A stretch of 64,000 bases of DNA, taken from positions 124,001 through 188,000 of the forward strand of contig CALUVV010000002.1 of the NCBI GenBank assembly GCA_944324305.1, written 5' to 3'. The position numbers and the translations under genes are program-made. This DNA is from Candidatus Gastranaerophilales bacterium. GTDB lineage: Bacteria > Cyanobacteriota > Vampirovibrionia > Gastranaerophilales > Gastranaerophilaceae. Each line of letters starts with the position of its first letter. Positions within the stretch are counted from its first letter, which is position 1. The notes beneath the pieces are model-generated. The model ran no database searches. It saw only the letters and a list, made by a program, of their open reading frames with translations, and was not told where the DNA came from. Of this stretch, positions 1 to 64,000 are shown one piece after another.

Positions 1-1242
1 GATATGAACGGCGAAGTAACACTCAGCGACTGTATTAAACTTGCGATAACACATCACCCGACGATTATGTCTGCTATCAGCAATGCCGAAATCTACAAAA
101 CCATGGTAGGTCAGGCCTGGTCTAACTACTTTCCTACTCTGAGTGCAGGCGTAAGCTATTCCAGAAACGATATGCTTATGACAAATCCGGGTTATGCAAG
201 AATGATGTCGCAAAAATATAACATGTATTATGCGCCTACGGTTTCCGCAAATATGCTTTTATTCGATTTCGGTAAAACAAAAGCCAATGCGGATCTGGCA
301 CAGAGAACTTATGAATCTTCAAGATTTGATGCAGAAACAAGTATTGAGCTTGTAATATATAATGTAAAAGTTGCATATTACAACCTTGTGTTTGCTGAAA
401 TTCAAAAATCAGTATACGAAGATACAGTAAAAGACTTTGAATTACAGTTAAAGCAGGCTAAAGCACAATATGACATCGGAAGAAAAGCAAAAATTGATGT
501 TACAACGGCTGAATACAACCTCGGAAATGCCAAAGTTAATTTGATTAAAGCAAAAAATACGCTTGAATTGGCTGCCGCCGAACTTGCAAACGCAGTGGGT
601 ATTCCGGAACTTGAAAACGTTATTCTTAAAGACAAACTTAACTCAAAAGCATATAACGTAAACTTCCCTGATTTGCTTAAAACAGCAGAGGCATCAAGAC
701 CCGCACTTTTATCATCAAAAAAACTTATGGATGCAGCAGAATTAAATGTGAGAGCCGCAAAAAGATCATTCGCTCCCGATTTAAGCGCATTCGGGTCATT
801 TGATCAGGGCGGACGCCAAATCGACAGTGATTACGGATATTCCGTCGGTGTTCAGCTGAATTATACAGCGTTAAACCTTATGCTTCTCAAAAAACAGGTT
901 GATCAGGCTAAAGCCGAATATAAAAAAGCTGTTGCGGATTATGAACAACAAAAACAAAACGTTTATCTGGAAGTTAAAAGCGCATATATAAGCCTTCTGA
1001 ATTCTCATGACAGTATTGAAGTATCCAAGCTTGCTCTCCAGCAGGCAAAAGAACGTCAGTATCAGGCATTCAGAAGATATCAGGTAGGTTTGGGAGATGC
1101 TATAGAATTTAAAGATGCCGAAAACTCATACCTGAATGCACAACTTGATTATTATTCCAATCTGTTAAATTATAATATTAACGCAGCAGAACTTGAACGT
1201 GTAATAGGCGCCCCTATAAAAGAATCAGATATTGACTTATAG
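1..1242 (+). CDS. TolC-family outer membrane efflux protein (5' partial)
   Basis: Channel component of a tripartite efflux or type I secretion system, acting in the outer membrane and periplasm. The frame is open to the left edge (the codon before ATG 4 is an in-frame GAT), so the signal peptide and first residues lie outside the window. The visible 412 residues show two OEP repeats (about 1-205 and 215-405) with long Ala/Lys/Gln-rich helices, including AQYDIGRKAKIDVTTAE and its counterpart YQVGLGDAIEFKDAENSY. Both carry the R-x-G hinge typical of the family. No inner-membrane pump or adaptor gene is visible; an EamA transporter follows after 22 bases. The family call is secure, the substrate unknown. 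Confidence 0.9.
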   Translation, partial: DMNGEVTLSDCIKLAITHHPTIMSAISNAEIYKTMVGQAWSNYFPTLSAGVSYSRNDMLMTNPGYARMMSQKYNMYYAPTVSANMLLFDFGKTKANADLAQRTYESSRFDAETSIELVIYNVKVAYYNLVFAEIQKSVYEDTVKDFELQLKQAKAQYDIGRKAKIDVTTAEYNLGNAKVNLIKAKNTLELAAAELANAVGIPELENVILKDKLNSKAYNVNFPDLLKTAEASRPALLSSKKLMDAAELNVRAAKRSFAPDLSAFGSFDQGGRQIDSDYGYSVGVQLNYTALNLMLLKKQVDQAKAEYKKAVADYEQQKQNVYLEVKSAYISLLNSHDSIEVSKLALQQAKERQYQAFRRYQVGLGDAIEFKDAENSYLNAQLDYYSNLLNYNINAAELERVIGAPIKESDIDL

Positions 1243-1264
1243 TTAAATCAAGAGGAAATAAAAA

Positions 1265-2146
1265 TTGAATAGACGCGTAAAAGGTATATTGAACGGTGCG
1301 ATAGCATCAGCCAGTTACGGAACAAACCCGTTATTTGCCCTGCCGCTTTTTGCAGCCGGAATAGGAGTTAATTCCGTACTTTTTTACAGGTACGCTTTAG
1401 CGGTTGTAATTTACGGTTTGTGGTTAAAGTTTGTAAAAAAAACAGCATTAAACATTTCACGTAAAGAATTTTTACCTCTTTTAATTCTCGGAATATTCTT
1501 CTCATTATCATCTTTAACGCTTTATGATGCATTCAACTATATAGAAGCAGGTATTGCCTGTACTATTTTATTTATTTATCCTGTACTTGTTGCTGTTATC
1601 ATGGCTTTATTTTTTAAGGAAAAAATTACAAAAACCGTAATTTCTTCAATTCTGCTGACTTCTGCCGGAATTATATTATTATACAAAGGGAAAACCGGTT
1701 TAAGTTTAAACTTATACGGTGTAGGTATAGTTTTTCTTTCGGCTTTACTGTACGCACTTTATATAGTAGGGGTTAAAAATATAAAAGCTGTAAAACATAT
1801 TAACAGGGCAAAAATGAGCTTTTACGTTATGTTATTCGGGCTTCTGGTTTATATTGTAAATCTCAAATTCTGCACGCAGCTGCAAATTATGGACAAACCG
1901 TATTTATGGCTTCTTGCAATCGGGCTTTCCATATTTCCGACAATAATTTCTCTTGAAACAATTACAATATCAATCAAACTTGTCGGTTCAACCACAACAG
2001 CTATTTTAGGGGCGTTAGAACCTTTAACCGCAATATTTTTCGGAGTTCTGGTTTTTCATGAACAGCTTACCGTAAGAATTTGTATGGGGGTAGCATTAAT
2101 TCTCCTCGGAGTTTTATTAATTGTTACGAGAAAGAAAAAATCTTAA
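1265..2146 (+). CDS. EamA/DMT-family permease
   Basis: Probable inner-membrane metabolite transporter of the drug/metabolite superfamily, 293 residues with about ten hydrophobic helices in two homologous halves (residues 5-140 and 150-288). The second half ends GALEPLTAIFFGVLVFHE, the typical EamA signature before the last helices. The start is a TTG at 1265 preceded by AGAGGA nine bases upstream; no better ATG lies in frame. It follows the TolC-like gene by 22 bases and is probably co-transcribed with it. Substrate cannot be told from sequence. Confidence 0.85.
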   Translation: MNRRVKGILNGAIASASYGTNPLFALPLFAAGIGVNSVLFYRYALAVVIYGLWLKFVKKTALNISRKEFLPLLILGIFFSLSSLTLYDAFNYIEAGIACTILFIYPVLVAVIMALFFKEKITKTVISSILLTSAGIILLYKGKTGLSLNLYGVGIVFLSALLYALYIVGVKNIKAVKHINRAKMSFYVMLFGLLVYIVNLKFCTQLQIMDKPYLWLLAIGLSIFPTIISLETITISIKLVGSTTTAILGALEPLTAIFFGVLVFHEQLTVRICMGVALILLGVLLIVTRKKKS

Positions 2147-2148
2147 TC

Positions 2149-2676
2149 TTAATTTTGACGGTAAAAGAACTTTGACATGTCAACTTTTTCATGTTCGAGA
2201 AGTTTAATCTTTGTATCAATACCGCCCGCATATCCGGTAAGATTACCATTAGTACCGACAACCCTGTGACAGGGAATTATTATTGAAACGGGATTATGCC
2301 CGACTGCACCGCCAACAGCCTGTGCAGACATTTTTGAGATGCCTCTCTGCCTTGCTATTTCCTTTGCGATTTCACCGTATGTTGTGACTTCCCCGTACGG
2401 AATTTCACACAAAATCTTCCATACAGCCTGACGAAAATCATTACCGCAAGGAGTAAGAGCAAGTTCGGATATATCGGGTTTTTCATCAGCGAAATATCTG
2501 TCCAGCCAATTTTTTGCGTCTTTAAAAATTTGCAGATTATCATTTTCAATCATTTCTTCATTTACCGGATCGCAAAAATATTTCTGATTTTCAAACCAAG
2601 CACCAAGAAGATTTTTGCCGTCAGAAGCCAGCATTAATTTCCCTAAAGGCGAGATATAGTCTGTTTTGTATAACAT
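2149..2676 (-). CDS. ogt: methylated-DNA--[protein]-cysteine S-methyltransferase
   Basis: Suicide repair protein that removes alkyl groups from O6 of guanine onto its own cysteine. 175 residues, the usual length for Ogt/MGMT. The acceptor motif IIPCHRVVG is followed by LTGYAGG, and the helix-turn-helix DNA-binding domain fills the second half. The ATG at 2676 is chosen because GGAG stands four bases upstream; a longer frame would run across the tRNA-Gln gene. It is convergent with the EamA gene with two bases between the stop codons. No Ada-type regulatory domain is attached. Confidence 0.92.
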   Translation of the reverse strand: MLYKTDYISPLGKLMLASDGKNLLGAWFENQKYFCDPVNEEMIENDNLQIFKDAKNWLDRYFADEKPDISELALTPCGNDFRQAVWKILCEIPYGEVTTYGEIAKEIARQRGISKMSAQAVGGAVGHNPVSIIIPCHRVVGTNGNLTGYAGGIDTKIKLLEHEKVDMSKFFYRQN

Positions 2677-2697
2677 ATTTCTCCTTATCGTAATTAA

Positions 2698-2727
2698 TAA
2701 AAAAGCCCTTTGATTTTTATCAAAAGG
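2698..2727 (-). terminator. intrinsic terminator after tRNA-Gln
   Basis: On the minus strand a nine-pair stem (arms 2719-2727 and 2706-2714, one G-U pair) with a short A-rich loop is followed by a run of T. It lies between the tRNA-Gln gene and the ogt-like gene, so the latter probably depends on read-through or its own promoter. Confidence 0.7.
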
Positions 2728-2744
2728 ACATCCGGTTATTAATT

Positions 2745-2816
2745 CTGGGGCGGAAGGATTCGAACCTCCGAATGCCTGGACCAAAACCAGGTGCCTTACC
2801 ACTTGGCGACGCCCCA
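2745..2816 (-). tRNA. tRNA-Gln (TTG anticodon)
   Basis: A 72-base cloverleaf on the minus strand. The acceptor stem TGGGGCG pairs with CGCCCCA, the T arm reads GGTTCGAATCC, and the anticodon loop TTTTGGT carries TTG, reading CAA/CAG. The discriminator base is G, as usual for tRNA-Gln. The 3' CCA is not encoded. Confidence 0.96.
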
Positions 2817-2834
2817 TCAGTGGTTACGTATATT

Positions 2835-2862
2835 ATTGTATCCGCTGAAACTTTATTGTCAA
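2835..2862 (-). promoter_or_regulatory. sigma70-type promoter of tRNA-Gln
   Basis: On the minus strand a perfect TTGACA (2862-2857) is followed after 16 bases by TACAAT (2840-2835). The predicted start near 2828 lies about a dozen bases before the mature tRNA 5' end. Confidence 0.7.
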
Positions 2863-2865
2863 TAT

Positions 2866-3555
2866 TTATGTCTGAATAAAAGGACTTTTTTCCACAGCCT
2901 TAACAACATCAATACCTGAATGCAAAATTTCCTCAAAAACATCCAATACCATAATTTCACTTTCAAAATGGCCGATATCAAAAACAACAACAGGGCTTTC
3001 CAGTGCAGTATGAAATTTTAAATCTCCCGTTATAAAAGCATCAGCGCCGAATTCAAAAGCTTCTTTTATAAATTCTGAACCGCTTCCAGCACAAAATGCG
3101 ATTTTTTTCAAAGTTTTTTTATTGAAATTATTCACATAACGCAAATTTGGCGAAACTTTTTTCAAAATTTTTATAAAATCTTGAATATTTATTTCATTAT
3201 CCAAAGTTACAAGCCTTGTAAAATCTCCGATATTTTCGGAATTTTTTAATCCAAGTATATTAACAAGCCTATCCGTAGTACCGCCACGGGTACGATCCAT
3301 ATTGGTATGCGCCGAATAAATATTTATATCTTCCCAGGAAAGCGGGACAAAAAATAACGGGTGATGAGAAATTATCATATCACAATTTTGTTCACGAGCC
3401 TGTTTCACAATATCATCGGTTACGGTAAGAGCAAGCATAACTTTTTTTACATCTCTTAAAGCCGTTTCTACTCCCCAGCCCGAACAATCCCAGCTTTCGG
3501 CAAGTTCAAGCGGTGCATAATCTTCGATTTTTTTGACAATTTCATATTTATCCAT
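2866..3555 (-). CDS. Nif3-like dinuclear metal centre hexameric protein
   Basis: Member of the NIF3/YbgI family (229 residues), a conserved cytosolic protein with a two-metal site whose cellular role is still debated. Metal ligands are seen in MIISHHPLFF near residue 65, in the second-half DIGHFESE, and in SAHTNMDRTRGG. The ATG at 3555 is preferred over one further upstream because it overlaps the coaBC stop by eight bases, as expected for translational coupling, and aligns with family N-termini (EIVKKIEDYAPLELAESWD). It is the last gene of a gmk-coaBC-nif3 operon. Confidence 0.88.
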   Translation of the reverse strand: MDKYEIVKKIEDYAPLELAESWDCSGWGVETALRDVKKVMLALTVTDDIVKQAREQNCDMIISHHPLFFVPLSWEDINIYSAHTNMDRTRGGTTDRLVNILGLKNSENIGDFTRLVTLDNEINIQDFIKILKKVSPNLRYVNNFNKKTLKKIAFCAGSGSEFIKEAFEFGADAFITGDLKFHTALESPVVVFDIGHFESEIMVLDVFEEILHSGIDVVKAVEKSPFIQT

Positions 3556-4711
3556 AGATTTCCTCAAAAATCTTGTGTGCAATTGTCATTTTATCAACTT
3601 TTTCAAGTTTTTTCATATTGCCGTTTTTATCTAAAATTGTCACTTCATTATAGTCGCTTGAAAAGCCAATATCTTTTCTTGAGATATCGTTTGCAATCAA
3701 ATAGTCGCAGCCTTTCTTACGAATTTTTTCTTTTGCATTTTCGATTAAATTTTCACTTTCCGCGCAAAATCCTACTACAATCTGCCTTGTTTTGCGTGAC
3801 GAAATCTCTTTTAATATATCCGGATTTTTCACAAGTGTAAGTGAGATTTCATCATCACATGTTTTTTTTATTTTTTGAGATGCAATTTCTTTTACGCGGT
3901 AATCAGCAACAGCAGCAGCCATAATAACACAGTCCGCATCTTCAAATTCTTTTTCAACCGCAGACTTCATATCGAGAGCGGACTTAACTTTTATAACATT
4001 ATATTTTCTTGAAACATCTTTTGTAGTAATCAAAGCCACGTCAGCTCCGAGATTTTTTGCGGTATCGGCAAGCGCAAGTCCCATTTTTCCTGATGAGTAA
4101 TTCGAAATATATCTTACAGGGTCAATGTCCTCTATTGTTCCGCCTGATGTAATAACTATTTTCTTGCCGTTTAAGGGTTTATAGTTCAGCAGTTCAACAG
4201 TTTTATCAAAAATCTTTTCAAGGCTGCACAACCGCCCTTTGCCTTCATATCCGCAGGCCAAATAACCGCTTTCAGGTTCCAATATTTCATAATGAAGTTT
4301 ATGCAGATTATCCTGAACAACAGGATTTTCCCACATATTACAGTTCATTGCAGGGGCAACAATAACAGGTTTTGTAAAAGCACAAGCAATAGAAGTTAAA
4401 AGATTGTCGCACATGCCTGCGGCAATTTTGGAAATTGTATTTGCCGTTGCGGGCGCAATAACCATAATGTCAGCGCAATCGGCATATGATATATGTTCGG
4501 GTTTAAAATCTTTTACATCAAATTCTTCAACCGCAACTTCATTTTGGCTTAAATTTTGAAGTGTCAGTTTAGTGACAAAATTTAAAGCATTAGGAGTACA
4601 TACAATAAGAACATTTGCATTTGCACGTTTATACATTCTTATGAGTTCGCATATTTTATATGCCGCAATACCGCCGGTAATCCCGACAAGAATTGTTTTC
4701 CCGCTCAGCAT
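3548..4711 (-). CDS. coaBC: bifunctional CoaBC (coenzyme A synthesis)
   Basis: Makes 4'-phosphopantetheine in two steps: ligation of cysteine to phosphopantothenate (CoaB) and decarboxylation of the product (CoaC). The N-terminal flavoprotein domain (about 1-180) has GITGGIAAYK and the catalytic-region motif PAMNCNMWENP. The C-terminal CoaB domain (about 185-387) has TSGGTIEDIDPVRYISNYSS and a KKxG-type loop. 387 residues is slightly short but complete. Its start overlaps the gmk stop by seven bases and its stop overlaps the nif3 start. Confidence 0.96.
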   Translation of the reverse strand: MLSGKTILVGITGGIAAYKICELIRMYKRANANVLIVCTPNALNFVTKLTLQNLSQNEVAVEEFDVKDFKPEHISYADCADIMVIAPATANTISKIAAGMCDNLLTSIACAFTKPVIVAPAMNCNMWENPVVQDNLHKLHYEILEPESGYLACGYEGKGRLCSLEKIFDKTVELLNYKPLNGKKIVITSGGTIEDIDPVRYISNYSSGKMGLALADTAKNLGADVALITTKDVSRKYNVIKVKSALDMKSAVEKEFEDADCVIMAAAVADYRVKEIASQKIKKTCDDEISLTLVKNPDILKEISSRKTRQIVVGFCAESENLIENAKEKIRKKGCDYLIANDISRKDIGFSSDYNEVTILDKNGNMKKLEKVDKMTIAHKIFEEIYG

Positions 4712-5268
4712 TTTTCCTGTTCTCCGCTTATTATTCTTTCAAGTTCTGTTATTGCGTTATCCAAATCATCATTTACAATTTTATAATCAAAATTTTCGGC
4801 ACGTGACAGTTCTTCTTTAACAGCTTCAAGACGTTTTTGAATTGCTTCTTCTTCTTCTGTATGGCGTCCTCTTAAACGTTTTTCCAAATCTTCCAAAGAT
4901 GGCGGGCAAATAAATATCAAAACAGCTTCAGGCATTTGTTTTTTCACCTGAAGTGCGCCCTGCGTATCTATTTCAAGGATTATATCTTTACCTTCAGCAA
5001 GGCATTGATTTATAAACTTTTTCTTAGTTCCGTAAAAATTCCCCGCAAATTCAGCCCATTCAAGAAATTTATCATTTTCAATACAATCTTTAAAATCTTC
5101 TTTTGTCATAAAAAAATAATTTACACCGTCAGTTTCACCAGCTCTCGGGGCGCGGGTTGTGCAGGATATGGACAGCATAAAATCAGGATTTTTAGCTAAA
5201 AAACCTTTTAATACAGTGCCCTTGCCGACACCTGATGAGCCTGATACTACAAACAATTTTTTATTCAT
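4705..5268 (-). CDS. gmk: guanylate kinase
   Basis: Phosphorylates GMP to GDP with ATP in the cytosol. 187 residues with P-loop SGSSGVGKGT at residues 7-16, the GMP-binding stretch SCTTRAPRAGETDGVNYFF and LEIDTQGA. The start is ATG 5268, not an upstream in-frame ATG. It is preceded by TATAAT and exactly six bases, so the transcript probably begins at the A of the ATG (leaderless). It leads the gmk-coaBC-nif3 operon and diverges from a histidine kinase gene only 14 bases away. Confidence 0.96.
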   Translation of the reverse strand: MNKKLFVVSGSSGVGKGTVLKGFLAKNPDFMLSISCTTRAPRAGETDGVNYFFMTKEDFKDCIENDKFLEWAEFAGNFYGTKKKFINQCLAEGKDIILEIDTQGALQVKKQMPEAVLIFICPPSLEDLEKRLRGRHTEEEEAIQKRLEAVKEELSRAENFDYKIVNDDLDNAITELERIISGEQEKC

Positions 5269-5270
5269 AG

Positions 5271-5280
5271 TATAATTATA
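5271..5280. promoter_or_regulatory. shared palindromic -10 element of two divergent leaderless genes
   Basis: The palindrome TATAATTATA contains TATAAT on the plus strand (5271-5276), six bases before ATG 5283. It also contains TATAAT on the minus strand (5280-5275), six bases before the gmk ATG at 5268. The whole intergenic region is 14 bases, leaving no room for a Shine-Dalgarno on either side. Polymerase binding at one side should exclude the other. Confidence 0.72.
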
Positions 5281-5282
5281 CA

Positions 5283-6443
5283 ATGAACAAGAAAGCAATT
5301 AACAAATTTGTGAAAAAAATTAATACGGCAAAAAACAACAAAGAGTTTGCCGATATTATAAATCAGGGTTTTATGGAAATCACCGGCGCTAAAGCCTGCT
5401 GGACCGGGTTAATTAACTGGGGTACAAATCAGATTGAAGTAAGAAAAATTAAATCTTCTGACGATTTCAAAAAAAATAAAAAGTTAAGCTCTGACGTGAA
5501 AAATATAAGACAGACGGCTTACGATTACTACAAAAATTTTGAAATCGAAGATTTGAATGAATATCTTGAGCTTACTTCTAAAAAAAATATAATCTTACTT
5601 CCGTTAATATACAGAAATAATTCCTTAGGCTATATCGGGATGATCAGCGAGGATGATAATTTCAACAAAAAAAATATTGAGACTGTAAATATTATTCTTG
5701 AATATATATCTTCCAGACTGGAAATTATCTCGTTATACGAGGAAAGAAAAAGAAACGGACGTGAAAGAATAGAATTTCTTGCAAGTATATCTCATGAATT
5801 TAAGACCCCGCTGAATTCCATAATGGGTTTTTCAGATTTGCTTGCCGAAAAATTTCAGGGTACTGACAATGAGAAATACTTAAACAATATTTCTAAAAGT
5901 TCAGCATATTTGATGAAACTAATTCAAAATGTTCTTGATTATACAAAAGATGAGTACGGCGTAATGGAATTAAAGCCTGAGAAATTCAGATCAAAGCAGG
6001 TTATAGACGACATAATCTGGAGCTTTGAGGAAATCAGGAAAGAAAAAAATATTACATTCAATTACACATTATCAGACGTTATTATAAAGGCTGATTTAAT
6101 AAGATTTAAACAGCTTGTATATAACCTGATTTCAAACGCGGTAAAATTCAGCAAGGAAAACAGCGCAATATCAATCGTAACATTTGTAAATAACAAAAAG
6201 GAATTTACTTTTGAAATAAAAGACAGAGGCGACGGTATAAGCAAAAAAGATCAGGCAAAAATATTTAACTTTTTTACACAAGTCAACAGAAGCCAGCTGA
6301 AACGGCAGCAAGGTTCGGGGGTAGGGCTTGCACTGTGCAGAAAAATCGTACGTTCGCATGGCGGTGAAATTTTTGTTAAATCCAAATTGCATTACGGAAG
6401 CAAATTTTGTTTTACAATTCCTCAAAAAAAATCCTCCCGATAA
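5283..6443 (+). CDS. GAF-domain sensor histidine kinase, soluble
   Basis: Two-component sensor kinase, 386 residues with no membrane segment, so it senses a cytosolic signal. A GAF-like domain fills about 5-150. The HisKA dimerisation helix carries the phosphorylated His in SISHEFKTPLNSIMGF (near residue 168). The HATPase domain has N box NLISNAVKFS, G1 DRGDGIS and G2 GSGVGLALCRKIV. No response regulator gene lies nearby. TATAAT stands six bases before the ATG, which suggests a leaderless mRNA, and the last codons lie inside the terminator stem. Confidence 0.93.
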   Translation: MNKKAINKFVKKINTAKNNKEFADIINQGFMEITGAKACWTGLINWGTNQIEVRKIKSSDDFKKNKKLSSDVKNIRQTAYDYYKNFEIEDLNEYLELTSKKNIILLPLIYRNNSLGYIGMISEDDNFNKKNIETVNIILEYISSRLEIISLYEERKRNGRERIEFLASISHEFKTPLNSIMGFSDLLAEKFQGTDNEKYLNNISKSSAYLMKLIQNVLDYTKDEYGVMELKPEKFRSKQVIDDIIWSFEEIRKEKNITFNYTLSDVIIKADLIRFKQLVYNLISNAVKFSKENSAISIVTFVNNKKEFTFEIKDRGDGISKKDQAKIFNFFTQVNRSQLKRQQGSGVGLALCRKIVRSHGGEIFVKSKLHYGSKFCFTIPQKKSSR

Positions 6444-6458
6444 AAGGAGGATTTTTTT
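6429..6458. terminator. bidirectional intrinsic terminator
   Basis: Nine-pair stem AAATCCTCC (6429-6437) and GGAGGATTT (6446-6454), with T runs on both strands. The kinase stop codon lies in the loop, and the convergent transporter gene ends just beyond it. Confidence 0.85.
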
Positions 6459-6459
6459 A

Positions 6460-7848
6460 CTAACCGTGTTTTTTCTTTCGTTCATCGAGCATTAATACCG
6501 TACATATCGCAATACATATCACAGCCGAGAATACCCAGAATACAATTGCACCGTTCCAGCCGAATTTATCAACCATAAATCCGGTACCTGTTGATGATAA
6601 TACAGCACCGACATAACCGAATGTTCCTGTAAAGCCTGTAGCAGCCGATGCAACTTTTTTCGAGCTGGATTCAACCGCGCACAGACCGCCAATCATCATC
6701 TGCGGACCGTAAGTAAAAGCTCCGAGCAAACCTATTAAAACAAAATCTAACGTACTTATTGTATTAAATTTTAATAATACAAGGCAAATAACAACCCCGA
6801 TTAAGTATATAAGGTTAACAGGCGCCCTTTGACCTTTAAATATTTTATCTGAAATTAATCCCGCACAAATTGTTCCGACAATTCCTACAAGAGGAAGAGA
6901 ACTTAATTTCATTGCAGCCATTTCAAGTGAATTGTGTTTTGCTTCGCTTAAATATTTTATCATCCAGTCTTCAGCACCAAATCTTATAATATAAACAAAA
7001 ATATAAGCTATAGCAAGCATCCAGATTGTTTTATTATATAAAATATTTTCTTTGAATATTTCTACGTAAGTTCTGTTATCTTCATTGCAGTCAGACTTTT
7101 TAGCCGCAACAGGTTCGTTATTGTAAGTTTCAATATCAGGAAGCCCTAATGACTGCGGTCTGTCGCGCAATCTGTTGTATAGCCATATTGAAACAAGTAC
7201 GGCCAAAGTTCCCGGCACGAAGAAAGCCATTTTCCAGCCGAAATGTGCAACAAGAAAGCCTGAAATTATAACGCTCAAAAATGTTCCTGTCTGGTGAGAA
7301 CAAGACCATAATGACCATTTTGTACCTCTTTCGGAATTAGAATACCAGTAGGTCAAACTTTTAGCGACAGCCGGAAATCCCGCAGACTGAAACCATCCGC
7401 TTGCTCCCCAGAAAAATACAAACAGCCATAATAAAATAGTGTTTGTCGGAAGTCCGAAGAATGAAACCTGTCCCGGAGTAATAAATACAGCAGATAGGCC
7501 GAAGCATAAATTTGCTATTGCGGTCATAATCAATGCTGTCGGTAAAAATTTACGAACATCGGAACCATCCGCAAAAACACCGTTTACAAATTTCCCGATA
7601 CCGTAAGTTAAATATAAAGAACTTCCCAAAAGCCCGAGTTCGGTATTTGAATATCCGTATTCGGCACTTAAACCCGGTAATGCTACGGCAATATTTTTTT
7701 TACATAAATAAAATACCGTGTAACCGATAAAACAAGCATAAAAAATTCTTAATCTCCAATGAGCATACATGCTCTTAACCTGTTCTTTATCCTGAATAGT
7801 CTCTTTTACGGGGGGTTCTTTAAAAAATTGTGCTATCTTTTTCAACAT
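6460..7848 (-). CDS. organophosphate:phosphate antiporter family MFS transporter (GlpT/UhpT/UhpC-like)
   Basis: Inner-membrane exchanger that in this family imports glycerol-3-phosphate or hexose phosphates against inorganic phosphate. 462 residues, 12 predicted helices, with the family signature YTVFYLCKKNIAVALPGLS in helix 1 and a GxxxDK-type loop SDKIFKGQRAP in the middle. A signal-sensor role (UhpC-like) cannot be excluded, and the exact substrate is not readable. It starts three bases after the DnaQ-type exonuclease stop, so the two form an operon. Confidence 0.88.
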   Translation of the reverse strand: MLKKIAQFFKEPPVKETIQDKEQVKSMYAHWRLRIFYACFIGYTVFYLCKKNIAVALPGLSAEYGYSNTELGLLGSSLYLTYGIGKFVNGVFADGSDVRKFLPTALIMTAIANLCFGLSAVFITPGQVSFFGLPTNTILLWLFVFFWGASGWFQSAGFPAVAKSLTYWYSNSERGTKWSLWSCSHQTGTFLSVIISGFLVAHFGWKMAFFVPGTLAVLVSIWLYNRLRDRPQSLGLPDIETYNNEPVAAKKSDCNEDNRTYVEIFKENILYNKTIWMLAIAYIFVYIIRFGAEDWMIKYLSEAKHNSLEMAAMKLSSLPLVGIVGTICAGLISDKIFKGQRAPVNLIYLIGVVICLVLLKFNTISTLDFVLIGLLGAFTYGPQMMIGGLCAVESSSKKVASAATGFTGTFGYVGAVLSSTGTGFMVDKFGWNGAIVFWVFSAVICIAICTVLMLDERKKKHG

Positions 7849-7851
7849 AAT

Positions 7852-8769
7852 CTATTTTCCTGCCTTAATTATTTGAATATTTCGTGTCTCTGTAATTTCC
7901 TGACGGGCATCTTTAATAAGTTCCCTTTTTTCTTCGTCCAGTCTGCATCCTCCGACAAGCCTGTCAATAAATCCGGTATTCAATTTAACCGCTTTTTCAA
8001 ACGCTCCGACCTCTTCAAGCACATCTTTTATTTGATGCAGGTCATAGCCGAAAGATTGCTTTGAGTTATAAACAAGAGTTTCACCCGACTGTGAGATAAT
8101 CGGTTCACCGCCCTGTTCAAAATATAATTTAAAAACCGATTTTAAATCCTGTAATTCTGATTGCAAAGTTGTAACGGTCTGTTGAATTCTTAAAAATCTT
8201 TCAAACAAATATTCAACATTATCAAGCTGTTTAACTTCCCAGTCATATTTCTGCAAATAAAGCTTTTTAAGTTTCGGATAAGCCAGTGCAAGCCCCATTG
8301 TATCAGCCATTGCACGGTGGTGATTTTTAAGTTCGACTTTAAATTTTGTAGTCAATGCTTCAAGCCCATGTGAGCATAAATCGGGATAAACTTCTTTAAA
8401 CATCTGCTGGGAGTCAATTCTCGGATTTTTAAGTTCCTGTCCCGCAGTCCTCAGACTTGCTTCATTCAAAAAAGAGTAATCAAAAATGCAGTTATGCGCA
8501 ACGATAGGATAATCCCCTATAAAATCAAGAATTTCAGGCATAGCTTCGGCTTCCGTGGGGGCATCAGCGACCATTTCCTGTGTAATCCCGTGAATAGCCA
8601 TACTGGATTTTCTTATATGCTGTTCAGGGTTAATAAGTGTCTGAAATTCATCTTTAATCTTACCGTTTTCAAGTCTGACAGCGGCAAACTCAACCATTTT
8701 TTCTTTTGTAAAATCCAAGCCTGTTGTTTCCGTGTCCAGAACAATTTCAATAATCTTTTTTCTTCCCAT
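7852..8769 (-). CDS. DnaQ-family 3'-5' exonuclease
   Basis: DEDDh exonuclease domain in residues 1-170: LDTETTGLDF (first D and E), IVAHNCIFDYSFL (second D), and HHRAMADTMGLA (His and last D). This is like the proofreading domains of PolC and the epsilon subunit. The remaining 135 residues are a predicted helical region with heptad-like spacing (about 190-235) and no recognised nuclease or BRCT module. Acts on DNA or RNA ends; whether it serves Pol III proofreading or RNA decay is open. AGGA eight bases before the ATG supports the start. Confidence 0.85.
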   Translation of the reverse strand: MGRKKIIEIVLDTETTGLDFTKEKMVEFAAVRLENGKIKDEFQTLINPEQHIRKSSMAIHGITQEMVADAPTEAEAMPEILDFIGDYPIVAHNCIFDYSFLNEASLRTAGQELKNPRIDSQQMFKEVYPDLCSHGLEALTTKFKVELKNHHRAMADTMGLALAYPKLKKLYLQKYDWEVKQLDNVEYLFERFLRIQQTVTTLQSELQDLKSVFKLYFEQGGEPIISQSGETLVYNSKQSFGYDLHQIKDVLEEVGAFEKAVKLNTGFIDRLVGGCRLDEEKRELIKDARQEITETRNIQIIKAGK

Positions 8770-8862
8770 ATTCTTATCCTATAGAGTTCTATTAAGATAA
8801 TAGCACAAAAAAAATTTCTGTGTTAGAATAAATCCGTTAAATGAAAAGTAAGGAGATATGTG

Positions 8863-9186
8863 ATGTCAAACGCAGTTGATATTAATGATGCAAGTTTTGA
8901 ACAGGAAGTTATCAATTCCGAGCAGCCTGTTGTTGTAGATTTTTGGGCACCCTGGTGCGGACCGTGCAGAAAACTGGGACCGATTTTGGACGAAGTAGCA
9001 CAGGAATTTTCAGGCAAAGTGAAATTTGTTAAAGTTAATACCGATGAAAATCTTAAAACAGCACAGGATTACTCTATAAGCGGTCTTCCGAGCCTTCTTG
9101 TTTTTAAAAACGGCAAAGCTCTTGAAAGACTTGTAGGTTTAATGCCGAAATCAACTATTATTTCTAACATCGAAAAACATTTATAA
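8863..9186 (+). CDS. trxA: thioredoxin
   Basis: Cytosolic disulfide reductase of 107 residues with the active site WAPWCGPCRKLGP near residue 30 and the cis-proline loop ISGLPSLLVF. Start at ATG 8863 is fixed by AAGGAG seven bases upstream (the GTG just before it is too close). It is single-copy in the window, monocistronic and ended by its own terminator. No thioredoxin reductase gene is nearby. Confidence 0.97.
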   Translation: MSNAVDINDASFEQEVINSEQPVVVDFWAPWCGPCRKLGPILDEVAQEFSGKVKFVKVNTDENLKTAQDYSISGLPSLLVFKNGKALERLVGLMPKSTIISNIEKHL

Positions 9187-9206
9187 TCCTGATTGTTACA
9201 TATTGT

Positions 9207-9242
9207 AAACTCCGTAAAGCGCTTGTTTTACGGAGTTTTTTA
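9207..9242 (+). terminator. intrinsic terminator of trxA
   Basis: Stem AAACTCCGTAAA (9207-9218) pairs with TTTACGGAGTTT (about 9227-9238), followed by further T. Confidence 0.88.
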
Positions 9243-9326
9243 ATGTTTATAAGGATTTAAACCCGTTATTTGTTAAAGTTTTCATCTTTTTATTCCGATA
9301 ATCAAATAAAGGAAAAAAGGATTACT

Positions 9327-12300
9327 ATGCGAGTAAACGGTGTACCAAATAAATATGAAATATTTCAGGACTACTACCTCGAAACTAACGGGGAAGAAAT
9401 CAGTTACTCTGAAGCATTAGACCTTTTTTACAAAATGGATGAAGCTACAAAAACAGATTTTGAAACCTATTACAAAGACGAAACAGGCTACGAAATTATA
9501 ACTGCTAACGGCAGATCCTACGGAGAAAATATAGTAATAACAGATACAGGCAAAACTAAAAAGGTTAAAACAAAGAAAAAAACTTCTGACGGAAAATTTG
9601 GCGGTTATGAAGTAAGAGACGTTAAAATTTATTCAACCAATGCAAATAAAGCATACATTGATATGGAATACACTGCAGAAGGATATGCCAAAGAAAAAGG
9701 TGTTATTAATGATCCGGTTTGGTCACAATATTCAGCGGAAGAAATACTTCAAATGGCTAATAATGGAGTAAATGTACCGAAAGAAATAGTTGACATGGCT
9801 AACACTATTCAGCAGGAAACAGGCACAAACTACGAAACAGCCAATGCAGAGGAAGAAGGAAGCGCAGATGAAGTTACCGAAAAAGAAGGTTTTCTAGAGT
9901 TAATTCCGAAAGCTGAAAAGAAAATTGATAAATGCAACGAAACTAACGAAAAAATAAACGCCGAAATAGAAGACCTTTTACCTGAACAACAAAAACAGGA
10001 AAGAAGTATTAAAGACAGAATGGAAGCTAAAATGGCTTCTTTAAAAGAATACGAAGAACAAATCAGAGAATGGAGAACTCTGCAAAATAAAGTCAATAAC
10101 GGCGAAACTTTAACTGATAAAGAAGCAAGCCGCTATGCTGAAATTACAGGAATGCTTGAAGATAAAAATTCAAATTCCGACGATTTTCAAATTGATAAAA
10201 CAGAAATCGCAAAATCTTTAAATCAAATAAATATTCTGGCAGTATTAGGCGAAGAATTAGCCGATGAAACAATTGAAATCGGCGACACTCTTGCTGACTA
10301 TACATCAAAAGCTAACTACAAAGCTACACGTAAATCAGCTTCGCAGGAAATCGGCTTTTTAAGATCTATCATTGCTATGGCTAACGGTAAACTTTTAGCC
10401 AAAGAAGCAAGTGAAGCCGGTAACGAAACAAAAGACTACACGGAAGAAACAACACAATCCGTTAATAATATAGCTTCTCTTATGGGAATAGAAAACAGTA
10501 TTTCTAATCCTAATGAAAGCGCTGCAGATACTGAAAAAGCTCCTCAAGAAGTCAAAACAGCAGAAGAAACCGCTCAAAGTACAGAAAAAAATCAAGAAAA
10601 TGTTCCTGCCGATAATGAGGAAAAAGATCGGCAAACAGCTGCAGAACAAAGCAATGATACACAACAGGAAGATTTTATTATCACTGATGATAATATTAAA
10701 GAATTAATTAACGAATCAGGTGATATCAACAGCGATTTGTTAAAACAATTCAAATACGCAAAACAATCATCTAAAGATGCAAAAAGCGATAAAATAGTCG
10801 CTGCAATTGCCAATAAAAAAATTGCAAAACTTGTTAAAGAATATCAGGAAGAAGAAGCAAGACGCCAGGATGCAATCAAAACTAAAGAAGATGAAAATAA
10901 AGAAGCTAAAAAAGAACTCGAAAATTTAACAGGTAAATCATCAGAAGAAATTGATGAAGAATTAAACAGCAAAAATTCAAATAATTCTTCCGATGAAAAC
11001 ATGGACGAGTCCTCTAAAAATGAAGTCAGAAAACATAAACAAACAATATCTGACAACAACAAAGAGATTGAAGCTCTTAATAACGAATCCGAAAAAGCAA
11101 TTCAAGACTTTAACAACAAAACAAAAAAAGAACAAACATTCTTAGATAAATCAATTCCTGAAGAAAATGAAGCTTTGGAAACAAACTCAAAATATCTTCA
11201 AGAAACAATTCCGCAATACAAAGAACGTTTAAGCTTTACAGACAACAACGGAACAACATTAACCAAAATGGGTAAATACCGTGTAGTTGTCGGTATGAAA
11301 CAAATTGCACATTTGCAAATTAAAAAAGGCTTTCGTAATGTAGCAAAAGGAACTGTCAGTATGGGTATAGGGCTTAGCGCACAAACAGTTGCCAATACTC
11401 CTGTACCGAAAATTACCGAAAAAGCTACAAAAACAGCCGAAGCTCAAGGTTCTGATGCAATATCAGCACTTACCGCATTAAATGATAAAATTGTTTCAGT
11501 AACCGGTGAAGGAACAGAAGAACAAACAGGTTCAAATAATAATGCAGAAAATGCAAATAATGAAAACCAAAAACAAGGAAATCAAACAGCAGCAGCACAA
11601 ACTTCACAGCCTGCAGATAATCAGCAGACTGAAACAGCTTCTGATAATGCAGGTGTTCAAACAGCTTCCGCAAAAACTCAGGAAGTAACAAACAATCCGC
11701 CTTCAACTCCGGTGCAAGAAGCTGAAAATACTACCGAACAAGAAAAGAAGAATTCAAAAATTCCTCCCAGCAAAGTAACTCAAACAGAAGAACAAAAGGA
11801 TACCGAAAAAACACTTAATGCAGTACCGTCAACAAGCAATACAAGCACTTCATCCGAAAAAGAAGATGAAGAAATGACTACCGACGATGCTCAAGATAAT
11901 GTTGACGATATTAACGCTTCTGCTAAAGATGACAGCAAAGACTCAGAAAATGTCAAAAAAGATACTGATAAAACAACTAAAGAACTTGAAAAAGAAACTA
12001 AACAGCTTACAAAGTTGATGAAAAAAGATGAAAAAGAAATCATCAAAATGACTAAAGAATCAACCGAAGCTGCTAAAAAACAAGAAGAAGCGTTAACAGA
12101 ATATGAAACGTTAGTTGCAGAAAACGAACAATTAATCGCAGAAGACGAAAACAAACAACAAAATCAAGCGCCTGTACAGGCGGCCCCTCAAAATGCAAAC
12201 GGAGAAGAAGAACAAAACACGGTTCTCGGCAGTGCATCAATGTCAATTGGCGGTCAACAAAGTTCAAATGCAGACAAAATTCAAAGCAATGATGAAAGAA

Positions 12301-13832
12301 TAAATGAACTGGGAATTTCATTTAATACTTACGGAAGAACTATTGAAAGAAACAGAAAAAAAATCGTAAGAATTCAAAAAACTACAAAAACACGCCAGAA
12401 AAAATTCAATAAAAAAACAGACCTGATTGAAGAAAAGAATAAAGAAGCAGAAAAGAAGGAGCTTGAAAAACAAAAGAAACTTCAAAAACAACTTGGAGCT
12501 GTAGGCATAGCTGAAAATGTATTCCAAATTACATTATCAACAGGTCTAATATTATCGATGAACCCATTCACTGCTGCGGCAGGTGCTGTAATGGTTGATA
12601 TCGGTACATACGGCGTTTTAGCCTGCGGTGTTACCAAAGCAACAATTAATATTGCAAACGGAAACCTCACTGCAGGATTAATGGCCTTAGGACAATGTGC
12701 TATTTCCGTAGCTACAGGAGCAACAGGAACAGGAGCCGCTGCAGGCGGTGTCTTAGGAGCAGTAAGCTCAGGATTAAATGTGGTTGCATCTTCCGCAAGC
12801 CTTGTAAACAATGTCAGAGCGGTTCAGGGTAAAGAAGCAAGCGGCGTATTCAGCAAAATTTCAACAATTGCAGGCGTAGCATCTTCTCTTACAAGTTCCG
12901 CAGCAACACTCAGCAATCTGGGCAAATCAGGTGCATCAACATTCGGCAAGTCAATGCAGATTGCAGGGGTTGCCGGAAGTGCATTATCTTCTGCAAGCCA
13001 GCTTATGACAGAATTCGGCGGAGACAGCCAGTTTGCAAATATTCTCGGGATGGTAGGCGGCGCAGTAAGCACCGTATCTGCATTAGGTATGCTTGCAGAT
13101 AAAAAATTCGGCAACGCGTCAGAAAAAAATAAAGAAAACAAAGAAAAAACAGAAACAGCCGAAAATAAAACAGAACAAAGCGGAGAAACACAAAAAGACA
13201 CTGAAACACAAAAAACAGAACAACAGACAAAAGCAGAAGAAAAACAGGCTGAAACAGAAATGAAAAAAGCCGAGCAACAGGCGAAAACCGAAGAAAAACA
13301 AGCTGAAGCAGAAGCCAAAAAGAACGAACAACAAACGAAAACAGATGAACAGAAAAATGATACTTCTGACCAAAAAACAGAAGATACAAAAATGACAAAA
13401 GAAGAAAAGAAAGCTGCTAAAGCTGAAGAAAAAAGAATTAAAAATAATATAAAAAAAGAAGGAGCATCTGAAGAGTTTGCAGATATAAATACGGAAGACC
13501 TGCAAAAAGAAATGTTTGCCGCAACAGATGCAGGCGATAAAGAACGGGCAAAAGCACTTGCAGCAGAAAGCACAAGAAGAAATTACTTCAAAAACGAAAT
13601 TGCTCCCCAGCAGAAAAAAGAAGCCAGACAACAGACTTTTTCAAACGTAATAAACGCTGTTTCCGGAGCTGCAAATATTGCAGGTTCTTTATTCTCTAAA
13701 TCTGATGACCAGCAGCAGCAGCAAAAGAAAAAAGCTCCGGCAGGACAGCTTACCGAACGTACAAAAGAAATAATGAGAAAACATAAAAAACGTATAGCGG
13801 CGTTAGCTTCAAAAGGATATAATTTAAGATAA
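9327..13832 (+). CDS. giant coiled-coil protein with a Gly/Ala-rich hydrophobic segment, unknown function
   Basis: Not a family I recognise. The ATG at 9327 has AAGG six bases upstream; the frame is 1,501 residues. Residues 1-150 look globular. About 200-1050 is low-complexity Glu/Lys/Gln/Thr-rich sequence with several coiled-coil stretches and Asn/Ser spacers. About 1055-1255 is rich in Gly, Ala, Ser and Val and able to form membrane-inserting or packed helices (for example SAASTL-like runs around ATGATGTGAAAGGVLGAV). About 1280-1350 holds an imperfect repeat of KAEEKQAE/KKAEQQAK type. There is no signal peptide. The plan of coiled coils plus hydrophobic helices resembles cytoplasmic-export translocators, but that is analogy only. 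It has its own terminator. Confidence 0.6.
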   Translation: MRVNGVPNKYEIFQDYYLETNGEEISYSEALDLFYKMDEATKTDFETYYKDETGYEIITANGRSYGENIVITDTGKTKKVKTKKKTSDGKFGGYEVRDVKIYSTNANKAYIDMEYTAEGYAKEKGVINDPVWSQYSAEEILQMANNGVNVPKEIVDMANTIQQETGTNYETANAEEEGSADEVTEKEGFLELIPKAEKKIDKCNETNEKINAEIEDLLPEQQKQERSIKDRMEAKMASLKEYEEQIREWRTLQNKVNNGETLTDKEASRYAEITGMLEDKNSNSDDFQIDKTEIAKSLNQINILAVLGEELADETIEIGDTLADYTSKANYKATRKSASQEIGFLRSIIAMANGKLLAKEASEAGNETKDYTEETTQSVNNIASLMGIENSISNPNESAADTEKAPQEVKTAEETAQSTEKNQENVPADNEEKDRQTAAEQSNDTQQEDFIITDDNIKELINESGDINSDLLKQFKYAKQSSKDAKSDKIVAAIANKKIAKLVKEYQEEEARRQDAIKTKEDENKEAKKELENLTGKSSEEIDEELNSKNSNNSSDENMDESSKNEVRKHKQTISDNNKEIEALNNESEKAIQDFNNKTKKEQTFLDKSIPEENEALETNSKYLQETIPQYKERLSFTDNNGTTLTKMGKYRVVVGMKQIAHLQIKKGFRNVAKGTVSMGIGLSAQTVANTPVPKITEKATKTAEAQGSDAISALTALNDKIVSVTGEGTEEQTGSNNNAENANNENQKQGNQTAAAQTSQPADNQQTETASDNAGVQTASAKTQEVTNNPPSTPVQEAENTTEQEKKNSKIPPSKVTQTEEQKDTEKTLNAVPSTSNTSTSSEKEDEEMTTDDAQDNVDDINASAKDDSKDSENVKKDTDKTTKELEKETKQLTKLMKKDEKEIIKMTKESTEAAKKQEEALTEYETLVAENEQLIAEDENKQQNQAPVQAAPQNANGEEEQNTVLGSASMSIGGQQSSNADKIQSNDERINELGISFNTYGRTIERNRKKIVRIQKTTKTRQKKFNKKTDLIEEKNKEAEKKELEKQKKLQKQLGAVGIAENVFQITLSTGLILSMNPFTAAAGAVMVDIGTYGVLACGVTKATINIANGNLTAGLMALGQCAISVATGATGTGAAAGGVLGAVSSGLNVVASSASLVNNVRAVQGKEASGVFSKISTIAGVASSLTSSAATLSNLGKSGASTFGKSMQIAGVAGSALSSASQLMTEFGGDSQFANILGMVGGAVSTVSALGMLADKKFGNASEKNKENKEKTETAENKTEQSGETQKDTETQKTEQQTKAEEKQAETEMKKAEQQAKTEEKQAEAEAKKNEQQTKTDEQKNDTSDQKTEDTKMTKEEKKAAKAEEKRIKNNIKKEGASEEFADINTEDLQKEMFAATDAGDKERAKALAAESTRRNYFKNEIAPQQKKEARQQTFSNVINAVSGAANIAGSLFSKSDDQQQQQKKKAPAGQLTERTKEIMRKHKKRIAALASKGYNLR

Positions 13833-13860
13833 AAAAAGCGGTTTTTAAAAACCGCTTTTT
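13833..13860. terminator. bidirectional terminator, 28-base perfect palindrome
   Basis: AAAAAGCGGTTTTT followed directly by its reverse complement. It serves the giant gene on the plus strand and the convergent amylase gene on the minus strand, whose stop overlaps its end. Confidence 0.9.
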
Positions 13861-15406
13861 ACTTAATTTCCAAATCATTTAACAGTAAAACCTGAGTTTC
13901 TCCCGGCTGCAAAGTAACCTTGAAACCGCCTTTTTGAGCAATAGGTATACTTTCTATTTTAACAGGTATAACAATGTTTTTATCTTCAAGTTTCGGAACA
14001 GAAACAGTTGTATCAACATTATTTCTAAAGTTCAAATTACCTATTACAACAACACTCTTGCCTCCGTAACTGATTGCATAAGCAAACACCGGAGAGGCTG
14101 AAGTTTTTAAAGGAATAAATTTCCCGTTGTTAATCATCTTTATAAATTGCCGTTTTACATTGTTGGCAAGCAAAAAAGCTCCCAACAGGTCATCATTTTT
14201 AGCACCGGGCTGTCTGGAAAAATTAAATATGTCAATTTTACCGCGGTGCACAAAATAATAATCATCATCGGTAAAAGATTTAAAAGCTTCCTTATTAGCC
14301 CAAAGGTAAATATAATTATCACCGGTATCAAAACCGTCCACAAAATACGAATTTACAGGAAGGGTAGCGTTAAGCCATATAATCATTTCGCTGAATTTAG
14401 CACCGTTAATTAATACAGGGCTCATTTCGTCATGTGTTGTAAAGCTTCCGATTACAGCTTTCGGTTCTGCAAATTTATTAAGAACTGCATTTGTTGTAAG
14501 AATTTGATTTATCAGCTCTCTGCCTGTTTTGTAATCCTTAAGATTAAAATAACTGCCGTAGTATCCGTCAAAACCGGCTTCCAGTAATTTATCGTAAGGA
14601 GTAAATACTGCATACTCGGAAACAGGAGTTGTCCAGCTTTCGGAAGCTTCCGCAAGCCATAAAAACTGATGATCTTTTGTTCTTGAATAATTAATTAAGT
14701 CTTTCCAGAATTTTGCGGGTTTTATGGTCGCAACATCTGCCCTGATACCGTCAGCCCCGAGACCGATAACCATATCTACAAACTCTTTATAAAGGTTATA
14801 AACATCCTTATTTACCGCATTTTCCGTTCCCGCATTAAGCAGTCTTACATCCGTCCAGTCAGCGGGGACAACAGGCTGGCCTGATTTATCTTTAACAAAA
14901 AGCTCAGGTCTCTGCATATATAAATCATAAGAACCGCAGGACGGCAAATCTATAATTACACGTATATTGCGTTTATGTGCTTCGTCAATAAATTTTCTTG
15001 CCTGTTCGTTTATTGATAAAGCACTTTGTTTGCTTTCAAGCTGGGGATTTAAAGTATTAAAGCTCGATGCCGCGTAAACAGAACCTGCTGTGCCCAATGC
15101 CTTAGTTTTACCAACAGGGGTTATGGGCATTACATGTATTGTATTTATACCTTTTTGTGAAAGCTCGTCAAGTTTTGCAATAGCGTTCAAAAAAGTACCG
15201 CTTTCCTCAGCTTCATCAAAATCTATTATACCGTTTTTATTAGTATCCTGTGCTCCGAATGTTCTTAAATTTATCTCATATATAATTGCGGAATCATTTG
15301 TAAACATTCTTCGCAGATCGTTAACCCATACGTCTGCACTGTAAGCACTTTGCGCGGCAAATGATACTATGGCTAAAGCTGTTAAAAACTTTTTCATAAA
15401 CTTCAT
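13859..15406 (-). CDS. secreted alpha-amylase family (GH13) glycoside hydrolase
   Basis: Hydrolyses alpha-glucans outside the cytoplasm. 515 residues with an N-terminal signal peptide ending near SAYSAD (residue 24), a TIM barrel and a C-terminal beta domain. Catalytic residues are visible: nucleophile Asp in GADGIRADVATI (near 220), acid/base Glu in WLAEASE (near 250), and the transition-state Asp in FTTHDEMSP (near 325). Between the signal and the barrel sits an EF-hand-like loop DTNKNGIIDFDEAEE (about 53-67), a likely calcium site and an uncommon insertion. SD GGGGG stands about seven bases before the ATG. It diverges from a ROK kinase gene, consistent with sugar uptake. Confidence 0.9.
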   Translation of the reverse strand: MKFMKKFLTALAIVSFAAQSAYSADVWVNDLRRMFTNDSAIIYEINLRTFGAQDTNKNGIIDFDEAEESGTFLNAIAKLDELSQKGINTIHVMPITPVGKTKALGTAGSVYAASSFNTLNPQLESKQSALSINEQARKFIDEAHKRNIRVIIDLPSCGSYDLYMQRPELFVKDKSGQPVVPADWTDVRLLNAGTENAVNKDVYNLYKEFVDMVIGLGADGIRADVATIKPAKFWKDLINYSRTKDHQFLWLAEASESWTTPVSEYAVFTPYDKLLEAGFDGYYGSYFNLKDYKTGRELINQILTTNAVLNKFAEPKAVIGSFTTHDEMSPVLINGAKFSEMIIWLNATLPVNSYFVDGFDTGDNYIYLWANKEAFKSFTDDDYYFVHRGKIDIFNFSRQPGAKNDDLLGAFLLANNVKRQFIKMINNGKFIPLKTSASPVFAYAISYGGKSVVVIGNLNFRNNVDTTVSVPKLEDKNIVIPVKIESIPIAQKGGFKVTLQPGETQVLLLNDLEIK

Positions 15407-15491
15407 TACATATCCCCCTTCATATTTAATATGCTAGCAAATAATTACGCTTTTTGCAAATTTTATATTTTTTATATATAATCTTAAGTAT

Positions 15492-16451
15492 ATGAAAAAG
15501 TATTCGATTGGAATTGATCTTGGCGGCACCAAAATACTTATCGCACTTGTAAACAGGGAAACGGGCGAGGTTTTGGAACACGTCAAAAAAAAGACCAAAA
15601 AGGATAAAGGGCCGAAAAATATTATAAAAAAAATGCTGGAAGGCATTGAAGAACTTTTGGAAAACAGCGGGAAAACGCTTGATGACATAAGCTCTATAGG
15701 TGTGGGAGCGGCAGGGCAAATTGACAGGCAGAACGGGATTTTGATTGCTGCGGCAAACTTAGACTGTTACGATTTAGATATTAAAGGGATTTTATCGGAA
15801 AAGTTTAACATTCCGGTTTTTGTAGGCAACGATGTTGAGATAGCGGCAATAGGCGAACAAAAGTTCGGTGCAGGCAGAGGATGTGACGATTTTGTCTGCG
15901 TATTTGTCGGAACAGGTGTCGGGTCAGCAATAATCAAAGACGGTAAAATAATAACGGGTGCAACCGGAACAGCAGGAGAAATCGGACATATTATAGTTGA
16001 TTTAAACGGCAGACAATGCTCCTGCGGTGCGCACGGGTGTTTAGAAGCTTATGCTTCGCGCTCTGCAATTGAAAGACGAATTGAAGGAGCATTGAAAAAA
16101 GGCAGAAAATCTTGTATTTTGGATTACCTTGAAACAGGAAAATCAATAACTTCAAGCATGATTCAAAAGTCAATTGAAAGAGAAGACGAGCTTGTACTGC
16201 AATGTGTAACAGAAGCATCCGAATATCTTTCGGGCGGGATTGCAAGTATTATAAACTTTGTTAACCCCGAATTAGTAATTTTAGGGGGCGGTTTAATAGA
16301 AGCTGTTGACTATTTTTATCAGAAAACAATAAAAAAAGCCAGAGCAAAATCATTACCTGTTCCCGCAGAAAAGATACAATTAAAAAAAGCCGTGCTCGGG
16401 GATTATTCCGGAGTAATCGGAGCTGCTTTTTTACAAGACAGGGGATTTTAA
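15492..16451 (+). CDS. ROK-family sugar kinase, probable glucokinase
   Basis: Phosphorylates glucose or a related sugar in the cytosol. 319 residues. The N-terminal phosphate-binding motif GIDLGGTKI is followed by the second nucleotide loop VGTGVGSAI, the sugar-binding GEIGHI, and the ROK zinc signature CSCGAHGCLEAYAS. The genomic setting, divergent from an alpha-amylase and followed by a GT9 gene with no gap, fits glucose derived from glucans. TATAAT at 15477-15482 is nine bases before the ATG and no Shine-Dalgarno is seen, so the leader is at most a few bases. Confidence 0.9.
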   Translation: MKKYSIGIDLGGTKILIALVNRETGEVLEHVKKKTKKDKGPKNIIKKMLEGIEELLENSGKTLDDISSIGVGAAGQIDRQNGILIAAANLDCYDLDIKGILSEKFNIPVFVGNDVEIAAIGEQKFGAGRGCDDFVCVFVGTGVGSAIIKDGKIITGATGTAGEIGHIIVDLNGRQCSCGAHGCLEAYASRSAIERRIEGALKKGRKSCILDYLETGKSITSSMIQKSIEREDELVLQCVTEASEYLSGGIASIINFVNPELVILGGGLIEAVDYFYQKTIKKARAKSLPVPAEKIQLKKAVLGDYSGVIGAAFLQDRGF

Positions 16452-17513
16452 ATGACGAAAAAAATTATGCTGGTTAGATTATCTTCACTCGGGGACGTTA
16501 TTTTTAATATTCCTCTGGCAAATGTTCTGCAGCAAAACGGATTTGAAGTTACATGGCTTGTTTCTGAAAAAGGTATAGATATAGTCAAAAATAATCCGGC
16601 AGTTAAAAGAGCCGTTCTCATTCCGTTGAAAAGATGGAAGAAAGAAGGATTTTCAATAAAAAATACAATTGAATTCTTTAAAATATTAAAAAGCTTACGT
16701 GATGAACATTTTGACATTGCAATAGATACCCAAATGATGTTTAAAAGTATGATTTGGATGAAGCTTTGCGGTGCAAAAAGACGAATTTGTTTTAAATACG
16801 GCCGTGAATTTTCAAGCCTCGGCGGAAACGAGGTTATTGACGCGGCTCCTAATCCGAATTTTTCAACACACGCAATATTCCAGCATATGTGGTATGCAAA
16901 ATATTTAGGACTTGAAGGTACAGATGAAGTGAAGTTTACACTTCCGCCGACAGGTAAAGAAACAGTTGATAAAGTTAACATTCTTTTAAAAGATCTTGAT
17001 AAATCAAAACCAATGGTTGTAATCTGCCCCGCGACAACATGGCGTCTCAAACACTGGAATAAAGATAATTGGAGAAAAGTTGTCGATGCAATAAAAGACA
17101 AATGTTCGCTTGTTTTTACGGGAACAGCGGGTGATAAAGACTTAATTTCATACATAGGCGGAGATAACTTTATAAATCTTGCAGGACAGACAAATATTAA
17201 GGATTTAATAGAAATTTTTTCGCGTGCCGCACTGGTTATGGCTCCCGATTCGGGCAGCGCCCACCTTGCAAGAGCAACGGAAATTCCTGCGGTAATTTCA
17301 ATATTCTGTTGTACGCCGCCGACATCTTACGGACCGTTCGGTGATGACAAAAAATATTTTGCTCTTAACGGAAAACTTAAGTGCCAGCCATGCCATACAA
17401 GAAAATGCCCGCTTCAGGGAGCGGATGCCGAACAGTGTTTAAACAGCCCCCCCCCCGAAGAAATTATAAATATTGTAAACAACATATTACAAAACTCAAA
17501 ACATAGTGTATAA
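16452..17513 (+). CDS. glycosyltransferase family 9, heptosyltransferase-like
   Basis: Transfers a sugar, classically ADP-heptose, to lipopolysaccharide core. 353 residues with N-terminal RLSSLGDVIFNIP and C-terminal nucleotide-sugar site APDSGSAHLARA, both typical of WaaC/RfaC. The ATG directly abuts the ROK kinase stop. The last codons include a run of ten C (17447-17456) encoding Ser-Pro-Pro-Pro. In the present reading it is in frame, but loss of one C stops translation a few codons later (CCG AAG AAA TTA TAA), and a gain alters and shortens the tail. WaaC versus another GT9 role in this lineage is uncertain. Confidence 0.86.
   Translation: MTKKIMLVRLSSLGDVIFNIPLANVLQQNGFEVTWLVSEKGIDIVKNNPAVKRAVLIPLKRWKKEGFSIKNTIEFFKILKSLRDEHFDIAIDTQMMFKSMIWMKLCGAKRRICFKYGREFSSLGGNEVIDAAPNPNFSTHAIFQHMWYAKYLGLEGTDEVKFTLPPTGKETVDKVNILLKDLDKSKPMVVICPATTWRLKHWNKDNWRKVVDAIKDKCSLVFTGTAGDKDLISYIGGDNFINLAGQTNIKDLIEIFSRAALVMAPDSGSAHLARATEIPAVISIFCCTPPTSYGPFGDDKKYFALNGKLKCQPCHTRKCPLQGADAEQCLNSPPPEEIINIVNNILQNSKHSV
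17447..17456 (+). repeat. poly-C tract (10 C) inside the GT9 gene
   Basis: Mononucleotide run of ten C within coding sequence of an A+T-rich genome. One of only two ten-base C/G runs in the window. It is in frame as read; slippage would change the last 18 or so residues. Confidence 0.9.
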
Positions 17514-17520
17514 TAAGTAT

Positions 17521-19416
17521 ATGAGTTTTTTCGATAACCTGAAAGATATATACAGAAAAGTCTCGGAAGTGGAAAGTGCTGTTTATAACGGGAAACAGGA
17601 CTATCTTGAAATATATGAGCGTAATCTGCAGCTTGAAAAAGAAATTGAAGAACGTACGAGAGAACTCAATATTGCAAATAAAAGAATGCTGACCCTGCAG
17701 CATATCTGGGATATGATGAATGCTTCACGTCCTTTACAGAGCGTTCTTGAAACAATTGTAAACAGTATTCAGGGAGAACTGGGATATCTTCACTGCAACA
17801 TCATAAAAAAATGCGAAGACGAAAAAGGAATTTATTTAACAGTTCTGGCGCAATCCAATGATGTATCCATAAAAAGAGTTGATAAACTAATAAAGGGACC
17901 AATACAGGCTAGAAAACTGGTTTATGACGAAACAAGCGTCTACGCAAAAGCAGCATATGAGAAAAAAATAATGCTGACCCCTGATATCGGCGGGACACTT
18001 AAATCCGTAGCCCCTGATGTTCCGGATGAAATTATTGAAGAAGTTGTTGAAGGAAGTCCGAGCAAATCTATAATTACCGTTCCTCTGTTTACCAGAAATT
18101 CCCATTACGGCTGGTTTAATGTATTTTCATCAAGAAAAGAACTTACATCTGGCGAAACAGATTTCTTAACCATTTTTGCACAACAGATTGAAATGGCTAT
18201 AACAATTGCAGGCTTGTTTGAAGAAGTTAAAGCTCAGGCCGTAACGGACGGACTAACAGGACTTTATAACAGAAGATATTTTGAGGAATATCTAAAAAAA
18301 GAAGTTACTCGTGCCATGCGTCAGAAACAGGCGTTCAGCGTAATCGGATTAGATTTAGATCACTTAAAGCAAATTAATGACAAATACGGACATGCATACG
18401 GTGATTTAGCGATTAAAACTGTTGCAGAGGTTTTAAAAAAGAATGCACGTTCTATTGATACGGCTGCGCGGATGGGCGGTGAGGAATTTAACGTAATTCT
18501 CCCGGGAGTAGATTCATCGGGCGCAATGATTGCCGCGGAAAGAATTCGGAAAGCTCTAGAAGAAGAAAAGCTTGATACCATAGGACAAATTACCTCAAGT
18601 ATCGGGGTTGCAACATTTCTTGAGCACTCGGATAATATTGAAGACATTCTTGAATTAACGGATCAGGCAATGTACAGCTCCAAAAGAAACGGCAGAAACC
18701 GTGTTACATTAGCTAAACCAGTTTCTGAAACAAGCTGGCAGGAAATTGCTGTTAATACATTTATGGACATTCTTTCCAAACATAATATTCCTCTCGCAAA
18801 AGATGTTTCGGAAGAACTTAAAAATAAGCTTCAAAATCCGAAAGACGATGTTCCTAAAGAAGCCCTCTATACTGTCGCCGATATGCTTACGCAGACCTAT
18901 AATCCGCTTCATCATAACGGCGTGATGAAATCAAAAGTTCTGCTTGCCGTAAGCCTTGCAAAACGTTTTGACCTGCCGAAAGATGACATTGACAGATTAA
19001 GAATTGCAATGCTTTTATATGATATCGGAAATCTTATGCTCCCTGCGTCACTGCTTCAAAAAACAACTCCTTTGACAGAAGAAGAAAGAAATCATATTAA
19101 AGAACATCCGATTATAGCGGCAAGGGAAATTCTCAAACCCATAAGCTATATTCAGGATATTATCCCGATAATCGAGCACCACCACGAAAACTGGGACGGA
19201 ACAGGTTATCCCGCAAAGATTGCAAGAGAAAAAATTCCTATGACTTCCCAGATTATACTAATTGTCGATGCTTATTTTGCGTTGACAGAACCAAGAACTT
19301 ACAGAGCCGAACTTACTCCGAAACAAGCAGTTGAAGTTATTAAACAGGATGCGGGTAAAAAATGGAACTCGGCACTGGTGCAGGAATTTATCTCACTTAT
19401 TGACCACGACGTATAA
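17521..19416 (+). CDS. GAF-GGDEF-HD-GYP-like cyclic-di-GMP signalling protein
   Basis: 631 residues: short coiled coil (about 20-55), GAF sensor (about 60-230), GGDEF diguanylate cyclase (about 240-400) and a C-terminal HD-GYP-related domain (about 430-625). The cyclase keeps the active site GGEEF near residue 319 and an inhibitory RxxD site (RSID) five residues earlier, so c-di-GMP synthesis is likely. The phosphodiesterase half keeps HHHENWDGTGYP, but the HD pair that binds metal reads YDIGN instead of HDIGK, suggesting lost hydrolysis. TATAAT lies six bases before ATG 17521, so this start is preferred over one 15 bases upstream. Its stop overlaps thiL (TAATG). Confidence 0.9.
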   Translation: MSFFDNLKDIYRKVSEVESAVYNGKQDYLEIYERNLQLEKEIEERTRELNIANKRMLTLQHIWDMMNASRPLQSVLETIVNSIQGELGYLHCNIIKKCEDEKGIYLTVLAQSNDVSIKRVDKLIKGPIQARKLVYDETSVYAKAAYEKKIMLTPDIGGTLKSVAPDVPDEIIEEVVEGSPSKSIITVPLFTRNSHYGWFNVFSSRKELTSGETDFLTIFAQQIEMAITIAGLFEEVKAQAVTDGLTGLYNRRYFEEYLKKEVTRAMRQKQAFSVIGLDLDHLKQINDKYGHAYGDLAIKTVAEVLKKNARSIDTAARMGGEEFNVILPGVDSSGAMIAAERIRKALEEEKLDTIGQITSSIGVATFLEHSDNIEDILELTDQAMYSSKRNGRNRVTLAKPVSETSWQEIAVNTFMDILSKHNIPLAKDVSEELKNKLQNPKDDVPKEALYTVADMLTQTYNPLHHNGVMKSKVLLAVSLAKRFDLPKDDIDRLRIAMLLYDIGNLMLPASLLQKTTPLTEEERNHIKEHPIIAAREILKPISYIQDIIPIIEHHHENWDGTGYPAKIAREKIPMTSQIILIVDAYFALTEPRTYRAELTPKQAVEVIKQDAGKKWNSALVQEFISLIDHDV

Positions 19417-20303
19417 TGAACGAAAAAGAATTAATCAAAATAATTAAATCAACTCTTAATTCCGAATATATCGGCGACGACTGTGCTTATCTTCCTGATT
19501 TGGGAATTGTTGTAACGCAGGACAGCCTTGTAGAAGATGTACATTTTAAATTGGATTTTATAACACCTTTTCAGCTCGGTTATAAATCCGTAACGGTTAA
19601 CATCAGCGATGTTTGTGCATCGGGAGCGGAACCTAAATATTTAACAATATCACTTTCTTTGCCAAAATATGTTGACGAAAACTTTGTAAAAGATTTTTAT
19701 GAGGGTGCAAAATTGGCGGCAGGGGGTGTAAAAGTTGTTGGCGGCGATTTGACAGGAAGTGATAAAATATATATTTCAGCAGCTGCAATCGGCTCAACTA
19801 AAGAGAGAAAAATTTCATCAAGGTCAAATGCAAAAGCAGGTTACAAAATTATAGTTTCGGGAGAACACGGCTCAAGTGCTTATGGCTTACAGCTTTTATT
19901 AAGCGGGAAAAAAGAACCCGATAATTATATAAAAGCACACCTCATGCCCGAAGCTCAAACAGAATTTTCGCGGCAGATTGCAGAAAACGCAAAAGAAGAT
20001 TATGCAATGATGGATACATCAGACGGGCTTGCGGATGCATTAATGCAGATTGCGCATTCAAGCAAAGCAGTTCTGTCTGTTGATACTTCAAAAATACCGC
20101 ATGCTTCATGCGTTGATATAAATACGGTTTTATACGGCGGCGAGGATTATCAGCTTGTTGCGGCTGTTCCTGAAACACTGTTGAAAAACCTGAACGGTTA
20201 TACGATAATAGGAGATGTAAAAGACGGCGTTACCGGACTGATTATAGACGGAAAATTTTACACTGATATAGACGACAAGTTATATAATCATTTTAAGGAG
20301 TGA
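19416..20303 (+). CDS. thiL: thiamine-monophosphate kinase
   Basis: Phosphorylates thiamine monophosphate to the diphosphate cofactor. 295 residues of the PurM/ThiL fold. IGDDCAYLPD and TQDSLVEDVHF supply magnesium and nucleotide ligands, followed by SVTVNISDVCASGAEPKYL, VGGDLTGS and MDTSDGLADAL. Its ATG overlaps the stop of the upstream signalling gene (TAATG). IspD follows after six bases with its own AAGGAG. No other thiamine gene is visible. Confidence 0.95.
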   Translation: MNEKELIKIIKSTLNSEYIGDDCAYLPDLGIVVTQDSLVEDVHFKLDFITPFQLGYKSVTVNISDVCASGAEPKYLTISLSLPKYVDENFVKDFYEGAKLAAGGVKVVGGDLTGSDKIYISAAAIGSTKERKISSRSNAKAGYKIIVSGEHGSSAYGLQLLLSGKKEPDNYIKAHLMPEAQTEFSRQIAENAKEDYAMMDTSDGLADALMQIAHSSKAVLSVDTSKIPHASCVDINTVLYGGEDYQLVAAVPETLLKNLNGYTIIGDVKDGVTGLIIDGKFYTDIDDKLYNHFKE

Positions 20304-20309
20304 ACCACA

Positions 20310-20966
20310 ATGCATTTCAAAGTTAACGCAATAATTCCCGCAGGCGGCACATCTTCGCGCTTTGGAAACAAAAACAAACTCTTAGAAAAAATTTATGATA
20401 AAGAAGTTATAAGATACACTGTAGAGGCTTTTGAAAACTCAAATGTTGATGAAGTTATAATATGTGCAAACATAAATATTATTGATGAATTAAAAGAAAT
20501 CTTTAAAAACAGCCCGAAAGTACGAATTATTGAAGGCGGCGCAACACGTCAGGAATCAGTTTTTAACGGACTGAATGCATCCGAATGCGATTACGTACTT
20601 ATCCATGACGGAGCAAGACCTATGATTTCAACCGATCTTGTTAACACCGCAATAGAAGAAGTAAAAACAAAAAAAGCACTTACCGTTGCCACTAAAACAA
20701 TTGATACAATAAAAGAAGTTATAGACGGAAAAATTATAAGAACAATTGACCGTGCCAAATTATATAACACGCAGACACCGCAGGCTTTTGAATATAATTT
20801 GATAAAAGAGGCTCATAAAAAGCTTTACGGTCAAAACTTCACAGATGATGCCGGAATGCTTGAAGAGCTCGGGGAAACGGTTTATATACTAAACGGAAGC
20901 TACAAAAATATTAAAATAACAACTCAAAACGATATAGATATTGCAAAAATTTATCTTGCCCCCTAA
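20310..20966 (+). CDS. ispD: 2-C-methyl-D-erythritol 4-phosphate cytidylyltransferase
   Basis: Third step of the non-mevalonate isoprenoid pathway, joining CMP to methylerythritol phosphate. 218 residues with the nucleotide loop IIPAGGTSSRFG and its Lys (NKNKLLEKI), plus IHDGARPMIS and TPQAF in the C-terminal part. AAGGAG is nine bases before ATG 20310. Its stop overlaps the end of a convergent prepilin gene. Cytosolic. Confidence 0.96.
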   Translation: MHFKVNAIIPAGGTSSRFGNKNKLLEKIYDKEVIRYTVEAFENSNVDEVIICANINIIDELKEIFKNSPKVRIIEGGATRQESVFNGLNASECDYVLIHDGARPMISTDLVNTAIEEVKTKKALTVATKTIDTIKEVIDGKIIRTIDRAKLYNTQTPQAFEYNLIKEAHKKLYGQNFTDDAGMLEELGETVYILNGSYKNIKITTQNDIDIAKIYLAP

Positions 20967-21634
20967 AAATGTACAGGATAATCTTTATTTATTTTCCAGC
21001 CGTCGTACTCTATTAATGCGGCACAATAAGCTTTGTAACTTTTAGCACATCCGTAGCCGTTAGCGGCAGAATTAATAAGTTCGTCTCTTGTGCGTGAAAT
21101 CTCGCTGCCATAAGTTATTACCGAATTTTTAGAACAACGGAATAAAAATGTATTTTTACCGTCTAACGGATATGAATATATTTTGTTACCGCTCTTTTTC
21201 AAACGTTCTTGACAAGACTTAAAATCAACGCAGTATACAATATGCAGCCACTCAATCCCATTGGATGAAGTCTCAGACGGATTATAAAGCCCAAAACCCG
21301 AGCCGTCAGCAAGAGTAATCAAAATTCCGTCAGAGGCTTTCAAAATATCGTTACTGATAAAATATTTTGCCATATAAGTATTCCAAAAACTATATAAGGA
21401 TTCCGCATCCAAATAGTTTGCCCCCTGCCAATCCCCGGCATAACCGTTTTCCGCTTCCGCAAATTTTAGTGCCTGATTAATAGTTGTATAAAATTTACGC
21501 ATTCTTGCTGTAACTGCCTGCTTTCTGTGATTAGCAATCAATACAGGTAGTGTCATCGCGGCAACAATACCGATTATTCCAAGTGTAATCAAAACTTCCG
21601 CCAGTGTAAAAGCACATTTCCTGCTTGAAATCAT
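20963..21634 (-). CDS. type IV prepilin-like protein (module 1)
   Basis: Pseudopilin of 223 residues with a class III leader of nine residues ending in Ala, then the mature N-terminus FTLAEVLITLGIIGIVAAMT (Glu at +5) and a hydrophobic assembly helix. The globular part ends with a two-cysteine region and the tail YCAALIEYDGWKINKDYP, nearly shared with the module 2 pilin. It would need prepilin peptidase and an assembly ATPase, neither in this window. AAAGGG before the ATG supports the start. It is divergent from an XRE regulator. Confidence 0.9.
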   Translation of the reverse strand: MISSRKCAFTLAEVLITLGIIGIVAAMTLPVLIANHRKQAVTARMRKFYTTINQALKFAEAENGYAGDWQGANYLDAESLYSFWNTYMAKYFISNDILKASDGILITLADGSGFGLYNPSETSSNGIEWLHIVYCVDFKSCQERLKKSGNKIYSYPLDGKNTFLFRCSKNSVITYGSEISRTRDELINSAANGYGCAKSYKAYCAALIEYDGWKINKDYPVHF

Positions 21635-21682
21635 ATTAAGCCCTTTCTCTAATTAAATTAGACATTATTTTTAATATACCTG

Positions 21683-21752
21683 GTTTTACTGCAATATTAT
21701 CATATTTAACTATCCAATGTCAATTAAAAAAGATAGTTTAACTGGGTAAAAC
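21683..21752. promoter_or_regulatory. operator-like inverted repeats between prepilin and XRE gene (module 1)
   Basis: AACTATC (21708-21714) and GATAGTT (21732-21738) form an inverted repeat with a 17-base gap. A second pair, GTTTTAC (21683-21689) and GTAAAAC (21746-21752), encloses it. Both lie in the divergent promoter region, where an XRE dimer would be expected to bind. Inference from symmetry only. Confidence 0.5.
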
Positions 21753-21791
21753 ATTTTTCTATAACTTGTAAAATTAATTAATGAGGTGGTT

Positions 21792-22109
21792 ATGGAAAAA
21801 TTAAAACTGTTCGGACGAAGAATTAAAGAACTGAGAAAATCAAAAAAAATGACACAGGAGCAATTATCCGAAATACTCGGGCTTTACCAGAAACAAATCG
21901 GAAATATTGAGACGGGTTCATATTTTACTACTATGCCAAACCTTGAAAAACTTGCAGAAATTTTTGAAGTTGAAATAAAAGATTTATTCGACTTTGAACA
22001 TCAAAAATCAGAACAGGAAATTAAAAATGATATATACAGACTTACCGACACCGCTTCTTATGAACAGCTTAAACTTATACACCGTCTGATTAGTTCTGTT
22101 TTAAAATAA
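21792..22109 (+). CDS. XRE-family transcriptional regulator (module 1)
   Basis: 105-residue DNA-binding protein. The helix-turn-helix spans about 5-60 (RIKELRKSKKMTQEQLSEIL, then the recognition stretch YQKQIGNIETG). It is followed by DLFDFEH and a C-terminal helical tail that could dimerise or sense. Start ATG 21792 has GAGG just upstream. Head-to-head with a prepilin gene, so likely a local repressor of it and of itself. Confidence 0.88.
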   Translation: MEKLKLFGRRIKELRKSKKMTQEQLSEILGLYQKQIGNIETGSYFTTMPNLEKLAEIFEVEIKDLFDFEHQKSEQEIKNDIYRLTDTASYEQLKLIHRLISSVLK

Positions 22110-22130
22110 AAAAAAGCCCCCTTTGAGGGG
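22107..22130 (-). terminator. intrinsic terminator of the 22215-23618 gene
   Basis: On the minus strand the stem CCCCT/AGGGG (arms 22126-22130 and 22118-22122) is followed by a run of eight or more T. On the plus strand the same stem lacks a T tract. Confidence 0.75.
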
Positions 22131-22214
22131 ACAAAATTTCACACTTTACCTACTAACTTTCTTCTACAATTTTTCTTTCTGCCAAATATGAGGAATCATT
22201 AATTATTAAACTTT

Positions 22215-23618
22215 TTACGCAACAGCTCCTGCGGTTTGTTTTTTCAAATATTTAGCCGGTTCATAGCCTGCTTTTTCAAGAGCTTTTGCCAATTCTAAAT
22301 AGTCTTTGCCATAATAGTTTTTACCTTCAATTCTTATAACAAATTTATTGTTTTCATATTTAACTTTGTCAGAAACTTCAGCTTTATCATCGCCTAAAAT
22401 TTCTCTCATATCATCTCTGAACTGATTTTTTCTTTGTTCTGCTTTTTCTGCTGCTTTCTTTTCGTTTTCAGCTTTTTTAGCATCGGCTTTTTCTTTTGCC
22501 TTGTCAGATTTTTCTGCTTTTACTGCTTTTTTATCAGCCTTATTCTCAGCTTCTGTGACTTTTTCAAGAATTGTCATAACAGCTTCTTTAACTTTACCTT
22601 CATTTACAAAAGTATCGTCAAGTTCATCATAAGCCACTGCAAACTGACCTGCAAGTTCATTTCTTACGCCTAATTCTTTAGCGCGTTCTTCAAGTTTTTT
22701 AACGATGGTTGTGATTAAACCTGTATTTGTATCATTATTCCAGAACATTTCTTCATCAAATATAGTTTCAATCATGTTATCGTCACCTGATTGAGGCTGA
22801 TATTGATCCTGCCACATATTTAATACTGCAGTTACATTATCTTTAGTGATTGCGTTAACACCGGCTCTGATTTTATCATAATCGGTTCCTACACAACCGA
22901 TTGAGCCGTCATAAATATTTTTGCAGATATCAACAGCTTCGTTTTCAGCTTTAGCATTATCCGCAGCCGTAGAAGAAGAAGAAGCTTCATCAGAACTTAC
23001 TTCGTCATTGCTGTCATCATTTTCATCTTCTTCTGTTTCTTCTGTTTCCTGAGCTTCTTTAATTTCTTTGATAATTTCTTCTGCAACTTTAGAAGCTGTT
23101 TTTGTTAATTCTAAAACTTTACCCTGTAATTCTTCAATATATTCAACAGAATTTACATTGACTTTAACGTTTTGAATTTCTTCTTTAAGTTTTTGAATTT
23201 CATCAAGAACATCTTGTAATCTTTGTTTTTGAGATTCATCAAGTTTATCGGATTTCAAAATATTAGAAATTTGAGCTTCAATACCTGTAAGAGTTGATAA
23301 CAAAGAGCTTACTCTTGTGTTAAGACCCAATGACAATCCCCAGTTGTAAGCTGCCTGGTTTCCCTGTGCAGTTAACGCAGGATCTGTCATCATATTGCCG
23401 CCCAAATTAAAACCGATTAACATAGGGTTCCACTGGCTGATATGGTTAGGATTTCCAAACCCTTGGCCGAGAGCATAATTAAGGGGAGAATATCCTGACG
23501 GATAAATATTATTTTGTAATGAACCGCCGAAATTAGATACCCAATGCTTATTGCCTAAAGACCAAAAAGCAGGTAAGTTTGGCATTGTGCTATTAAACAT
23601 TGGTACTGTGTTAAACAT
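22215..23618 (-). CDS. unknown protein with coiled coil and a possible annexin-like repeat
   Basis: 467 residues, no signal peptide, not recognised. Residues 1-100 are rich in Asn, Gly, Trp and aromatic residues. About 105-195 is coiled coil, then an acidic Glu/Asp/Ser linker. Residues about 230-315 contain ICKNIYDGSIGCVGTDYDKI followed by helices and NMWQDQY, which follows the pattern of an annexin repeat (G-x-GTD, then spaced helices), but without the full calcium loop. A Lys/Ala/Glu-rich helix follows, then a C-terminal domain ending AGYEPAKYLKKQTAG. AAGGA precedes the ATG. Family role unknown. Confidence 0.6.
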   Translation of the reverse strand: MFNTVPMFNSTMPNLPAFWSLGNKHWVSNFGGSLQNNIYPSGYSPLNYALGQGFGNPNHISQWNPMLIGFNLGGNMMTDPALTAQGNQAAYNWGLSLGLNTRVSSLLSTLTGIEAQISNILKSDKLDESQKQRLQDVLDEIQKLKEEIQNVKVNVNSVEYIEELQGKVLELTKTASKVAEEIIKEIKEAQETEETEEDENDDSNDEVSSDEASSSSTAADNAKAENEAVDICKNIYDGSIGCVGTDYDKIRAGVNAITKDNVTAVLNMWQDQYQPQSGDDNMIETIFDEEMFWNNDTNTGLITTIVKKLEERAKELGVRNELAGQFAVAYDELDDTFVNEGKVKEAVMTILEKVTEAENKADKKAVKAEKSDKAKEKADAKKAENEKKAAEKAEQRKNQFRDDMREILGDDKAEVSDKVKYENNKFVIRIEGKNYYGKDYLELAKALEKAGYEPAKYLKKQTAGAVA

Positions 23619-23745
23619 CTTTCCTTATCCCCTGTGAATTTTTAAATTCCCCGTATTTATATAAAGGAAATTTGTTTACGGAAATTGCATGACAGCATGG
23701 AGTTTCAGCTGCATAATAAGTTCAAAATTGCGATATACCAAGCAT

Positions 23746-24405
23746 TTAAGACAAATTTACATTACTTAACAATTGAATAATATCCTGTTTTGATATTGCC
23801 GGATTAATTTCTTTGAGCGAGATTACGGCTGAGCTGTCAACATTTTCTTTAAATATTTTCTCAAGAAGCCGGCAATCGTAATCATATAATATAGAACCGT
23901 GCTGTAAAATATAACCTGCTTTCCTAAACTGTGCAGAGCCTATAAGTTTACGCCCCTGATAACACAAGTCCGCCCCCGTAGATACAAGCATACAATAATC
24001 CAAATGTCCTTGCGGCTTTTTAACTCCGCCAAAGTCAAGTTCTATTCCGATTTTTTTAAACGCGTCAATCAAAATTTGAGATATTTCTTTATAAGATTGG
24101 ACAACATTTTCACCGTTTTGCAAAGAAGATACGGGACAGACATAACTGTATGTTATTTCGTTATCATGTAACAAAGCCCGTCCGCCTGTCAGACGGCGTA
24201 CAACATCTATATTATTTTCTTTCAAAAATTTTTCATCTAAAAAATCGCTTTTTTGGTTCCTTCCCAGTGAAATACATGCAGGGTGCCAGCCGTATAATCT
24301 GAAAATCGGTTCTGTTAATTGATTATTAACGGCATATTCAAGCAGTTCAGCGTCAATCCGCATATTTTCAGCACCGCTTTTGACTTCATAGGGAATAACC
24401 CGCAT
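23746..24405 (-). CDS. lipM: lipoyl-carrier protein octanoyltransferase/lipoate ligase family, LipM-like
   Basis: Attaches octanoyl or lipoyl groups to carrier-protein lysines. 219 residues with the family core VVRRLTGGRALLHDNEITYS and GRKLIGSAQFR. A Cys in YCMLVSTG lies at the spacing from GRK that the catalytic Cys of LipM occupies, favouring an octanoyl-ACP transferase over an ATP-using ligase. No C-terminal accessory domain of LplA is present. A lipoyl synthase gene lies at 38.3 kb. Start overlaps the upstream stop (TAATG). The exact subfamily is inferred. Confidence 0.78.
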   Translation of the reverse strand: MRVIPYEVKSGAENMRIDAELLEYAVNNQLTEPIFRLYGWHPACISLGRNQKSDFLDEKFLKENNIDVVRRLTGGRALLHDNEITYSYVCPVSSLQNGENVVQSYKEISQILIDAFKKIGIELDFGGVKKPQGHLDYCMLVSTGADLCYQGRKLIGSAQFRKAGYILQHGSILYDYDCRLLEKIFKENVDSSAVISLKEINPAISKQDIIQLLSNVNLS

Positions 24406-25298
24406 TACTTTTCTTCCTTATCTCTCTTTTCAAGGTCACTTTCAAACTGTTTAAAAACATCGCTGCCGACAAACTGTTCCAGAGCCGCGCGTTTTGCATA
24501 AAAATCAGATTTTGCTTTCATGTTGTTATCAAGTGCTGTTCTGTAATATGCGTCGGTAATCAAAATAACTTCACGTGACATATTTTGTGAAAGTTCATAA
24601 TTTTTCTTTCTGTCAGCGGCAATTTGTTCAATCATTTTAAGTTTTTTGCGCGCCGTCATATAATTGTAATATAAATCAACAGTACGCTGCTGCAGGTCTT
24701 CAATCTTTCTGACAAGAATAATCATATCTGCATCGGTAACTTTGGTATACTTATAATTCAAAGCTTTTGTATCCTGTGACATAATTCCCAGAACATTACC
24801 GCCGATTATGGAACTTGTAGCAAGCAGAGGATTTCCCATCCCCGCGCCGACCAGCGTTGACATACTAGCAATTGTTGTCAAAACTTTTTTCACTGATTTT
24901 TCATTCGGCTTGTCCTCATCAGGATTTGCAAGTTTATACAAAGCAAAATTAATTGTGTCGCTTTGTGCAGCAGCCCCCTGCCATAATACGGATAAATCGC
25001 CGACCATATCTTCCTGATCAAGTTCTAAATCAGCTGCAACCTCTCTGGATATTTGTTTAATACTTAAATCAGCAAAAGTTAAATCTGCTGCATCAAATTG
25101 TTCAGCGTCTTTCTTTACATATTCCTGATGAACTTTATCTTCTTTTGCTTTTGCTTCCATATATTCTTTTTCCGGTTCTTCCGACAAACCTGTACGGTAA
25201 GCGGGTTGTTTCGGCATTTTTATGTCATCATACGAAACGGCAAAGCAAGGAAATGCTAAATTTAATATTACGGCAGATAACAATATTTTTTTCATCAT
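24405..25298 (-). CDS. secreted protein of unknown function (paralogue A of a tandem pair)
   Basis: 297 residues with a signal peptide ending FPCFAVS (near 20) and a mostly helical mature part. It shares a clear core with the next upstream gene: DLSVLWQGAA...FALYKLANP, a small-residue stretch around residues 130-165, then DLYYNYMTARKKL and a C-terminal helix. The last 90 residues look like the periplasmic helices of TolC-type proteins, but no beta-barrel is seen. ATGA overlap with the upstream gene and TAATG overlap with lipM make a three-gene operon. Function unknown. Confidence 0.65.
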   Translation of the reverse strand: MMKKILLSAVILNLAFPCFAVSYDDIKMPKQPAYRTGLSEEPEKEYMEAKAKEDKVHQEYVKKDAEQFDAADLTFADLSIKQISREVAADLELDQEDMVGDLSVLWQGAAAQSDTINFALYKLANPDEDKPNEKSVKKVLTTIASMSTLVGAGMGNPLLATSSIIGGNVLGIMSQDTKALNYKYTKVTDADMIILVRKIEDLQQRTVDLYYNYMTARKKLKMIEQIAADRKKNYELSQNMSREVILITDAYYRTALDNNMKAKSDFYAKRAALEQFVGSDVFKQFESDLEKRDKEEK

Positions 25299-26107
25299 TT
25301 GCTTACCGCCTTTTCTCCGACGAGTGTCGAATTATAATTAAACTGGTACAAATTCAGTTTATCCACAACTTTTTTGCCTGCAAGACGCTGTAATTCAAGG
25401 TGGTATTTTTTTGCATTTTCCATATAGTAAAATTCTTCAACCCTCATATTATCGTACAGGGCGGAAGAAATTGTTATTTCCATCAAATCTTCTTCATCAA
25501 GGGCTTTTGCATAGTTTTTGTTATAAAGCAAAAGACGCTGCCGTGTTTCTTTAAGCTGAGAAAGAGAACTTTTATAATTATAGTAAGCTGTAATAATTTT
25601 ATCCTGTAAATTCTCTACAAGTCCCGCAAGCTCAATAAGTTCCGTATCGGTCAAAGGAATTTCCGTCGGCATATTTTTACGGTTAATCAAATTTTGAGCA
25701 AGACGCCCTGCCGCAAAAGCCGAGGATTGGGTCATATAGTCAGCTCCGATAAGAGAAGGAGCAAGAGAAGCACCTGCAACAACAGCAGATAAAGTTTTAG
25801 CCATAAGTGAAGAATGAATTCTCCGCTGGCTTTCCGGAGTTGCCAGTTTTTTTAATGCAAATCCTATAACCTGATTGTTTTCAACAGTGCCTTTCCAAAG
25901 ATTTTCAATATCTTCTACATCTTTTTCTTTCTGGCGGTTTATTAACTCCTGTATAACCTGTTCATCGTTTACAATAAGCGACTGTTTGGCTTTAATATCC
26001 GTTTTAGGCAGCTGAATTTTTTGCGCTTCCACCTTTTCAAGAGATACTTCATCCGCAAATACAGGCATTCCCGTAAATATTAACAACCATACCAAAAACT
26101 TTTTCAT
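25295..26107 (-). CDS. secreted protein of unknown function (paralogue B of a tandem pair)
   Basis: 270 residues from ATG 26107, with signal peptide MKKFLVWLLIFTGMPVFADE cleaved after FAD. The core matches its neighbour: ENLWKGTVENNQVIGFALKK, then a small-residue segment and NLQDKIITAYYNYKSSLSQL. Probably arose by tandem duplication. TATAAA preceded by TG (extended -10) sits six bases before the ATG and no Shine-Dalgarno is visible, so translation is probably leaderless. It leads the operon ending in lipM. Confidence 0.65.
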   Translation of the reverse strand: MKKFLVWLLIFTGMPVFADEVSLEKVEAQKIQLPKTDIKAKQSLIVNDEQVIQELINRQKEKDVEDIENLWKGTVENNQVIGFALKKLATPESQRRIHSSLMAKTLSAVVAGASLAPSLIGADYMTQSSAFAAGRLAQNLINRKNMPTEIPLTDTELIELAGLVENLQDKIITAYYNYKSSLSQLKETRQRLLLYNKNYAKALDEEDLMEITISSALYDNMRVEEFYYMENAKKYHLELQRLAGKKVVDKLNLYQFNYNSTLVGEKAVSK

Positions 26108-26224
26108 AACAATTTTATAGCACAAGAAGAATAATAAATCCAATGATTGATTAAGTTATACATCAAACGGTTGTTCTTCAAGTCTGTAAAAATCACTATC
26201 ATTAATAATGAAGGAAGGTAGAAG

Positions 26225-26956
26225 TTGAGTTCGAATATAAAAACTTGTGATAACACTGCCGCTGAAAGCTTTTATAAAAAAGCTGACGCTTTGCGTTTGG
26301 AAAATTTATATAAAGAAGCTGTTTCCAATTATTTGAATGCGATTTTAATAGACAGAAACAATGCGGAAAGTTATTACGGGCTGGGAGTTTGTTATAAGCA
26401 TCTTAAACAATACTCTAAAGCCATTAAATATTTGGACATGGCATCAAAGCTGCAAGATGACTGTTACGAAATATTTTTTGAACTGGGCGTCTGCCATCAG
26501 TTAGAAGGTATTCCCTGCGGAGCTATAAAAAACTTTGTACGCGCAATTCAAATTAACCCCGATAATCCCGAAGCCATTTTACAGCTTGGAATTTCACATG
26601 AATTATGTGAAGAATATGAGCTGGCTTTAATGATTTATCAAAAACTCATAGAAAATTCTCCGGGATTTTTAAGGGCGTACGACCACAAGTCAACGCTTTT
26701 AATGAAATTAGGAAAATACAGAGAAGCCTCAAACGTTCTTCATGAACTGCTAAAGTTAAACCCCGACTACTATAAAGCATATGCGGGAATAGGGATTTGT
26801 TTTGACAAAATGGGCAAGACAAACTCTGCTCAAAGATATTACAGAAAATTTTTAACTGAAAAACCTTTTTCGCATAACGCTGAATTTATACAGAACAGAC
26901 TGGAAAAGTTGAAAAACCGTAAATTTGCAAAAAATAAATTTCATATTTGCAAATAA
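26225..26956 (+). CDS. tetratricopeptide repeat protein
   Basis: 243 residues made of about six TPR units (for example YYGLGVCYKHLKQYSKAIKY, FFELGVCHQLEGIPCGAIKN and AYAGIGICFDKMGKTNSAQR), a scaffold for protein-protein contacts. No signal peptide or catalytic domain. The start is a TTG at 26225 with GGAAGG upstream; an ATG 16 bases earlier is out of frame and closes at once. It is convergent with a large unknown gene, five bases apart. Partner unknown. Confidence 0.8.
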   Translation: MSSNIKTCDNTAAESFYKKADALRLENLYKEAVSNYLNAILIDRNNAESYYGLGVCYKHLKQYSKAIKYLDMASKLQDDCYEIFFELGVCHQLEGIPCGAIKNFVRAIQINPDNPEAILQLGISHELCEEYELALMIYQKLIENSPGFLRAYDHKSTLLMKLGKYREASNVLHELLKLNPDYYKAYAGIGICFDKMGKTNSAQRYYRKFLTEKPFSHNAEFIQNRLEKLKNRKFAKNKFHICK

Positions 26957-26961
26957 AAATT

Positions 26962-28605
26962 TTAAGCATTATATCGTTTAAATGATTTTTCTATATTTTT
27001 GGATATAGTATTTTTTACAGTGTCATATTCGGTTGTCAGAGAAGAAATCTCAGTATCGAGATTTTTCATTTTTAAATCGAGGGTTTCTTCTTTGGAATTT
27101 AATTTGGCTTTTTCCGTCTGATATTTGGCTTCGGCCTGAGCAATGGCTGTATCATCTGAAATCTCTTTGATATAAGGATCCGTTGCATAGTTGCCTTGAT
27201 AATAGTAGCCGTCATCTTTTGGCTTTGAGACATAAAGCATTCCGCTTTGAAGCATCTCCTGAAGATATTCGTTATCGGTGATTTTATCATTTTCCGTCCA
27301 CCCGTTGGAACAGATTTGGTTAAACAGAGCATCGTAAAACGTGGCCTGGCCTAAATCATCACTTGATACTTCAGTACCCGTTTTGATAGTAAATTCAAAT
27401 AATGCATCATCTGTTACCAATTTATTTTCGGTTAAATTTCCGACATTAACCTGATATTTAGGAGTTCCGTCAGTATCTTTTTCACTCGGGCCATTCCAAG
27501 CTTTAGCAAAGAAGGTTAAAAATGCTTTTGCCATATTGTTGACGTTTACCGCAGCTTTTGGCTTAGAATGCTTAAACGCACCGCTTTCACCCTTAACATA
27601 AACAAAACCCATATAATTTTGGTTTTGGTCTGAAGAGGTGTTGTTAGTATTACCTTTACCTACGTATGTCCTGTAATCTTCATTTCTTAAGTTATCTAAA
27701 GCATTACCATCCGTATCCTGGGGCATAAATAACTTTTTTGTTTCGTCATATGCATATTCTAATGCCTGTTGGGAAGCACTGTCCCCTAAATCCAGAAGTT
27801 CCGCACATTGATCGTAAATACTGTCTAAAACTGTTGTAAGTATAGCTTTTGCGGAAGATACAAGATTTTCATGCGCATATTCGCCTGTCTTCTGATTACC
27901 GAAAGCAATATATGTATCATCGCGGGTTAACAAATCCGATAATTTTAATGATATATTACTATTGTCGCCAAGAGATGTGACATTACCTTGATTAACGATT
28001 TGGAACCAGGGGCTATCGACACCATCTGTGTTAACACCTGCTAAAGAAATATCAATTGTCTGCCCGTTTTCTGACAGTTTTCTAATAAATTCATCAACCG
28101 TACATTGTTCTGTTACGAGTGCAACCGTTGTACCGCCGCCAAAACCTGCCTGCTGATTATAAGGCAAGCCTAAGATTGTTTCTGCCGTTTTCTTAGTTAA
28201 AATGCCGCTGGTGTACAAACCCTGAATAAAAGCATTACGCATTCCTTCTGACGGCAAGGTGCCTAAACCTTCCTGAGGAATGCCGGCGGCACGCGCAGCA
28301 GAAGCATATTTGCTGTTTAAGGTGACACGGCCTAAGGAATCGGTGATTGTGGTTGGCATATAATCATTTAATGCTGATGGAGTCATTAATAAACCATAAG
28401 ATAAAGGGGTTGTGGTATCGCCTGTTCCGTAGTAATCGTATATCAATTTGGTCTGATCTAAGGAATTCTGGTATTCATTTGAGAGTTCTGCCAAATCACG
28501 AGATAATGCTATCTTTTGATGAGAAAGCTTCATGGATGCATATTCGCAGTCGGATTTGCGTCCCGTGATTGTTAATAATCTGGCTTGTCCTGCAGATAAT
28601 CCCAT
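26962..28605 (-). CDS. large protein of unknown function, MGLSAGQARLL N-terminus
   Basis: 547 residues, no signal peptide or membrane segment. The N-terminus MGLSAGQARLLTITGRKSD with the following helix (to about 50) and the C-terminal coiled coil (about 490-545) bracket a globular Asn/Gly/Asp-rich middle. That is a helix-body-helix layout like filament or hook-associated proteins, but I cannot assign it. AAGGAG before the ATG supports the start. The promoter region carries a pentanucleotide repeat. Confidence 0.6.
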   Translation of the reverse strand: MGLSAGQARLLTITGRKSDCEYASMKLSHQKIALSRDLAELSNEYQNSLDQTKLIYDYYGTGDTTTPLSYGLLMTPSALNDYMPTTITDSLGRVTLNSKYASAARAAGIPQEGLGTLPSEGMRNAFIQGLYTSGILTKKTAETILGLPYNQQAGFGGGTTVALVTEQCTVDEFIRKLSENGQTIDISLAGVNTDGVDSPWFQIVNQGNVTSLGDNSNISLKLSDLLTRDDTYIAFGNQKTGEYAHENLVSSAKAILTTVLDSIYDQCAELLDLGDSASQQALEYAYDETKKLFMPQDTDGNALDNLRNEDYRTYVGKGNTNNTSSDQNQNYMGFVYVKGESGAFKHSKPKAAVNVNNMAKAFLTFFAKAWNGPSEKDTDGTPKYQVNVGNLTENKLVTDDALFEFTIKTGTEVSSDDLGQATFYDALFNQICSNGWTENDKITDNEYLQEMLQSGMLYVSKPKDDGYYYQGNYATDPYIKEISDDTAIAQAEAKYQTEKAKLNSKEETLDLKMKNLDTEISSLTTEYDTVKNTISKNIEKSFKRYNA

Positions 28606-28675
28606 TGATAAATGCTCCTTGTATTAGTACATTTTCAATGTCGGATTACATCTTAAAAATCTTTATACTCCCCCG

Positions 28676-28695
28676 CCTATCCTATCCTATCCTAT
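28676..28695 (-). repeat. (CCTAT)4 pentanucleotide microsatellite
   Basis: Four perfect CCTAT units (ATAGG on the minus strand), about 70-90 bases before the ATG of the 547-residue gene and at the predicted start of its transcript. Copy-number change would alter the leader. Confidence 0.9.
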
Positions 28696-28700
28696 GAGGG

Positions 28701-28729
28701 ATTATATCTGCATTTCAGCTATTTGTAAA
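28701..28729 (-). promoter_or_regulatory. promoter of the 26962-28605 gene
   Basis: On the minus strand TTTACA (28729-28724), a 17-base spacer and TATAAT (28706-28701). The predicted start near 28694 falls at the first unit of the CCTAT repeat. Confidence 0.55.
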
Positions 28730-28841
28730 TCTTTTGTTACATTTCTTAATTTATTAATTTTTTTTAACAAATTGTAACCGGTCGGGTAATTTCATATCCA
28801 ATTTCGAATGTTATACTAATATATTGTCGGAGAATTCATAA

Positions 28842-29078
28842 ATGGAAAAGAATAAATTTGAAATACTTGAAACTGAGTTATCTGTTATTTTATGCCAGTT
28901 TGATAAAATTGAAACTGTTGCAAAAGTTCTTAATCAAACACTTCTTGAGAATTGCGACTATGATATTAAGGACAGCCAAAATCTATGCTCGCTGCTAATT
29001 CAGGAAATAATATCCGTTAAAAGCAAATTAAACGGATTTGAAAATACCTTTTCCGGCAGCAAAACTTCTTGTAGATAA
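28842..29078 (+). CDS. small helical protein of unknown function
   Basis: 78 residues, start codon preceded by GGAG nine bases upstream and a TATACT -10 at 28810. The sequence is amphipathic helices with three cysteines (ILCQFDKIE, ENCDYD, NLCSLLIQ) and no known motif. It lies just before nusB on the same strand, 59 bases apart. Codon use and the RBS suggest a real gene; function unknown. Confidence 0.6.
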   Translation: MEKNKFEILETELSVILCQFDKIETVAKVLNQTLLENCDYDIKDSQNLCSLLIQEIISVKSKLNGFENTFSGSKTSCR

Positions 29079-29137
29079 AAGTTTTTCATGCTAGCATTAG
29101 ACCTGTAAATGTAACTATATGAAAAAGAGGTATATAT

Positions 29138-29797
29138 ATGCAAGCGCGCAGAGCAGCAAGAGAATTGGCGTTTATATTATTTTCCCAATTTGATAAAAAA
29201 ATAACAAATTATTCAAAAGAAGATTTACAAGATATCATATTGAAGTCGGTAAGGATTTTGACAAGCAGTGCAAGCGATGAACTTAAAACAGCACTGGGCT
29301 CGTTAATCGTAATGAGAGATCAAATTGACAACTATGAAGCTGATGCGGAAATTAACCTGAGCAGACCTATCGGTGCCGCTAATATTCCTGTTCCGCTTCC
29401 GATGACTTCGGATATGACAGGAAGAATTAACGAAATGATTGATATTGCAGAAAAAGCAATGCTCGCATTGGAGATTGCCGAATTTACAACTTTGGATTCT
29501 CAAAATGATGTAAAAAATTATGCAATTGATATTGCGGAATACTTCCAGAAAAACCATAAAGATGTCGATGAAATTATTCAAAAATATGCTAAAAACTGGG
29601 ATTTGGGACGTCTTGTAAAAATGGACAAAGATATTTTAAGAATTGCCATTGTTGAACTCTTATATATAAAAGACGCTCCTATGAAGGTTGTTGTTGATGA
29701 AGCACTGGAACTTGCAAAAAAATATTCAACAGACGACAGCTCTTCATTTATCAACGGAATTTTAGCAAAAGTAATCGTTGATTACGGAATTGCCTAA
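29138..29797 (+). CDS. nusB: transcription antitermination factor NusB
   Basis: RNA-binding protein that joins NusE(S10) at boxA to prevent premature termination of rRNA transcription. 219 residues, longer than the about 140 of E. coli because of an insertion (about 55-115), a feature also seen in cyanobacterial NusB. N-terminal RRAARELAFILFSQFD and C-terminal DKDILRIAIVELLYIKDAP and SSFINGILAKVI are diagnostic. GAGG eight bases before the ATG. It is followed by ftsY after two bases. Confidence 0.93.
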   Translation: MQARRAARELAFILFSQFDKKITNYSKEDLQDIILKSVRILTSSASDELKTALGSLIVMRDQIDNYEADAEINLSRPIGAANIPVPLPMTSDMTGRINEMIDIAEKAMLALEIAEFTTLDSQNDVKNYAIDIAEYFQKNHKDVDEIIQKYAKNWDLGRLVKMDKDILRIAIVELLYIKDAPMKVVVDEALELAKKYSTDDSSSFINGILAKVIVDYGIA

Positions 29798-29799
29798 AA

Positions 29800-30711
29800 A
29801 TGTTCGGATTTTTTAAAGATAAATTTAATAACCTGAAAGAAACGGTTTCCAACACTGCACAGGTGCTTGTCGGAAATATTGTCAATTCGGTGGAAAATGA
29901 AGAAGAATTCTCGGAATTTGTGCTTGATGATATGGAAGATATGCTTATCAGCGCGGATTTGGGCGTAAATTACGCATCCGAACTCGTTGACAGACTGCGA
30001 AATCAGACAAAAATTAAACCTTCTGAGGTTAAAAAGTATCTTAAAGACGAATTTTTGAAAGTTCTTAAAGATGCAGGCGGCAATAAGCTCAAATACACTG
30101 ACGGACTTAACATTTATTTCATAACGGGCGTAAACGGAGCAGGAAAAACTACTCTTATCGGAAAACTTGCTTATAAATTCAAAAATGAAGGGAAAAGAGT
30201 TCTTATAGCTGCAGGCGACACATTCCGCGCAGCAGCTGAAGAACAGCTTGATATATGGTCAAAACGTGCAGGAGCCGATATTGTAAGACGCGATAAAGCC
30301 GACCCCGCATCTGTTGTTTATGAAGCCATAGAAAAAGCTTCAAAAGAAAACTACGACGTAATTCTTGTTGATACGGCAGGACGCCTGCAAAACAAGTTTA
30401 ACCTTATGGAAGAATTGAAAAAAATTAAGTCTGTTATAGACAAAAAAGCACCTGATGCATTGCGGGAATGCATTCTTGTACTGGATGCAAATACGGGGCA
30501 AAACGGTTTACAGCAGGCAAAAGTGTTTACGGAAGCTGTTAATTTAACCTCGGTTGCACTTACAAAACTCGACGGTTCCGCAAAAGGTGCAATTATCCTT
30601 GCAGTTGCAAGAGAGCTTAAACTTCCCGTAAAACTTGTCGGAGTTGGTGAAAAAATGGAAGATTTAAAAGCGTTTAATTCGGAAGAATTTATAGAGGCAC
30701 TCTTTGAATAA
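29800..30711 (+). CDS. ftsY: signal recognition particle receptor FtsY
   Basis: GTPase that docks SRP-bound ribosomes at the inner membrane. 303 residues comprising the NG domains only, without the long acidic A domain of E. coli. G1 GVNGAGKTTLIGK (near 108), GDTFRAAAEEQL, G3 VDTAGRLQNKF and G4 TKLDGSAKG are all intact. Start ATG 29800 follows the nusB stop by two bases. Its last codons overlap the start of an M14 peptidase gene. Confidence 0.96.
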   Translation: MFGFFKDKFNNLKETVSNTAQVLVGNIVNSVENEEEFSEFVLDDMEDMLISADLGVNYASELVDRLRNQTKIKPSEVKKYLKDEFLKVLKDAGGNKLKYTDGLNIYFITGVNGAGKTTLIGKLAYKFKNEGKRVLIAAGDTFRAAAEEQLDIWSKRAGADIVRRDKADPASVVYEAIEKASKENYDVILVDTAGRLQNKFNLMEELKKIKSVIDKKAPDALRECILVLDANTGQNGLQQAKVFTEAVNLTSVALTKLDGSAKGAIILAVARELKLPVKLVGVGEKMEDLKAFNSEEFIEALFE

Positions 30712-31318
30712 ATCAGTAACAACAAAACTCGGAAATAAAATCGAACTAATTGACGGTAAGGGCAAAGCTCTTATTATAGGTGTTTTTCATGGCGACGAAC
30801 CGCAGGGGAAGTATCTTATTGACGAATACTTGAAGATAAATAATGCGGAAGGGCTTTTATTCATTCCCTGCTTAAATCCTGACGGTTTACAGCTCGGGAA
30901 AAGAACAAATGCTAACGGAGTTGATTTAAACAGAAATTTTCCGACAAAAAATTGGGAATTAACAGAAAAAAACGAGTTTTTCGGCGGTATGAGCGCGGGA
31001 AGCGAAATCGAAACACAGTTTCTTACAGATACTATTAATGAATTTAAGCCGGAGTTAATACTTACATTGCATGCACCGTACAAGATTGTAAATTATGACG
31101 GGCCTGCAAAAGAAATTTCGGAAAAGATTTCGCAAATTATAAATTATCCTGTTGAGGAGAGTATCGGATATCCTACCCCCGGAAGTTTCGGAACTTATGC
31201 AGGCATCGAAAAACAAATCCCGACAATAACACTTGAACTTGATGAGGTTTGCCCCGTGCAGGATTTAGTACAACCTGTTTTTGCAATTTTCGATATGCTA
31301 AAAAAAAGAGGTCTTTAA
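30704..31318 (+). CDS. M14-family zinc carboxypeptidase, MpaA-like
   Basis: Metallopeptidase of 204 residues. Zinc ligands: His and Glu in GVFHGDEPQG, and a later His in LTLHAPY. Substrate residues NPDGLQLGKRTNANGVDLNR are followed by catalytic Glu in TITLELDE. The small single-domain form resembles murein tripeptide amidase MpaA (cutting the gamma-D-Glu-diaminopimelate bond), so cell-wall peptide recycling is plausible. No signal peptide. TTG start at 30704 with GAGG six bases upstream, overlapping the ftsY stop. Ended by a strong terminator. Confidence 0.8.
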   Translation: MNKSVTTKLGNKIELIDGKGKALIIGVFHGDEPQGKYLIDEYLKINNAEGLLFIPCLNPDGLQLGKRTNANGVDLNRNFPTKNWELTEKNEFFGGMSAGSEIETQFLTDTINEFKPELILTLHAPYKIVNYDGPAKEISEKISQIINYPVEESIGYPTPGSFGTYAGIEKQIPTITLELDEVCPVQDLVQPVFAIFDMLKKRGL

Positions 31319-31330
31319 AGACCTCTTTTT
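31303..31330. terminator. bidirectional terminator, 28-base perfect palindrome
   Basis: AAAAAGAGGTCTTT and its exact reverse complement, giving T runs on both strands between the M14 peptidase gene and the convergent EF-hand gene. Confidence 0.9.
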
Positions 31331-31332
31331 AA

Positions 31333-31782
31333 TTATTCATTTTTCTTTTCAATTTCAACGCCGAAGAACTGCCCCTCTCCGTCAAGACTGAAAACAACAC
31401 CGCCTTCTCCCTTATTAATTCCGGCATCTGAAAAGATATCATTTTGTTTTACATAATATGGCGTATTATTTAAATCTTTATTAATTTTACCTGCGAGATC
31501 GCCGTCTGTATCTTTTGCATCAATTCGCCCGTCGCGGTTTACATCCATATGTTCCAATGCAAGTCCCATCAGGTTAAATTTTGTCTGTTCGGGATTACCT
31601 TTAAAGACTTGCTCGCTGCCTTTGGCTTTATCCAGATCATAAGACTTGCCGTTAACCGTTAATTTTTGTCCTACGGGAACAAAATATGTTTTAGTCTTTT
31701 TTGCCTTTTCGTCATACATTGTAACTTTGTTGTAGCCTTCAGGGGCTTTTCCGTTGTTTGCACCGCTTACAGGTTTTACCAT
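31333..31782 (-). CDS. EF-hand-like protein of unknown function
   Basis: 149 residues from ATG 31782 (AGGAGA six bases upstream; an ATG 15 bases earlier is too close to that site). It has a calcium-loop motif HMDVNRDGRIDAKDTDGDL near the middle, with Asp/Asn at loop positions 1, 3, 5 and an acidic residue at 12. The last third is short Gly-rich strands (GVVFSLDGEGQFFGVEIE). No signal peptide. The function is unknown; calcium binding is a prediction. Confidence 0.65.
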   Translation of the reverse strand: MVKPVSGANNGKAPEGYNKVTMYDEKAKKTKTYFVPVGQKLTVNGKSYDLDKAKGSEQVFKGNPEQTKFNLMGLALEHMDVNRDGRIDAKDTDGDLAGKINKDLNNTPYYVKQNDIFSDAGINKGEGGVVFSLDGEGQFFGVEIEKKNE

Positions 31783-31929
31783 AGAATATCTCCTCATGTT
31801 ATTCAACTATTACGTATATACTTAATAAATATTTCCGATATATCAAATTGCCAACTGTATCATTTTTATTTACATTAGTTAACATGTATCATTTTTGTAG
31901 TAAAATTGTAGAGAAAAGAGGGATTTTAT

Positions 31930-33303
31930 ATGAAGTTACATAATTCTTTTACTAACAAAATTGAAGATTTTACACCTATTGAAGAAAATAAAGTCAAAAT
32001 GTATGTCTGCGGGCCTACTGTTTATGATTTTGCGCACCTCGGCCACGCAAGATGCTATATCACATGGGATGTTTTATACAGGTATTTGAAATTTAAAGGA
32101 TACGATGTTACATACTGCCGCAACGTAACGGATGTTGACGATAAAATTCTTAAAAAAGCCGAAAAAGAAAATAAAACTCCTGAAGAAGTTTCTCAATACT
32201 GGTATAAGGCTTTCGCTGAAAGTATGAAAGCACTTAATACCTTAAAGCCCGATATTGAACCTTTTGCAACAAAAACTCTCGGTGAAATGATTTCTATTGT
32301 AAAAGATTTAATCAATAAAGGTTTTGCATACGAAGCAGACGGCGATGTTTATTTCAGAGTAAAAAAATTCCCTCAATACGGCAGTCTTTCCAAACAGCCT
32401 ATAGACCAGCTTGAAAGCGGAGCAAGAATAGAAGTAGGCGAACATAAAGAAGACCCGCTTGATTTTGCATTATGGAAAAAAGATGAAAAATTCGGCTACA
32501 AATCACCCTGGGGCGTGGGACGTCCGGGCTGGCATATTGAGTGTTCCGCAATGAGCAGAAAATATTTAGGGAAAACAATTGATATTCACGCAGGCGGAGC
32601 CGATTTAATATTCCCTCACCACGAAAATGAAATTGCACAATCAGAATGCGCCAACGGATGCAAATTCGTAAACTATTGGCTGCATAACGGATTTGTAACT
32701 ATCAACAAAGAAAAAATGTCTAAATCTTTAGGTAATTTCCTAACAATTGACGAACTTTTAAAAAAATATGACGCTAATACCATAAGATTTTTCATATTAA
32801 CAAATCACTACAGAATGCCTGTGGAATTTTCCGATGAAGCATTATCATCGGCTCAGGCAGGTGTAAAACGTATGCTTAATGCAAAGCGTACAAAAATTAA
32901 TGAAGATTTGGATATTACTCAAACAGATGAATACAAACAATTTGTTGAAGCAATGGATGACGACTTGAATACTTCCAAAGCTATGGCAGTTCTTTTCGAA
33001 CTCACCAATAAAGCAAATAAAGATGATAAAGATGCGTTTACTGTTCTGTATAAACTGGCATCTGTATTAGGATTTACTTTTGAGAAACAGACATTATCAG
33101 AAGAAGAATTAAAACAGGCAGTAAAACATGTATCTGAAAAATTAGAAAAAGATTTTAGCTCAATGGAAGAAATCATTGCATTCAGAAAAGAAGCCCGTGA
33201 TGCTAAAAACTGGGATATTGCAGATAAAATCAGAATTGCTCTTGATGAAATGAATATTATCTTAAAAGACTCGAAAGAAGGAACTCTGTGGGAAGTAAAA
33301 TAA
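31930..33303 (+). CDS. cysS: cysteinyl-tRNA synthetase
   Basis: Class I synthetase charging tRNA-Cys. 457 residues. N-terminal zinc Cys and HIGH region in YVCGPTVYDFAHLGHAR, further zinc ligands GWHIECSAM and HHENEIAQSE, KMSKS loop KEKMSKSLGNF, and the C-terminal DALR-type helical domain. GAGG stands upstream of the ATG, with a TAAAAT -10 at 31902. A 12-base direct repeat lies in the promoter region. The end overlaps the start of the SpoIID-like gene. Confidence 0.97.
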   Translation: MKLHNSFTNKIEDFTPIEENKVKMYVCGPTVYDFAHLGHARCYITWDVLYRYLKFKGYDVTYCRNVTDVDDKILKKAEKENKTPEEVSQYWYKAFAESMKALNTLKPDIEPFATKTLGEMISIVKDLINKGFAYEADGDVYFRVKKFPQYGSLSKQPIDQLESGARIEVGEHKEDPLDFALWKKDEKFGYKSPWGVGRPGWHIECSAMSRKYLGKTIDIHAGGADLIFPHHENEIAQSECANGCKFVNYWLHNGFVTINKEKMSKSLGNFLTIDELLKKYDANTIRFFILTNHYRMPVEFSDEALSSAQAGVKRMLNAKRTKINEDLDITQTDEYKQFVEAMDDDLNTSKAMAVLFELTNKANKDDKDAFTVLYKLASVLGFTFEKQTLSEEELKQAVKHVSEKLEKDFSSMEEIIAFRKEARDAKNWDIADKIRIALDEMNIILKDSKEGTLWEVK

Positions 33304-35018
33304 AAATCTTTGCAATTTCTTCAATTGCAAGTTTACTTATGATGAATACATCATGTTTTGCACAAATAATGCCTCAAATACCGGCATCAACATTGCAAGC
33401 CGCAAGAGAAGCGGCAATTTCACAAAACGCTCCTTCTTCGGAAGTTGTTCGTGTCGGGATAGGCACACAAAACTTCGGAACATATCAATATAAAGAAATA
33501 ACCGTATTCGGAACAGGTGATACCCAAATTTATGATAACAAGCTTCTTATCGGGAATTACGCACCAAATCAGGAAATTAAAATTTCGTTGAAAGACGGTA
33601 AATTTAATATCTATGCAGGCGGAAACATGTTTCCGGAAACCGTCGAAGGCCCTGTTCAAATTACAAGCAATTTCGGTCTGCTGGGTGTAAGCGGGCTGAA
33701 AAGAGCAGGAAAACAGGCTTTATATCATGGTGCATTTGAGCTTATAAAAAATAACAACGGCACATTTAACCTTGTTAATATGATTGAAGTTGAAGATTAT
33801 TTAAAAGGCGTTGTTCCCAATGAAATGCCCGTAAGCTTCGGACTTGAAGCTTTAAAAGCCCAGAGTGTTGCCGCAAGAAATTACGTGCTTTCTCCGCGTA
33901 CAAAATCATCTCCTAATTACGATGTTGTAGACAGTGTTGCAAGTCAGGTTTATTACGGCGCAAACAGCGAAAAAACTTTATCAAATCAAGCTGTTGAGGA
34001 AACAGAAGGAATTGTCGCAATTTATAACTGGGATTTAATCCTTGCACAGTATTCATCAACAGCAGGAGGTTACACGGAAAGTTATGCAAATGCTTTTTCC
34101 GACCCGAAAACTAAAGAATTTCCGTCAGATGACAAACCTTATTTACAGGCGCGTCCCGACATAATAGGCCAGCCGCCTTTAAATACAGAAGAAGCAGCAA
34201 GCCAATATTACAAATCCAAACCGGATGCTTATGATGTACGTTCACCATATTTCAGATGGGAACGCGAGTGGACGGCAGAGGAACTGAAAAAATCACTTGA
34301 GGGCACTCTCGCGGCGCAGTCTGCAACAGGATTTGTAAAACCTGTATTTAAAAAAGGCGACAAGCTTGATGATTTGGTTGAAATAAAGGTTTTAAGACGC
34401 GGCAATTCCGGTAAAATTATCGAAATGGAAATTGTGACACGCTCACAAACTTATAAAATATTTAAAGAGCTTGTTGTCAGACGTTTAATGACCAAAGACG
34501 GCAAAGCATTACCGAGTGCCAATGTTGTATTTGAAAATACGTGCGATGAAAACGGCAATCTTGTGTCTGTTCATGCCTTCGGCGGCGGTTTCGGACACGG
34601 AGTAGGCCTAAGCCAGTACGGTGCAGGTTTTATGGGTTCTGAAATGCATATTCCTTATGATAAAATTTTACAGCATTATTATACAGGGATTACGCTTTCA
34701 ACAAAACCTGTTATAATATCCTCAAACAGCGCACAACAATCAGTTACACAGCATTTTTACGCAAAAAACAAATATGCAAAAGTAATTGTTGATAACAAAT
34801 TTATGGTTTCAAAACTGATAGCCAATATAAACGGTAAAGAATTTATATTTGAGCTTGAACCTAATATTATAAAAAGAAATGCCGAAATTGATATATCAAA
34901 ATATATTACGAAAGGCAAAAATACTGTAATTTTTTACTACCCTATGGACGAGGGGGACAAAAAAGCTTTAAGATTATATGTGGAATTGGTGAAAAAGGGG
35001 GAGTTGAGTTTTTGGTAA
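33288..35018 (+). CDS. secreted SpoIID/LytB-domain protein
   Basis: 576 residues, signal peptide ending NTSCFAQ (near 26). The SpoIID fold covers about 130-465, with GVVPNEMP, LEALKAQSVAARNYVL, STAGGYTESYANAFSDP and the terminal GHGVGLSQYGAGFMG. Relatives cut stripped glycan strands (lytic transglycosylase) or stimulate amidases, so it acts on peptidoglycan outside the inner membrane. A C-terminal beta region (480-575) is extra. The start is a GTG at 33288 inside the end of cysS. Followed by murJ. Confidence 0.88.
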   Translation: MGSKIKIFAISSIASLLMMNTSCFAQIMPQIPASTLQAAREAAISQNAPSSEVVRVGIGTQNFGTYQYKEITVFGTGDTQIYDNKLLIGNYAPNQEIKISLKDGKFNIYAGGNMFPETVEGPVQITSNFGLLGVSGLKRAGKQALYHGAFELIKNNNGTFNLVNMIEVEDYLKGVVPNEMPVSFGLEALKAQSVAARNYVLSPRTKSSPNYDVVDSVASQVYYGANSEKTLSNQAVEETEGIVAIYNWDLILAQYSSTAGGYTESYANAFSDPKTKEFPSDDKPYLQARPDIIGQPPLNTEEAASQYYKSKPDAYDVRSPYFRWEREWTAEELKKSLEGTLAAQSATGFVKPVFKKGDKLDDLVEIKVLRRGNSGKIIEMEIVTRSQTYKIFKELVVRRLMTKDGKALPSANVVFENTCDENGNLVSVHAFGGGFGHGVGLSQYGAGFMGSEMHIPYDKILQHYYTGITLSTKPVIISSNSAQQSVTQHFYAKNKYAKVIVDNKFMVSKLIANINGKEFIFELEPNIIKRNAEIDISKYITKGKNTVIFYYPMDEGDKKALRLYVELVKKGELSFW

Positions 35019-35081
35019 AAACTCAACGACTTATAAGGATATTTAAAAATAAAATTGTATTGACAAAGATGGTGAAAAAGA

Positions 35082-36686
35082 ATGACAACAAATACCTCTG
35101 GTGATGAAAAAACTACAAGTGTGTTAAAAGCCGCATGGATAATAGCGGTAGTTACAATTATAAGTAAATTAATAGGTTTTATAAGAGATATTGTTATTGC
35201 AAATTATTACGGAGCTTCGCTTGTATCAGATGCATACTATTACGCATATCAAATTCCATCGCTGTCTTTAATTTTGCTGGGCGGTGTAGGCGGCCCTTTC
35301 CACAGTGCAACGGTTGCAATTTTTTCAAAACTTATTCCAAGCCTGAAAGAAAGACCGTCCGAGGAAGTTAATAAGCTTTATTCAACATTTATGACCGCAA
35401 CAACAATTTTCTTCCTTATATTGTCGGTTATAATGTTTGTATTTCCGCGTCAGATAATGGGGTTGATTATTTCAAGCGGTTCTGCGGAAATGATTAACTT
35501 AGCTGCCGAACATTTGAAAATTATGACACCGCTTCTAATCATAGGCGGAATAGTCGGAATTTATTACGGAATTTTGATTATATACAGGCAGTTTATGCTT
35601 CCGAATTTGTCGCCTATTATAATGAGTGCGGCAATTATCGGAGTGGTTATGGCTGTTCCCAATGATCAAAAGGGGTATGCGCTAGCGTGGGCAACAACTA
35701 TCGGAGCTGTTTTGCAGCTTGTAATCCAGTATCCGAACGTCAGAAAACTCGGATTTCGATGGAAACCCGATTTTCATTTTTTCAATAATCCAAACTTCAA
35801 AGAAATAACAGAACTTTTATTTCCTGCTGTTTTAAGCTCAACAGTCGGACAAATTCATATTTATGTTGATATGTTTTTCACATCATCAATATCAGAAGGC
35901 GCATGGACTGCGATTGGTTATGCAAACAGAGTTTTTCAGTTCCCTGTCGGAATTCTTGTTACTGCATTTCTTGTTCCGCTTTTTCCCATATTCTCAAGGC
36001 TTGTAGCAGAAAAGGATTTAGACGGAATTAAAACATACTTCAATAAAGGAGTGGGAGTTTTATTCTTTGCGGCAATACCAATAATAATCGGAATACTTAC
36101 AGTCGGAATGGATGCTGTCAGACTAATATTTGAACGCGGCGCATTTGACGAAACAGCAACATTTATGGTAACCGAGGCTTTATGGTTTTTGTCTGTTTCA
36201 ATATTGCCGTATGTTTTCAGAGATTCTATCACAAGGGTTTACTATTCTTTTAATGATTCCAAAACACCTTTTATCGTAGCCTTTTCATCAATCGTTTTAA
36301 AATATTTGCTTAACGTAATATTCATAAGCAAAATGCACATGGGTATCGGCGGAATTACGCTTTCCACATCACTTGTAACTTTATTCAATGCCTGTGTACT
36401 TGGAAGTCTGATTTACAAAAAAGTGAGAATGGATTATAAAGGATTATTTACAAATTTGTTAAAAATGTGCATTGCAGGCGCAATATCGCTGTTAATCTGC
36501 TTTGCAGCCGCAATATATTTTGACAAATTCATCCATTTACCGAAAGCATTATTTGAAATGCTTAAAATTGCGTCTGTCGGAATTATATGTGTTGTAACTT
36601 ACACAGGGCTTAATCTTATATTCAAAATGGAATACGCAAATGAACTGGCACAAAGATTAATGAGGAAAATAAATGCAGGTAAATAA
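35082..36686 (+). CDS. murJ: lipid II flippase MurJ
   Basis: MOP-superfamily membrane protein that flips lipid II across the inner membrane. 534 residues, 14 predicted helices. N-terminal SKLIGFIRDIVIANYYGAS, the cavity region GVGGPFHSATVAIFS, and later RLIFERGAFD are typical of MurJ. Shine-Dalgarno is weak. A perfect 11-base inverted repeat (35003-35013 and 35017-35027) without a T tract lies between SpoIID and this gene. Its end overlaps tsaC by 14 bases. Confidence 0.93.
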   Translation: MTTNTSGDEKTTSVLKAAWIIAVVTIISKLIGFIRDIVIANYYGASLVSDAYYYAYQIPSLSLILLGGVGGPFHSATVAIFSKLIPSLKERPSEEVNKLYSTFMTATTIFFLILSVIMFVFPRQIMGLIISSGSAEMINLAAEHLKIMTPLLIIGGIVGIYYGILIIYRQFMLPNLSPIIMSAAIIGVVMAVPNDQKGYALAWATTIGAVLQLVIQYPNVRKLGFRWKPDFHFFNNPNFKEITELLFPAVLSSTVGQIHIYVDMFFTSSISEGAWTAIGYANRVFQFPVGILVTAFLVPLFPIFSRLVAEKDLDGIKTYFNKGVGVLFFAAIPIIIGILTVGMDAVRLIFERGAFDETATFMVTEALWFLSVSILPYVFRDSITRVYYSFNDSKTPFIVAFSSIVLKYLLNVIFISKMHMGIGGITLSTSLVTLFNACVLGSLIYKKVRMDYKGLFTNLLKMCIAGAISLLICFAAAIYFDKFIHLPKALFEMLKIASVGIICVVTYTGLNLIFKMEYANELAQRLMRKINAGK

Positions 36687-37260
36687 AGAAGAAATAAGAA
36701 TAGTACTGGAAAATGACGGGGTTATAGCTTATGTAACAGACACCGTATGGGGCTTGGGCTGCCTTCCGTCATCAGAAAAAGCAGTAAAAAAAATATATGA
36801 AATAAAAAAACGGGAAGCTCAAAAACCTTTAATTTTAATGTCAAACGAAACCTACAATTTACTTGACTACGTAAAACCGATATCGAAAACCGGCTGTCGT
36901 TTGATAAAAAAATACTTTCCCGGAGCTCTGACTATTGTTGTTGAAAAAAGTGAGAAAACGCCTTTGTATATGACATCAAATATGGAAACGGTCGGTATAC
37001 GCGTACCGGATAACGAAATTTTTAAAGAAATTTGCGAAGCTGCACCGGGTCATGTTCTTGCAACAACAAGCGCAAACTTATCCCATCAGCCTTCCGCAAA
37101 AACTTATGAGCAAGCTTTAGAAAATATGACAGGACTTGCAGATTTAATAATCCCTGATTACGGTCATATCTGTAAAGGTCTTGAATCTACCGTTTGCGGA
37201 GTTTTTGGAGAAGAATTAAAAATCTTCCGTCAAGGCGCAATTACCGTAGAGTTGAATTAA
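36673..37260 (+). CDS. tsaC: threonylcarbamoyl-AMP synthase (Sua5/YciO/YrdC family)
   Basis: Makes threonylcarbamoyl-AMP for the t6A modification of ANN-reading tRNAs. 195 residues, the short TsaC form without the Sua5 C-terminal domain. Motifs: VIAYVTDTVWGLGC, IKKREAQKPLIL (the K-R substrate site), FPGALTIV, GIRVPD and ATTSANLS. GAGG eight bases upstream of an ATG inside the end of murJ. The remaining t6A genes (tsaB, tsaD, tsaE) are not in the window. Confidence 0.93.
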   Translation: MQVNKEEIRIVLENDGVIAYVTDTVWGLGCLPSSEKAVKKIYEIKKREAQKPLILMSNETYNLLDYVKPISKTGCRLIKKYFPGALTIVVEKSEKTPLYMTSNMETVGIRVPDNEIFKEICEAAPGHVLATTSANLSHQPSAKTYEQALENMTGLADLIIPDYGHICKGLESTVCGVFGEELKIFRQGAITVELN

Positions 37261-37266
37261 AGAAAT

Positions 37267-37485
37267 TTATAACCTGAAATTTAATAAATCGGTTATATCT
37301 AAATCTAACGCCTCAGCAATACGAACAAGCGTAGAATATTTCGGATCAATTGCACCGCACTCAATTCTGCTGACCGTTCTGGTAGTAAGCCCCGTTTTAA
37401 GGGCTAAATCAAGCTGCGAAATTTTTCGTTTACCCCTCTCGAACTTTATTTTATAACCGAGTTTCAGAAAATCATCTTCATGCAT
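37267..37485 (-). CDS. XRE-family transcriptional regulator (module 2)
   Basis: 72-residue single-domain helix-turn-helix repressor: FERGKRKISQLDLALKTGLT, recognition helix TTRTVSRIECG, then ALDLDITDLL. It lies head-to-head with a prepilin gene, 102 bases apart, and tail-to-tail with tsaC. Likely binds the inverted repeat in the intervening region. Confidence 0.88.
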   Translation of the reverse strand: MHEDDFLKLGYKIKFERGKRKISQLDLALKTGLTTRTVSRIECGAIDPKYSTLVRIAEALDLDITDLLNFRL

Positions 37486-37520
37486 TATTCAATCTTAAAC
37501 TATTGACAAAAATAATTCGA

Positions 37521-37576
37521 TATACTAAAATTCAATTACTAGACATAAAGTATATTAAATAGTAAACTAGTATAAT
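37521..37576. promoter_or_regulatory. operator-like inverted repeat and prepilin promoter (module 2)
   Basis: TATACTA (37521-37527) and TAGTATA (37568-37574) form a perfect inverted repeat. The right arm overlaps the prepilin -10 TATAAT (37571-37576), which precedes SD GAGG and ATG 37588. A bound repressor would cover the -10. Inferred from symmetry. Confidence 0.5.
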
Positions 37577-37587
37577 TCGAGGTTTAT

Positions 37588-38295
37588 ATGACAAGAAAGA
37601 AAACAATCACCGGCTTCACTTTAGCAGAAGTTTTGATTACACTTGGTATTATCGGAGTAGTTGCGGCTTTAACAATCCCTGCGCTTATTGCTAATCATAA
37701 AAAAACAGCAGTTGAAACAAGATTGAAAAAATTCTACTCAGTAATGAACCAAGCTATCACTCAATCAGAACTCGAAAATGGGGATAAAAGCACCTGGAAT
37801 ATTGATATGAGTGTTGACAAAGATAATAATGACGTAAGTGATAATTTAGAATGGTATAACAAATATTTAGCTAAATATTTAAAAACAACAAAAGTAGAAA
37901 AAAATCAGGATAATTATGTTGCTGCATATTTTAGTGACGGAAGTATTGTAGTAATTAGACGCGGGGGAAGTACATACAACTTTTTCCCTGACGGAAAAAA
38001 CTACGAAAAATTAAACTTAAATGACATTTTTAATCAGCAGAGTGATCCTAATAATAAAATATATGGAAAAACCTGTTTTCTCTTTGCCTTTTATCCTAAT
38101 TCGGATGACAAAAAGTGGAAATATCATAAAAATAAAGGATTGGAGCCGTACAAATGGATAAACGGTTCAAATAGCGATATAGATTGGACAGACACTACAT
38201 ACGGATGCAGTAAAAATGGAAGTAAAATCTATTGTGCAGCATTAATACAAAAAAATGGATGGAAAATTCCGAAAGATTACCCGTTAAGATTTTAA
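37588..38295 (+). CDS. type IV prepilin-like protein (module 2)
   Basis: 235-residue pseudopilin with a nine-residue class III leader ending Gly, then FTLAEVLITLGIIGVVAALT and IPALIANHKKTAVETRL, the assembly helix. Cysteines near the end (YGCSKNG, YCAALI) and the tail GWKIPKDYPLRF closely match the module 1 pilin, showing recent common origin. GAGG and TATAAT precede the ATG. Its stop overlaps the lipA stop by four bases on the other strand. Confidence 0.92.
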   Translation: MTRKKTITGFTLAEVLITLGIIGVVAALTIPALIANHKKTAVETRLKKFYSVMNQAITQSELENGDKSTWNIDMSVDKDNNDVSDNLEWYNKYLAKYLKTTKVEKNQDNYVAAYFSDGSIVVIRRGGSTYNFFPDGKNYEKLNLNDIFNQQSDPNNKIYGKTCFLFAFYPNSDDKKWKYHKNKGLEPYKWINGSNSDIDWTDTTYGCSKNGSKIYCAALIQKNGWKIPKDYPLRF

Positions 38296-39134
38296 ATTAA
38301 TTCGGATGCTCTGTAAGAACTTCTGACTAAAGGTCCGATTTGATAATGCTTTATGCCGATTTTTTCGGCTAAAGCTTTTAAGTCCTCATATTCAGCAGGA
38401 GTGTAGTACTTTGAAACCTCAAGATGCTCCTTTGAAGGCTGAATATACTGCCCGATTGTAACAATATCACAGCCGGCATTTTTCAAATCCAAAAGAGTTT
38501 GTTCAATATCTTCAAAAGTTTCGCCCAAGCCTACCATTAAACCCGATTTAGTAATGATATCGCTATTATTTTTAATATATTTCAAGACTTCCAATGAACA
38601 ATCATAATCTCCTTGAGGACGAGCGTTTTTAAATACATTCCTTACCGTTTCAATATTATGATTAAAAACATCAGGGTGTGCTTTTATGATAGTATCAAGC
38701 GAATTTTTATTACCCTTAAAATCAGGAGTTAAAATTTCAATTTTTACATCAGGCATAATATTTCTTATTTCATAAATACAATTAGCAAAATGTCCGGCGC
38801 CGCCGTCAGGCATATCATCACGCGTAACAGATGTTATAACGGCATATTTTAGACCTAAAGCTTTAACGGCCTGTGCAACATGTAACGGTTCATCGAAATC
38901 AAGCGCTTCCGGTTTTGCGCAGGTAATATTACAGTATCTGCAGTTTCTTGTACAATTGTTCCCCATAATCAAAAAAGTTGCCGTATTTTTTGTATAACAT
39001 TCATTTTTATTAGGGCAGCGCGCGTTTTCACATACCGTATTTAAACATTTTGTCTTTAAAATTCTGCGCACAGTACGGGTTTTGTCTGTATCAATAATCG
39101 GGCGTTTTAAATAATCCGGAAGTCTTCTTTGCAT
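38292..39134 (-). CDS. lipA: lipoyl synthase
   Basis: Radical SAM enzyme that inserts two sulfurs into protein-bound octanoyl chains. 280 residues. The auxiliary [4Fe-4S] ligands lie in CENARCPNKNEC and the radical SAM motif is CTRNCRYC. Also seen are DDMPDGGAGHFA, LTPDFKGN and the C-terminal GPLVRSSYRA with the Ser that ligates the auxiliary cluster. TATAAT is seven bases before the ATG (leaderless). It complements the LipM-like transferase at 23.7 kb. Confidence 0.97.
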   Translation of the reverse strand: MQRRLPDYLKRPIIDTDKTRTVRRILKTKCLNTVCENARCPNKNECYTKNTATFLIMGNNCTRNCRYCNITCAKPEALDFDEPLHVAQAVKALGLKYAVITSVTRDDMPDGGAGHFANCIYEIRNIMPDVKIEILTPDFKGNKNSLDTIIKAHPDVFNHNIETVRNVFKNARPQGDYDCSLEVLKYIKNNSDIITKSGLMVGLGETFEDIEQTLLDLKNAGCDIVTIGQYIQPSKEHLEVSKYYTPAEYEDLKALAEKIGIKHYQIGPLVRSSYRASELI

Positions 39135-39208
39135 ATTTTAAATTATACAGCAAAAATATTGATTTATTCGGTATAAAACGCTATAATATAAATAAAGGAG
39201 TAATCAAT

Positions 39209-39451
39209 ATGAAAAATCTTATAACACTTTTATGTTTATTATGTTTTGCAGGATGTGCTTATGCGGAAAAATACGAGCTTCCGGGATCTCAAGTTACAAC
39301 GACAGAAGAAGTAAAGGTTGAGCAGGATAACACTAAAAAGGTTAGCGATACTAAAGTTGAAAAGAAAAAAGTTATCAGACACAAAGATCCTAATCCGACA
39401 AACACTTACTGGAATTTCGGAAAAGTTCCTTTCTGGACAGGTTCTATTTAA
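39209..39451 (+). CDS. small secreted protein of unknown function
   Basis: 80 residues: signal peptide MKNLITLLCLLCFAGCAYAE with either an AYA signal-peptidase I site or a weak lipobox (FAGC). It continues as a short Lys/Thr/Glu/Val-rich linker ending NTYWNFGKVPFWTGSI. A TATAAT (39181-39186) and AAGGAG precede the ATG. Monocistronic and convergent with the dehydrogenase gene, overlapping eight bases. Function unknown. Confidence 0.65.
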   Translation: MKNLITLLCLLCFAGCAYAEKYELPGSQVTTTEEVKVEQDNTKKVSDTKVEKKKVIRHKDPNPTNTYWNFGKVPFWTGSI

Positions 39452-40667
39452 ACAAGCATTCAAAAATGCCTTCCGAATAAGTCGGATGAGCAAAACATAC
39501 TTTTTTTAAATCTTCAATTGCTATGCCGTTTTGCATAGCAATTATTATTTGCTGGATTAACGAAGAAGCCTCTTTGGAAACAATATGAGCACCTATAATT
39601 TTTCCGTCACGCGACAAAATTTTGATAAACCCGTCAGAACAGTTATCGCAATGGGATTTGCCGAGAGCTGAAATTAAAAGAGTTGCTTTTTTATAGGTAC
39701 CTTCTTCCAAATCCTGCTCACGCACTCCTGCCCATGCAATTTCAGGACAGCCGTATACAACGGACGGCACAAGATTTTCATCAAATTCAATTCCCGATAT
39801 TTCCGCAGCAGCTTGCTTAATTGCAAAATGTGCAAGCTGAATTTTTCCGCATGCATCACCTAATGCAAGACCGCAGGATTGCACAGCCGGTTTACGGCCG
39901 ACAGCAAGAAGAACGAGTTCCGGTTCAAGAATTTCACCGGATGAAAGATAAACTTTTTTATCTTCAATTTTTTCAACACCGTTTGAAAGATACATTTTAA
40001 CTTTTTTAGCTTTAAAAATACGTTCAAGACGTTTTGAAACCTCAATATCTGCAAGCGGAAGCAGATGTTCGGCAATTTCAACTATTGAAACTTCAACATC
40101 AAAAGCCGAAAAAATCCTTGCCCATTCGGTCCCTATTGCACCTGAGCCAATTATTACAATGCTTTTCGGTAATTTTTTTAAATTCAAAATATCGTCTGAG
40201 CTTAAAATAAATTCATGGTCAAAATTAAGATTTTTCAGCCCTCTCGGGGTAGAACCCGTTGCTGTAATAATTTTTTCGCATTCGAAAATTTCACCGTTTG
40301 CGGAAATTGTATTTTCATCAATAATTTTAGCTTCTGCATTAATCGTTTTAACGCCGCTGTTTTTCAAAGAAAGTTCAAGGCTTTTTCTTAATTTTTCAAC
40401 AATTTTGTCTTTGCGTTCAACAACTTTTTCATAATCAACGGAAATACCCTCGCAGCTTATCCCTAAATCCGCCGCGCATTTCATTTCCTCATAAAGTTCA
40501 GCGGAATGTAAAATAGCTTTTGTCGGAATACATCCTCTGTTAAGACATACTCCGCCGATTTTATCTTTCTCAAAAAGAACAACAGACATTCCCTTTGTCC
40601 TTGCATGAAAAGCCGCAGTATACCCCGCAGGTCCGCCTCCTATTATTCCCAAATCAAATTTTGTCAT
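39444..40667 (-). CDS. lpd: dihydrolipoamide dehydrogenase-like flavoprotein with an internal deletion
   Basis: Pyridine nucleotide-disulfide oxidoreductase that reoxidises dihydrolipoamide. Redox site GGVCLNRGCIPTK, FAD motif GGGPAGYTAAFHA and NAD motif IIGSGAIGTEWA are intact, and the C-terminal His-Pro pair is in FAHPTYSEG. It has only 407 residues against about 460-475. The gap falls near residue 266, where LLAVGRKPAVQSCGL runs directly into ALGDACGKIQLAH. The strand before the second FAD motif (T-x5-[YF]A-x-GD) is missing in frame. Stop-start overlap with alr. Confidence 0.85.
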   Translation of the reverse strand: MTKFDLGIIGGGPAGYTAAFHARTKGMSVVLFEKDKIGGVCLNRGCIPTKAILHSAELYEEMKCAADLGISCEGISVDYEKVVERKDKIVEKLRKSLELSLKNSGVKTINAEAKIIDENTISANGEIFECEKIITATGSTPRGLKNLNFDHEFILSSDDILNLKKLPKSIVIIGSGAIGTEWARIFSAFDVEVSIVEIAEHLLPLADIEVSKRLERIFKAKKVKMYLSNGVEKIEDKKVYLSSGEILEPELVLLAVGRKPAVQSCGLALGDACGKIQLAHFAIKQAAAEISGIEFDENLVPSVVYGCPEIAWAGVREQDLEEGTYKKATLLISALGKSHCDNCSDGFIKILSRDGKIIGAHIVSKEASSLIQQIIIAMQNGIAIEDLKKVCFAHPTYSEGIFECLFK

Positions 40668-41788
40668 CTCGTATAAACCCTCGGTAATCTAACTTTTAAT
40701 CTACAGGTCAGTTCATAATTAATTGTACCTAAAATTTTTGCCCACTCATCAATAGAATGTGTTTCATCCAGCAATGTTACAACATCACCGAGCTGCGCGT
40801 CAACTCCCGTTATATCAAACATCATTTGATCCATTGTAATATTTCCGACCTGAGGAACTTCTTTTCCGTTAAGGCTTCCTGAAATCTTATTTGAAAGCCC
40901 GCGCGGAACACCGTCTGCATAACCCAATGGCACAGTTGCAATTTTTCTTGTGCCATGTGCCGTAAAAGTATGGCCGTAACTGATACCTTCACCGTCTTTT
41001 GCCTCATGAATATTAACAATTCTAGCTTTTAAAGACATTACAGGTTTTAAGTCAGGCTTTCTTATTTTACCGTCATCAGGCAAATCAGGATAAAGCCCGT
41101 ATAAAGCAATTCCTGCACGCCGCATGTTTGAATTCGGTACATCATAGCACATTGCACCTGCCGTATTCAGGATATGAAGCAATAATCCTTCGGGATTTAT
41201 TTGTGAAATAACCTTATTCCATCTGTCAATCTGAATTTGAGTTTTTTCTCTGATTTCAGCATTTGCAAGATGGGTAAATACACCGCCAAAGTCCAGATAA
41301 TCCGCATTTCTGACTTCATTAATAAATTCTGCGGCATTATCAATTGAAACACCAATTCTATTCATGCCTGTATCGAGTTTTACATGAGCTTTCGGTTTAA
41401 CACCTGTTCTTTCGTAAGCCTGCCTGCAAGCCTGAAGGTGTTCTTTTGAAAAAATTGCAATCGTTAAATCCGCTTTAACAGCCGTTTCGACAGCCCAGAC
41501 AGGAACCGCACCAAGCACAAGGATTTCGCAATTTATTTTTGCCTGTCTTAAATCAACTCCTTCATCAATAGATGCAACTCCAAGCATATCAGCACCGGAA
41601 GCCAGAAGTGTAGGGGCGAGCATAACAGACCCGTGCCCGTATGCATCTGCTTTAACCACTGCAAGAAGTTTAATACCATCAGGCGTATTATTTCTTATTG
41701 AGCGCATATTATATGCGATATTTTCCAGATTAATCTCAACCCAGCTGTCTCTGTGAATATTTATATTGGTCTGTCTTACATTTTTCAT
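40664..41788 (-). CDS. alr: alanine racemase
   Basis: PLP enzyme giving D-alanine for peptidoglycan. 374 residues. The PLP lysine is in VVKADAYGHG, with HVKLDTGMNRIG and GNITMDQMMFD; the catalytic Tyr lies in GISYGHTF. N-terminal TIM-barrel and C-terminal beta domains are complete. It overlaps the flavoprotein gene by four bases at its 3' end and follows the LysR gene's ATG-distal side by about 23 bases on the same strand. Confidence 0.96.
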   Translation of the reverse strand: MKNVRQTNINIHRDSWVEINLENIAYNMRSIRNNTPDGIKLLAVVKADAYGHGSVMLAPTLLASGADMLGVASIDEGVDLRQAKINCEILVLGAVPVWAVETAVKADLTIAIFSKEHLQACRQAYERTGVKPKAHVKLDTGMNRIGVSIDNAAEFINEVRNADYLDFGGVFTHLANAEIREKTQIQIDRWNKVISQINPEGLLLHILNTAGAMCYDVPNSNMRRAGIALYGLYPDLPDDGKIRKPDLKPVMSLKARIVNIHEAKDGEGISYGHTFTAHGTRKIATVPLGYADGVPRGLSNKISGSLNGKEVPQVGNITMDQMMFDITGVDAQLGDVVTLLDETHSIDEWAKILGTINYELTCRLKVRLPRVYTR

Positions 41789-41811
41789 AGCAAGATAAGT
41801 ATATTACTAAA

Positions 41812-42696
41812 TTATCTGCCGTGCAAGAAATCATCTAAAATTTTTATAAAATCTTTTGCGGCAAGAGGCAAATATTTTCTGTTATCATAAATTACGCAAA
41901 ATTCTCTAACAGGTTGAAAATTTTTAATTTTATAGTAATTTGTATCTTTTTTATCCCAATATTTAACAAAAAGTTCGGGCACAAACGCCGCACCAAGCCC
42001 TTGAATTACAAACGAGTGAGCAGTTTCTACAGTATGGCATTCAAGAGATATTTTAGGCTCGAAACCGTTCTTCAAACACAAATCCCGTGAAATTCTTCCG
42101 AGAAGCTGCTCATTTGATACCATAATAAAAGGCTTATCGGATAAATCCGGCAAAGTTATTTCGTCCCCTTTTATTCCCCAGCTTTCCGGAACTTCTATCA
42201 AAATATTTTCTTTTATGAGCGGAATACTTGTGTAATCAATCGTATTATGATGCGGAGTATCAATAAGAATATCAATTTTTCCCTCATCCATCATTGAATG
42301 AAGTACGGTTGTCGGGTGTTCTTCCACAACTAGATAGCATTCGGGGTATAATTGTTTAAATTGTTTTATAACAGGCGGCAATATACAGGTACTGCGGTAA
42401 GGAGAAATTCCTATAACAAGTTTAATATTTTTCTGTCCTGAAATATCTGCAATCTGCCTGTTAATTTCTTCGTTTGAATTTAAAATTCCGCGCGCCCAAT
42501 TTATATAAACTTCTCCCGCATAAGTTATTTTCAGAGGAGTTGAACTTCTGTCAAAAATCTTTGTACCAAGTTCACGTTCAATGTTTTGAACACACTGGCT
42601 CAAAGAAGGCTGTGATACATAAAGTTTTTGAGCAGCTTTAGAGATATTCAGTTCATCTGCAATTGTTACAATGTATTTTAATTGATTAAAATTCAT
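41812..42696 (-). CDS. LysR-family transcriptional regulator
   Basis: 294 residues: winged helix-turn-helix in 1-60 (ADELNISKAAQKLYVSQPSL, then SQCVQNIERELGTKIFDR) and a periplasmic-binding-type effector domain from about 90. It resembles the CynR/CysB branch, but the inducer is unknown. TATAAT is six bases before the ATG (leaderless). A perfect LysR-type inverted repeat lies upstream, between it and a divergent operon of three membrane or unknown genes, the likely target. Confidence 0.92.
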   Translation of the reverse strand: MNFNQLKYIVTIADELNISKAAQKLYVSQPSLSQCVQNIERELGTKIFDRSSTPLKITYAGEVYINWARGILNSNEEINRQIADISGQKNIKLVIGISPYRSTCILPPVIKQFKQLYPECYLVVEEHPTTVLHSMMDEGKIDILIDTPHHNTIDYTSIPLIKENILIEVPESWGIKGDEITLPDLSDKPFIMVSNEQLLGRISRDLCLKNGFEPKISLECHTVETAHSFVIQGLGAAFVPELFVKYWDKKDTNYYKIKNFQPVREFCVIYDNRKYLPLAAKDFIKILDDFLHGR

Positions 42697-42722
42697 AATT
42701 AAATTATATCATAAAACAGATA

Positions 42723-42745
42723 AATTATAAGTAAAACTTATAATT
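42723..42745. promoter_or_regulatory. LysR-type operator, perfect inverted repeat
   Basis: AATTATAAGT (42723-42732) and ACTTATAATT (42736-42745) with a three-base gap; it contains the T-N11-A consensus. It lies between lysR and the divergent 42809 operon, just upstream of a plus-strand TATAAT (42748-42753). Confidence 0.62.
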
Positions 42746-42808
42746 ATTATAATATTTTTGGTATTTTACACATCTTTTTCAAGTTCTAGAATAATAATGG
42801 AGAAAAAT

Positions 42809-43315
42809 ATGACTACCCCTTTTCAAAAACATTTTAAAAATCTTTGTATGAGTTTAGGCAAAAATAATAAAGCCCTTTACGGAGCTTTAACAATTGCCGT
42901 GTCAAAAGGAATTTTGCGTCCGACATTCACAATGATGGACAAAAAGCAGGAAAAGAATTCAAGAAGATATACGGCATTCAGAGAGGGGTTGACAGGTGCA
43001 GTCGCGTTCGGAGCCTACCTGGTAACGGATGCCGGAGTTGAAAAACTCGCAAAACATATAGCAGTGAAAACTAATCACCTGAATGAACTTCCTAAAATGA
43101 AGTCTACTCTGTCACTTATCAGCGTGAGCCTCACTGCTCTTTTTGTCATTCCTGCTATATGCAATGCAGCGACAAAACCTCTCATGAATGCAGTTTTAGG
43201 AGATAAAGAAACAAGAAGGATACCCCAAAAACCTGTAAGACAGGTAAATTTTAACGGCTGCCCGCAAATATACCGTCCGAGAAACTTTGACGGAATGCGG
43301 ATAGGAGGTATATAA
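42809..43315 (+). CDS. unknown protein, first gene of a LysR-divergent operon
   Basis: 168 residues from ATG 42809 (GGAG six bases upstream). It shares the motif RPTFTMMDKKQEKNSRRYTA and REGL with the next gene (RPAAIMMDKNVDEDTRKYAA and KEGL). Two hydrophobic stretches follow (about 65-85 and 108-130). The tail contains QVNFNGCPQIYRPRN. Probably membrane-associated. It overlaps the next start (TAATG). Family not recognised. Confidence 0.6.
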   Translation: MTTPFQKHFKNLCMSLGKNNKALYGALTIAVSKGILRPTFTMMDKKQEKNSRRYTAFREGLTGAVAFGAYLVTDAGVEKLAKHIAVKTNHLNELPKMKSTLSLISVSLTALFVIPAICNAATKPLMNAVLGDKETRRIPQKPVRQVNFNGCPQIYRPRNFDGMRIGGI

Positions 43316-43926
43316 TGATAGATAAAGTTGCAAATATACTCCTTAATCCGAAATTCGTTAACTTTGCAAATAACACAAAGTACACGGTTACAACAGAATC
43401 TTTATTTAAAGCCACGGGCAGACCTGCCGCAATTATGATGGATAAAAATGTTGACGAAGATACGAGAAAATACGCGGCAACAAAAGAAGGATTATATCAA
43501 ATGTTGTGTTTGGGAATTTATCTTACAATGATTCCTTTTATATTCCAGAAATACGGATTTAAAATTGCACAGAAAATCCTTAAAGGCGACAAAGATCTTC
43601 CTGCATTTAAAAATGCGGGAGAATATCTTAATTATGCAAAACTTGCTAAAATGGAAAAGAAAGACAGACAGGGACATAAGCTCTTATCTAAAATTTCCGA
43701 CACCTTGAAAGCAGACCCTCAAGACAGGTTTACACTTAAAGAACATCTTTTAAAAGATGAAAAGCCGCCTGAATTCCCTGCGGCAAAAGGAGCAATAGAA
43801 TTAAGCAACTTAACGGGAACCGTAATAGGTCTTGCATGGATTGCTTCGGAATTAAGCAATTATATACTTCACCCTCTTATGAGAGGTTTAGGGTTTGAAA
43901 ATAAAAATATGAAGGAGAAAAAATGA
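43315..43926 (+). CDS. unknown protein, paralogous to the preceding gene
   Basis: 203 residues with RPAAIMMDKNVDEDTRKYAA near 35-55, then a hydrophobic segment (about 60-80), a Lys-rich cytosolic-looking middle and a second hydrophobic segment (about 165-190). Its repeated motif with the neighbour suggests domain duplication. Overlaps the 103-residue gene by four bases. Function unknown. Confidence 0.6.
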   Translation: MIDKVANILLNPKFVNFANNTKYTVTTESLFKATGRPAAIMMDKNVDEDTRKYAATKEGLYQMLCLGIYLTMIPFIFQKYGFKIAQKILKGDKDLPAFKNAGEYLNYAKLAKMEKKDRQGHKLLSKISDTLKADPQDRFTLKEHLLKDEKPPEFPAAKGAIELSNLTGTVIGLAWIASELSNYILHPLMRGLGFENKNMKEKK

Positions 43927-44234
43927 GCGTATTTGAAGCAGGTATGATGGTATGTTTCGGAGTAAGCTGGCCTGTTGCAGCTTTAAAAACTTATAAGTGC
44001 AAATGTGTACACGGTAAAAGTATTCATTTTTCAATGTTAATTTTACTGGGCTACGTATGCGGGATTGCACACAAAGTTTTAGATAATATGGACTGGGTAT
44101 TCTGGCTTTATATTCTGAATACATTCTTTCTGCTTGTTGATATGTATTTGTATTACCTTTACAGAAACAACAAGGCACCGATTAACGATGAAAAAAACAA
44201 AATTGAAATTAATGAAGAAGTTGCTGTTGATTAA
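43923..44234 (+). CDS. small three-helix membrane protein, PQ-loop/SemiSWEET-like
   Basis: 103 residues with three hydrophobic helices. SWPVAALKTYKCKCVHGKSI resembles the loop after helix 1 of PQ-loop and SemiSWEET sugar transporters (here WP in place of PQ), followed by LLGYVCGI and a third helix ending YYLYRNN. An acidic tail follows. Homodimeric transport is possible but unproven. Third gene of the LysR-divergent operon. Confidence 0.55.
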   Translation: MSVFEAGMMVCFGVSWPVAALKTYKCKCVHGKSIHFSMLILLGYVCGIAHKVLDNMDWVFWLYILNTFFLLVDMYLYYLYRNNKAPINDEKNKIEINEEVAVD

Positions 44235-44257
44235 AATTTTTGTAATATAATTAAGCT

Positions 44258-45397
44258 ATGAACAGACAAGAATTTATTAATGCGAAACGTATTGTTTTCA
44301 AATTCGGGACAAATATTTTAAGAGGAGATGACGGTTATGTATCACTGCCGCGAGTTTTCTCATTCATCGAAGATTTATCACACCTTGCAAGGCAGGGTAA
44401 AGAAGTTATCGTAATCACTTCCGGAGCCGTAGGTTTAGGCAAAAAAAGGCTGGGGCTTGAAAGCACGGAAGGTGTTGCACTTAAACAAGCCTGTGCGGCA
44501 ATAGGTCAGGGTAAATTGATGTCAATCTATGAAAACGGGTTTGATACTTACGGTCTTGTTGCCTCTCAAATACTTCTTACGGAAGACGATTTTTCAGTAA
44601 GACAAAGATATTTGAGTTTGAGAACAACTTTGAATAAACTTCTTGAACTCGGTGTTGTTCCCATTATTAACCAGAATGACACTGTTTCAACAGTTGAAGT
44701 TCATCCGCAATTTGAACACATGCAGGTATGTTTTTCCGATAATGATAAGTTATCGGCACTTGTTGCAAGCGAGCTGGATGCTGATTTGCTCGTAATCCTG
44801 TCTGACGTGGAAGGTTTATATGACAAAAATCCTAAAACAAATCCTGATGCTAAAATTATCAGAACCGTGGAAGAAGTAACCGATGATATTCTTGCATTAG
44901 GTACTGACGCATCCGAAGGCGGCAGAGGCGGTATGAGAACAAAACTGAAAGCCGCAAGAATGGTTACCAGATTTGGCGGTAAAGTTCTTGTTGCTAACGG
45001 TAAAATACCTTATGTTATCAAAAAAATATTCGAAGGCGAAGAAATCGGGACTATGTTTCTGCCGCAGACAGAAGGTTTGTCGGATAAAAAAAGATGGATA
45101 GGGTATGCAACAAATATCATCGGACAAATTATAGTAAATGACGGGGCAAAACGTGCATTACTTAAACAAAAAAGCCTGCTGCCTATCGGTGTTTGCGAAG
45201 TAATTAACGAATTTAACAAGGGCGATGTTGTTTCTATTCTTGATGAAGAACATAACGAAATCGCACGCGGGATAGTAAACTACGGTTCCGATTCGTGCAG
45301 AAAAGTTATCGGATGCCACTCGGATAACATTATGGAAATTCTTGGCTTTAAAAATTACGACGCAATTATTACCCGCGACAACATAACTTTATTATAA
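44258..45397 (+). CDS. proB: glutamate 5-kinase
   Basis: First step of proline synthesis, phosphorylating glutamate. 379 residues: amino-acid kinase domain (about 8-265) with VFKFGTNILRG, VITSGAVGLG, INQNDTVS and SDVEGLYDKNP, and a C-terminal PUA domain (about 285-375). TATAAT stands exactly six bases before the ATG, with no Shine-Dalgarno (leaderless). It is followed after nine bases by proA. Confidence 0.97.
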   Translation: MNRQEFINAKRIVFKFGTNILRGDDGYVSLPRVFSFIEDLSHLARQGKEVIVITSGAVGLGKKRLGLESTEGVALKQACAAIGQGKLMSIYENGFDTYGLVASQILLTEDDFSVRQRYLSLRTTLNKLLELGVVPIINQNDTVSTVEVHPQFEHMQVCFSDNDKLSALVASELDADLLVILSDVEGLYDKNPKTNPDAKIIRTVEEVTDDILALGTDASEGGRGGMRTKLKAARMVTRFGGKVLVANGKIPYVIKKIFEGEEIGTMFLPQTEGLSDKKRWIGYATNIIGQIIVNDGAKRALLKQKSLLPIGVCEVINEFNKGDVVSILDEEHNEIARGIVNYGSDSCRKVIGCHSDNIMEILGFKNYDAIITRDNITLL

Positions 45398-45406
45398 GGA
45401 GAAATT

Positions 45407-46660
45407 ATGGACTTTATCCGAATTGCAAAAGATGCAAAAGAAGCTTCATTAAAAATCGCTGATATTTCTGCAGAACTTAAAAATAAAGCCCTGCTTAAAA
45501 TTGCGGATGAACTTGAATTACATAAAGATGAAATTTTTTCTGCCAATAAAGAAGATTTACAAAATGCGCAAAGTCTTGTTGACGCCGGAGAAATCACAAA
45601 ATCCACATTTAACCGCTTAAAGCTTGATGAAAACAAAATGCGAGATATGGTTCAAGGCATTAGAGATATTGCAAATTTGGAAGATCCTGTTAATAAAAAA
45701 TTACTTGTACGCGAACTTGACAGTGATTTGACATTATACAAAGTTTCGTGCCCGATAGGAGTTCTCGGTATAATTTTTGAAGCAAGACCCGATGTTATAG
45801 CACAAATCTCATCCCTTGCAATAAAATCAGCAAATGCAGTTATTCTTAAAGGCGGAAAAGAAAGTATTAATACAAACAAAAAAATTCTTTCCGTTATAAA
45901 TTCGGCTCTTGATAAAATTGAAGGTTTTCCTAAAAATGTTATTCAGCAGGTATTTACGCGTGATGATGTTGCAGAAATGCTTAAATGCGATAAATATATT
46001 AACCTGATTATCCCGAGAGGCGGCAACAAACTTGTTAAGTTTATAAAAGAAAACACAAAAATTCCCGTACTCGGACATGCTGACGGCATTTGCCATATAT
46101 TTGTCGATGAAAGTGCTGATATTGATATGGCAATCAGGGTAGTAACCGATGCAAAAACACAATATCCGAGTGCCTGCAACGCTGTTGAAACACTTTTAAT
46201 TCATGAAAAATTCCCGAAAATTGATAACCTGCTTGCAGCGTTACAGTTATCGGAAATTCAACTTATAGACAACCCAGAAAGCTGGGCGCATGAATACGGT
46301 GATAAAATTTTATCTTTTAAAATAGTGAAAAATGTTGATGAAGCTATTGAACATATTAACACTTACGGTTCAGGACACACTGACAGCATCATCACAAAAA
46401 ACATTGAAAATGCCGAAAAATTTATGAACAAAGTAGATTCGGCAGGTGTTTATTTTAATGCGTCAACCCGTTTTGCAGACGGTTTCCGTTACGGCTTCGG
46501 CGCAGAGGTCGGAATTTCAACGAACAAAACCCATGCAAGAGGGCCTGTCGGACTTGAGGGGCTAACCATTTACAAATATAAGCTAATCGGAAACGGCAAT
46601 ATCGTAAAAGATTATGTTGACGGAACAAAATGTTTTCATCATAATGATATTACAACTTAA
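45407..46660 (+). CDS. proA: gamma-glutamyl phosphate reductase
   Basis: Second step of proline synthesis, NADPH-dependent reduction of glutamyl phosphate. 417 residues of the aldehyde dehydrogenase fold: GVLGIIFEARPDV, NAVILKGGKE, the catalytic Cys in YPSACNAVETLLIH, and VYFNASTRFADGFRYGFGAE. AAGGAG precedes the ATG. A tRNA-Ser gene begins only eight bases after the stop and is probably co-transcribed. Confidence 0.97.
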   Translation: MDFIRIAKDAKEASLKIADISAELKNKALLKIADELELHKDEIFSANKEDLQNAQSLVDAGEITKSTFNRLKLDENKMRDMVQGIRDIANLEDPVNKKLLVRELDSDLTLYKVSCPIGVLGIIFEARPDVIAQISSLAIKSANAVILKGGKESINTNKKILSVINSALDKIEGFPKNVIQQVFTRDDVAEMLKCDKYINLIIPRGGNKLVKFIKENTKIPVLGHADGICHIFVDESADIDMAIRVVTDAKTQYPSACNAVETLLIHEKFPKIDNLLAALQLSEIQLIDNPESWAHEYGDKILSFKIVKNVDEAIEHINTYGSGHTDSIITKNIENAEKFMNKVDSAGVYFNASTRFADGFRYGFGAEVGISTNKTHARGPVGLEGLTIYKYKLIGNGNIVKDYVDGTKCFHHNDITT

Positions 46661-46668
46661 TAAAATAA

Positions 46669-46753
46669 GGAGAGGTGTCCGAGTGGTTTAAGGTGCGGAT
46701 CTCGAAAGTCTGTGTACAGAAATGTACCGTGGGTTCGAATCCCACCCTCTCCG
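46669..46753 (+). tRNA. tRNA-Ser (CGA anticodon)
   Basis: 85 bases with a long variable arm, as in serine tRNAs. Acceptor GGAGAGG pairs with CCTCTCC, the anticodon loop CTCGAAA has CGA (reads TCG), and the T arm is GGTTCGAATCC. Discriminator G, no encoded CCA. Its last 11 bases recur downstream. Confidence 0.95.
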
Positions 46754-46928
46754 ATTTTACAACAAAACATAAGAAGTTCGTGGGATGAGAACCACAAGGC
46801 AAAGCCTTGTCAGGTTCGAGCGTGAACGAGCTGAGGGCGAAGACTTGACGGCAAAATGGCAAAGCCATTGAAGACGGCAATCGTAGACCCGTTAAACGCG
46901 AGTGAACAAGAAAACCACACCCTCTCCG
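46754..46928. repeat. structured insert bounded by a repeat of the tRNA-Ser 3' end
   Basis: CACCCTCTCCG occurs at the tRNA end (46743-46753) and again at 46918-46928, which is the pattern left by an integrative element or a duplicated tRNA end. The DNA between is visibly richer in G+C than its surroundings. It holds two stem-loops with identical AAA loops: ACAAGGC/GCCTTGT (46794-46810, extendable by GAACC/GGTTC) and AATGGC/GCCATT (46855-46869). No coding potential is convincing. Confidence 0.55.
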
Positions 46929-46951
46929 TTTTTATAATTAAGAAGGATGTT

Positions 46952-47920
46952 ATGTTAAAAGATTTATTCGATAAAAAAGCGTGCTTTAAGCTTGTCTGCG
47001 GCGCAGGTAATGAAGATGCAGCAGAAGTTGAAAAACTTGTGACAATTTATTCCCTTGCAGGCTGTAATTTCTTTGATCTTTGCGCAAAACCCGAAATTGT
47101 CGACGCCGCAAAAAGAGGGTTGGAAAGAGCAGGAATAAAAGAAGACAGATATTTATGCGTAAGTGTAGGTATTGACGGCGATCCGCATATTACAAAGGCC
47201 GTAATTGATCAGACAAAATGCGTTAAATGCGGAAAATGTAAATTAATCTGCCCGCATGATGCCATAATCGAACTTGATAAATACAAAGTAAAAAAAGAAA
47301 GATGTATAGGATGCATGCAGTGTGCAAATAATTGCCCGAAACAGGCAATTGAAATGGTAAGCCAATTACAGGATTACAAAGAAGTTCTCCCGCAACTTAT
47401 AGAAAAAGGAATTGATTGTATTGAATTCCATGCAATTTCAACCGATGAAAAAGATGTTATGGATAAGTGGTTGCAAATAAACGATTTTTTTGACGGAATG
47501 CTTTGCATCTCAATCGACCGCTCGGAACTCGGCGATAAAAAGCTTAAAGAAAGAGTTAAAAAAATGCTTAGTATAAGAGAACCTTATACAACAATTATTC
47601 AGGCAGACGGGATTGCAATGAGCGGAAGTGATGATAAATACGGCACAACTCTTCAAGCAGTTGCAACAGCACAGCTTTTCCAAAATGCAAACTTCCCCGC
47701 ATACATAATGATGTCAGGCGGTACAAATACAAAATCAATTGAGCTTGCACATTCTTGCGGAGTAAAACCTCATTGTCTTGCAGTAGGTTCTTATGCAAGA
47801 AAAATAGTAAAAGAATATCTTACAAACGATAATCTTTTAAATGACCAAAATTTAATCAATGAAGCCGTAAAAATTGCAAAAGACCTTGTTGACACAATTG
47901 TTGGAAAAAACAATGATTAA
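46952..47920 (+). CDS. ldpA: LdpA-family [4Fe-4S] protein
   Basis: 322 residues. N-terminal domain DKKACFKLVCGAGNEDAAEV, a ferredoxin-like pair of [4Fe-4S] sites (about 88-130: CVKCGKCKLICPHDAI and CIGCMQCANNCPKQAI), then an LdpA C-terminal domain with QADGIAMSGSDDKYGTT, MMSGGTNTKS and VGSYARKIV. In Synechococcus, LdpA is a redox-sensitive input component that sets circadian period; no kai genes lie here. Start ATG 46952 has AAGG upstream; a longer frame would run into the tRNA insert. The HAD gene overlaps its end. Confidence 0.85.
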   Translation: MLKDLFDKKACFKLVCGAGNEDAAEVEKLVTIYSLAGCNFFDLCAKPEIVDAAKRGLERAGIKEDRYLCVSVGIDGDPHITKAVIDQTKCVKCGKCKLICPHDAIIELDKYKVKKERCIGCMQCANNCPKQAIEMVSQLQDYKEVLPQLIEKGIDCIEFHAISTDEKDVMDKWLQINDFFDGMLCISIDRSELGDKKLKERVKKMLSIREPYTTIIQADGIAMSGSDDKYGTTLQAVATAQLFQNANFPAYIMMSGGTNTKSIELAHSCGVKPHCLAVGSYARKIVKEYLTNDNLLNDQNLINEAVKIAKDLVDTIVGKNND

Positions 47921-48668
47921 CCTCAAAACAGATAGCTGGGAAATTAAAAACATTGACACAATCCTTTTTGATAAGGACGGAACTTTTATTGACCTGCATT
48001 ACTTCTGGGGAAAAATGACGGAGATGAGAGTTTCGGAAATCATAAAAAGGTTCAATTTGCAAGATACTTTGTTTCCCGTTCTCTGCCTGAAGCTCGGATA
48101 CGATACTTCAAACGGTAAAATGCTGAAAGACGGAATTACGGCAATGTATTCAAGACCTGTAATTATAGAAATCTTTTGCAAAGACCTTAATAACTTAGGA
48201 GTTAGTATTACTGAATTGCAGATTGAAGAAATATTTGACGGGGTAAGCAAAACTTTCTATGAGAATATGTCAGAGTATACAAAACCTATTGAAAACGCGA
48301 TAAATTTCATCAAGCTCGTTAAGTCAAGGGGGATAAAAACAGGAATTGTAACATCAGACGCAGCAGAATCCACACTTTTAACTTTAAAACATTTTTATTG
48401 GGAAAACTTATTTGACGTTGTAATAGGGCGTGAATCTACAAAAGAAACCAAAGAAAGCGGAGTTCCGGTAAAACTTGCACTCGAAAAACTTCAATCAAAC
48501 CCTAAATTTACCGTAATGATTGGAGATGCACCTATGGATTATATTGCGGCAAAAAACGGCGGTGTAGAAAGAACAATACTTGCCGCAACGGGACAAATTG
48601 ATGAGGAAACACTCTGTCAAACTTCCGAATTTACGGTTTCTTCACTTGATAAAATTTCAATTTATTAA
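47913..48668 (+). CDS. HAD-superfamily hydrolase, phosphoglycolate phosphatase-like
   Basis: Phosphatase of 251 residues: motif I LFDKDGTFIDLH (nucleophile Asp and acid Asp), motif II VTSDAAEST, a Lys before motif III, and motif III GDAPMDYIAAKNGG. An alpha-helical cap lies at about 25-100. Its ATG overlaps the ldpA stop by eight bases, so the two are coupled. Substrate unknown. Ends overlapping a convergent nitroreductase gene. Confidence 0.85.
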   Translation: MINLKTDSWEIKNIDTILFDKDGTFIDLHYFWGKMTEMRVSEIIKRFNLQDTLFPVLCLKLGYDTSNGKMLKDGITAMYSRPVIIEIFCKDLNNLGVSITELQIEEIFDGVSKTFYENMSEYTKPIENAINFIKLVKSRGIKTGIVTSDAAESTLLTLKHFYWENLFDVVIGRESTKETKESGVPVKLALEKLQSNPKFTVMIGDAPMDYIAAKNGGVERTILAATGQIDEETLCQTSEFTVSSLDKISIY

Positions 48669-49183
48669 AAAGAATTATAAAAAACCGTATGGCTTAAATC
48701 ATAGCGTTCATTATGATGCGGGTTGGGGGCAGAATCGTGTGCGGGATATCCTACAGGTAAAATTGCAACAGGCTCATAATTTTCGGGAATATTAAAAAAA
48801 GTTCTTAATAATTCAGGCTTAAACGAACCTACCCATGTAGTACCAAGTCCGAGATTTTCAATTTCAAGCATCATTTGTGTTGTCACAATGCTTGCATCAA
48901 CAACACCCATTTCATAATTATCGTGTCCTCTTTTCCAGCTTACGTTTTTATCAAAGCAGATTAAAAGCGCAAGAGGAGCATTAAAATGATACGGAGTACA
49001 CTCCTTTAACTTTTGAAGAGCCTGTTCACTCTCGATGACAAGAATTCTCTGAGGCTGGAAATTTACAGCCGTGGGGGCAACTCTTCCTGCTTCCAGAATT
49101 AAGTCAAGTTTTTCTTTTTCAACTTTTCTTCCGTCAAATTTTCTAACCGAATATCTTTTTTTCAAAAGTTCTAACAAATCCAT
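48665..49183 (-). CDS. nitroreductase-family protein
   Basis: FMN-dependent oxidoreductase of 172 residues. N-terminal LLKKRYSVRKFDGRKV supplies phosphate-binding Arg residues, then GRVAPTAVNFQPQRILV, and GLGTTWVGSF for the flavin; the end is YDLSHTVFYNSF. The short form resembles the group of small nitroreductases that use one NAD(P)H per substrate. GGGGG stands about six bases before ATG 49183. Confidence 0.88.
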   Translation of the reverse strand: MDLLELLKKRYSVRKFDGRKVEKEKLDLILEAGRVAPTAVNFQPQRILVIESEQALQKLKECTPYHFNAPLALLICFDKNVSWKRGHDNYEMGVVDASIVTTQMMLEIENLGLGTTWVGSFKPELLRTFFNIPENYEPVAILPVGYPAHDSAPNPHHNERYDLSHTVFYNSF

Positions 49184-49256
49184 AATAACCCCCTTTTTCC
49201 TCTCAATTATATAAAACAATAATAATTTAGTCAATTTTGTATGGTATAATTATTTT

Positions 49257-50000
49257 ATGAAAATAGGAATTATCGGTTTAGGACTTATCGGCGGGTCTCT
49301 GTTCAGGGACTTAAAAAAAGAATATGATGTAATCGCAGTATCTCAATCGCAAAACGGTGACGGGATATTCAAAACTTACGATGTTTTAAAAGACAGGGAA
49401 CTGGTTTTTGTATGCACTGCAATGAATAAAACTCTTGCGGTACTTGATGAACTGGAAAATATTCTTTTACCTGAAACAGTAGTTACAGACGTATGCAGTC
49501 TAAAAAAATTTGTATCGGAAAAGCAAAGACCGTATAAGTTTATACCCTCACACCCTATGGCGGGAACGGAGCATAAAGGTTTTGAAAATTCTCTGGAAGG
49601 ACTTTTTAAGGGTGCAAAATGGGTTATTACGGGAGAGCAGAACGAAAAACTGCTTTCGGTTATAAAATATTTGGGCGCAGTACCTGTGTTTACAACTGCC
49701 GAAAAACATGACGAAGCTGCAGCAATGATTTCGCACATGCCGATGGTAATTGCGCAGGCTTTAATGCTTGCCGCAAAAGACAATCCGCTTGCACTGGAAA
49801 TTGCATCGAGCGGTTTTCGCGATATGACCCGACTTGCGCTTTCAAATGAGGAAATGGCGTGCGATATGGTTACAATGAACCACAAGAATATTGAACAATC
49901 AATTTTAAAACTGTACAAAGCAATCGGAGAATTAACAAACGGCGACTATCCTAAGACAATCACCGAATTAAAAAACATACGTTCAAAAATGTTTAAGTAA
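49257..50000 (+). CDS. tyrA: prephenate/arogenate dehydrogenase
   Basis: Tyrosine pathway, NAD(P)-dependent oxidative decarboxylation. 247 residues: Rossmann motif GIIGLGLIGGSLF, the catalytic His region IPSHPMAGTEHKGFENS, then MISHMPMVIAQAL and SSGFRDMTRLA. Short, without a regulatory ACT domain. An extended -10 TGGTATAAT lies six bases before the ATG (leaderless). Convergent with the module 3 prepilin, one base apart. Confidence 0.94.
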   Translation: MKIGIIGLGLIGGSLFRDLKKEYDVIAVSQSQNGDGIFKTYDVLKDRELVFVCTAMNKTLAVLDELENILLPETVVTDVCSLKKFVSEKQRPYKFIPSHPMAGTEHKGFENSLEGLFKGAKWVITGEQNEKLLSVIKYLGAVPVFTTAEKHDEAAAMISHMPMVIAQALMLAAKDNPLALEIASSGFRDMTRLALSNEEMACDMVTMNHKNIEQSILKLYKAIGELTNGDYPKTITELKNIRSKMFK

Positions 50001-50001
50001 A

Positions 50002-50694
50002 TTATTTACATTTTGTTTTCCTGCTCCAGTCTAAGTCATTGCAGTGTAAATAATCCATATTTTCATTAATAAGCACCCACGCTGCACAAGCTTTACCATC
50101 CCCTGAATTTTTATCTTTACAATCATCAGAAAAAGAATATCTTTCCTCTTCTTTAGTCCCGAACGGTATTACTCCGTATTTAGTTATATTAAAAAAGAAA
50201 ACATCCCTTCCTACTTGATTTGGCAGTTTATTACCGTTTATATCAATACTGAATTCTCCGCAAACATTTTTAAGAGCCTGTGTAGTACCTCTCACGTTAT
50301 TACAACTATTTCCTGACGCATATCTTATGATGCTGCCGTCAATAAGTTGTGCATAATATGAACTGTCAGAAAAATAATCATTTTTTCCAAAAGCACTTTC
50401 CATTCCGCCATTCAATGATTTATATTGCATAATGGCACAAGACTTATCACCGGGTTGGCATAACTTAACTGTTTTAAACATAGATACGATATTGTCACCG
50501 CTGTAATCTTCAGGATTTTCAATTTGGTTCAGCCTGATTGCCTGCTCAAGTATTGAGTAAAACTTTTTCAAAGCGACAACAGTTTGTTTTTCTTTATAAT
50601 GTGTAACTAATGAAGGCATTGTCATAGCTGCAACTACACCAATAACTCCCAAAGTTACCAAAACTTCAGCCAGCGTAAATCCATTTTTGCTCAT
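50002..50694 (-). CDS. type IV prepilin-like protein (module 3)
   Basis: 230-residue pseudopilin with a five-residue leader MSKNG then FTLAEVLVTLGVIGVVAAMT and MPSLVTHYKEKQTVVAL. The globular part has several cysteines (QPGDKSCAIM, NSCNNVRG, KACAAWVL), probably paired. GGAGG stands eight bases before ATG 50694, preferred over an upstream in-frame ATG. Divergent from an XRE regulator, with only 69 bases between starts. Confidence 0.92.
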   Translation of the reverse strand: MSKNGFTLAEVLVTLGVIGVVAAMTMPSLVTHYKEKQTVVALKKFYSILEQAIRLNQIENPEDYSGDNIVSMFKTVKLCQPGDKSCAIMQYKSLNGGMESAFGKNDYFSDSSYYAQLIDGSIIRYASGNSCNNVRGTTQALKNVCGEFSIDINGNKLPNQVGRDVFFFNITKYGVIPFGTKEEERYSFSDDCKDKNSGDGKACAAWVLINENMDYLHCNDLDWSRKTKCK

Positions 50695-50729
50695 AATAAT
50701 ATTATCCTCCATCCATTTTATATATACAA

Positions 50730-50764
50730 TACATGTAATATTATACGTTTTACAATTGTATACA
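50730..50764. promoter_or_regulatory. cluster of palindromes between prepilin and XRE gene (module 3)
   Basis: TACATGTA (50730-50737), TACAATTGTA (50751-50760) and TGTATACA (50757-50764) are perfect palindromes. The middle one contains a TACAAT -10, seven bases before the XRE ATG 50764; the last overlaps that ATG. Autorepression is the likely use. Confidence 0.52.
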
Positions 50765-51039
50765 TGCAATACAAAAGCGAAAAAACTTTACATTTAATTA
50801 ATCAACTCGGGAAAATTATTAAATCCAGCAGATTAAAGAAAGATAATATTTCTCTCAATACATTTGCATATGAATATGACCTAAACCCTGGTAATCTCAG
50901 CAGAGTTGAAAACGGTCAAATTGAGCCCAAAATAACAATGCTTTGGCGGATTTCTGAGGCTTTGGGAGTTCCTTTATCGGAGATTATTATACAACTTGAA
51001 AAAGAATTAGGTAAAGACTTTTCAATCACTGACAAATAA
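50764..51039 (+). CDS. XRE-family transcriptional regulator (module 3)
   Basis: 91 residues: N-terminal arm, helix-turn-helix about 15-70 (LGKIIKSSRLKKDNISLNTF, NPGNLSRVENG), then LSEIIIQLEKELG. TACAAT seven bases before the ATG and no Shine-Dalgarno indicate a leaderless message. Divergent from the module 3 prepilin and convergent with the frameshifted prepilin. Confidence 0.88.
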   Translation: MQYKSEKTLHLINQLGKIIKSSRLKKDNISLNTFAYEYDLNPGNLSRVENGQIEPKITMLWRISEALGVPLSEIIIQLEKELGKDFSITDK

Positions 51040-51043
51040 GACA

Positions 51044-51077
51044 TAAAAAACGGCGGTTATCCTTTGGCAACCGCCGT
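51044..51077 (-). terminator. intrinsic terminator of the 51101-51951 prepilin
   Basis: Nine-pair stem ACGGCGGTT/AACCGCCGT (51050-51058 and 51069-51077). On the minus strand a T6 run follows. On the plus strand there is no T run. Confidence 0.75.
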
Positions 51078-51100
51078 AATTATAATTCACTGTTTAATGT

Positions 51101-51951
51101 TTATTTAGGAAGACATTCCCAATACCCTTTTGAAGCATCATCAGGGCAGACATCATTAATAGCATACCATGCGCAGCCTATCCCGTTTGCTGTTTGTTTG
51201 GAATTTTTTGAACAGGGCTTTCCCATCAAATTATTTATGCCGCCCGAACTTAAATCGCCAAGTTCATCTTCTGTATAATCCTTTATTTTCTTTGCCCCGA
51301 CAAGTTTATCACTTGCATCCTGAACTCTGAATACAAATAAATCATGCCCAAATCTGTTGGGACCTTTTTTACCGTTTATATCTGTCGTAAAACTGATTTG
51401 TCTGCCGTCAATTGAAGTTCCAACTCCTACCATGATGGCTGCTCCGTTAGACAAAATCTTATCAGGAAGATTTAAGCTGAAATCTTTATTATCAGCATAT
51501 ATTTTTATGCTCCTGTCAGAATAAATTGAATAATCATTCATTTTGACGGAAATATTACCTATAACCTTCATACGTTTGTAAAATGCTGCCTCAAACTCAG
51601 CTGCACGCGGGTATATGTTAAGTTCAGGTGAATATTCCGTATAATCTGTAAATAAACTGTCGCTTCCGAGGTCCTGCTTTGTTAATATTAAAGCCTGATA
51701 AATCAAAGAATACATTGATTTAAATTGATTTTCCAATACTTTTTTTCTATGCTCAACAATTAAATTCGGCAAGGTTAAAGCCGCAACAATCCCAATAATT
51801 CCCAGAGTTATCAAAACCTCTGCCAGAGTAAATGCGGGTTTAGGAGCTACAGAATTGCCCCCCCCCCGAATGCTACGCAGGCAGATACCTCAGCACAAAA
51901 GTTGTGAAACTTTTCATGTAACGGCATCTGTTTTGCTTCTGTAGTTTTCAT
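51101..51951 (-). CDS. type IV prepilin-like protein, out of frame at a poly-G tract
   Basis: From ATG 51951 (AAAGGAG upstream, 14 bases after mtnA) the frame runs MKTTEAKQMPLHEKF... to ten G and stops at TAG within a few codons. The prepilin body in another frame reads AFTLAEVLITLGIIGIVAAL and ends CAWYAINDVCPDDAS. With 11 (or 8) G the two join into a 283-residue protein with a 40-plus-residue leader ending Ala. As read the gene is off, unless a sequencing error removed a G. It is last in the ruvC-mtnA operon, with its own terminator. Confidence 0.8.
51858..51867 (-). repeat. poly-G tract (10 G) in the prepilin leader
   Basis: Ten C on the plus strand (G on the coding strand), 84-93 bases after the ATG. 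One more G restores the frame. Confidence 0.92.
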
Positions 51952-51965
51952 ATTTTCTCCTTTCG

Positions 51966-53024
51966 TTATACTTTAAATGCTTCTGCAATTGATTTATTGT
52001 AATCGGGACGCAAAATTCCTTTTTCGGTTATAATCCCTGCTATAAGTTCATGCGGAGTTACGTCAAATCCCGGGTTAATTACGTTAACATCAGGCGCACA
52101 TATAATTTTCCCGTTAATATGCGTAACTTCCTCATGCGAGCGTTCTTCTATAACTATTTCATCGCCTGTTTTAATACTTGTATCAATTGTTGATAATGGT
52201 GCCGCAACATAAAACGGGACATTATGGTATTTTGCGGCAATTGCAACCGTATAAGTTCCGATTTTGTTTGCTGTATCACCGTTTGCGGCAATCCTGTCAG
52301 CACCCACGACAACCATATCAATCATACCTTTTTTCATAAAGTATGAACACATTCCGTCAGTAATAAGAGTTGTAGGAATACCGTCCATTGTAAGTTCAAA
52401 TGTTGTAATCCTTGCACCCTGCTGGCGCGGACGTGTTTCGTCAGCAAATACCTGAATTGTCGGATCGTTTGCAAAAGCAGAACGAACAACACCCAGTGCG
52501 GTTCCGTAACCGACCGTAGCAAGCCCGCCCGCATTACAGTGAGTTAAAATTGCCGCGCCTTTCGGAACTACTTCCGCACCGTAATCACCGATTTTTTTAT
52601 TGATTGCAATATCTTCATCTTCAAGTTTTATGCCGTTTTGCTTTAATTCTTCAACAATTCCCTGTATATCTGAATTGGAATTTTTGATAACTTCTTTCTG
52701 CTTTTCAACTGCCCACATTAAGTTTACTGCGGTAGGTCTTGATGTTGCCATATAATCAGCTTTTTCAAGAAGTTTTTTGACAAATTCGTCACGTGAAAGA
52801 TTTTCCTTTGCAAGCTCCTGAGCATATAAAACAACTCCATGCGCGCCTGCAACACCGATTGCGGGAGCTCCTCTTACTATCATGTTTTTAATTGCGTCAA
52901 ACATTTCCTGCCCGCCTGTAATGTTTACGTATTTAAACTCATACGGAAGTACTGTCTGGTCTACCATTTTTGAGTAATTATCCACCCACTCTATTGTTTT
53001 TATTTTTGAATGAAATTCTGCCAT
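51966..53024 (-). CDS. mtnA: S-methyl-5-thioribose-1-phosphate isomerase
   Basis: Methionine salvage: isomerises methylthioribose-1-phosphate to the ribulose form. 352 residues. IVRGAPAIGVAGAHG and THCNAGGLATVGYGTALGV carry the catalytic Cys region, ADETRPRQQGAR and VGADRIAANGDTANKIGTY the catalytic Asp. No other mtn gene is present. It follows a membrane-protein gene by one base. Confidence 0.95.
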   Translation of the reverse strand: MAEFHSKIKTIEWVDNYSKMVDQTVLPYEFKYVNITGGQEMFDAIKNMIVRGAPAIGVAGAHGVVLYAQELAKENLSRDEFVKKLLEKADYMATSRPTAVNLMWAVEKQKEVIKNSNSDIQGIVEELKQNGIKLEDEDIAINKKIGDYGAEVVPKGAAILTHCNAGGLATVGYGTALGVVRSAFANDPTIQVFADETRPRQQGARITTFELTMDGIPTTLITDGMCSYFMKKGMIDMVVVGADRIAANGDTANKIGTYTVAIAAKYHNVPFYVAAPLSTIDTSIKTGDEIVIEERSHEEVTHINGKIICAPDVNVINPGFDVTPHELIAGIITEKGILRPDYNKSIAEAFKV

Positions 53025-53025
53025 T

Positions 53026-53487
53026 TTATTTCCTCATTGAATTTACTAAATCTATAACATAAAAAGTTAAAAAGCCTGTAAACGCATTAACCGTAGCACT
53101 TAATACGCCTAAAAAAAGCGATATGACAACAAGTATAAAAAAGTTTGCGTTTTCGAGCATTAATCCGACGCCGTAGTTTGCAGCAATATGAAAAAACTTC
53201 ATCAAAACAACGGAAATCGGCACATAAATTATTGAAAAACCAAGATATGAAACAAATCCCGCTAAAGCACCGACAATTACACTGTCTTTTACAGAAGATA
53301 AAGAAAGACAGTTGTATTTAATCAAAAGCCAGATAACAATCGGAGAAATAAAGCATATTAAAAAAATAAATGAAACAGTTCCGACATAGGGAATTAAAGT
53401 TACGGCACCGAGAAGTGCGCCGAAAAATAAGCTTAATACCGAAATTTGTCTTAAAAGTACATAGTTAATATTCATAGGAATTATCAT
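53026..53487 (-). CDS. small integral membrane protein of unknown function
   Basis: 153 residues with about four hydrophobic helices (LSLFFGALLGAVTLIPYVG, IFLICFISPIVIWLLI, IVGALAGFVSYLGFSIIYV, FFILVVISLFLGVLSATV). ATG 53487 is chosen because it overlaps the ruvC stop (ATGA), although a second ATG four codons on is possible. No known family recognised. Confidence 0.6.
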   Translation of the reverse strand: MIIPMNINYVLLRQISVLSLFFGALLGAVTLIPYVGTVSFIFLICFISPIVIWLLIKYNCLSLSSVKDSVIVGALAGFVSYLGFSIIYVPISVVLMKFFHIAANYGVGLMLENANFFILVVISLFLGVLSATVNAFTGFLTFYVIDLVNSMRK

Positions 53488-53957
53488 AACACGATTGAAC
53501 GCGTATGACAAATTGCAATCGCAATCGAGTCAATCGTATCATCAAGCTTCGGCAGAGTATCTGCATTGAGCGACAGTTTAACCATTTGTTCAACTTCTTT
53601 TTTATCCGCGCGCCCGTAACCTGTTAAAACCTGTTTAACTTCCATGGGCGTGTATTCGTAAATAGGAATTTGAAATTTTTCAAGAACGGTTAAAATCACC
53701 CCGCGTGCGTGAGCAACAGGCATAACGGTCGTTCTGTTGCGAAAGAAAAAAAGTTTTTCAACAGCGGCACAATCGGGCTTGTATTTTTCAACAATAGTTG
53801 TCATATCTTCAAAGATTTCCAAAAGTCTTGAAGCTTCTCTTGCTCCTTTTTGTGTTTGTATTGAGCCTGAATGCAAAAGTACAGGCGTTTCGCCGTCAAA
53901 GTCAATAACAGAATAACCTACAATCCCGAGTCCCGGGTCAATTCCTAAAATTTTCAT
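53484..53957 (-). CDS. ruvC: Holliday junction endonuclease RuvC
   Basis: Resolves four-way DNA junctions with RuvAB. 157 residues: GIDPGLGIVGYSV (first catalytic Asp), AVEKLFFFRN (Glu), VKQVLTGYGRADKKEV, and the terminal KLDDTIDSIAIAICH (two Asp). TATAAT lies exactly six bases before the ATG (leaderless). Leads the ruvC, membrane protein, mtnA, prepilin operon. Confidence 0.96.
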   Translation of the reverse strand: MKILGIDPGLGIVGYSVIDFDGETPVLLHSGSIQTQKGAREASRLLEIFEDMTTIVEKYKPDCAAVEKLFFFRNRTTVMPVAHARGVILTVLEKFQIPIYEYTPMEVKQVLTGYGRADKKEVEQMVKLSLNADTLPKLDDTIDSIAIAICHTRSIVL

Positions 53958-53969
53958 AAAAGTATTATA

Positions 53970-54185
53970 TCACAGTTTTATTTTGCTTTCATATTTAATA
54001 AGCTCTCTGATATCTTTTTTAACATCGCATAAATATCTGGAAAAACACATCATAGCACCGCTGAACTGATCGGGGGTAAAATCGTCAAAATGACAGGTAG
54101 CAATACACTTAACGAGCCATTCAAAATCATCAAGTTTGTTAAAAATATCTTCAAGGCATTCAATATTGCTTTTTTCTTCTCTCAT
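53970..54185 (-). CDS. small unknown protein divergent from an HTH gene
   Basis: 71 residues, acidic, helical, with three cysteines (NIECLEDI, VKCIATCHFDD, and RYLCDVKK). GGAG four bases before the ATG. Shares a divergent control region with the HTH gene at 54290; possible partner or target. Function unknown. Confidence 0.58.
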   Translation of the reverse strand: MREEKSNIECLEDIFNKLDDFEWLVKCIATCHFDDFTPDQFSGAMMCFSRYLCDVKKDIRELIKYESKIKL

Positions 54186-54209
54186 CCGGCTCCTTAATAT
54201 TTATTTAGT

Positions 54210-54282
54210 TATACTAAACAATATTTGATATAACTATAGTATATATAATAATAATTGTCAACATTTAGATATACTGTACAAT
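54210..54282. promoter_or_regulatory. divergent promoter with two direct TATACT-NN-ACAAT repeats
   Basis: TATACTAAACAAT (54210-54222) and TATACTGTACAAT (54270-54282) are 60 bases apart in the same orientation. The second contains a TACAAT -10 with TTGTCA 16 bases upstream (54255-54260). Likely HTH sites controlling both genes. Confidence 0.55.
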
Positions 54283-54289
54283 GTTGATT

Positions 54290-54499
54290 ATGTTAGATAT
54301 AAGAGCTGAAATTAAATCATTTATCGCAAGAAACGGCACATCGTTGAATAAAGTCATAAAAGCACTCAATGACAAACAGACTTTAACAACAGGTGTCAGC
54401 AATATTTCATTGAAAATGAAAAAAGGAACAATTACATTTAATGAGGCTCAATACATCCTCGACCACCTCGGCTACAAACTCACCATCGAAAGAAAGTAG
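54290..54499 (+). CDS. small helix-turn-helix DNA-binding protein
   Basis: 69 residues: LDIRAEIKSFIARNGTSLNK, then VSNISLKMKKGTITFNEAQY and LGYKLTIERK, the layout of a compact phage-type repressor with a beta tail. ATG 54290 is favoured over 54281 because TACAAT is seven bases upstream of it (leaderless). Adjoins the toxin-like locus. Confidence 0.72.
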   Translation: MLDIRAEIKSFIARNGTSLNKVIKALNDKQTLTTGVSNISLKMKKGTITFNEAQYILDHLGYKLTIERK

Positions 54500-54510
54500 T
54501 TTTAATAATA

Positions 54511-54545
54511 TTGCATTTTATTGTTCTTTTACTATAATATTTAAA
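54511..54545 (+). promoter_or_regulatory. promoter of the toxin-like peptide
   Basis: TTGCAT (54511-54516), 16-base spacer, TATAAT (54533-54538); start predicted near 54545, giving about 68 bases of leader. Confidence 0.62.
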
Positions 54546-54561
54546 GGGTAAGTTCCCAAAA

Positions 54562-54605
54562 CTTCCTCGGCACACACGTGTTACGAAGAAATCGGCCGAA
54601 GGAGG
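54562..54605 (+). promoter_or_regulatory. leader hairpin that covers the Shine-Dalgarno
   Basis: CTTCCTCGGC (54562-54571) can pair with GCCGAAGGAGG (54595-54605) with one bulged A. The pair hides the strong SD of the 24-residue ORF. The 23-base loop contains the palindrome ACACGTGT. Confidence 0.6.
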
Positions 54606-54612
54606 TGATATT

Positions 54613-54687
54613 ATGATCAGGCAAATAATAAAAGCTGCCATAATTGCAGTTATAGCAGCTCTTAAAATTATTTTATTGTTCATATAG
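54613..54687 (+). CDS. 24-residue hydrophobic peptide, type I toxin-like
   Basis: Open frame from ATG 54613 to TAG 54685: starts MIRQIIKAA, followed by a run of Ile, Ala, Val and Leu broken only by one Lys, ending LLFI. One membrane helix with positive charges at the start, as in Ldr, Ibs and TisB type toxins. AAGGAGGTGAT (54599-54609) is a near-perfect SD, but is paired in the leader. No homologue recognised; the family claim is from layout only. Confidence 0.62.
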   Translation: MIRQIIKAAIIAVIAALKIILLFI

Positions 54688-54740
54688 GGAACGAAGAAAG
54701 CTCTAAAGGTCTAGCCCGCCTTTAGGGCTTTTCCCTATAT
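54683..54740 (+). terminator. nested terminator structure of the toxin-like locus
   Basis: Outer stem ATATAGGGAA (from 54683) with TTCCCTATAT (to 54740) encloses GCTCTAAAGG with CCTTTAGGGC and TTTT. The peptide stop codon is inside the outer stem. Confidence 0.68.
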
Positions 54741-54744
54741 CTCT

Positions 54745-54772
54745 ATTATAACACATTTTTTGCTTATTTCAA
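54745..54772 (-). promoter_or_regulatory. convergent antisense promoter
   Basis: On the minus strand TTGAAA (54772-54767), 16 bases, TATAAT (54750-54745), start near 54738. The RNA would overlap the 3' half of the toxin-like mRNA. The -35 lies in the last codons of the methyltransferase gene. Confidence 0.55.
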
Positions 54773-55342
54773 GTCCCGAATTTTTCTTGCAAGAGACAAA
54801 CCCGCAGGAAGCTGGATTACAACATTTTCATAATTTGGGTTTGAATTTATTGCATCTATAAACGGTTTGCACTTTGCCTCGTGCGACAAAACATTATCAC
54901 AAGCTATTATCCCGCCTGTTTTCATATGTTTGTCTATGAATTCAAAATATTTAATGTACTCGGACTTGTTCGCGTCCACAAATGCAAAGTCAATCTCAAA
55001 ATCATCGGGCAAATATTCCAAATGCATTAAAGCTGAACCCTTTAACGTTGTTATAACATCTGACACACCGCAGGTTTTAAAATTTTCTTTTGCTACATCA
55101 AGACGTTTGTCATAAAATTCAATGGTCGTTAAATGCCCGCCGTTTTCTTTAACCGCTTTGCCGAGCCAAATCCCCGAATATCCGTTCGAAGTTCCGATTT
55201 CAAGAACATTTTTAGAGCCTTCCGCCTTAATCAGTGTGTACAAAAATTCGCCCGTTACACGCGCAATATTCCAAAATTGTTTTTGGGTTTCTTCTAAGCT
55301 GCTAAGTATATTTTCGGTTGTGTCATCAAAATATTTAATCAT
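54764..55342 (-). CDS. class I SAM-dependent O-methyltransferase (CCoAOMT-like)
   Basis: 192 residues: VLEIGTSNGYSGIWLG (SAM site I), TTIEFYDKRLDVAKENF, DFAFVDANKSEYIKYFE with a metal-ligand Asp, and IIACDNVLSHE. Family-3 O-methyltransferase; the substrate is unknown. It follows the propeller gene by eight bases. Confidence 0.88.
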   Translation of the reverse strand: MIKYFDDTTENILSSLEETQKQFWNIARVTGEFLYTLIKAEGSKNVLEIGTSNGYSGIWLGKAVKENGGHLTTIEFYDKRLDVAKENFKTCGVSDVITTLKGSALMHLEYLPDDFEIDFAFVDANKSEYIKYFEFIDKHMKTGGIIACDNVLSHEAKCKPFIDAINSNPNYENVVIQLPAGLSLARKIRDLK

Positions 55343-55350
55343 TTGTATGC

Positions 55351-56793
55351 CTATTTGTTTATCTTCTTAACCTTTTCGGTTACAACAATCGCATTTGCCG
55401 GAATATCAATAGGTATTGTTTTTATAACCTTGTTTGTTCCCAGATCAAACACAGTATACAAAGAAGCTTTTGTGTCTGTAATAAGAGCGATATTTGTATT
55501 TTCTATCTGGTTAATTTTAGTCGAAAAGCCGTTTGTATTCAGATAAATAGAATCCGTAACGGTATCTGTTTTTGCGTCAATAACTTGAATTGAATTATCA
55601 CCTGCTCCGAGCACATAAACTCTCTCGTGGAAAGCAATCATATCTATCGGTTTTTCGCAAATTTCAACTTCCGCAATAAGACCTATTGTATTGTAATCAA
55701 TAATTGCAAGCCTGTTTTTTGTTCTGCTTGTTATATAAATCTTGTCGTTTGTATAAACAATTTTAGAAACATTCGGGAATTTACCTATTTCTTTAAGCAG
55801 GTAATTGTTATCAAGCTCAATTGCCCAGATATCGCGTGTTTTTTTATCGTAGTAAAACAACTTGGAACCGTCATCTGAAAGGGTAAGTTTTTCGCACATG
55901 CCGGTAATTTTAATCTGTTTTGTAAGTGTCATTGCTGAAAGATTTACGATATAAATACTTGAATCTTCCGCGCTTGACACATATGCAATATTTTTCGCTC
56001 TATCAATAATAATTTCATCAGGCTGGGTTTTAGTATAAATTTGTTTAATAATCTGGTCATCAGCAAGAGAAATTACGTCAATTGAAGGTTTGTCGTAAGC
56101 TGTGACGAGAAGGAATTTATCGTCGTAAGCCTTCATCGAAATCGGCACATTTGTCTGCGCAAGTGAATACTCCGGAGTTTTAGCACCTAAGTTCAGCACC
56201 TGAATATTTTTTGAGTAAGGTGATGAAACATAAAAACTTTTATTTCTTAACTGCGGAATTTGCGAAAGAGTTTTCAATGTTGACCCTGAAAGCTGAGTTA
56301 CAACAGGTTTAGAATTTTCCACACGAATTCCCGGATCATTTACGGTTTTAATTTCAAGGTTTCCGACAATTGATTTCAAATTCTCAGGGATAACAAGACC
56401 TTTCGGAACAAGCATATCTTGAGGAAGAAGCCCTGTTCTCAATTCAACGGGAGGGTTTGCCATCTTATAAATTGTTTTATTCCCGTTAGTATCGGTCAGA
56501 ACCTTTAAGAGTGCAAAATCATTATTCAGAATTACAATGTTAGGTTTTGCCGCCATAGTTTTTCCTGACGGATAAGTTTGCTTTATCGCAAGTGTTTCGG
56601 GATTTAAAATCTTTGCGGGAAAAAGCGGAAGATAAATAGTGTTGTCGGGAAGAATTATAACACCGTCAAATCTGAAATTTGTTTTGGGAAAATCATTACT
56701 GATAAACTGCTGAACATTATCAGGAATTTTAGCGGCAAAAGATGCCGTTGATGTTAAAATAAATATTCCCAAACAAATTACAAATTTACGCAT
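55351..56793 (-). CDS. secreted YVTN-type beta-propeller protein
   Basis: 480 residues with a signal peptide ending TSTASFAAK. Residues about 190-470 are six or so propeller blades with YVSSPYSKNIQVLNLG, NIAYVSSAEDSSIYIVNLS and YVLGAGDNSIQVIDAKTDTV, typical of surface or periplasmic YVTN repeats. An N-terminal beta domain precedes them. Starts at the dnaJ stop (TAATG), so an unusual heat-shock operon member. Function unknown. Confidence 0.8.
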   Translation of the reverse strand: MRKFVICLGIFILTSTASFAAKIPDNVQQFISNDFPKTNFRFDGVIILPDNTIYLPLFPAKILNPETLAIKQTYPSGKTMAAKPNIVILNNDFALLKVLTDTNGNKTIYKMANPPVELRTGLLPQDMLVPKGLVIPENLKSIVGNLEIKTVNDPGIRVENSKPVVTQLSGSTLKTLSQIPQLRNKSFYVSSPYSKNIQVLNLGAKTPEYSLAQTNVPISMKAYDDKFLLVTAYDKPSIDVISLADDQIIKQIYTKTQPDEIIIDRAKNIAYVSSAEDSSIYIVNLSAMTLTKQIKITGMCEKLTLSDDGSKLFYYDKKTRDIWAIELDNNYLLKEIGKFPNVSKIVYTNDKIYITSRTKNRLAIIDYNTIGLIAEVEICEKPIDMIAFHERVYVLGAGDNSIQVIDAKTDTVTDSIYLNTNGFSTKINQIENTNIALITDTKASLYTVFDLGTNKVIKTIPIDIPANAIVVTEKVKKINK

Positions 56794-57923
56794 TATTGAA
56801 ATACTCCCTTAACCTTATCCATTATTGAGGACTGCTGTGAAGCTTTTTTATTATTTTGAATTTCGTATAATTTTCTGTAAAGATTTCTTTCTTCATCAGA
56901 AAGTTTAGTCGGCGTTTTAACAGCAACTATAACAACATGGTCGCCTCTTTGGGACGGTCTTGCAATATACGGAACGCCCGCTCCTTTGATTTTAATCGAA
57001 TTTCCGCTTTGAACTCCTGCCTGAACCGTAATTTTCTGTTCTCCGTCAAGAGTTTTTACAACAACTTCATCCCCCAAAGCCGCCTGTGCAGGGGTTATAT
57101 CAAGCCTTGAATAAACATCATTTCCTTCACGCTTAAAATAATCCGAAGGTTTAACATGAAGCACAACATATAAGTCGCCTGCGGGGCCGCCGTTTGAGCC
57201 CGCGTCACCTTCATGAGATACGCGGATTTTGGACATATTGTCAACGCCTGCGGGAATTTTGATATTAATTTTCTTTTCTTTCTGAAGTTTGCCGTGACCT
57301 TTGCAAGCCTTGCAGGGATTTGATATTTTCTTACCTTTGCCGTGACAATCAGGACAGGTTACAATCTGCGCAATCGAGCCTAACGGTGTTCTCATAACCT
57401 GCTGAACCTGGCCGCTTCCTTTACATGTAGGACAGGTTACCGGCTGCGAGCCTTTTTCCGCACCTGTTCCGCTGCAAGAAGAACACACTTCCAGATGGTC
57501 AAATTTAATCTCTTTTTCACAGCCGAAAACAGCCTGCTCAAAATCAATTTCAATATCAAGCCTTAAATCATCGCCTTCAACAGGAGCGTTAGGATCGGGT
57601 CTTCCGCCAAAACCGAAACCGCCCATTCCGCCGAAGAATGAATTAAATATATCGTTCAAATCTCCGAAACCGCCGGCAAACGGACCGTTTGTATCAAATC
57701 CTGCGTTTTTCAAACCGTCTTCGCCGTATCTGTCATAAGTGGCGCGCTTATTGTCATCCATTAATGTTTCATAAGCTTTACCCAGTTCTTTAAATTTTTC
57801 TTCCGCATCCGGAGCTTTGTTTACGTCGGGGTGTAATGTTCTTGCTTTTCTTCTGAAAGCAGATTTTATCTCGTCTTTGGAAGCATCTTTTGATACTCCG
57901 AGTATTTCATAGTAATCTGTCAT
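56793..57923 (-). CDS. dnaJ: chaperone DnaJ (type I)
   Basis: Co-chaperone stimulating DnaK ATPase. 376 residues: J domain [20 protein letters not shown] with HPD (TLHPDVNK), a Gly/Phe region, four CxxCxGxG zinc repeats ([32 protein letters not shown]), and C-terminal domains. Preceded by grpE after 73 bases. DnaK is not in the window. Confidence 0.97.
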
Positions 57924-57996
57924 TTTATATTAATTCTTCCCTATTCCTCGTCTGTAATTTTATTTTATCATGTAAATCCTCAAGGGCAAAACAAGT

Positions 57997-58563
57997 TTAA
58001 CCCTCAGATGTTGCAACGTTTACAAGGGCGGGTCTTAAAACTTTATCACCCATTTTGTAACCCTTTTGCAATTCGTTAATAATCGTGTGTTCGGGCTTGT
58101 CGGATGTAGGTGTCTGCATTACCGCATCATGAAAATTCGGGTCGAATTCTTTGCCTTCGGTTTCAATAACTTCAAGCCCTAATTTGGTCAAAGCTTCCAC
58201 AACCTGCTTATGAACAAGGTCAAAACTGTCTTTTACGGTCTGACAGTCTTCAACATTTTCCAGAGCCTTTTTGCCGCGTTCAAAGTTATCAAGAACTTCA
58301 ATCATCTTTTTAAGAGCATTTTCGGTGCCGAATTTTAGAAGTTCTTCTCTTTCATGTTCCTGTCTTTTGCGGTAATTATCAAAATCTGCGGCAAGTCTTA
58401 AATACTGTTGATTAAGTGTATCATATTTTTTCTGCAGTTCATCAAGTTCGGAATTATTTTTATCAGAATTTTCTTCCGTATTTTCGGAAGTTTCCTGTTT
58501 TATATCTTCATCTAAATTTTCGGAATTCTTAAACGGATTGTTATTATGATGTTTATGTGACAT
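57997..58563 (-). CDS. grpE: nucleotide exchange factor GrpE
   Basis: 188 residues: acidic N-terminus, long coiled coil (about 35-95, with RLAADFDNYRKRQEHEREEL), and head domain GKEFDPNFHDAVMQTPT and KGYKMGDKVLRPALV. AGAGG precedes the ATG. First gene of the grpE-dnaJ-propeller-methyltransferase cluster. Confidence 0.95.
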   Translation of the reverse strand: MSHKHHNNNPFKNSENLDEDIKQETSENTEENSDKNNSELDELQKKYDTLNQQYLRLAADFDNYRKRQEHEREELLKFGTENALKKMIEVLDNFERGKKALENVEDCQTVKDSFDLVHKQVVEALTKLGLEVIETEGKEFDPNFHDAVMQTPTSDKPEHTIINELQKGYKMGDKVLRPALVNVATSEG

Positions 58564-58649
58564 TTCTCTACCTCTTAATTAATATTCATATAAGTATATT
58601 ATAGTTTATCAATATTAATTCACAACAAAAATTTATTATTTTTTAATAA

Positions 58650-59312
58650 TTATGATGAAATGTCCAGCTTAGAATAACCTTTTAACAATGCATCCATATA
58701 AACTGCTCCGTTATGAACATAAGCAGGTTCATGAAGTGCCGCGACAATATTATCCATTGCATCATAAAGAATCTCTTCTTCATCTTCGGTTATTTCTAAA
58801 TTTGCAGTGTTTAAATAATAATCGAATTTTTCCGTAAGATCCGTTCCGTCTAAAAGTTTAAGTCTTCCGCATGAACCGTCAATGTAATTATCAAAGTGCT
58901 CATTATAAATTAATCCTTCCTGAGCCTCTTTCATTAAATGATGATCGTCATCAGTCTTAAAATCCTTATTTTTAAAACGCGATATGCGATTTACAATATT
59001 TCTCATAAAATTAATTGCAGAAAAATTTTCGGCGTCAGGAATAATTATATTTCCGTTCAGCTTTACTCTGGCAAAAATACAATTATCTTGCTTCAATGTT
59101 TCATATTCAATATTCATATATTTGTCATTAACTTCATTCTTAAATTCCGGATGTTTGGCAAGAATTTTTCTGTACGCTGACAAATCCCTGTTATTATCAT
59201 CAGTCAATTCCATATTCATTACAACACGGCTGTTCTTCTGTTCGGGTGTATTCTTATAAATATTTGCGTAACCTATATTCTTTATTCCCGTAAAATTTAT
59301 CGGACTAATCAT
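58650..59312 (-). CDS. unknown protein with an N-terminal INFTG motif
   Basis: 220 residues, soluble. MISPINFTGIKN opens it, like the IKFSG near the start of the 61180 gene. Mixed alpha/beta body with cysteines and an acidic C-terminal part (ITEDEEEILYDAMD). AAAGGAG before the ATG. Not recognised. Confidence 0.6.
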   Translation of the reverse strand: MISPINFTGIKNIGYANIYKNTPEQKNSRVVMNMELTDDNNRDLSAYRKILAKHPEFKNEVNDKYMNIEYETLKQDNCIFARVKLNGNIIIPDAENFSAINFMRNIVNRISRFKNKDFKTDDDHHLMKEAQEGLIYNEHFDNYIDGSCGRLKLLDGTDLTEKFDYYLNTANLEITEDEEEILYDAMDNIVAALHEPAYVHNGAVYMDALLKGYSKLDISS

Positions 59313-59483
59313 GAAAATCTCCTTTTACGATAAGGAGTAAAACTTAAAAAAATTTTTTTTAAACAATTAATACCTGACAAATATTTATATCTTTACATAA
59401 TTTAACTTATTTACATCATGCAAATCTGATTGTATTATTATAAAAGAAAGTGAATACATTTTTTATTTGAAAAGGTAAGAAAA

Positions 59484-60806
59484 TTGACTGAAAAATTTTA
59501 TATAAAAGGCGGTACCCCGTTAAGAGGTGAGGTTTCAATAGGCGGAGCTAAAAATTCAGTATTAAAACTTATGGCTGCCGCATTATTAGCTAAAGGGGAG
59601 ACAAAGATTTATAATGTTCCCGATTTGACCGATGTTGAAATTATGCTCAGCGTAATCGCACAATTGGGAGCAAAAACAGCTTATGATAAAACCGAGAAAT
59701 CAGTAACAATTGATGCAACAGATTTGACAAGTATTACAGCCAAATATGAACTTGTCAGCAAGATGAGAGCATCATTTATTGTTCTCGGAGCACTTGTTTC
59801 AAGATGCAAAGAAGCTATTGTTGCATTACCGGGTGGATGTGCAATCGGAGAAAGACGCGTTGATTTCCATATTAAAGGTTTGGAAGCGCTAGGTGCTAAA
59901 ATAAAAATCGAAAACGGTTATGTTCATGCTAAAGCTTCAAAGCTTGTGGGAACAGATATCTATCTTGACATACCGTCCGTTGGTGCAACAGAAAACCTTA
60001 TGCTTGCATCAATTCTGGCAGAAGGTTCTACAAGAATTCAAAACGCCGCTCAGGAGCCTGAAATTGTTGACCTTGCAAATTTCTTAAACTCTATGGGGGC
60101 TGACGTTATAGGTGCGGGAACATCGGAAATCGTAATTAACGGAGTTAAACAGGAAAAACTGCACCCGATTGAATACACAACAATTCCTGACAGAATTGAA
60201 GCGGGAACTTTTATGTCTGCAATTATAGCAACTAAAGGAAAAGCAATAATTAAAAATGTATTTCCCGCACACTTAACTTTCTTTACTGATAAGTTATTAA
60301 AAATGGGAGCAAACATCAAACTTATCGAGCCGACTTCGATTGAAGTTTCATGCAAAAACAGACTTAACTCCATAAACTTTGTAACTCAGCCTTATCCCGG
60401 CTTTCCTACCGATTTGCAGTCAATGGCAATGACGCTTTTAACAACCGCTAACGGTGTAGGCATTATTACGGAAAGTCTGTATGAAAACAGGTTTATGCAG
60501 GTACCGGAATTGCGCAGAATGAGTGCTGATATTCATCAGGACAGAAATCACGCAATTATCAAAGGCGTTAAAAAGCTTACAGGTGCAACATTAGCGGCAA
60601 GCGATTTACGTGCGGGCGCTTCACTGGTTGTGGCTGCTCTTATGGCTGACGGCAATTCCACAATCGAAAATTTACATCATATAGATAGAGGATACGAAAA
60701 TTTCGAAAATAAGCTAAGATTATTAGGAGGCAAAATAGAGAGAAAAGAAGAAGAAATAATTTCTCCTGTCGAGCCGAAAATTAACCTAACGGAGGGCTTA
60801 TTATAA
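59484..60806 (+). CDS. murA: UDP-N-acetylglucosamine 1-carboxyvinyltransferase
   Basis: First committed step of peptidoglycan. 440 residues: GGTPLRGEVSIGGAKNSVL, the catalytic Cys in PGGCAIGERRVDFHI (keeping the fosfomycin-targeted Cys), PGFPTDLQSM, and DLRAGASLV. Starts with TTG at 59484, AAAGG eight bases upstream. Stop overlaps the next gene (TAATG). Confidence 0.97.
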   Translation: MTEKFYIKGGTPLRGEVSIGGAKNSVLKLMAAALLAKGETKIYNVPDLTDVEIMLSVIAQLGAKTAYDKTEKSVTIDATDLTSITAKYELVSKMRASFIVLGALVSRCKEAIVALPGGCAIGERRVDFHIKGLEALGAKIKIENGYVHAKASKLVGTDIYLDIPSVGATENLMLASILAEGSTRIQNAAQEPEIVDLANFLNSMGADVIGAGTSEIVINGVKQEKLHPIEYTTIPDRIEAGTFMSAIIATKGKAIIKNVFPAHLTFFTDKLLKMGANIKLIEPTSIEVSCKNRLNSINFVTQPYPGFPTDLQSMAMTLLTTANGVGIITESLYENRFMQVPELRRMSADIHQDRNHAIIKGVKKLTGATLAASDLRAGASLVVAALMADGNSTIENLHHIDRGYENFENKLRLLGGKIERKEEEIISPVEPKINLTEGLL

Positions 60807-61150
60807 TGGCACCTGCATATAAACGCTGGTATGATCATGATCCATTGTTACTTGAAGTCATTGAGCTTTTAAGAAATTATCAGACAGAATTAAGAGCTCA
60901 AGCTGAAATTTTCTTGCAAAAAATCGAAGAGAAAGTTTCAAAAGAAACAATTGATAAATTTTATGCAATGGTTAAACCGGTTAATGCAAACAACCGCTGG
61001 TACGATAAAGACCCCGTAATATCAAAAACAGTTGAAATTTTAAGAATTGTGCCGCCGGAAGCCCAAAAAATATGCGCCCAAAACTTTATAAGGACCTTGA
61101 AAGAAATGGGCATAGAATATGAAAGCCCTAATAAAACAGATGTTAAATAA
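60806..61150 (+). CDS. small unknown protein with duplicated RWYDxDP motif
   Basis: 114 residues made of two copies of one unit: YKRWYDHDPLLLEVIELLR (about 5-25) and NRWYDKDPVISKTVEILRI (about 62-82), each followed by a helix pair. Overlaps murA by one base and ends in a terminator, so it is murA-coupled. Family not known to me. Confidence 0.7.
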   Translation: MAPAYKRWYDHDPLLLEVIELLRNYQTELRAQAEIFLQKIEEKVSKETIDKFYAMVKPVNANNRWYDKDPVISKTVEILRIVPPEAQKICAQNFIRTLKEMGIEYESPNKTDVK

Positions 61151-61178
61151 AACTCCTCATTTTATTGAGGAGTTTTTT
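61151..61178. terminator. bidirectional intrinsic terminator
   Basis: AACTCCTCA (61151-61159) with TGAGGAGTT (61166-61174) and a T6 run. A-rich sequence on the left supplies Ts for the minus strand. Confidence 0.88.
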
Positions 61179-61179
61179 A

Positions 61180-61524
61180 TTATTTCTTATAGTTATTTTC
61201 ATATAAAGGAGTTTTACCGTCTAAATCAAAAAATGCACCGCCGATTTTCTCGCCTTTAGAATTCAATTCAACGGTATAACTCGGAGTTTTACCGTCCTTT
61301 TGAAAGAAAGTTCGAATTTTATTTCCTGCTTTTGTAAGAGTTTCTACAAAAGGTCCGGGTTTTGGATTTTTGTCATAGAAACCTACTTTTTGAGCAGCTT
61401 TTTCCAATGCATTTTTATAATCGGGAATAATAGTTATCAATTCATCATAAGAATTTGCTCTGCCTGAAAATTTAATATAGTTCGATTGCTGCGGTTGAGA
61501 ATAATTTACACCTGTAATTTTCAT
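61180..61524 (-). CDS. small unknown protein
   Basis: 114 residues: short IKFSG segment after residue 15, then a helix and two parallel beta stretches with a repeated phrase KDGKTPSYTVEL and LDGKTPLYENNYK. AGGAG upstream of ATG 61524. No known family. Confidence 0.58.
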   Translation of the reverse strand: MKITGVNYSQPQQSNYIKFSGRANSYDELITIIPDYKNALEKAAQKVGFYDKNPKPGPFVETLTKAGNKIRTFFQKDGKTPSYTVELNSKGEKIGGAFFDLDGKTPLYENNYKK

Positions 61525-61637
61525 TCCTTTTACTCCTTTTTTTTACCTGAAAAACAGTAAACTATAAATTTTGTTATTTGAAAATTCGATAAAAAAAAAT
61601 CGTAACAAAAGTAAACAATTTATGATAAAATAAAATT

Positions 61638-64000
61638 ATGTTCAATATAGTTACGCCTGAAAATGATGAAAATTATGCACTCTTTGAAAGATATCTTGCA
61701 AGATCATTTTCATTTGCCGTTACAGGCTTAACGACAATTCTGCGGCTTCTGCTTGTTACCAAAATTAGAAAAATTACCAGCAAGAAAGTTCTCCTGATAA
61801 CATCAACCGAACAAAATGCTTTAAAATACCGGAACGATTTGCTTAAAGCTTTCGGGATAAAATCGGAAATTCTTCCTTTCCAAAACATTTCAATGTACGA
61901 AAGTGTTTCACCAAACAGATACGATTACGCAGAGCAGGTAAGAATTTTAACTGAAAAACCCGATATAGTTATTGCACCTGTTAAAGCTCTGCTTGAAAAA
62001 TTCCCGAAAGAAGATTTTTATAAAAATAATTCTATTTCTCTTAAAACAGGTGACGAAATTGAGGTCAAAGAACTCGCCCAAAAGTTTATTGACTTGGGTT
62101 ACAAACGTTCCACAATGGTTTCTGATATTGGTGAATTCAGCATCAGAGGAGATATTATAGACTTTTATTCACTTGATAAGCATCCGGTCAGAATTGAACT
62201 CTGGGGAGATGAAATAGTAGATATCAGGTATTTCAACAATGAAACACAAAAGTCTATTGAAAAGCTTAAATCCGCAAAAATAATGCCGATGTATAAGTTT
62301 ACGCTTGAAAACGGTATTCCCGATGAAATTAAACCCGAAGATGAGGACGGATATTTTGAAGGTATTGAAGTTTACCAGAATTATTTTAATAATAATCTTG
62401 TAAGCGTTTTGGATTATTTAAAAGACTATATTCTTGTTCTTGATGAAACGTCAGAGCTTTATTCAAAATACGAATTTACAGACAAAAATTTTGAAGAACA
62501 GCTTCAGGAAAATTTAAAACTCGGTTTGAATGTTGACCTTAAAGAGCGAAATCATATTCCTTTTGAGGAGTTTATTCAAAAAAGTGCGGGATTTGTTAAA
62601 GTCGGTTTAAATAATTTTCTGGACAGCGAAACAGAAGATATTATCGAATTTAATACGCAGACTGTCCAAAACTTCGGAGCAAAGCTTGATGATATCGCAA
62701 ATTATATAAATTCAAAGCATGGATATAAAATAATTATTGCAACGGATTATCCCGAAAGAGTTAAAGAAATCCTTTCAGAGCGAAATATTTTTGATGTTGA
62801 ATACAACGAGAGTATTTCATCGCATGGGACTGTTTTAGAAGATTTTAAAACCGTAATTCTGACAGACAGAGAACTTTTTAACAAACGCACAAAAGAGATT
62901 ACGTCTGCAAAAAGGTCATATTACAAGGAAAAAGCCGAATATATCGAAAATATTAACGATATAAAAGAAGGCGAGTACGTAGTGCACAGTATTCACGGGG
63001 TCGGAATTTACAAAGGACTTTCACAGCAGGAAATTGACGGCCAGCTCAAAGATTATTTAACAATTGAATATGCAAATAAAGACAGGCTCCATATTCCCGC
63101 CGAACAAATTAATCTTCTTGTAAGATACAGGGGTTCGGGTGCGCTCAAGCCTAAACTGTCAAGAATGGGCGGAAAGGATTGGGAAAATACAAAAACACGC
63201 GTCAAAAAAGAAGTTGAACAGGTTGCCTATGATCTTTTAAGGCTTTATGCTAAACGTAAAATGCAAAAAGGTATTCAATTCTCACCTGATACGACATGGC
63301 AGGTTGAAATGGAAGAAGCTTTTGAATACACAGAAACTCCCGATCAGATGAAGGCAATAAATGATGTTAAAGCAGATATGGAAAGCGAACAGCCTATGGA
63401 CAGACTTATTTGCGGTGATGTCGGCTTCGGGAAAACAGAAGTTGCAATGCGCGGAATATTCAAAGCTGTGACATCAGGCAAACAGGCTGCGGTTGTTGTT
63501 CCGACAACAATTCTGGCATTCCAGCATTTCCAAACTCTTTCGGAAAGATTTAAACCTTTCGGGGTAAATGTGGAATTACTCTCCCGTTTCCGCTCGCAAA
63601 AAGAGCAGAAAGAAACTGTTAAGCACCTTGCCACAGGCGAATGCGATGTCGTAATCGGAACTCACAGATTATTGCAGGAAGGTATAATTTTTAAGGATTT
63701 GGGACTTCTTGTAATTGATGAGGAACACCGTTTTGGTGTACGGCACAAAGAAAAGCTGAAAACATTACGCGAAAACATTGACATTATAACAATGTCTGCT
63801 ACACCTATTCCCAGAACGCTTTATATGTCTTTATCGGGAATTAAAGATATGTCAATCATTAACACACCGCCTAAAAACAGGCTTCCAATAAAAACTTACG
63901 TCGGAGAGTGGAACGAAAATATGGTTAAAAATGCCATAATCCATGAACTTGACAGGGAAGGTCAGGTATTTTATCTGTATAACCGCGTTGAAACAATTGA
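61638..64000 (+). CDS. mfd: transcription-repair coupling factor Mfd (3' partial)
   Basis: Releases stalled RNA polymerase and recruits excision repair. 787 residues are visible, the frame stays open to the window edge. N-terminal UvrB-like module, RNA polymerase-interaction domain (GEYVVHSIHGVGIYKG near 442), then the helicase motif I GDVGFGKTEVAM (near 593) and DEEH box VIDEEHRFGV. TAAAAT is six bases before ATG 61638 with no SD (leaderless). The rest lies outside. Confidence 0.95.
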   Translation, partial: MFNIVTPENDENYALFERYLARSFSFAVTGLTTILRLLLVTKIRKITSKKVLLITSTEQNALKYRNDLLKAFGIKSEILPFQNISMYESVSPNRYDYAEQVRILTEKPDIVIAPVKALLEKFPKEDFYKNNSISLKTGDEIEVKELAQKFIDLGYKRSTMVSDIGEFSIRGDIIDFYSLDKHPVRIELWGDEIVDIRYFNNETQKSIEKLKSAKIMPMYKFTLENGIPDEIKPEDEDGYFEGIEVYQNYFNNNLVSVLDYLKDYILVLDETSELYSKYEFTDKNFEEQLQENLKLGLNVDLKERNHIPFEEFIQKSAGFVKVGLNNFLDSETEDIIEFNTQTVQNFGAKLDDIANYINSKHGYKIIIATDYPERVKEILSERNIFDVEYNESISSHGTVLEDFKTVILTDRELFNKRTKEITSAKRSYYKEKAEYIENINDIKEGEYVVHSIHGVGIYKGLSQQEIDGQLKDYLTIEYANKDRLHIPAEQINLLVRYRGSGALKPKLSRMGGKDWENTKTRVKKEVEQVAYDLLRLYAKRKMQKGIQFSPDTTWQVEMEEAFEYTETPDQMKAINDVKADMESEQPMDRLICGDVGFGKTEVAMRGIFKAVTSGKQAAVVVPTTILAFQHFQTLSERFKPFGVNVELLSRFRSQKEQKETVKHLATGECDVVIGTHRLLQEGIIFKDLGLLVIDEEHRFGVRHKEKLKTLRENIDIITMSATPIPRTLYMSLSGIKDMSIINTPPKNRLPIKTYVGEWNENMVKNAIIHELDREGQVFYLYNRVETI

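Follow-up and report, generated by a model that had tools for sequence, protein, structure and literature searches.

LdpB of a Gastranaerophilales bacterium belongs to a sister clade of cyanobacterial LdpA that occurs in many phyla

The ldpB locus

The window analysed here, a stretch of 64,000 nucleotides from the 2.2 Mb genome of a non-photosynthetic gut bacterium of the Gastranaerophilales (G000, 99.98% complete), carries on its forward strand, at 46952–47920, an open reading frame for a protein of 322 residues. We call this gene ldpB, as it is a new subfamily member of the known LdpA family. Its product matches the Pfam domain LdpA_C (PF12617) with an E-value of 6.5e-20 and 71.9 bits (cut-off 22.2), which places it in the superfamily, and LdpA_Fe-S-bd (PF25160) with 34.0 bits (cut-off 27.6). 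Ahead of LdpA_C it has two Cx2Cx2Cx3C [4Fe-4S] motifs, C90/93/96/100 and C118/121/124/128, and its sequence contains MSGSDDKYGTT and MSGGTN. The first-pass annotation, made from the sequence, had named an LdpA-family protein with iron-sulfur motifs and C-terminal MSGxDxxxGTT and GGTN signatures and had proposed an LdpA_C search as a check; the domain match far above cut-off, the two cluster motifs and both signatures bear it out. Since LdpA_C lies outside the ferredoxin part, a chance match to ferredoxins can be ruled out. A longer ldpB start at 46856 is possible, but is not needed because the homologues in relatives begin at the MLKDL position. dN/dS was 0.035–0.049 in three of the four pairs computed with close relatives and 0.249 in the fourth, against the more distant copy of G020, and ldpB is therefore a real gene under purifying selection.

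The gene that follows (47913–48668, same strand) encodes a HAD phosphatase-like protein of the same family as the HAD of a multi-phylum operon described below, and its ATG at 47913 overlaps the ldpB stop at 47920. Homologues of this HAD (E-value 1e-20) are present in 11 of 58 relatives and adjoin ldpB in each, downstream in eight genomes of the window type and in G020, upstream in G034 and G050. The translational coupling to a HAD phosphatase noted in the first-pass annotation thus agrees both with the start/stop overlap and with a link conserved in all 11 carriers. Most genomes of the window's genus have ldpB without HAD. The window-type pair, with LdpB 77–81% identical, also occurs in three other genera (G216, G303, G187).

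Directly upstream of ldpB lies a tRNA-Ser(CGA) (46669–46753, +), and the order tRNA-Ser(CGA)-ldpB-HAD is shared by further genomes of the genus as well as by a second genus (L270). A 25-nucleotide, 84% copy of the 3' end of this tRNA (46738–46762 versus 46913–46937) is found 175 bp downstream, just before ldpB, and resembles a remnant of integration at the tRNA. In the genus, the usual ldpB copy shares about 55% identity with window LdpB and is flanked on one side by a beta-lactamase-like gene and on the other by an HMGL aldolase with a subsequent large ORF, presumably ClpB-like (G010, G028); the HMGL aldolase adjoins ldpB in G010, G028 and G040. In the part of contig 12 of the window genome that was examined, the HMGL, large ORF and beta-lactamase-like neighbours of the usual site are present and ldpB is absent. 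With the usual site empty and a copy behind tRNA-Ser(CGA), the window ldpB has apparently replaced the usual copy, either through transfer or because duplicates were lost differentially. Elsewhere in the window, four ORFs (20963–21634, 37588–38295, 50002–50769, 51101–51814) have N-termini of the FTLAEVLITLGIIGVVAA type, which we take to be prepilin-like.

Whole-genome profile searches for clock and photosystem families, in which the positive control Synechococcus elongatus matched for KaiA, KaiB, KaiC and Photo_RC alike, detected neither Photo_RC nor KaiA in any of the 58 relatives, including the window genome. KaiB is absent from the window genome and present in two of the 58. The KaiC ATPase family gave partial matches in all 58 genomes, with a strong tandem only in the KaiB genomes G035 and G041; in the window genome the matches are partial (about 51 bits), with no KaiC-like double-domain hit, and such partial matches are presumably RecA/RadA-like. 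The first-pass annotation, which had seen no clock or photosystem genes in the window and had suggested a genome search for kaiA, kaiB and kaiC, therefore holds for the whole genome as far as kai and reaction-centre genes are concerned. Lacking KaiA, KaiB, a KaiC-like double hit and Photo_RC, the genome has no clock or reaction centre for ldpB to serve. A clock role of ldpB here was accordingly rejected, as the genome is without KaiA and KaiB. In G035 and G041, which belong to one genus of the window's order, KaiB is followed by a double-domain KaiC-like protein (L061–L064), without KaiA and without Photo_RC.

Two clades and their distribution

We computed a quick tree of 102 rows, for which 36 of the 88 locus rows, mostly near-duplicates, had been dropped beforehand, and a careful tree of 73 rows, for which 32 rows had been dropped, including long branches flagged in the quick tree. 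The careful tree splits the family into clades A and B with support 100/100. Clade A unites other lineages of the phylum with the families f9, f3 and f4, which belong to the window's class and order, and with photosynthetic Cyanobacteria, whose LdpA sequences form a single group (13 rows, 100/100). Clade B comprises genes from multiple phyla, xenologues of Prochlorococcus and Synechococcus, and the window gene together with most families of its order; the picocyanobacterial and Sericytochromatia rows nest within other phyla. A topology uniting all Gastranaerophilales rows of both clades was rejected (p-AU 2.65e-5).

In domain layout LdpB and LdpA proper agree over their full length (hhalign probability 100, E-value 4.2e-77), and they share the two cluster motifs, the strand-end residues and the predicted barrel. 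They differ in being only about 30% identical, in forming separate clades and in their scores against the NCBIfam equivalog 'circadian clock protein LdpA' (NF045992), where LdpB reaches 148 bits against a cut-off of 450 and two photosynthetic LdpA controls reach 578 and 585. As clade A genes of other lineages also fail this cut-off (145–188 bits), it cannot by itself tell clade A from clade B. The neighbours differ as well, HAD and aldolase genes for LdpB and ycf45 and ndhN for LdpA proper, and the genome of LdpB is without kai genes. The phylogeny suggested in the first-pass annotation thus keeps the gene within the LdpA family, though in clade B. Its identification as cyanobacterial LdpA did not survive: orthology is rejected by the tree (A/B split 100/100, p-AU 2.65e-5) and by gene order, and the gene belongs to a separate clade common to many phyla and archaea.

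LdpA_C of either clade was matched in 54 of 58 relatives of the order, and in a sample spanning the phylum 378 of 386 genomes had a match; among 14 control genomes, Synechococcus elongatus alone matched. Eight phylum genomes without a Pfam match were searched with a clade B profile, and five of them matched beyond the ferredoxin part (G194, G309, G354 and G201; G368 partly), one matched in the ferredoxin region only (G163) and two not at all (G348, G279). Clade A genes with ycf45 adjoining also occur in genomes that tested negative for Photo_RC, among them G036 and G043, and clade A is inherited through the phylum, including non-photosynthetic members of the window's order. The family appears to predate photosynthesis in the phylum, which the first-pass annotation had offered as one of two readings of the presence of the gene; this part stands because clade A occurs in other families of the Gastranaerophilales and in other classes, and not because of the window gene, which alone shows no such inheritance.

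A scan with the clade B alignment against one genome per species yielded 286 relatives, of which 80 were kept. Their hosts include Acidimicrobiales, Microthrix, Chloroflexi, Nitrosomonadales, Omnitrophota, Bacteroidales, Saganbacteria, Syntrophorhabdus, Deltaproteobacteria, Parcubacteria, Anammoxibacter and Methanomicrobia, and five records come from methanogen orders such as Methanomicrobiales. Many of the records are metagenome bins, for which misbinning is possible; Methanocalculus taiwanensis is a named strain. LdpA has been described as unique to Cyanobacteria in the accessible part of one publication (PMC5520375), a statement that, given clade B in many other phyla and in archaea, holds at most for clade A. 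A plasmid search with the Saganbacteria LdpB gave no match. The open-access literature searched contained no paper on LdpA with Melainabacteria or with archaea and horizontal gene transfer, and among the papers listed under Vampirovibrio and similar names none dealt with LdpA.

Several Prochlorococcus and Synechococcus loci carry clade B instead of LdpA proper (L115 and L261 in G201 and G257; L137–L139, L144–L149), and in G201 and G257 this ldpB lies in surface-sugar clusters. All seven B-bearing genomes of these genera (G201, G257, G416–G420) gave a single match, to clade B; the profile used picks up clade A as well, in G147 and G153. Five of the seven assemblies derive from single cells or metagenomes and have no stated completeness, so that the absence of clade A is weaker there. 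B has apparently replaced A in these picocyanobacteria.

Gene neighbourhoods

A first set of neighbourhoods comprised 41 loci, with ldpA located in 38; L108, L111 and L112 were left out since a simple ORF caller found no ldpA there. Within six ORFs of the gene, a Pfam match to an R3H/Spore_III_AA ATPase, presumably Ycf45, was found in 22 of 27 clade A neighbourhoods and in 0 of 11 of clade B, and the ldpA-ycf45 order typical of LdpA proper is absent from the window locus. The pairing of clade A ldpA with a following Ycf45-like ATPase, in some cases also with tmk, is seen in photosynthetic and non-photosynthetic genomes alike (L104, L105, L107, L109, L114, L117–L122 and others). In a few photosynthetic neighbourhoods (L124, L126, L128, L262) the gene is preceded by another that we take to be NdhN-like. 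We found no paper on LdpA with Ycf45 in the open-access literature searched.

The clade B set consisted of 33 of the 80 kept loci together with the window and L115, 35 in all, of which 33 were located and two (L140, L163) left out. HAD is present in 22 of these 33 neighbourhoods; where the record bears no Cyanobacteria label (19 neighbourhoods), HAD is without exception the next gene after ldpB. An HMGL-type aldolase occurs in 18 of the 33 and an HpaI aldolase in 16; the neighbour cluster c1 mixes cytidylyltransferases and glycosyltransferases and its count was left unused. Family scans identified the parts of this operon as a 4-hydroxy-2-oxovalerate-aldolase-like HMGL protein with an MptE-like domain, an HpcH/HpaI aldolase, a KdsB-like 3-deoxy-manno-octulosonate cytidylyltransferase, a TIGR04326 surface carbohydrate protein and a glycosyltransferase. 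RfbH-like genes lie near ldpB in several loci, with none nearby in most. Exceptions are the Synechococcus UW140-type copies, which come after tmk and holB, and the Sericytochromatia copies L148 and L152, which are without HAD, aldolase or sugar partners.

In many phyla, clade B ldpB is thus found among the genes of KdsB/HpaI-type CMP-ulosonate and CDP-dideoxyhexose operons (RfbFGH, TIGR04326), whereas the literature searched described no such operon with an LdpA-family member. The open-access search gave no described operon of the clade B kind either, and LdpA with O-antigen returned, in the parts accessible, only Acinetobacter work on another subject. The window gene groups with the multi-phylum operon genes and has HAD next door, which is its only linked partner at this locus. 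An HpaI aldolase was not found in the window genome at an E-value of 1e-10. G020, of the same genus, has the order RfbF-RfbG-RfbH-ldpB-HAD-HMGL-HpaI-TPP enzyme, and G216 and G410, of other genera, have ldpB-HAD-HMGL-(HpaI)-TPP. On contig 8 of the window genome (L224), away from ldpB, a surface-sugar cluster contains an HMGL-MptE gene beside a PseF-like cytidylyltransferase.

Predicted fold and possible function

In the AlphaFold model (pLDDT 93.9, pTM 0.92), LdpB folds into a (beta-alpha)8 barrel whose third strand is followed by the inserted 2x[4Fe-4S] domain, and the model of a photosynthetic clade A LdpA has the identical layout (pLDDT 89.7). Strands 1–3 (residues 11–72, 46982–47167, +) carry K13, C16, D42 and S71, conserved in both clades. 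They are followed by the inserted ferredoxin domain with its eight cysteines (residues 81–137, 47192–47362, +) and by strands 4–8 with the last helix (residues 156–317, 47417–47902, +; Pfam LdpA_C covers 149–314), which contain E158, H160, Q217 and D219. Three signatures, all on the forward strand, mark the second half of the barrel: QADGIAMSG at the end of strand 6 (residues 217–225, 47600–47626), SGGTN after strand 7 (residues 255–259, 47714–47728), in a position where the fold suggests a phosphate-binding loop, and GSYARK after strand 8 (residues 279–284, 47786–47803).

The nearest solved folds to the LdpB model are aldolase, hexulose-phosphate synthase, ribulose-phosphate epimerase and tryptophan synthase alpha barrels (Z-scores 16–17.7); for the clade A model they are similar barrels and class II aldolase barrels (Z-scores up to 15.7). 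KDPG aldolase, 3-hexulose-6-phosphate synthase, ribulose-5-phosphate 3-epimerase and tryptophan synthase alpha share the barrel over about 200 residues, yet are only 10–16% identical to LdpB, and we know of none among these four phosphate-binding proteins that carries a ferredoxin inserted after strand 3. Nitronate monooxygenase is among the Foldseek hits, and the fold is compatible with FMN-dependent iron-sulfur TIM-barrel oxidoreductases such as PreA; FMN barrels do not head the list of structural neighbours, which does not argue against this. The Pfam scan of LdpB gave no DHO_dh match, and among the matches listed, a sequence search of the PDB covered essentially the ferredoxin part. In the open-access literature searched, no paper connects LdpA to a TIM barrel.

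In 52 sequences drawn from the two clades, the invariant residues are D42, S71, E158, H160, G256 and six of the eight cluster cysteines, while C93, C128, K13, H79, Q217, D219, N259 and R283 are nearly invariant; inside each clade taken separately the set is more complete still. Strand ends are the usual place of the active centre in TIM barrels, and by the predicted strands K13, D42, S71, E158, H160, Q217 and D219 lie in strands or at strand ends, so they would occupy this site in the model. A shared fold gives no function, as TIM barrels serve hundreds of reactions, but the conserved polar set suggests a ligand or substrate site. Taken together, the shared TIM barrel, the inserted ferredoxin and the common set of polar strand-end residues predict a phosphate-binding iron-sulfur enzyme rather than a ferredoxin-like sensor.

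We consider it fairly probable that LdpB is an iron-sulfur TIM-barrel protein working with the HAD phosphatase as the two-gene part of a phosphorylated sugar or keto-acid pathway. For LdpB we infer an enzymatic activity, a phosphate ligand, electron flow and a surface-sugar product. The SGGTN and GSxARK loops of the barrel would hold a phosphorylated ligand, either substrate or FMN, the two [4Fe-4S] clusters of the inserted domain would donate electrons to this ligand or accept them from it, and HAD would remove the phosphate. The fuller pathway of other phyla and of one genome of the same genus would add two pyruvate-type aldolases and nucleotide-sugar enzymes and may feed cell-surface carbohydrate; as the HpaI aldolase is absent from the window genome, the end product here may differ. 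A clade B neighbourhood is in itself no proof of a shared pathway.

The conserved cluster cysteines fit electron transfer but also sensing, and LdpB could be a redox sensor like cyanobacterial LdpA, with clusters that read the redox state and signal to a partner without catalysis. Family membership, with an hhalign probability of 100 between the clades, is in favour of such a sensor, as are reviews that, in their accessible part, describe LdpA as an iron-sulfur redox sensor (PMC13421787). We regard it as improbable, given a genome without KaiA, KaiB or a KaiC-like double hit, the biosynthetic operons of clade B and the conserved polar residues that suggest a ligand or substrate site on the modelled barrel. 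The first-pass annotation looks correct in expecting another role than the clock, with clade B in surface-sugar operons and a genome without kai genes, but its example, sensing of intracellular redox, is not supported over an enzymatic function by these operons and barrel residues. It is likewise improbable that LdpB is an electron donor whose ferredoxin part feeds a partner such as an RfbH-type C3-deoxygenation enzyme, with a barrel that serves solely as a docking site for substrate or partner: RfbH is directly beside ldpB in G020 and RfbH-like genes lie near several other loci, but most loci have no RfbH nearby, the constant neighbours are HAD and aldolases, and the barrel is conserved to the same degree as the cluster motifs.

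A further alternative concerns descent and not function, and can hold together with the iron-sulfur enzyme reading. The window gene might descend vertically from a second LdpA paralogue already present in the ancestor of the phylum, other phyla having received B from Cyanobacteriota. This is in line with the near-universal presence of the family in the order (54 of 58 with LdpA_C, either clade) and with a topology, not rejected (p-AU 0.151), that groups the B genes of the Gastranaerophilales with clade A, apart from those of the operon type, so that clade B may have been transferred either into or out of the phylum. We nevertheless think it rather unlikely, since the genomes examined show no clear coexistence of A and B, though two B copies coexist in five, and since B of picocyanobacteria and Sericytochromatia nests within other phyla.

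Returning to the iron-sulfur enzyme reading, the ancestral role of the LdpA family was probably metabolic. More tentatively, LdpA would at root be no clock protein; as a family of iron-sulfur TIM-barrel enzymes, it would predate oxygenic photosynthesis and extend beyond it. Clade B would make or modify a phosphorylated surface-sugar precursor in bacteria and archaea, and clade A would perform related metabolism across Cyanobacteriota, including non-photosynthetic lines; in the photosynthetic lines, the Kai clock would later have come to read out clade A. B could take the place of A, with Prochlorococcus and Synechococcus lineages as examples. How LdpA acts on CikA is called unknown in the accessible part of a review (PMC13421787). 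A TIM barrel with a polar site, a sister clade in sugar operons and the apparent replacement of A by B in picocyanobacteria offer a testable route to the ligand and reaction of LdpA, and raise the question whether the clock reads a metabolic product of LdpA rather than the redox state directly.

Follow-up and report, generated by a model that had tools for sequence, protein, structure and literature searches.

In Neisseria, phase variation of pilC and opa depends on a repeat within the stretch that encodes the leader of a surface or pilus protein, and the genes described here are alike in this respect. Unlike here, the Neisseria loci are few and have a wide length range, and to our knowledge a fixed default-off length has not been reported for them. 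In Campylobacter, the poly-G/C phasome comprises 5-81 genes per strain, with G9 accounting for 53% and G10 for 26%, and the fraction of genes that are on in isolates is close to neutral drift (PMC6321876). The present loci resemble this phasome in that poly-G/C tracts of 9-10 reside in surface and glycan genes with translational on/off control, but differ in that 89% are G10 and that a single on length of 11 is common to nearly all prepilins (compared with PMC6321876). The closest pilus system is found in another gut commensal, Bifidobacterium breve, in which G tracts switch sortase pili and the on length is enriched in mice (PMC9187656). As described there, the pilus genes are split by the G tract at the assembled length and a one-base change fuses the frames, which is also the case here; however, the B. 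breve strain has two loci with mixed lengths, as opposed to well over a hundred loci here, and the accessible part of that report mentions neither strand polarity nor conserved flanks (PMC9187656). Poly-G phase variation of surface genes is already well known (PMC6321876; for B. breve pili PMC9187656), and what is new compared with the known poly-G loci is the scale, the near-fixed length, the shared on length with its built-in stop, and the perfect strand polarity. A literature search for phase variation in Gastranaerophilales returned no paper, and wider searches covering tracts, strand and phase variation returned no report of this arrangement.

Results

The window, that is, the whole stretch of 64,000 nucleotides that was analysed, corresponds to positions 124001-188000 of contig 2 of a Candidatus Gastranaerophilales genome (2.197 Mb, 16 contigs). 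A sequence-only reading had reported ten Gs in a prepilin leader behind an ATG with a good Shine-Dalgarno sequence (SD), a frame ending in TAG just after the tract, and restoration of the frame by 11 or 8 Gs. All of this was borne out by counting bases (Table 1): the frame starting at the ATG encodes 34 amino acids (MKTTEAKQMPLHEKFHNFCAEVSACVAFGGGAIL), and either 11 or 8 Gs join it to the intact AFTLAEVLITLGIIG prepilin frame. The tract is bordered by G on either side of the plus strand, which equals C on the G strand. The encoded protein has the N-terminal cleavage/methylation motif with a hydrophobic helix, scoring 21.9 bits against TIGR02532 (IV_pilin_GFxxxE; cut-off 16.3) and, marginally below the cut-off of 21.2, 20.3 bits against PF07963. 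A small XRE-like regulator gene (50764-51039) sits in divergent orientation between two prepilin genes. At the second tract of the window, located in a heptosyltransferase-like gene, other lengths would alter just the last ~20 residues.

Table 1. Positions of the tracts and associated features within the window
Feature	Position	Strand	Remark
G10 tract (C10 on +) in prepilin leader	51858-51867	-	off at 10, predicted to be on at 11
Leader of 28 codons, from ATG (51951-51949) up to the tract	51868-51951	-	SD AAAGGAG just upstream
TAG stop of the ten-G frame (51849-51847), 8 nt past the tract	51847-51849	-	
Prepilin-type protein, mature part and cleavage region (AFTLAEVLITLGIIG...)	51101-51838	-	ORF; assembled frame open, without start codon
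Neighbouring prepilin without tract, short leader MSKNGFTLAEV	50002-50695	-	
Second G10 tract (C10 on +), C-flanked, at codon 331 of 353 of the glycosyltransferase family 9 gene 16452-17513 (+)	17447-17456	-	in frame at 10

The window tract is not a one-off but a member of a genome-wide and genus-wide set. Chance alone would give about 0.14 G/C runs of at least 10 in a 2.2-Mb genome of the same composition, while the genome yielded 185 overlapping G10 matches, corresponding to ~170 tracts; of those flanked by C, 165 are exactly 10 and 5 are 11 long. In a 464-kb sample, consisting of the window and twenty 20-kb stretches, G/C runs of 1-6 show a normal fall-off, runs of 7-9 are absent, and the 47 long runs have lengths of 10 (42), 11 (4) and 13 (1). 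These runs are preceded by C in 45 and followed by C in all 47 cases. In the genus, the C-flanked tracts counted over 33 genomes comprise 79 of length 9, 1458 of length 10 and 95 of length 11 (summed from the table), and in the order's other genera each genome gave 0-6 overlapping matches. The motif also occurs in related loci, which come from records titled Candidatus Gastranaerophilales MAGs and "Fusobacterium sp. CAG:439"; the genome under the latter title (FR900404-FR900479) groups with Gastranaerophilales here, and the title looks misassigned. The viral contigs searched gave neither a match to the motif nor a relative.

Most sampled tracts belong to pilin genes. Scoring of 150 among 211 candidates gave at least 146 N_methyl genes in the genome, and 33 of the 46 places with a prepilin signature in the sample have a tract at most 260 nt upstream. 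Together with a few prepilin-like genes of slightly different signature, about 35 of the 47 sampled tracts thus lie in leaders of the prepilin type, with the ATG 7-10 (or about 28) codons away. The remaining ones are inside other open reading frames, including GT9, GT2 and PMT_2 glycosyltransferases, the majority of which read through in frame with ten Gs. As in SSR contingency loci, the targets are surface structures, prepilins and glycosyltransferases, and a change by one unit toggles the reading frame between off (10) and on (11).

Within the sample, all 32 tract prepilins that were scored need 11 Gs, 28 of them being assembled at 10 (off) and 4 at 11 (on). The genome has well over a hundred pilin genes, most of them out of frame owing to exactly ten Gs close to the start, each of which would probably be turned on by one additional G; this layout is common to nearly all related genomes. 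Among all loci read in the genus, 154 of 168 need 11, and they cover the three codon phases as well as both coding strands. The G-type prepilins among them, i.e. those co-directional with replication, are distributed over phases 0, 1 and 2 as 52, 34 and 25, and the position of the stop moves with the codon phase. A stop occurs at most 15 nt from the tract in 94 of 97 of these genes in the ten-G frame, as opposed to 13 of 97 in the nine-G frame and a background of 29% of positions in the long open reading frames of the window; the genes are paralogous and the counts therefore not independent, yet three phases and several genomes concur. Loci L153-L177 were excluded from this statistic because they had been found with a pattern that contains the motif. 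The TA of the stop is supplied by TTA (65), CTA (21) or GTA (7), all stop-carrying leucine codons ending in A, although CTA makes up just 2-3% of leucine codons. In our view, this reflects selection for a clean off state when ten Gs are present, which strongly indicates that ten is a real state and no miscall. Among the C-type prepilins, an early stop is not enriched (10 of 38). In the examples inspected, we noticed no suitably framed ATG, GTG or TTG between the stop and the mature N-terminus that might allow translation to restart.

The orientation of the tracts follows replication. In the genome designated G007, all 69 tracts among the matches listed fit two replichore-like blocks with two switch points, and the 46 tracts of G043 likewise form two such blocks. 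The sign of the GC skew in G007 flips in the same intervals as the tract orientation, and the 16S gene is on the G strand of the tracts; by the usual rules, the G run would therefore be read in the leading-strand sense. In the genome harboring the window, no stray orientation was found among the 100 places listed, and tract orientation matches the local GC skew, which is noisy per stretch, in 34 of the 47 sampled cases. Leading-strand polarity of the kind known from KOPS and Chi was thus found in three genomes. The dnaA gene (G000, C1:105562-106065) is located deep inside a uniformly oriented tract block and hence does not mark the replication origin deduced from polarity; because of this position at 105 kb, GC skew and the rRNA gene were used as origin markers instead. 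Prepilin genes co-directional with replication carry G10, while head-on ones carry C10 within a different leader, e.g. M..KALRVAPPPP, and a TTWARGCT-like sequence is present 7-10 nt 3' of the G run in the majority of G-type leaders and in some C-type ones.

The prepilin genes that are assembled as "off" are under purifying selection. Between the genome of the window and G004 (~90% identity over one 20-kb stretch), pooled dN/dS is 0.11 for prepilins with a tract (10 reciprocal pairs; where a tract was seen, almost all are assembled in the off state) and 0.10 for tractless ones. The G004 ortholog of the window prepilin is 98% identical, and in both genes a run of ten leaves the prepilin out of frame; as read from the printed sequence, small deletions in the flanks of the G004 ortholog lead to a required length of 9 or 12 rather than 11. 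Tract length is equal in 5 and different in 7 of 12 matched tract pairs, some of the differing pairs being at scaffold joins and two matching one and the same G004 tract. The G004 assembly is of the MetaHIT type and has N-run scaffold gaps and repeated half-tracts exactly at G tracts (L116, L208, L218, L234, L235). Several MAG contigs start within about 200 nt of a tract.

Discussion

The layout, reading frames, length distribution, selection on stop and coding region, and strand polarity were established directly. Building on these, we consider it likely that the tract is a DNA-level translational on/off switch and part of a default-off, phase-variable pilin repertoire; that its length changes in cells and that protein is made at 11 is inferred. 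At ten Gs, the default, the leader frame would run into the stop a few bases past the tract and no prepilin would be made, while the gain of one G would join leader and prepilin so that the protein is produced. Slippage or a similar process would alter each tract independently in living cells, so that the cells of one population would differ in which few pilins of a large repertoire they show. It may be the tract and its orientation relative to replication, and not the gene, that determine the common length of ten; prepilins would have evolved to be off at ten, with most other tract genes (glycosyltransferases and some unassigned proteins) being in frame at this length. The sequence-only reading had described a homopolymer at this place in the leader as the classic site of slipped-strand phase variation. 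Its core, off at 10 and restored at 11, fits our results, but the near-fixed ten, the need for 11 in nearly every gene whatever the codon phase, the constant C flanks and the replication orientation would not be expected from the classic model. Several findings count against our preferred explanation: simple slippage does not predict that genes needing 11 should be far commoner than genes needing 9, the tract lengths are far tighter than those of Campylobacter, the C-type prepilins lack an enriched early stop, and every assembled tract prepilin seen in G007 is off. Shared ancestry of the leaders may account for part of the uniformity at 11. Loss of mismatch repair was considered as a cause of slippage and rejected, as MutL is present in 38 of 39 genomes and the only one in which it was missed is 84% complete.

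The main rival is programmed -1 frameshifting, or slippage during transcription, at G10/C10 tracts of fixed length, by which the DNA would always hold ten and all these prepilins would be made at a low level through recoding. It would account for the uniform need of a -1 shift in every codon phase, the stop of the unshifted frame just past the tract, the near-fixed length and the purifying selection on the coding part. We nevertheless regard it as unlikely, since the same arrangement occurs where the mRNA has C10 (proline codons), 9s and 11s exist naturally, and tracts of 10 are also found in frame within other genes. Folding of four leaders gave no sign of a conserved RNA structure beside the tract, the leader of the window beating its shuffles and z being about 0 in the other three. 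The perfect replication polarity is left unexplained by recoding; together with the C10 leaders of head-on genes and the TTWARGCT-like companion, it indicates a cause at the DNA level and fits poorly with a mechanism acting solely at the ribosome. Tract orientation switches at only two points each in G007 and G043, in G007 where the GC skew changes, and this polarity and the constant C flanks might instead point to a polar chromosome motif similar to Chi or KOPS, whose sites merely happen to fall in pilin genes. This, however, is scarcely credible: such a motif should be dispersed regardless of gene content, yet around three quarters of the sampled sites are in prepilin-type leaders at short distances from the ATG, and the design of frame and stop would have no explanation.

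An isolated sequencing or consensus error, the simple rival named in the sequence-only reading, is strongly disfavoured by the recurrence of the layout in dozens of paralogs and ~28 related genomes and by the selection for the ten-G-frame stop. A systematic artefact, in which the tracts are truly 11 in all cells but called as 10, draws on the error-proneness of G tracts on Illumina, as stated in the B. breve report (PMC9187656), and on the G004 scaffolds with their gaps at tracts. We judge it very improbable, as independent assemblies concur, 11s are called where present, several other genes' tracts are in frame at 10, and selection for a stop built with rare CTA codons would make no sense in a frame that is never read.

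Returning to the DNA-level switch, it might be speculated that the C-G10-C tract and its TTWARGCT companion in the prepilin leaders form a sequence-specific, replication-coupled device. A dedicated process would recognise the tract on one replication strand, reset it to exactly 10 and now and then extend it to 11, which would allow a few pilins at a time to be drawn from a default-off bank of over 100; we put this forward tentatively and consider it doubtful. If the switch as such is correct, the Gastranaerophilales, an uncultured gut lineage and cyanobacterial sister group, would have a poly-G phase-variable repertoire that ranks among the largest known from sequence and that rests on default-off, type IV pilin-like proteins. 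Gene callers would then truncate or miss many prepilins in tract-bearing genomes. The about 1,600 matched tracts also represent a natural set for asking why a homopolymer holds one length, how its stability depends on the direction of replication, and how selection acts on reading frames near a mutational equilibrium.

Within the genus, the genomes differ. The tracts of G002 (L061-L066) are G runs of 8-16 with mixed flanks and resemble ordinary slippage loci, in a genus with otherwise fixed 10s, while G022 and G039 have ~100 prepilins each, are almost tract-free and have mostly short leaders among those sampled; G013 and G045 likewise count as tract-free. This contrast suggests that the device belongs to part of the genus and that a fixed length is characteristic of tracts with C flanks. 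In G007, C-flanked tracts of 11 were looked for and not found; accordingly, all assembled tract prepilins seen in this genome are off. In genomes with few or no tracts (L133, L137, L138, L117), some prepilin leaders seem to hold translated repeat-like insertions (e.g. CTCGCCCCAACGGGGAGAGGG).
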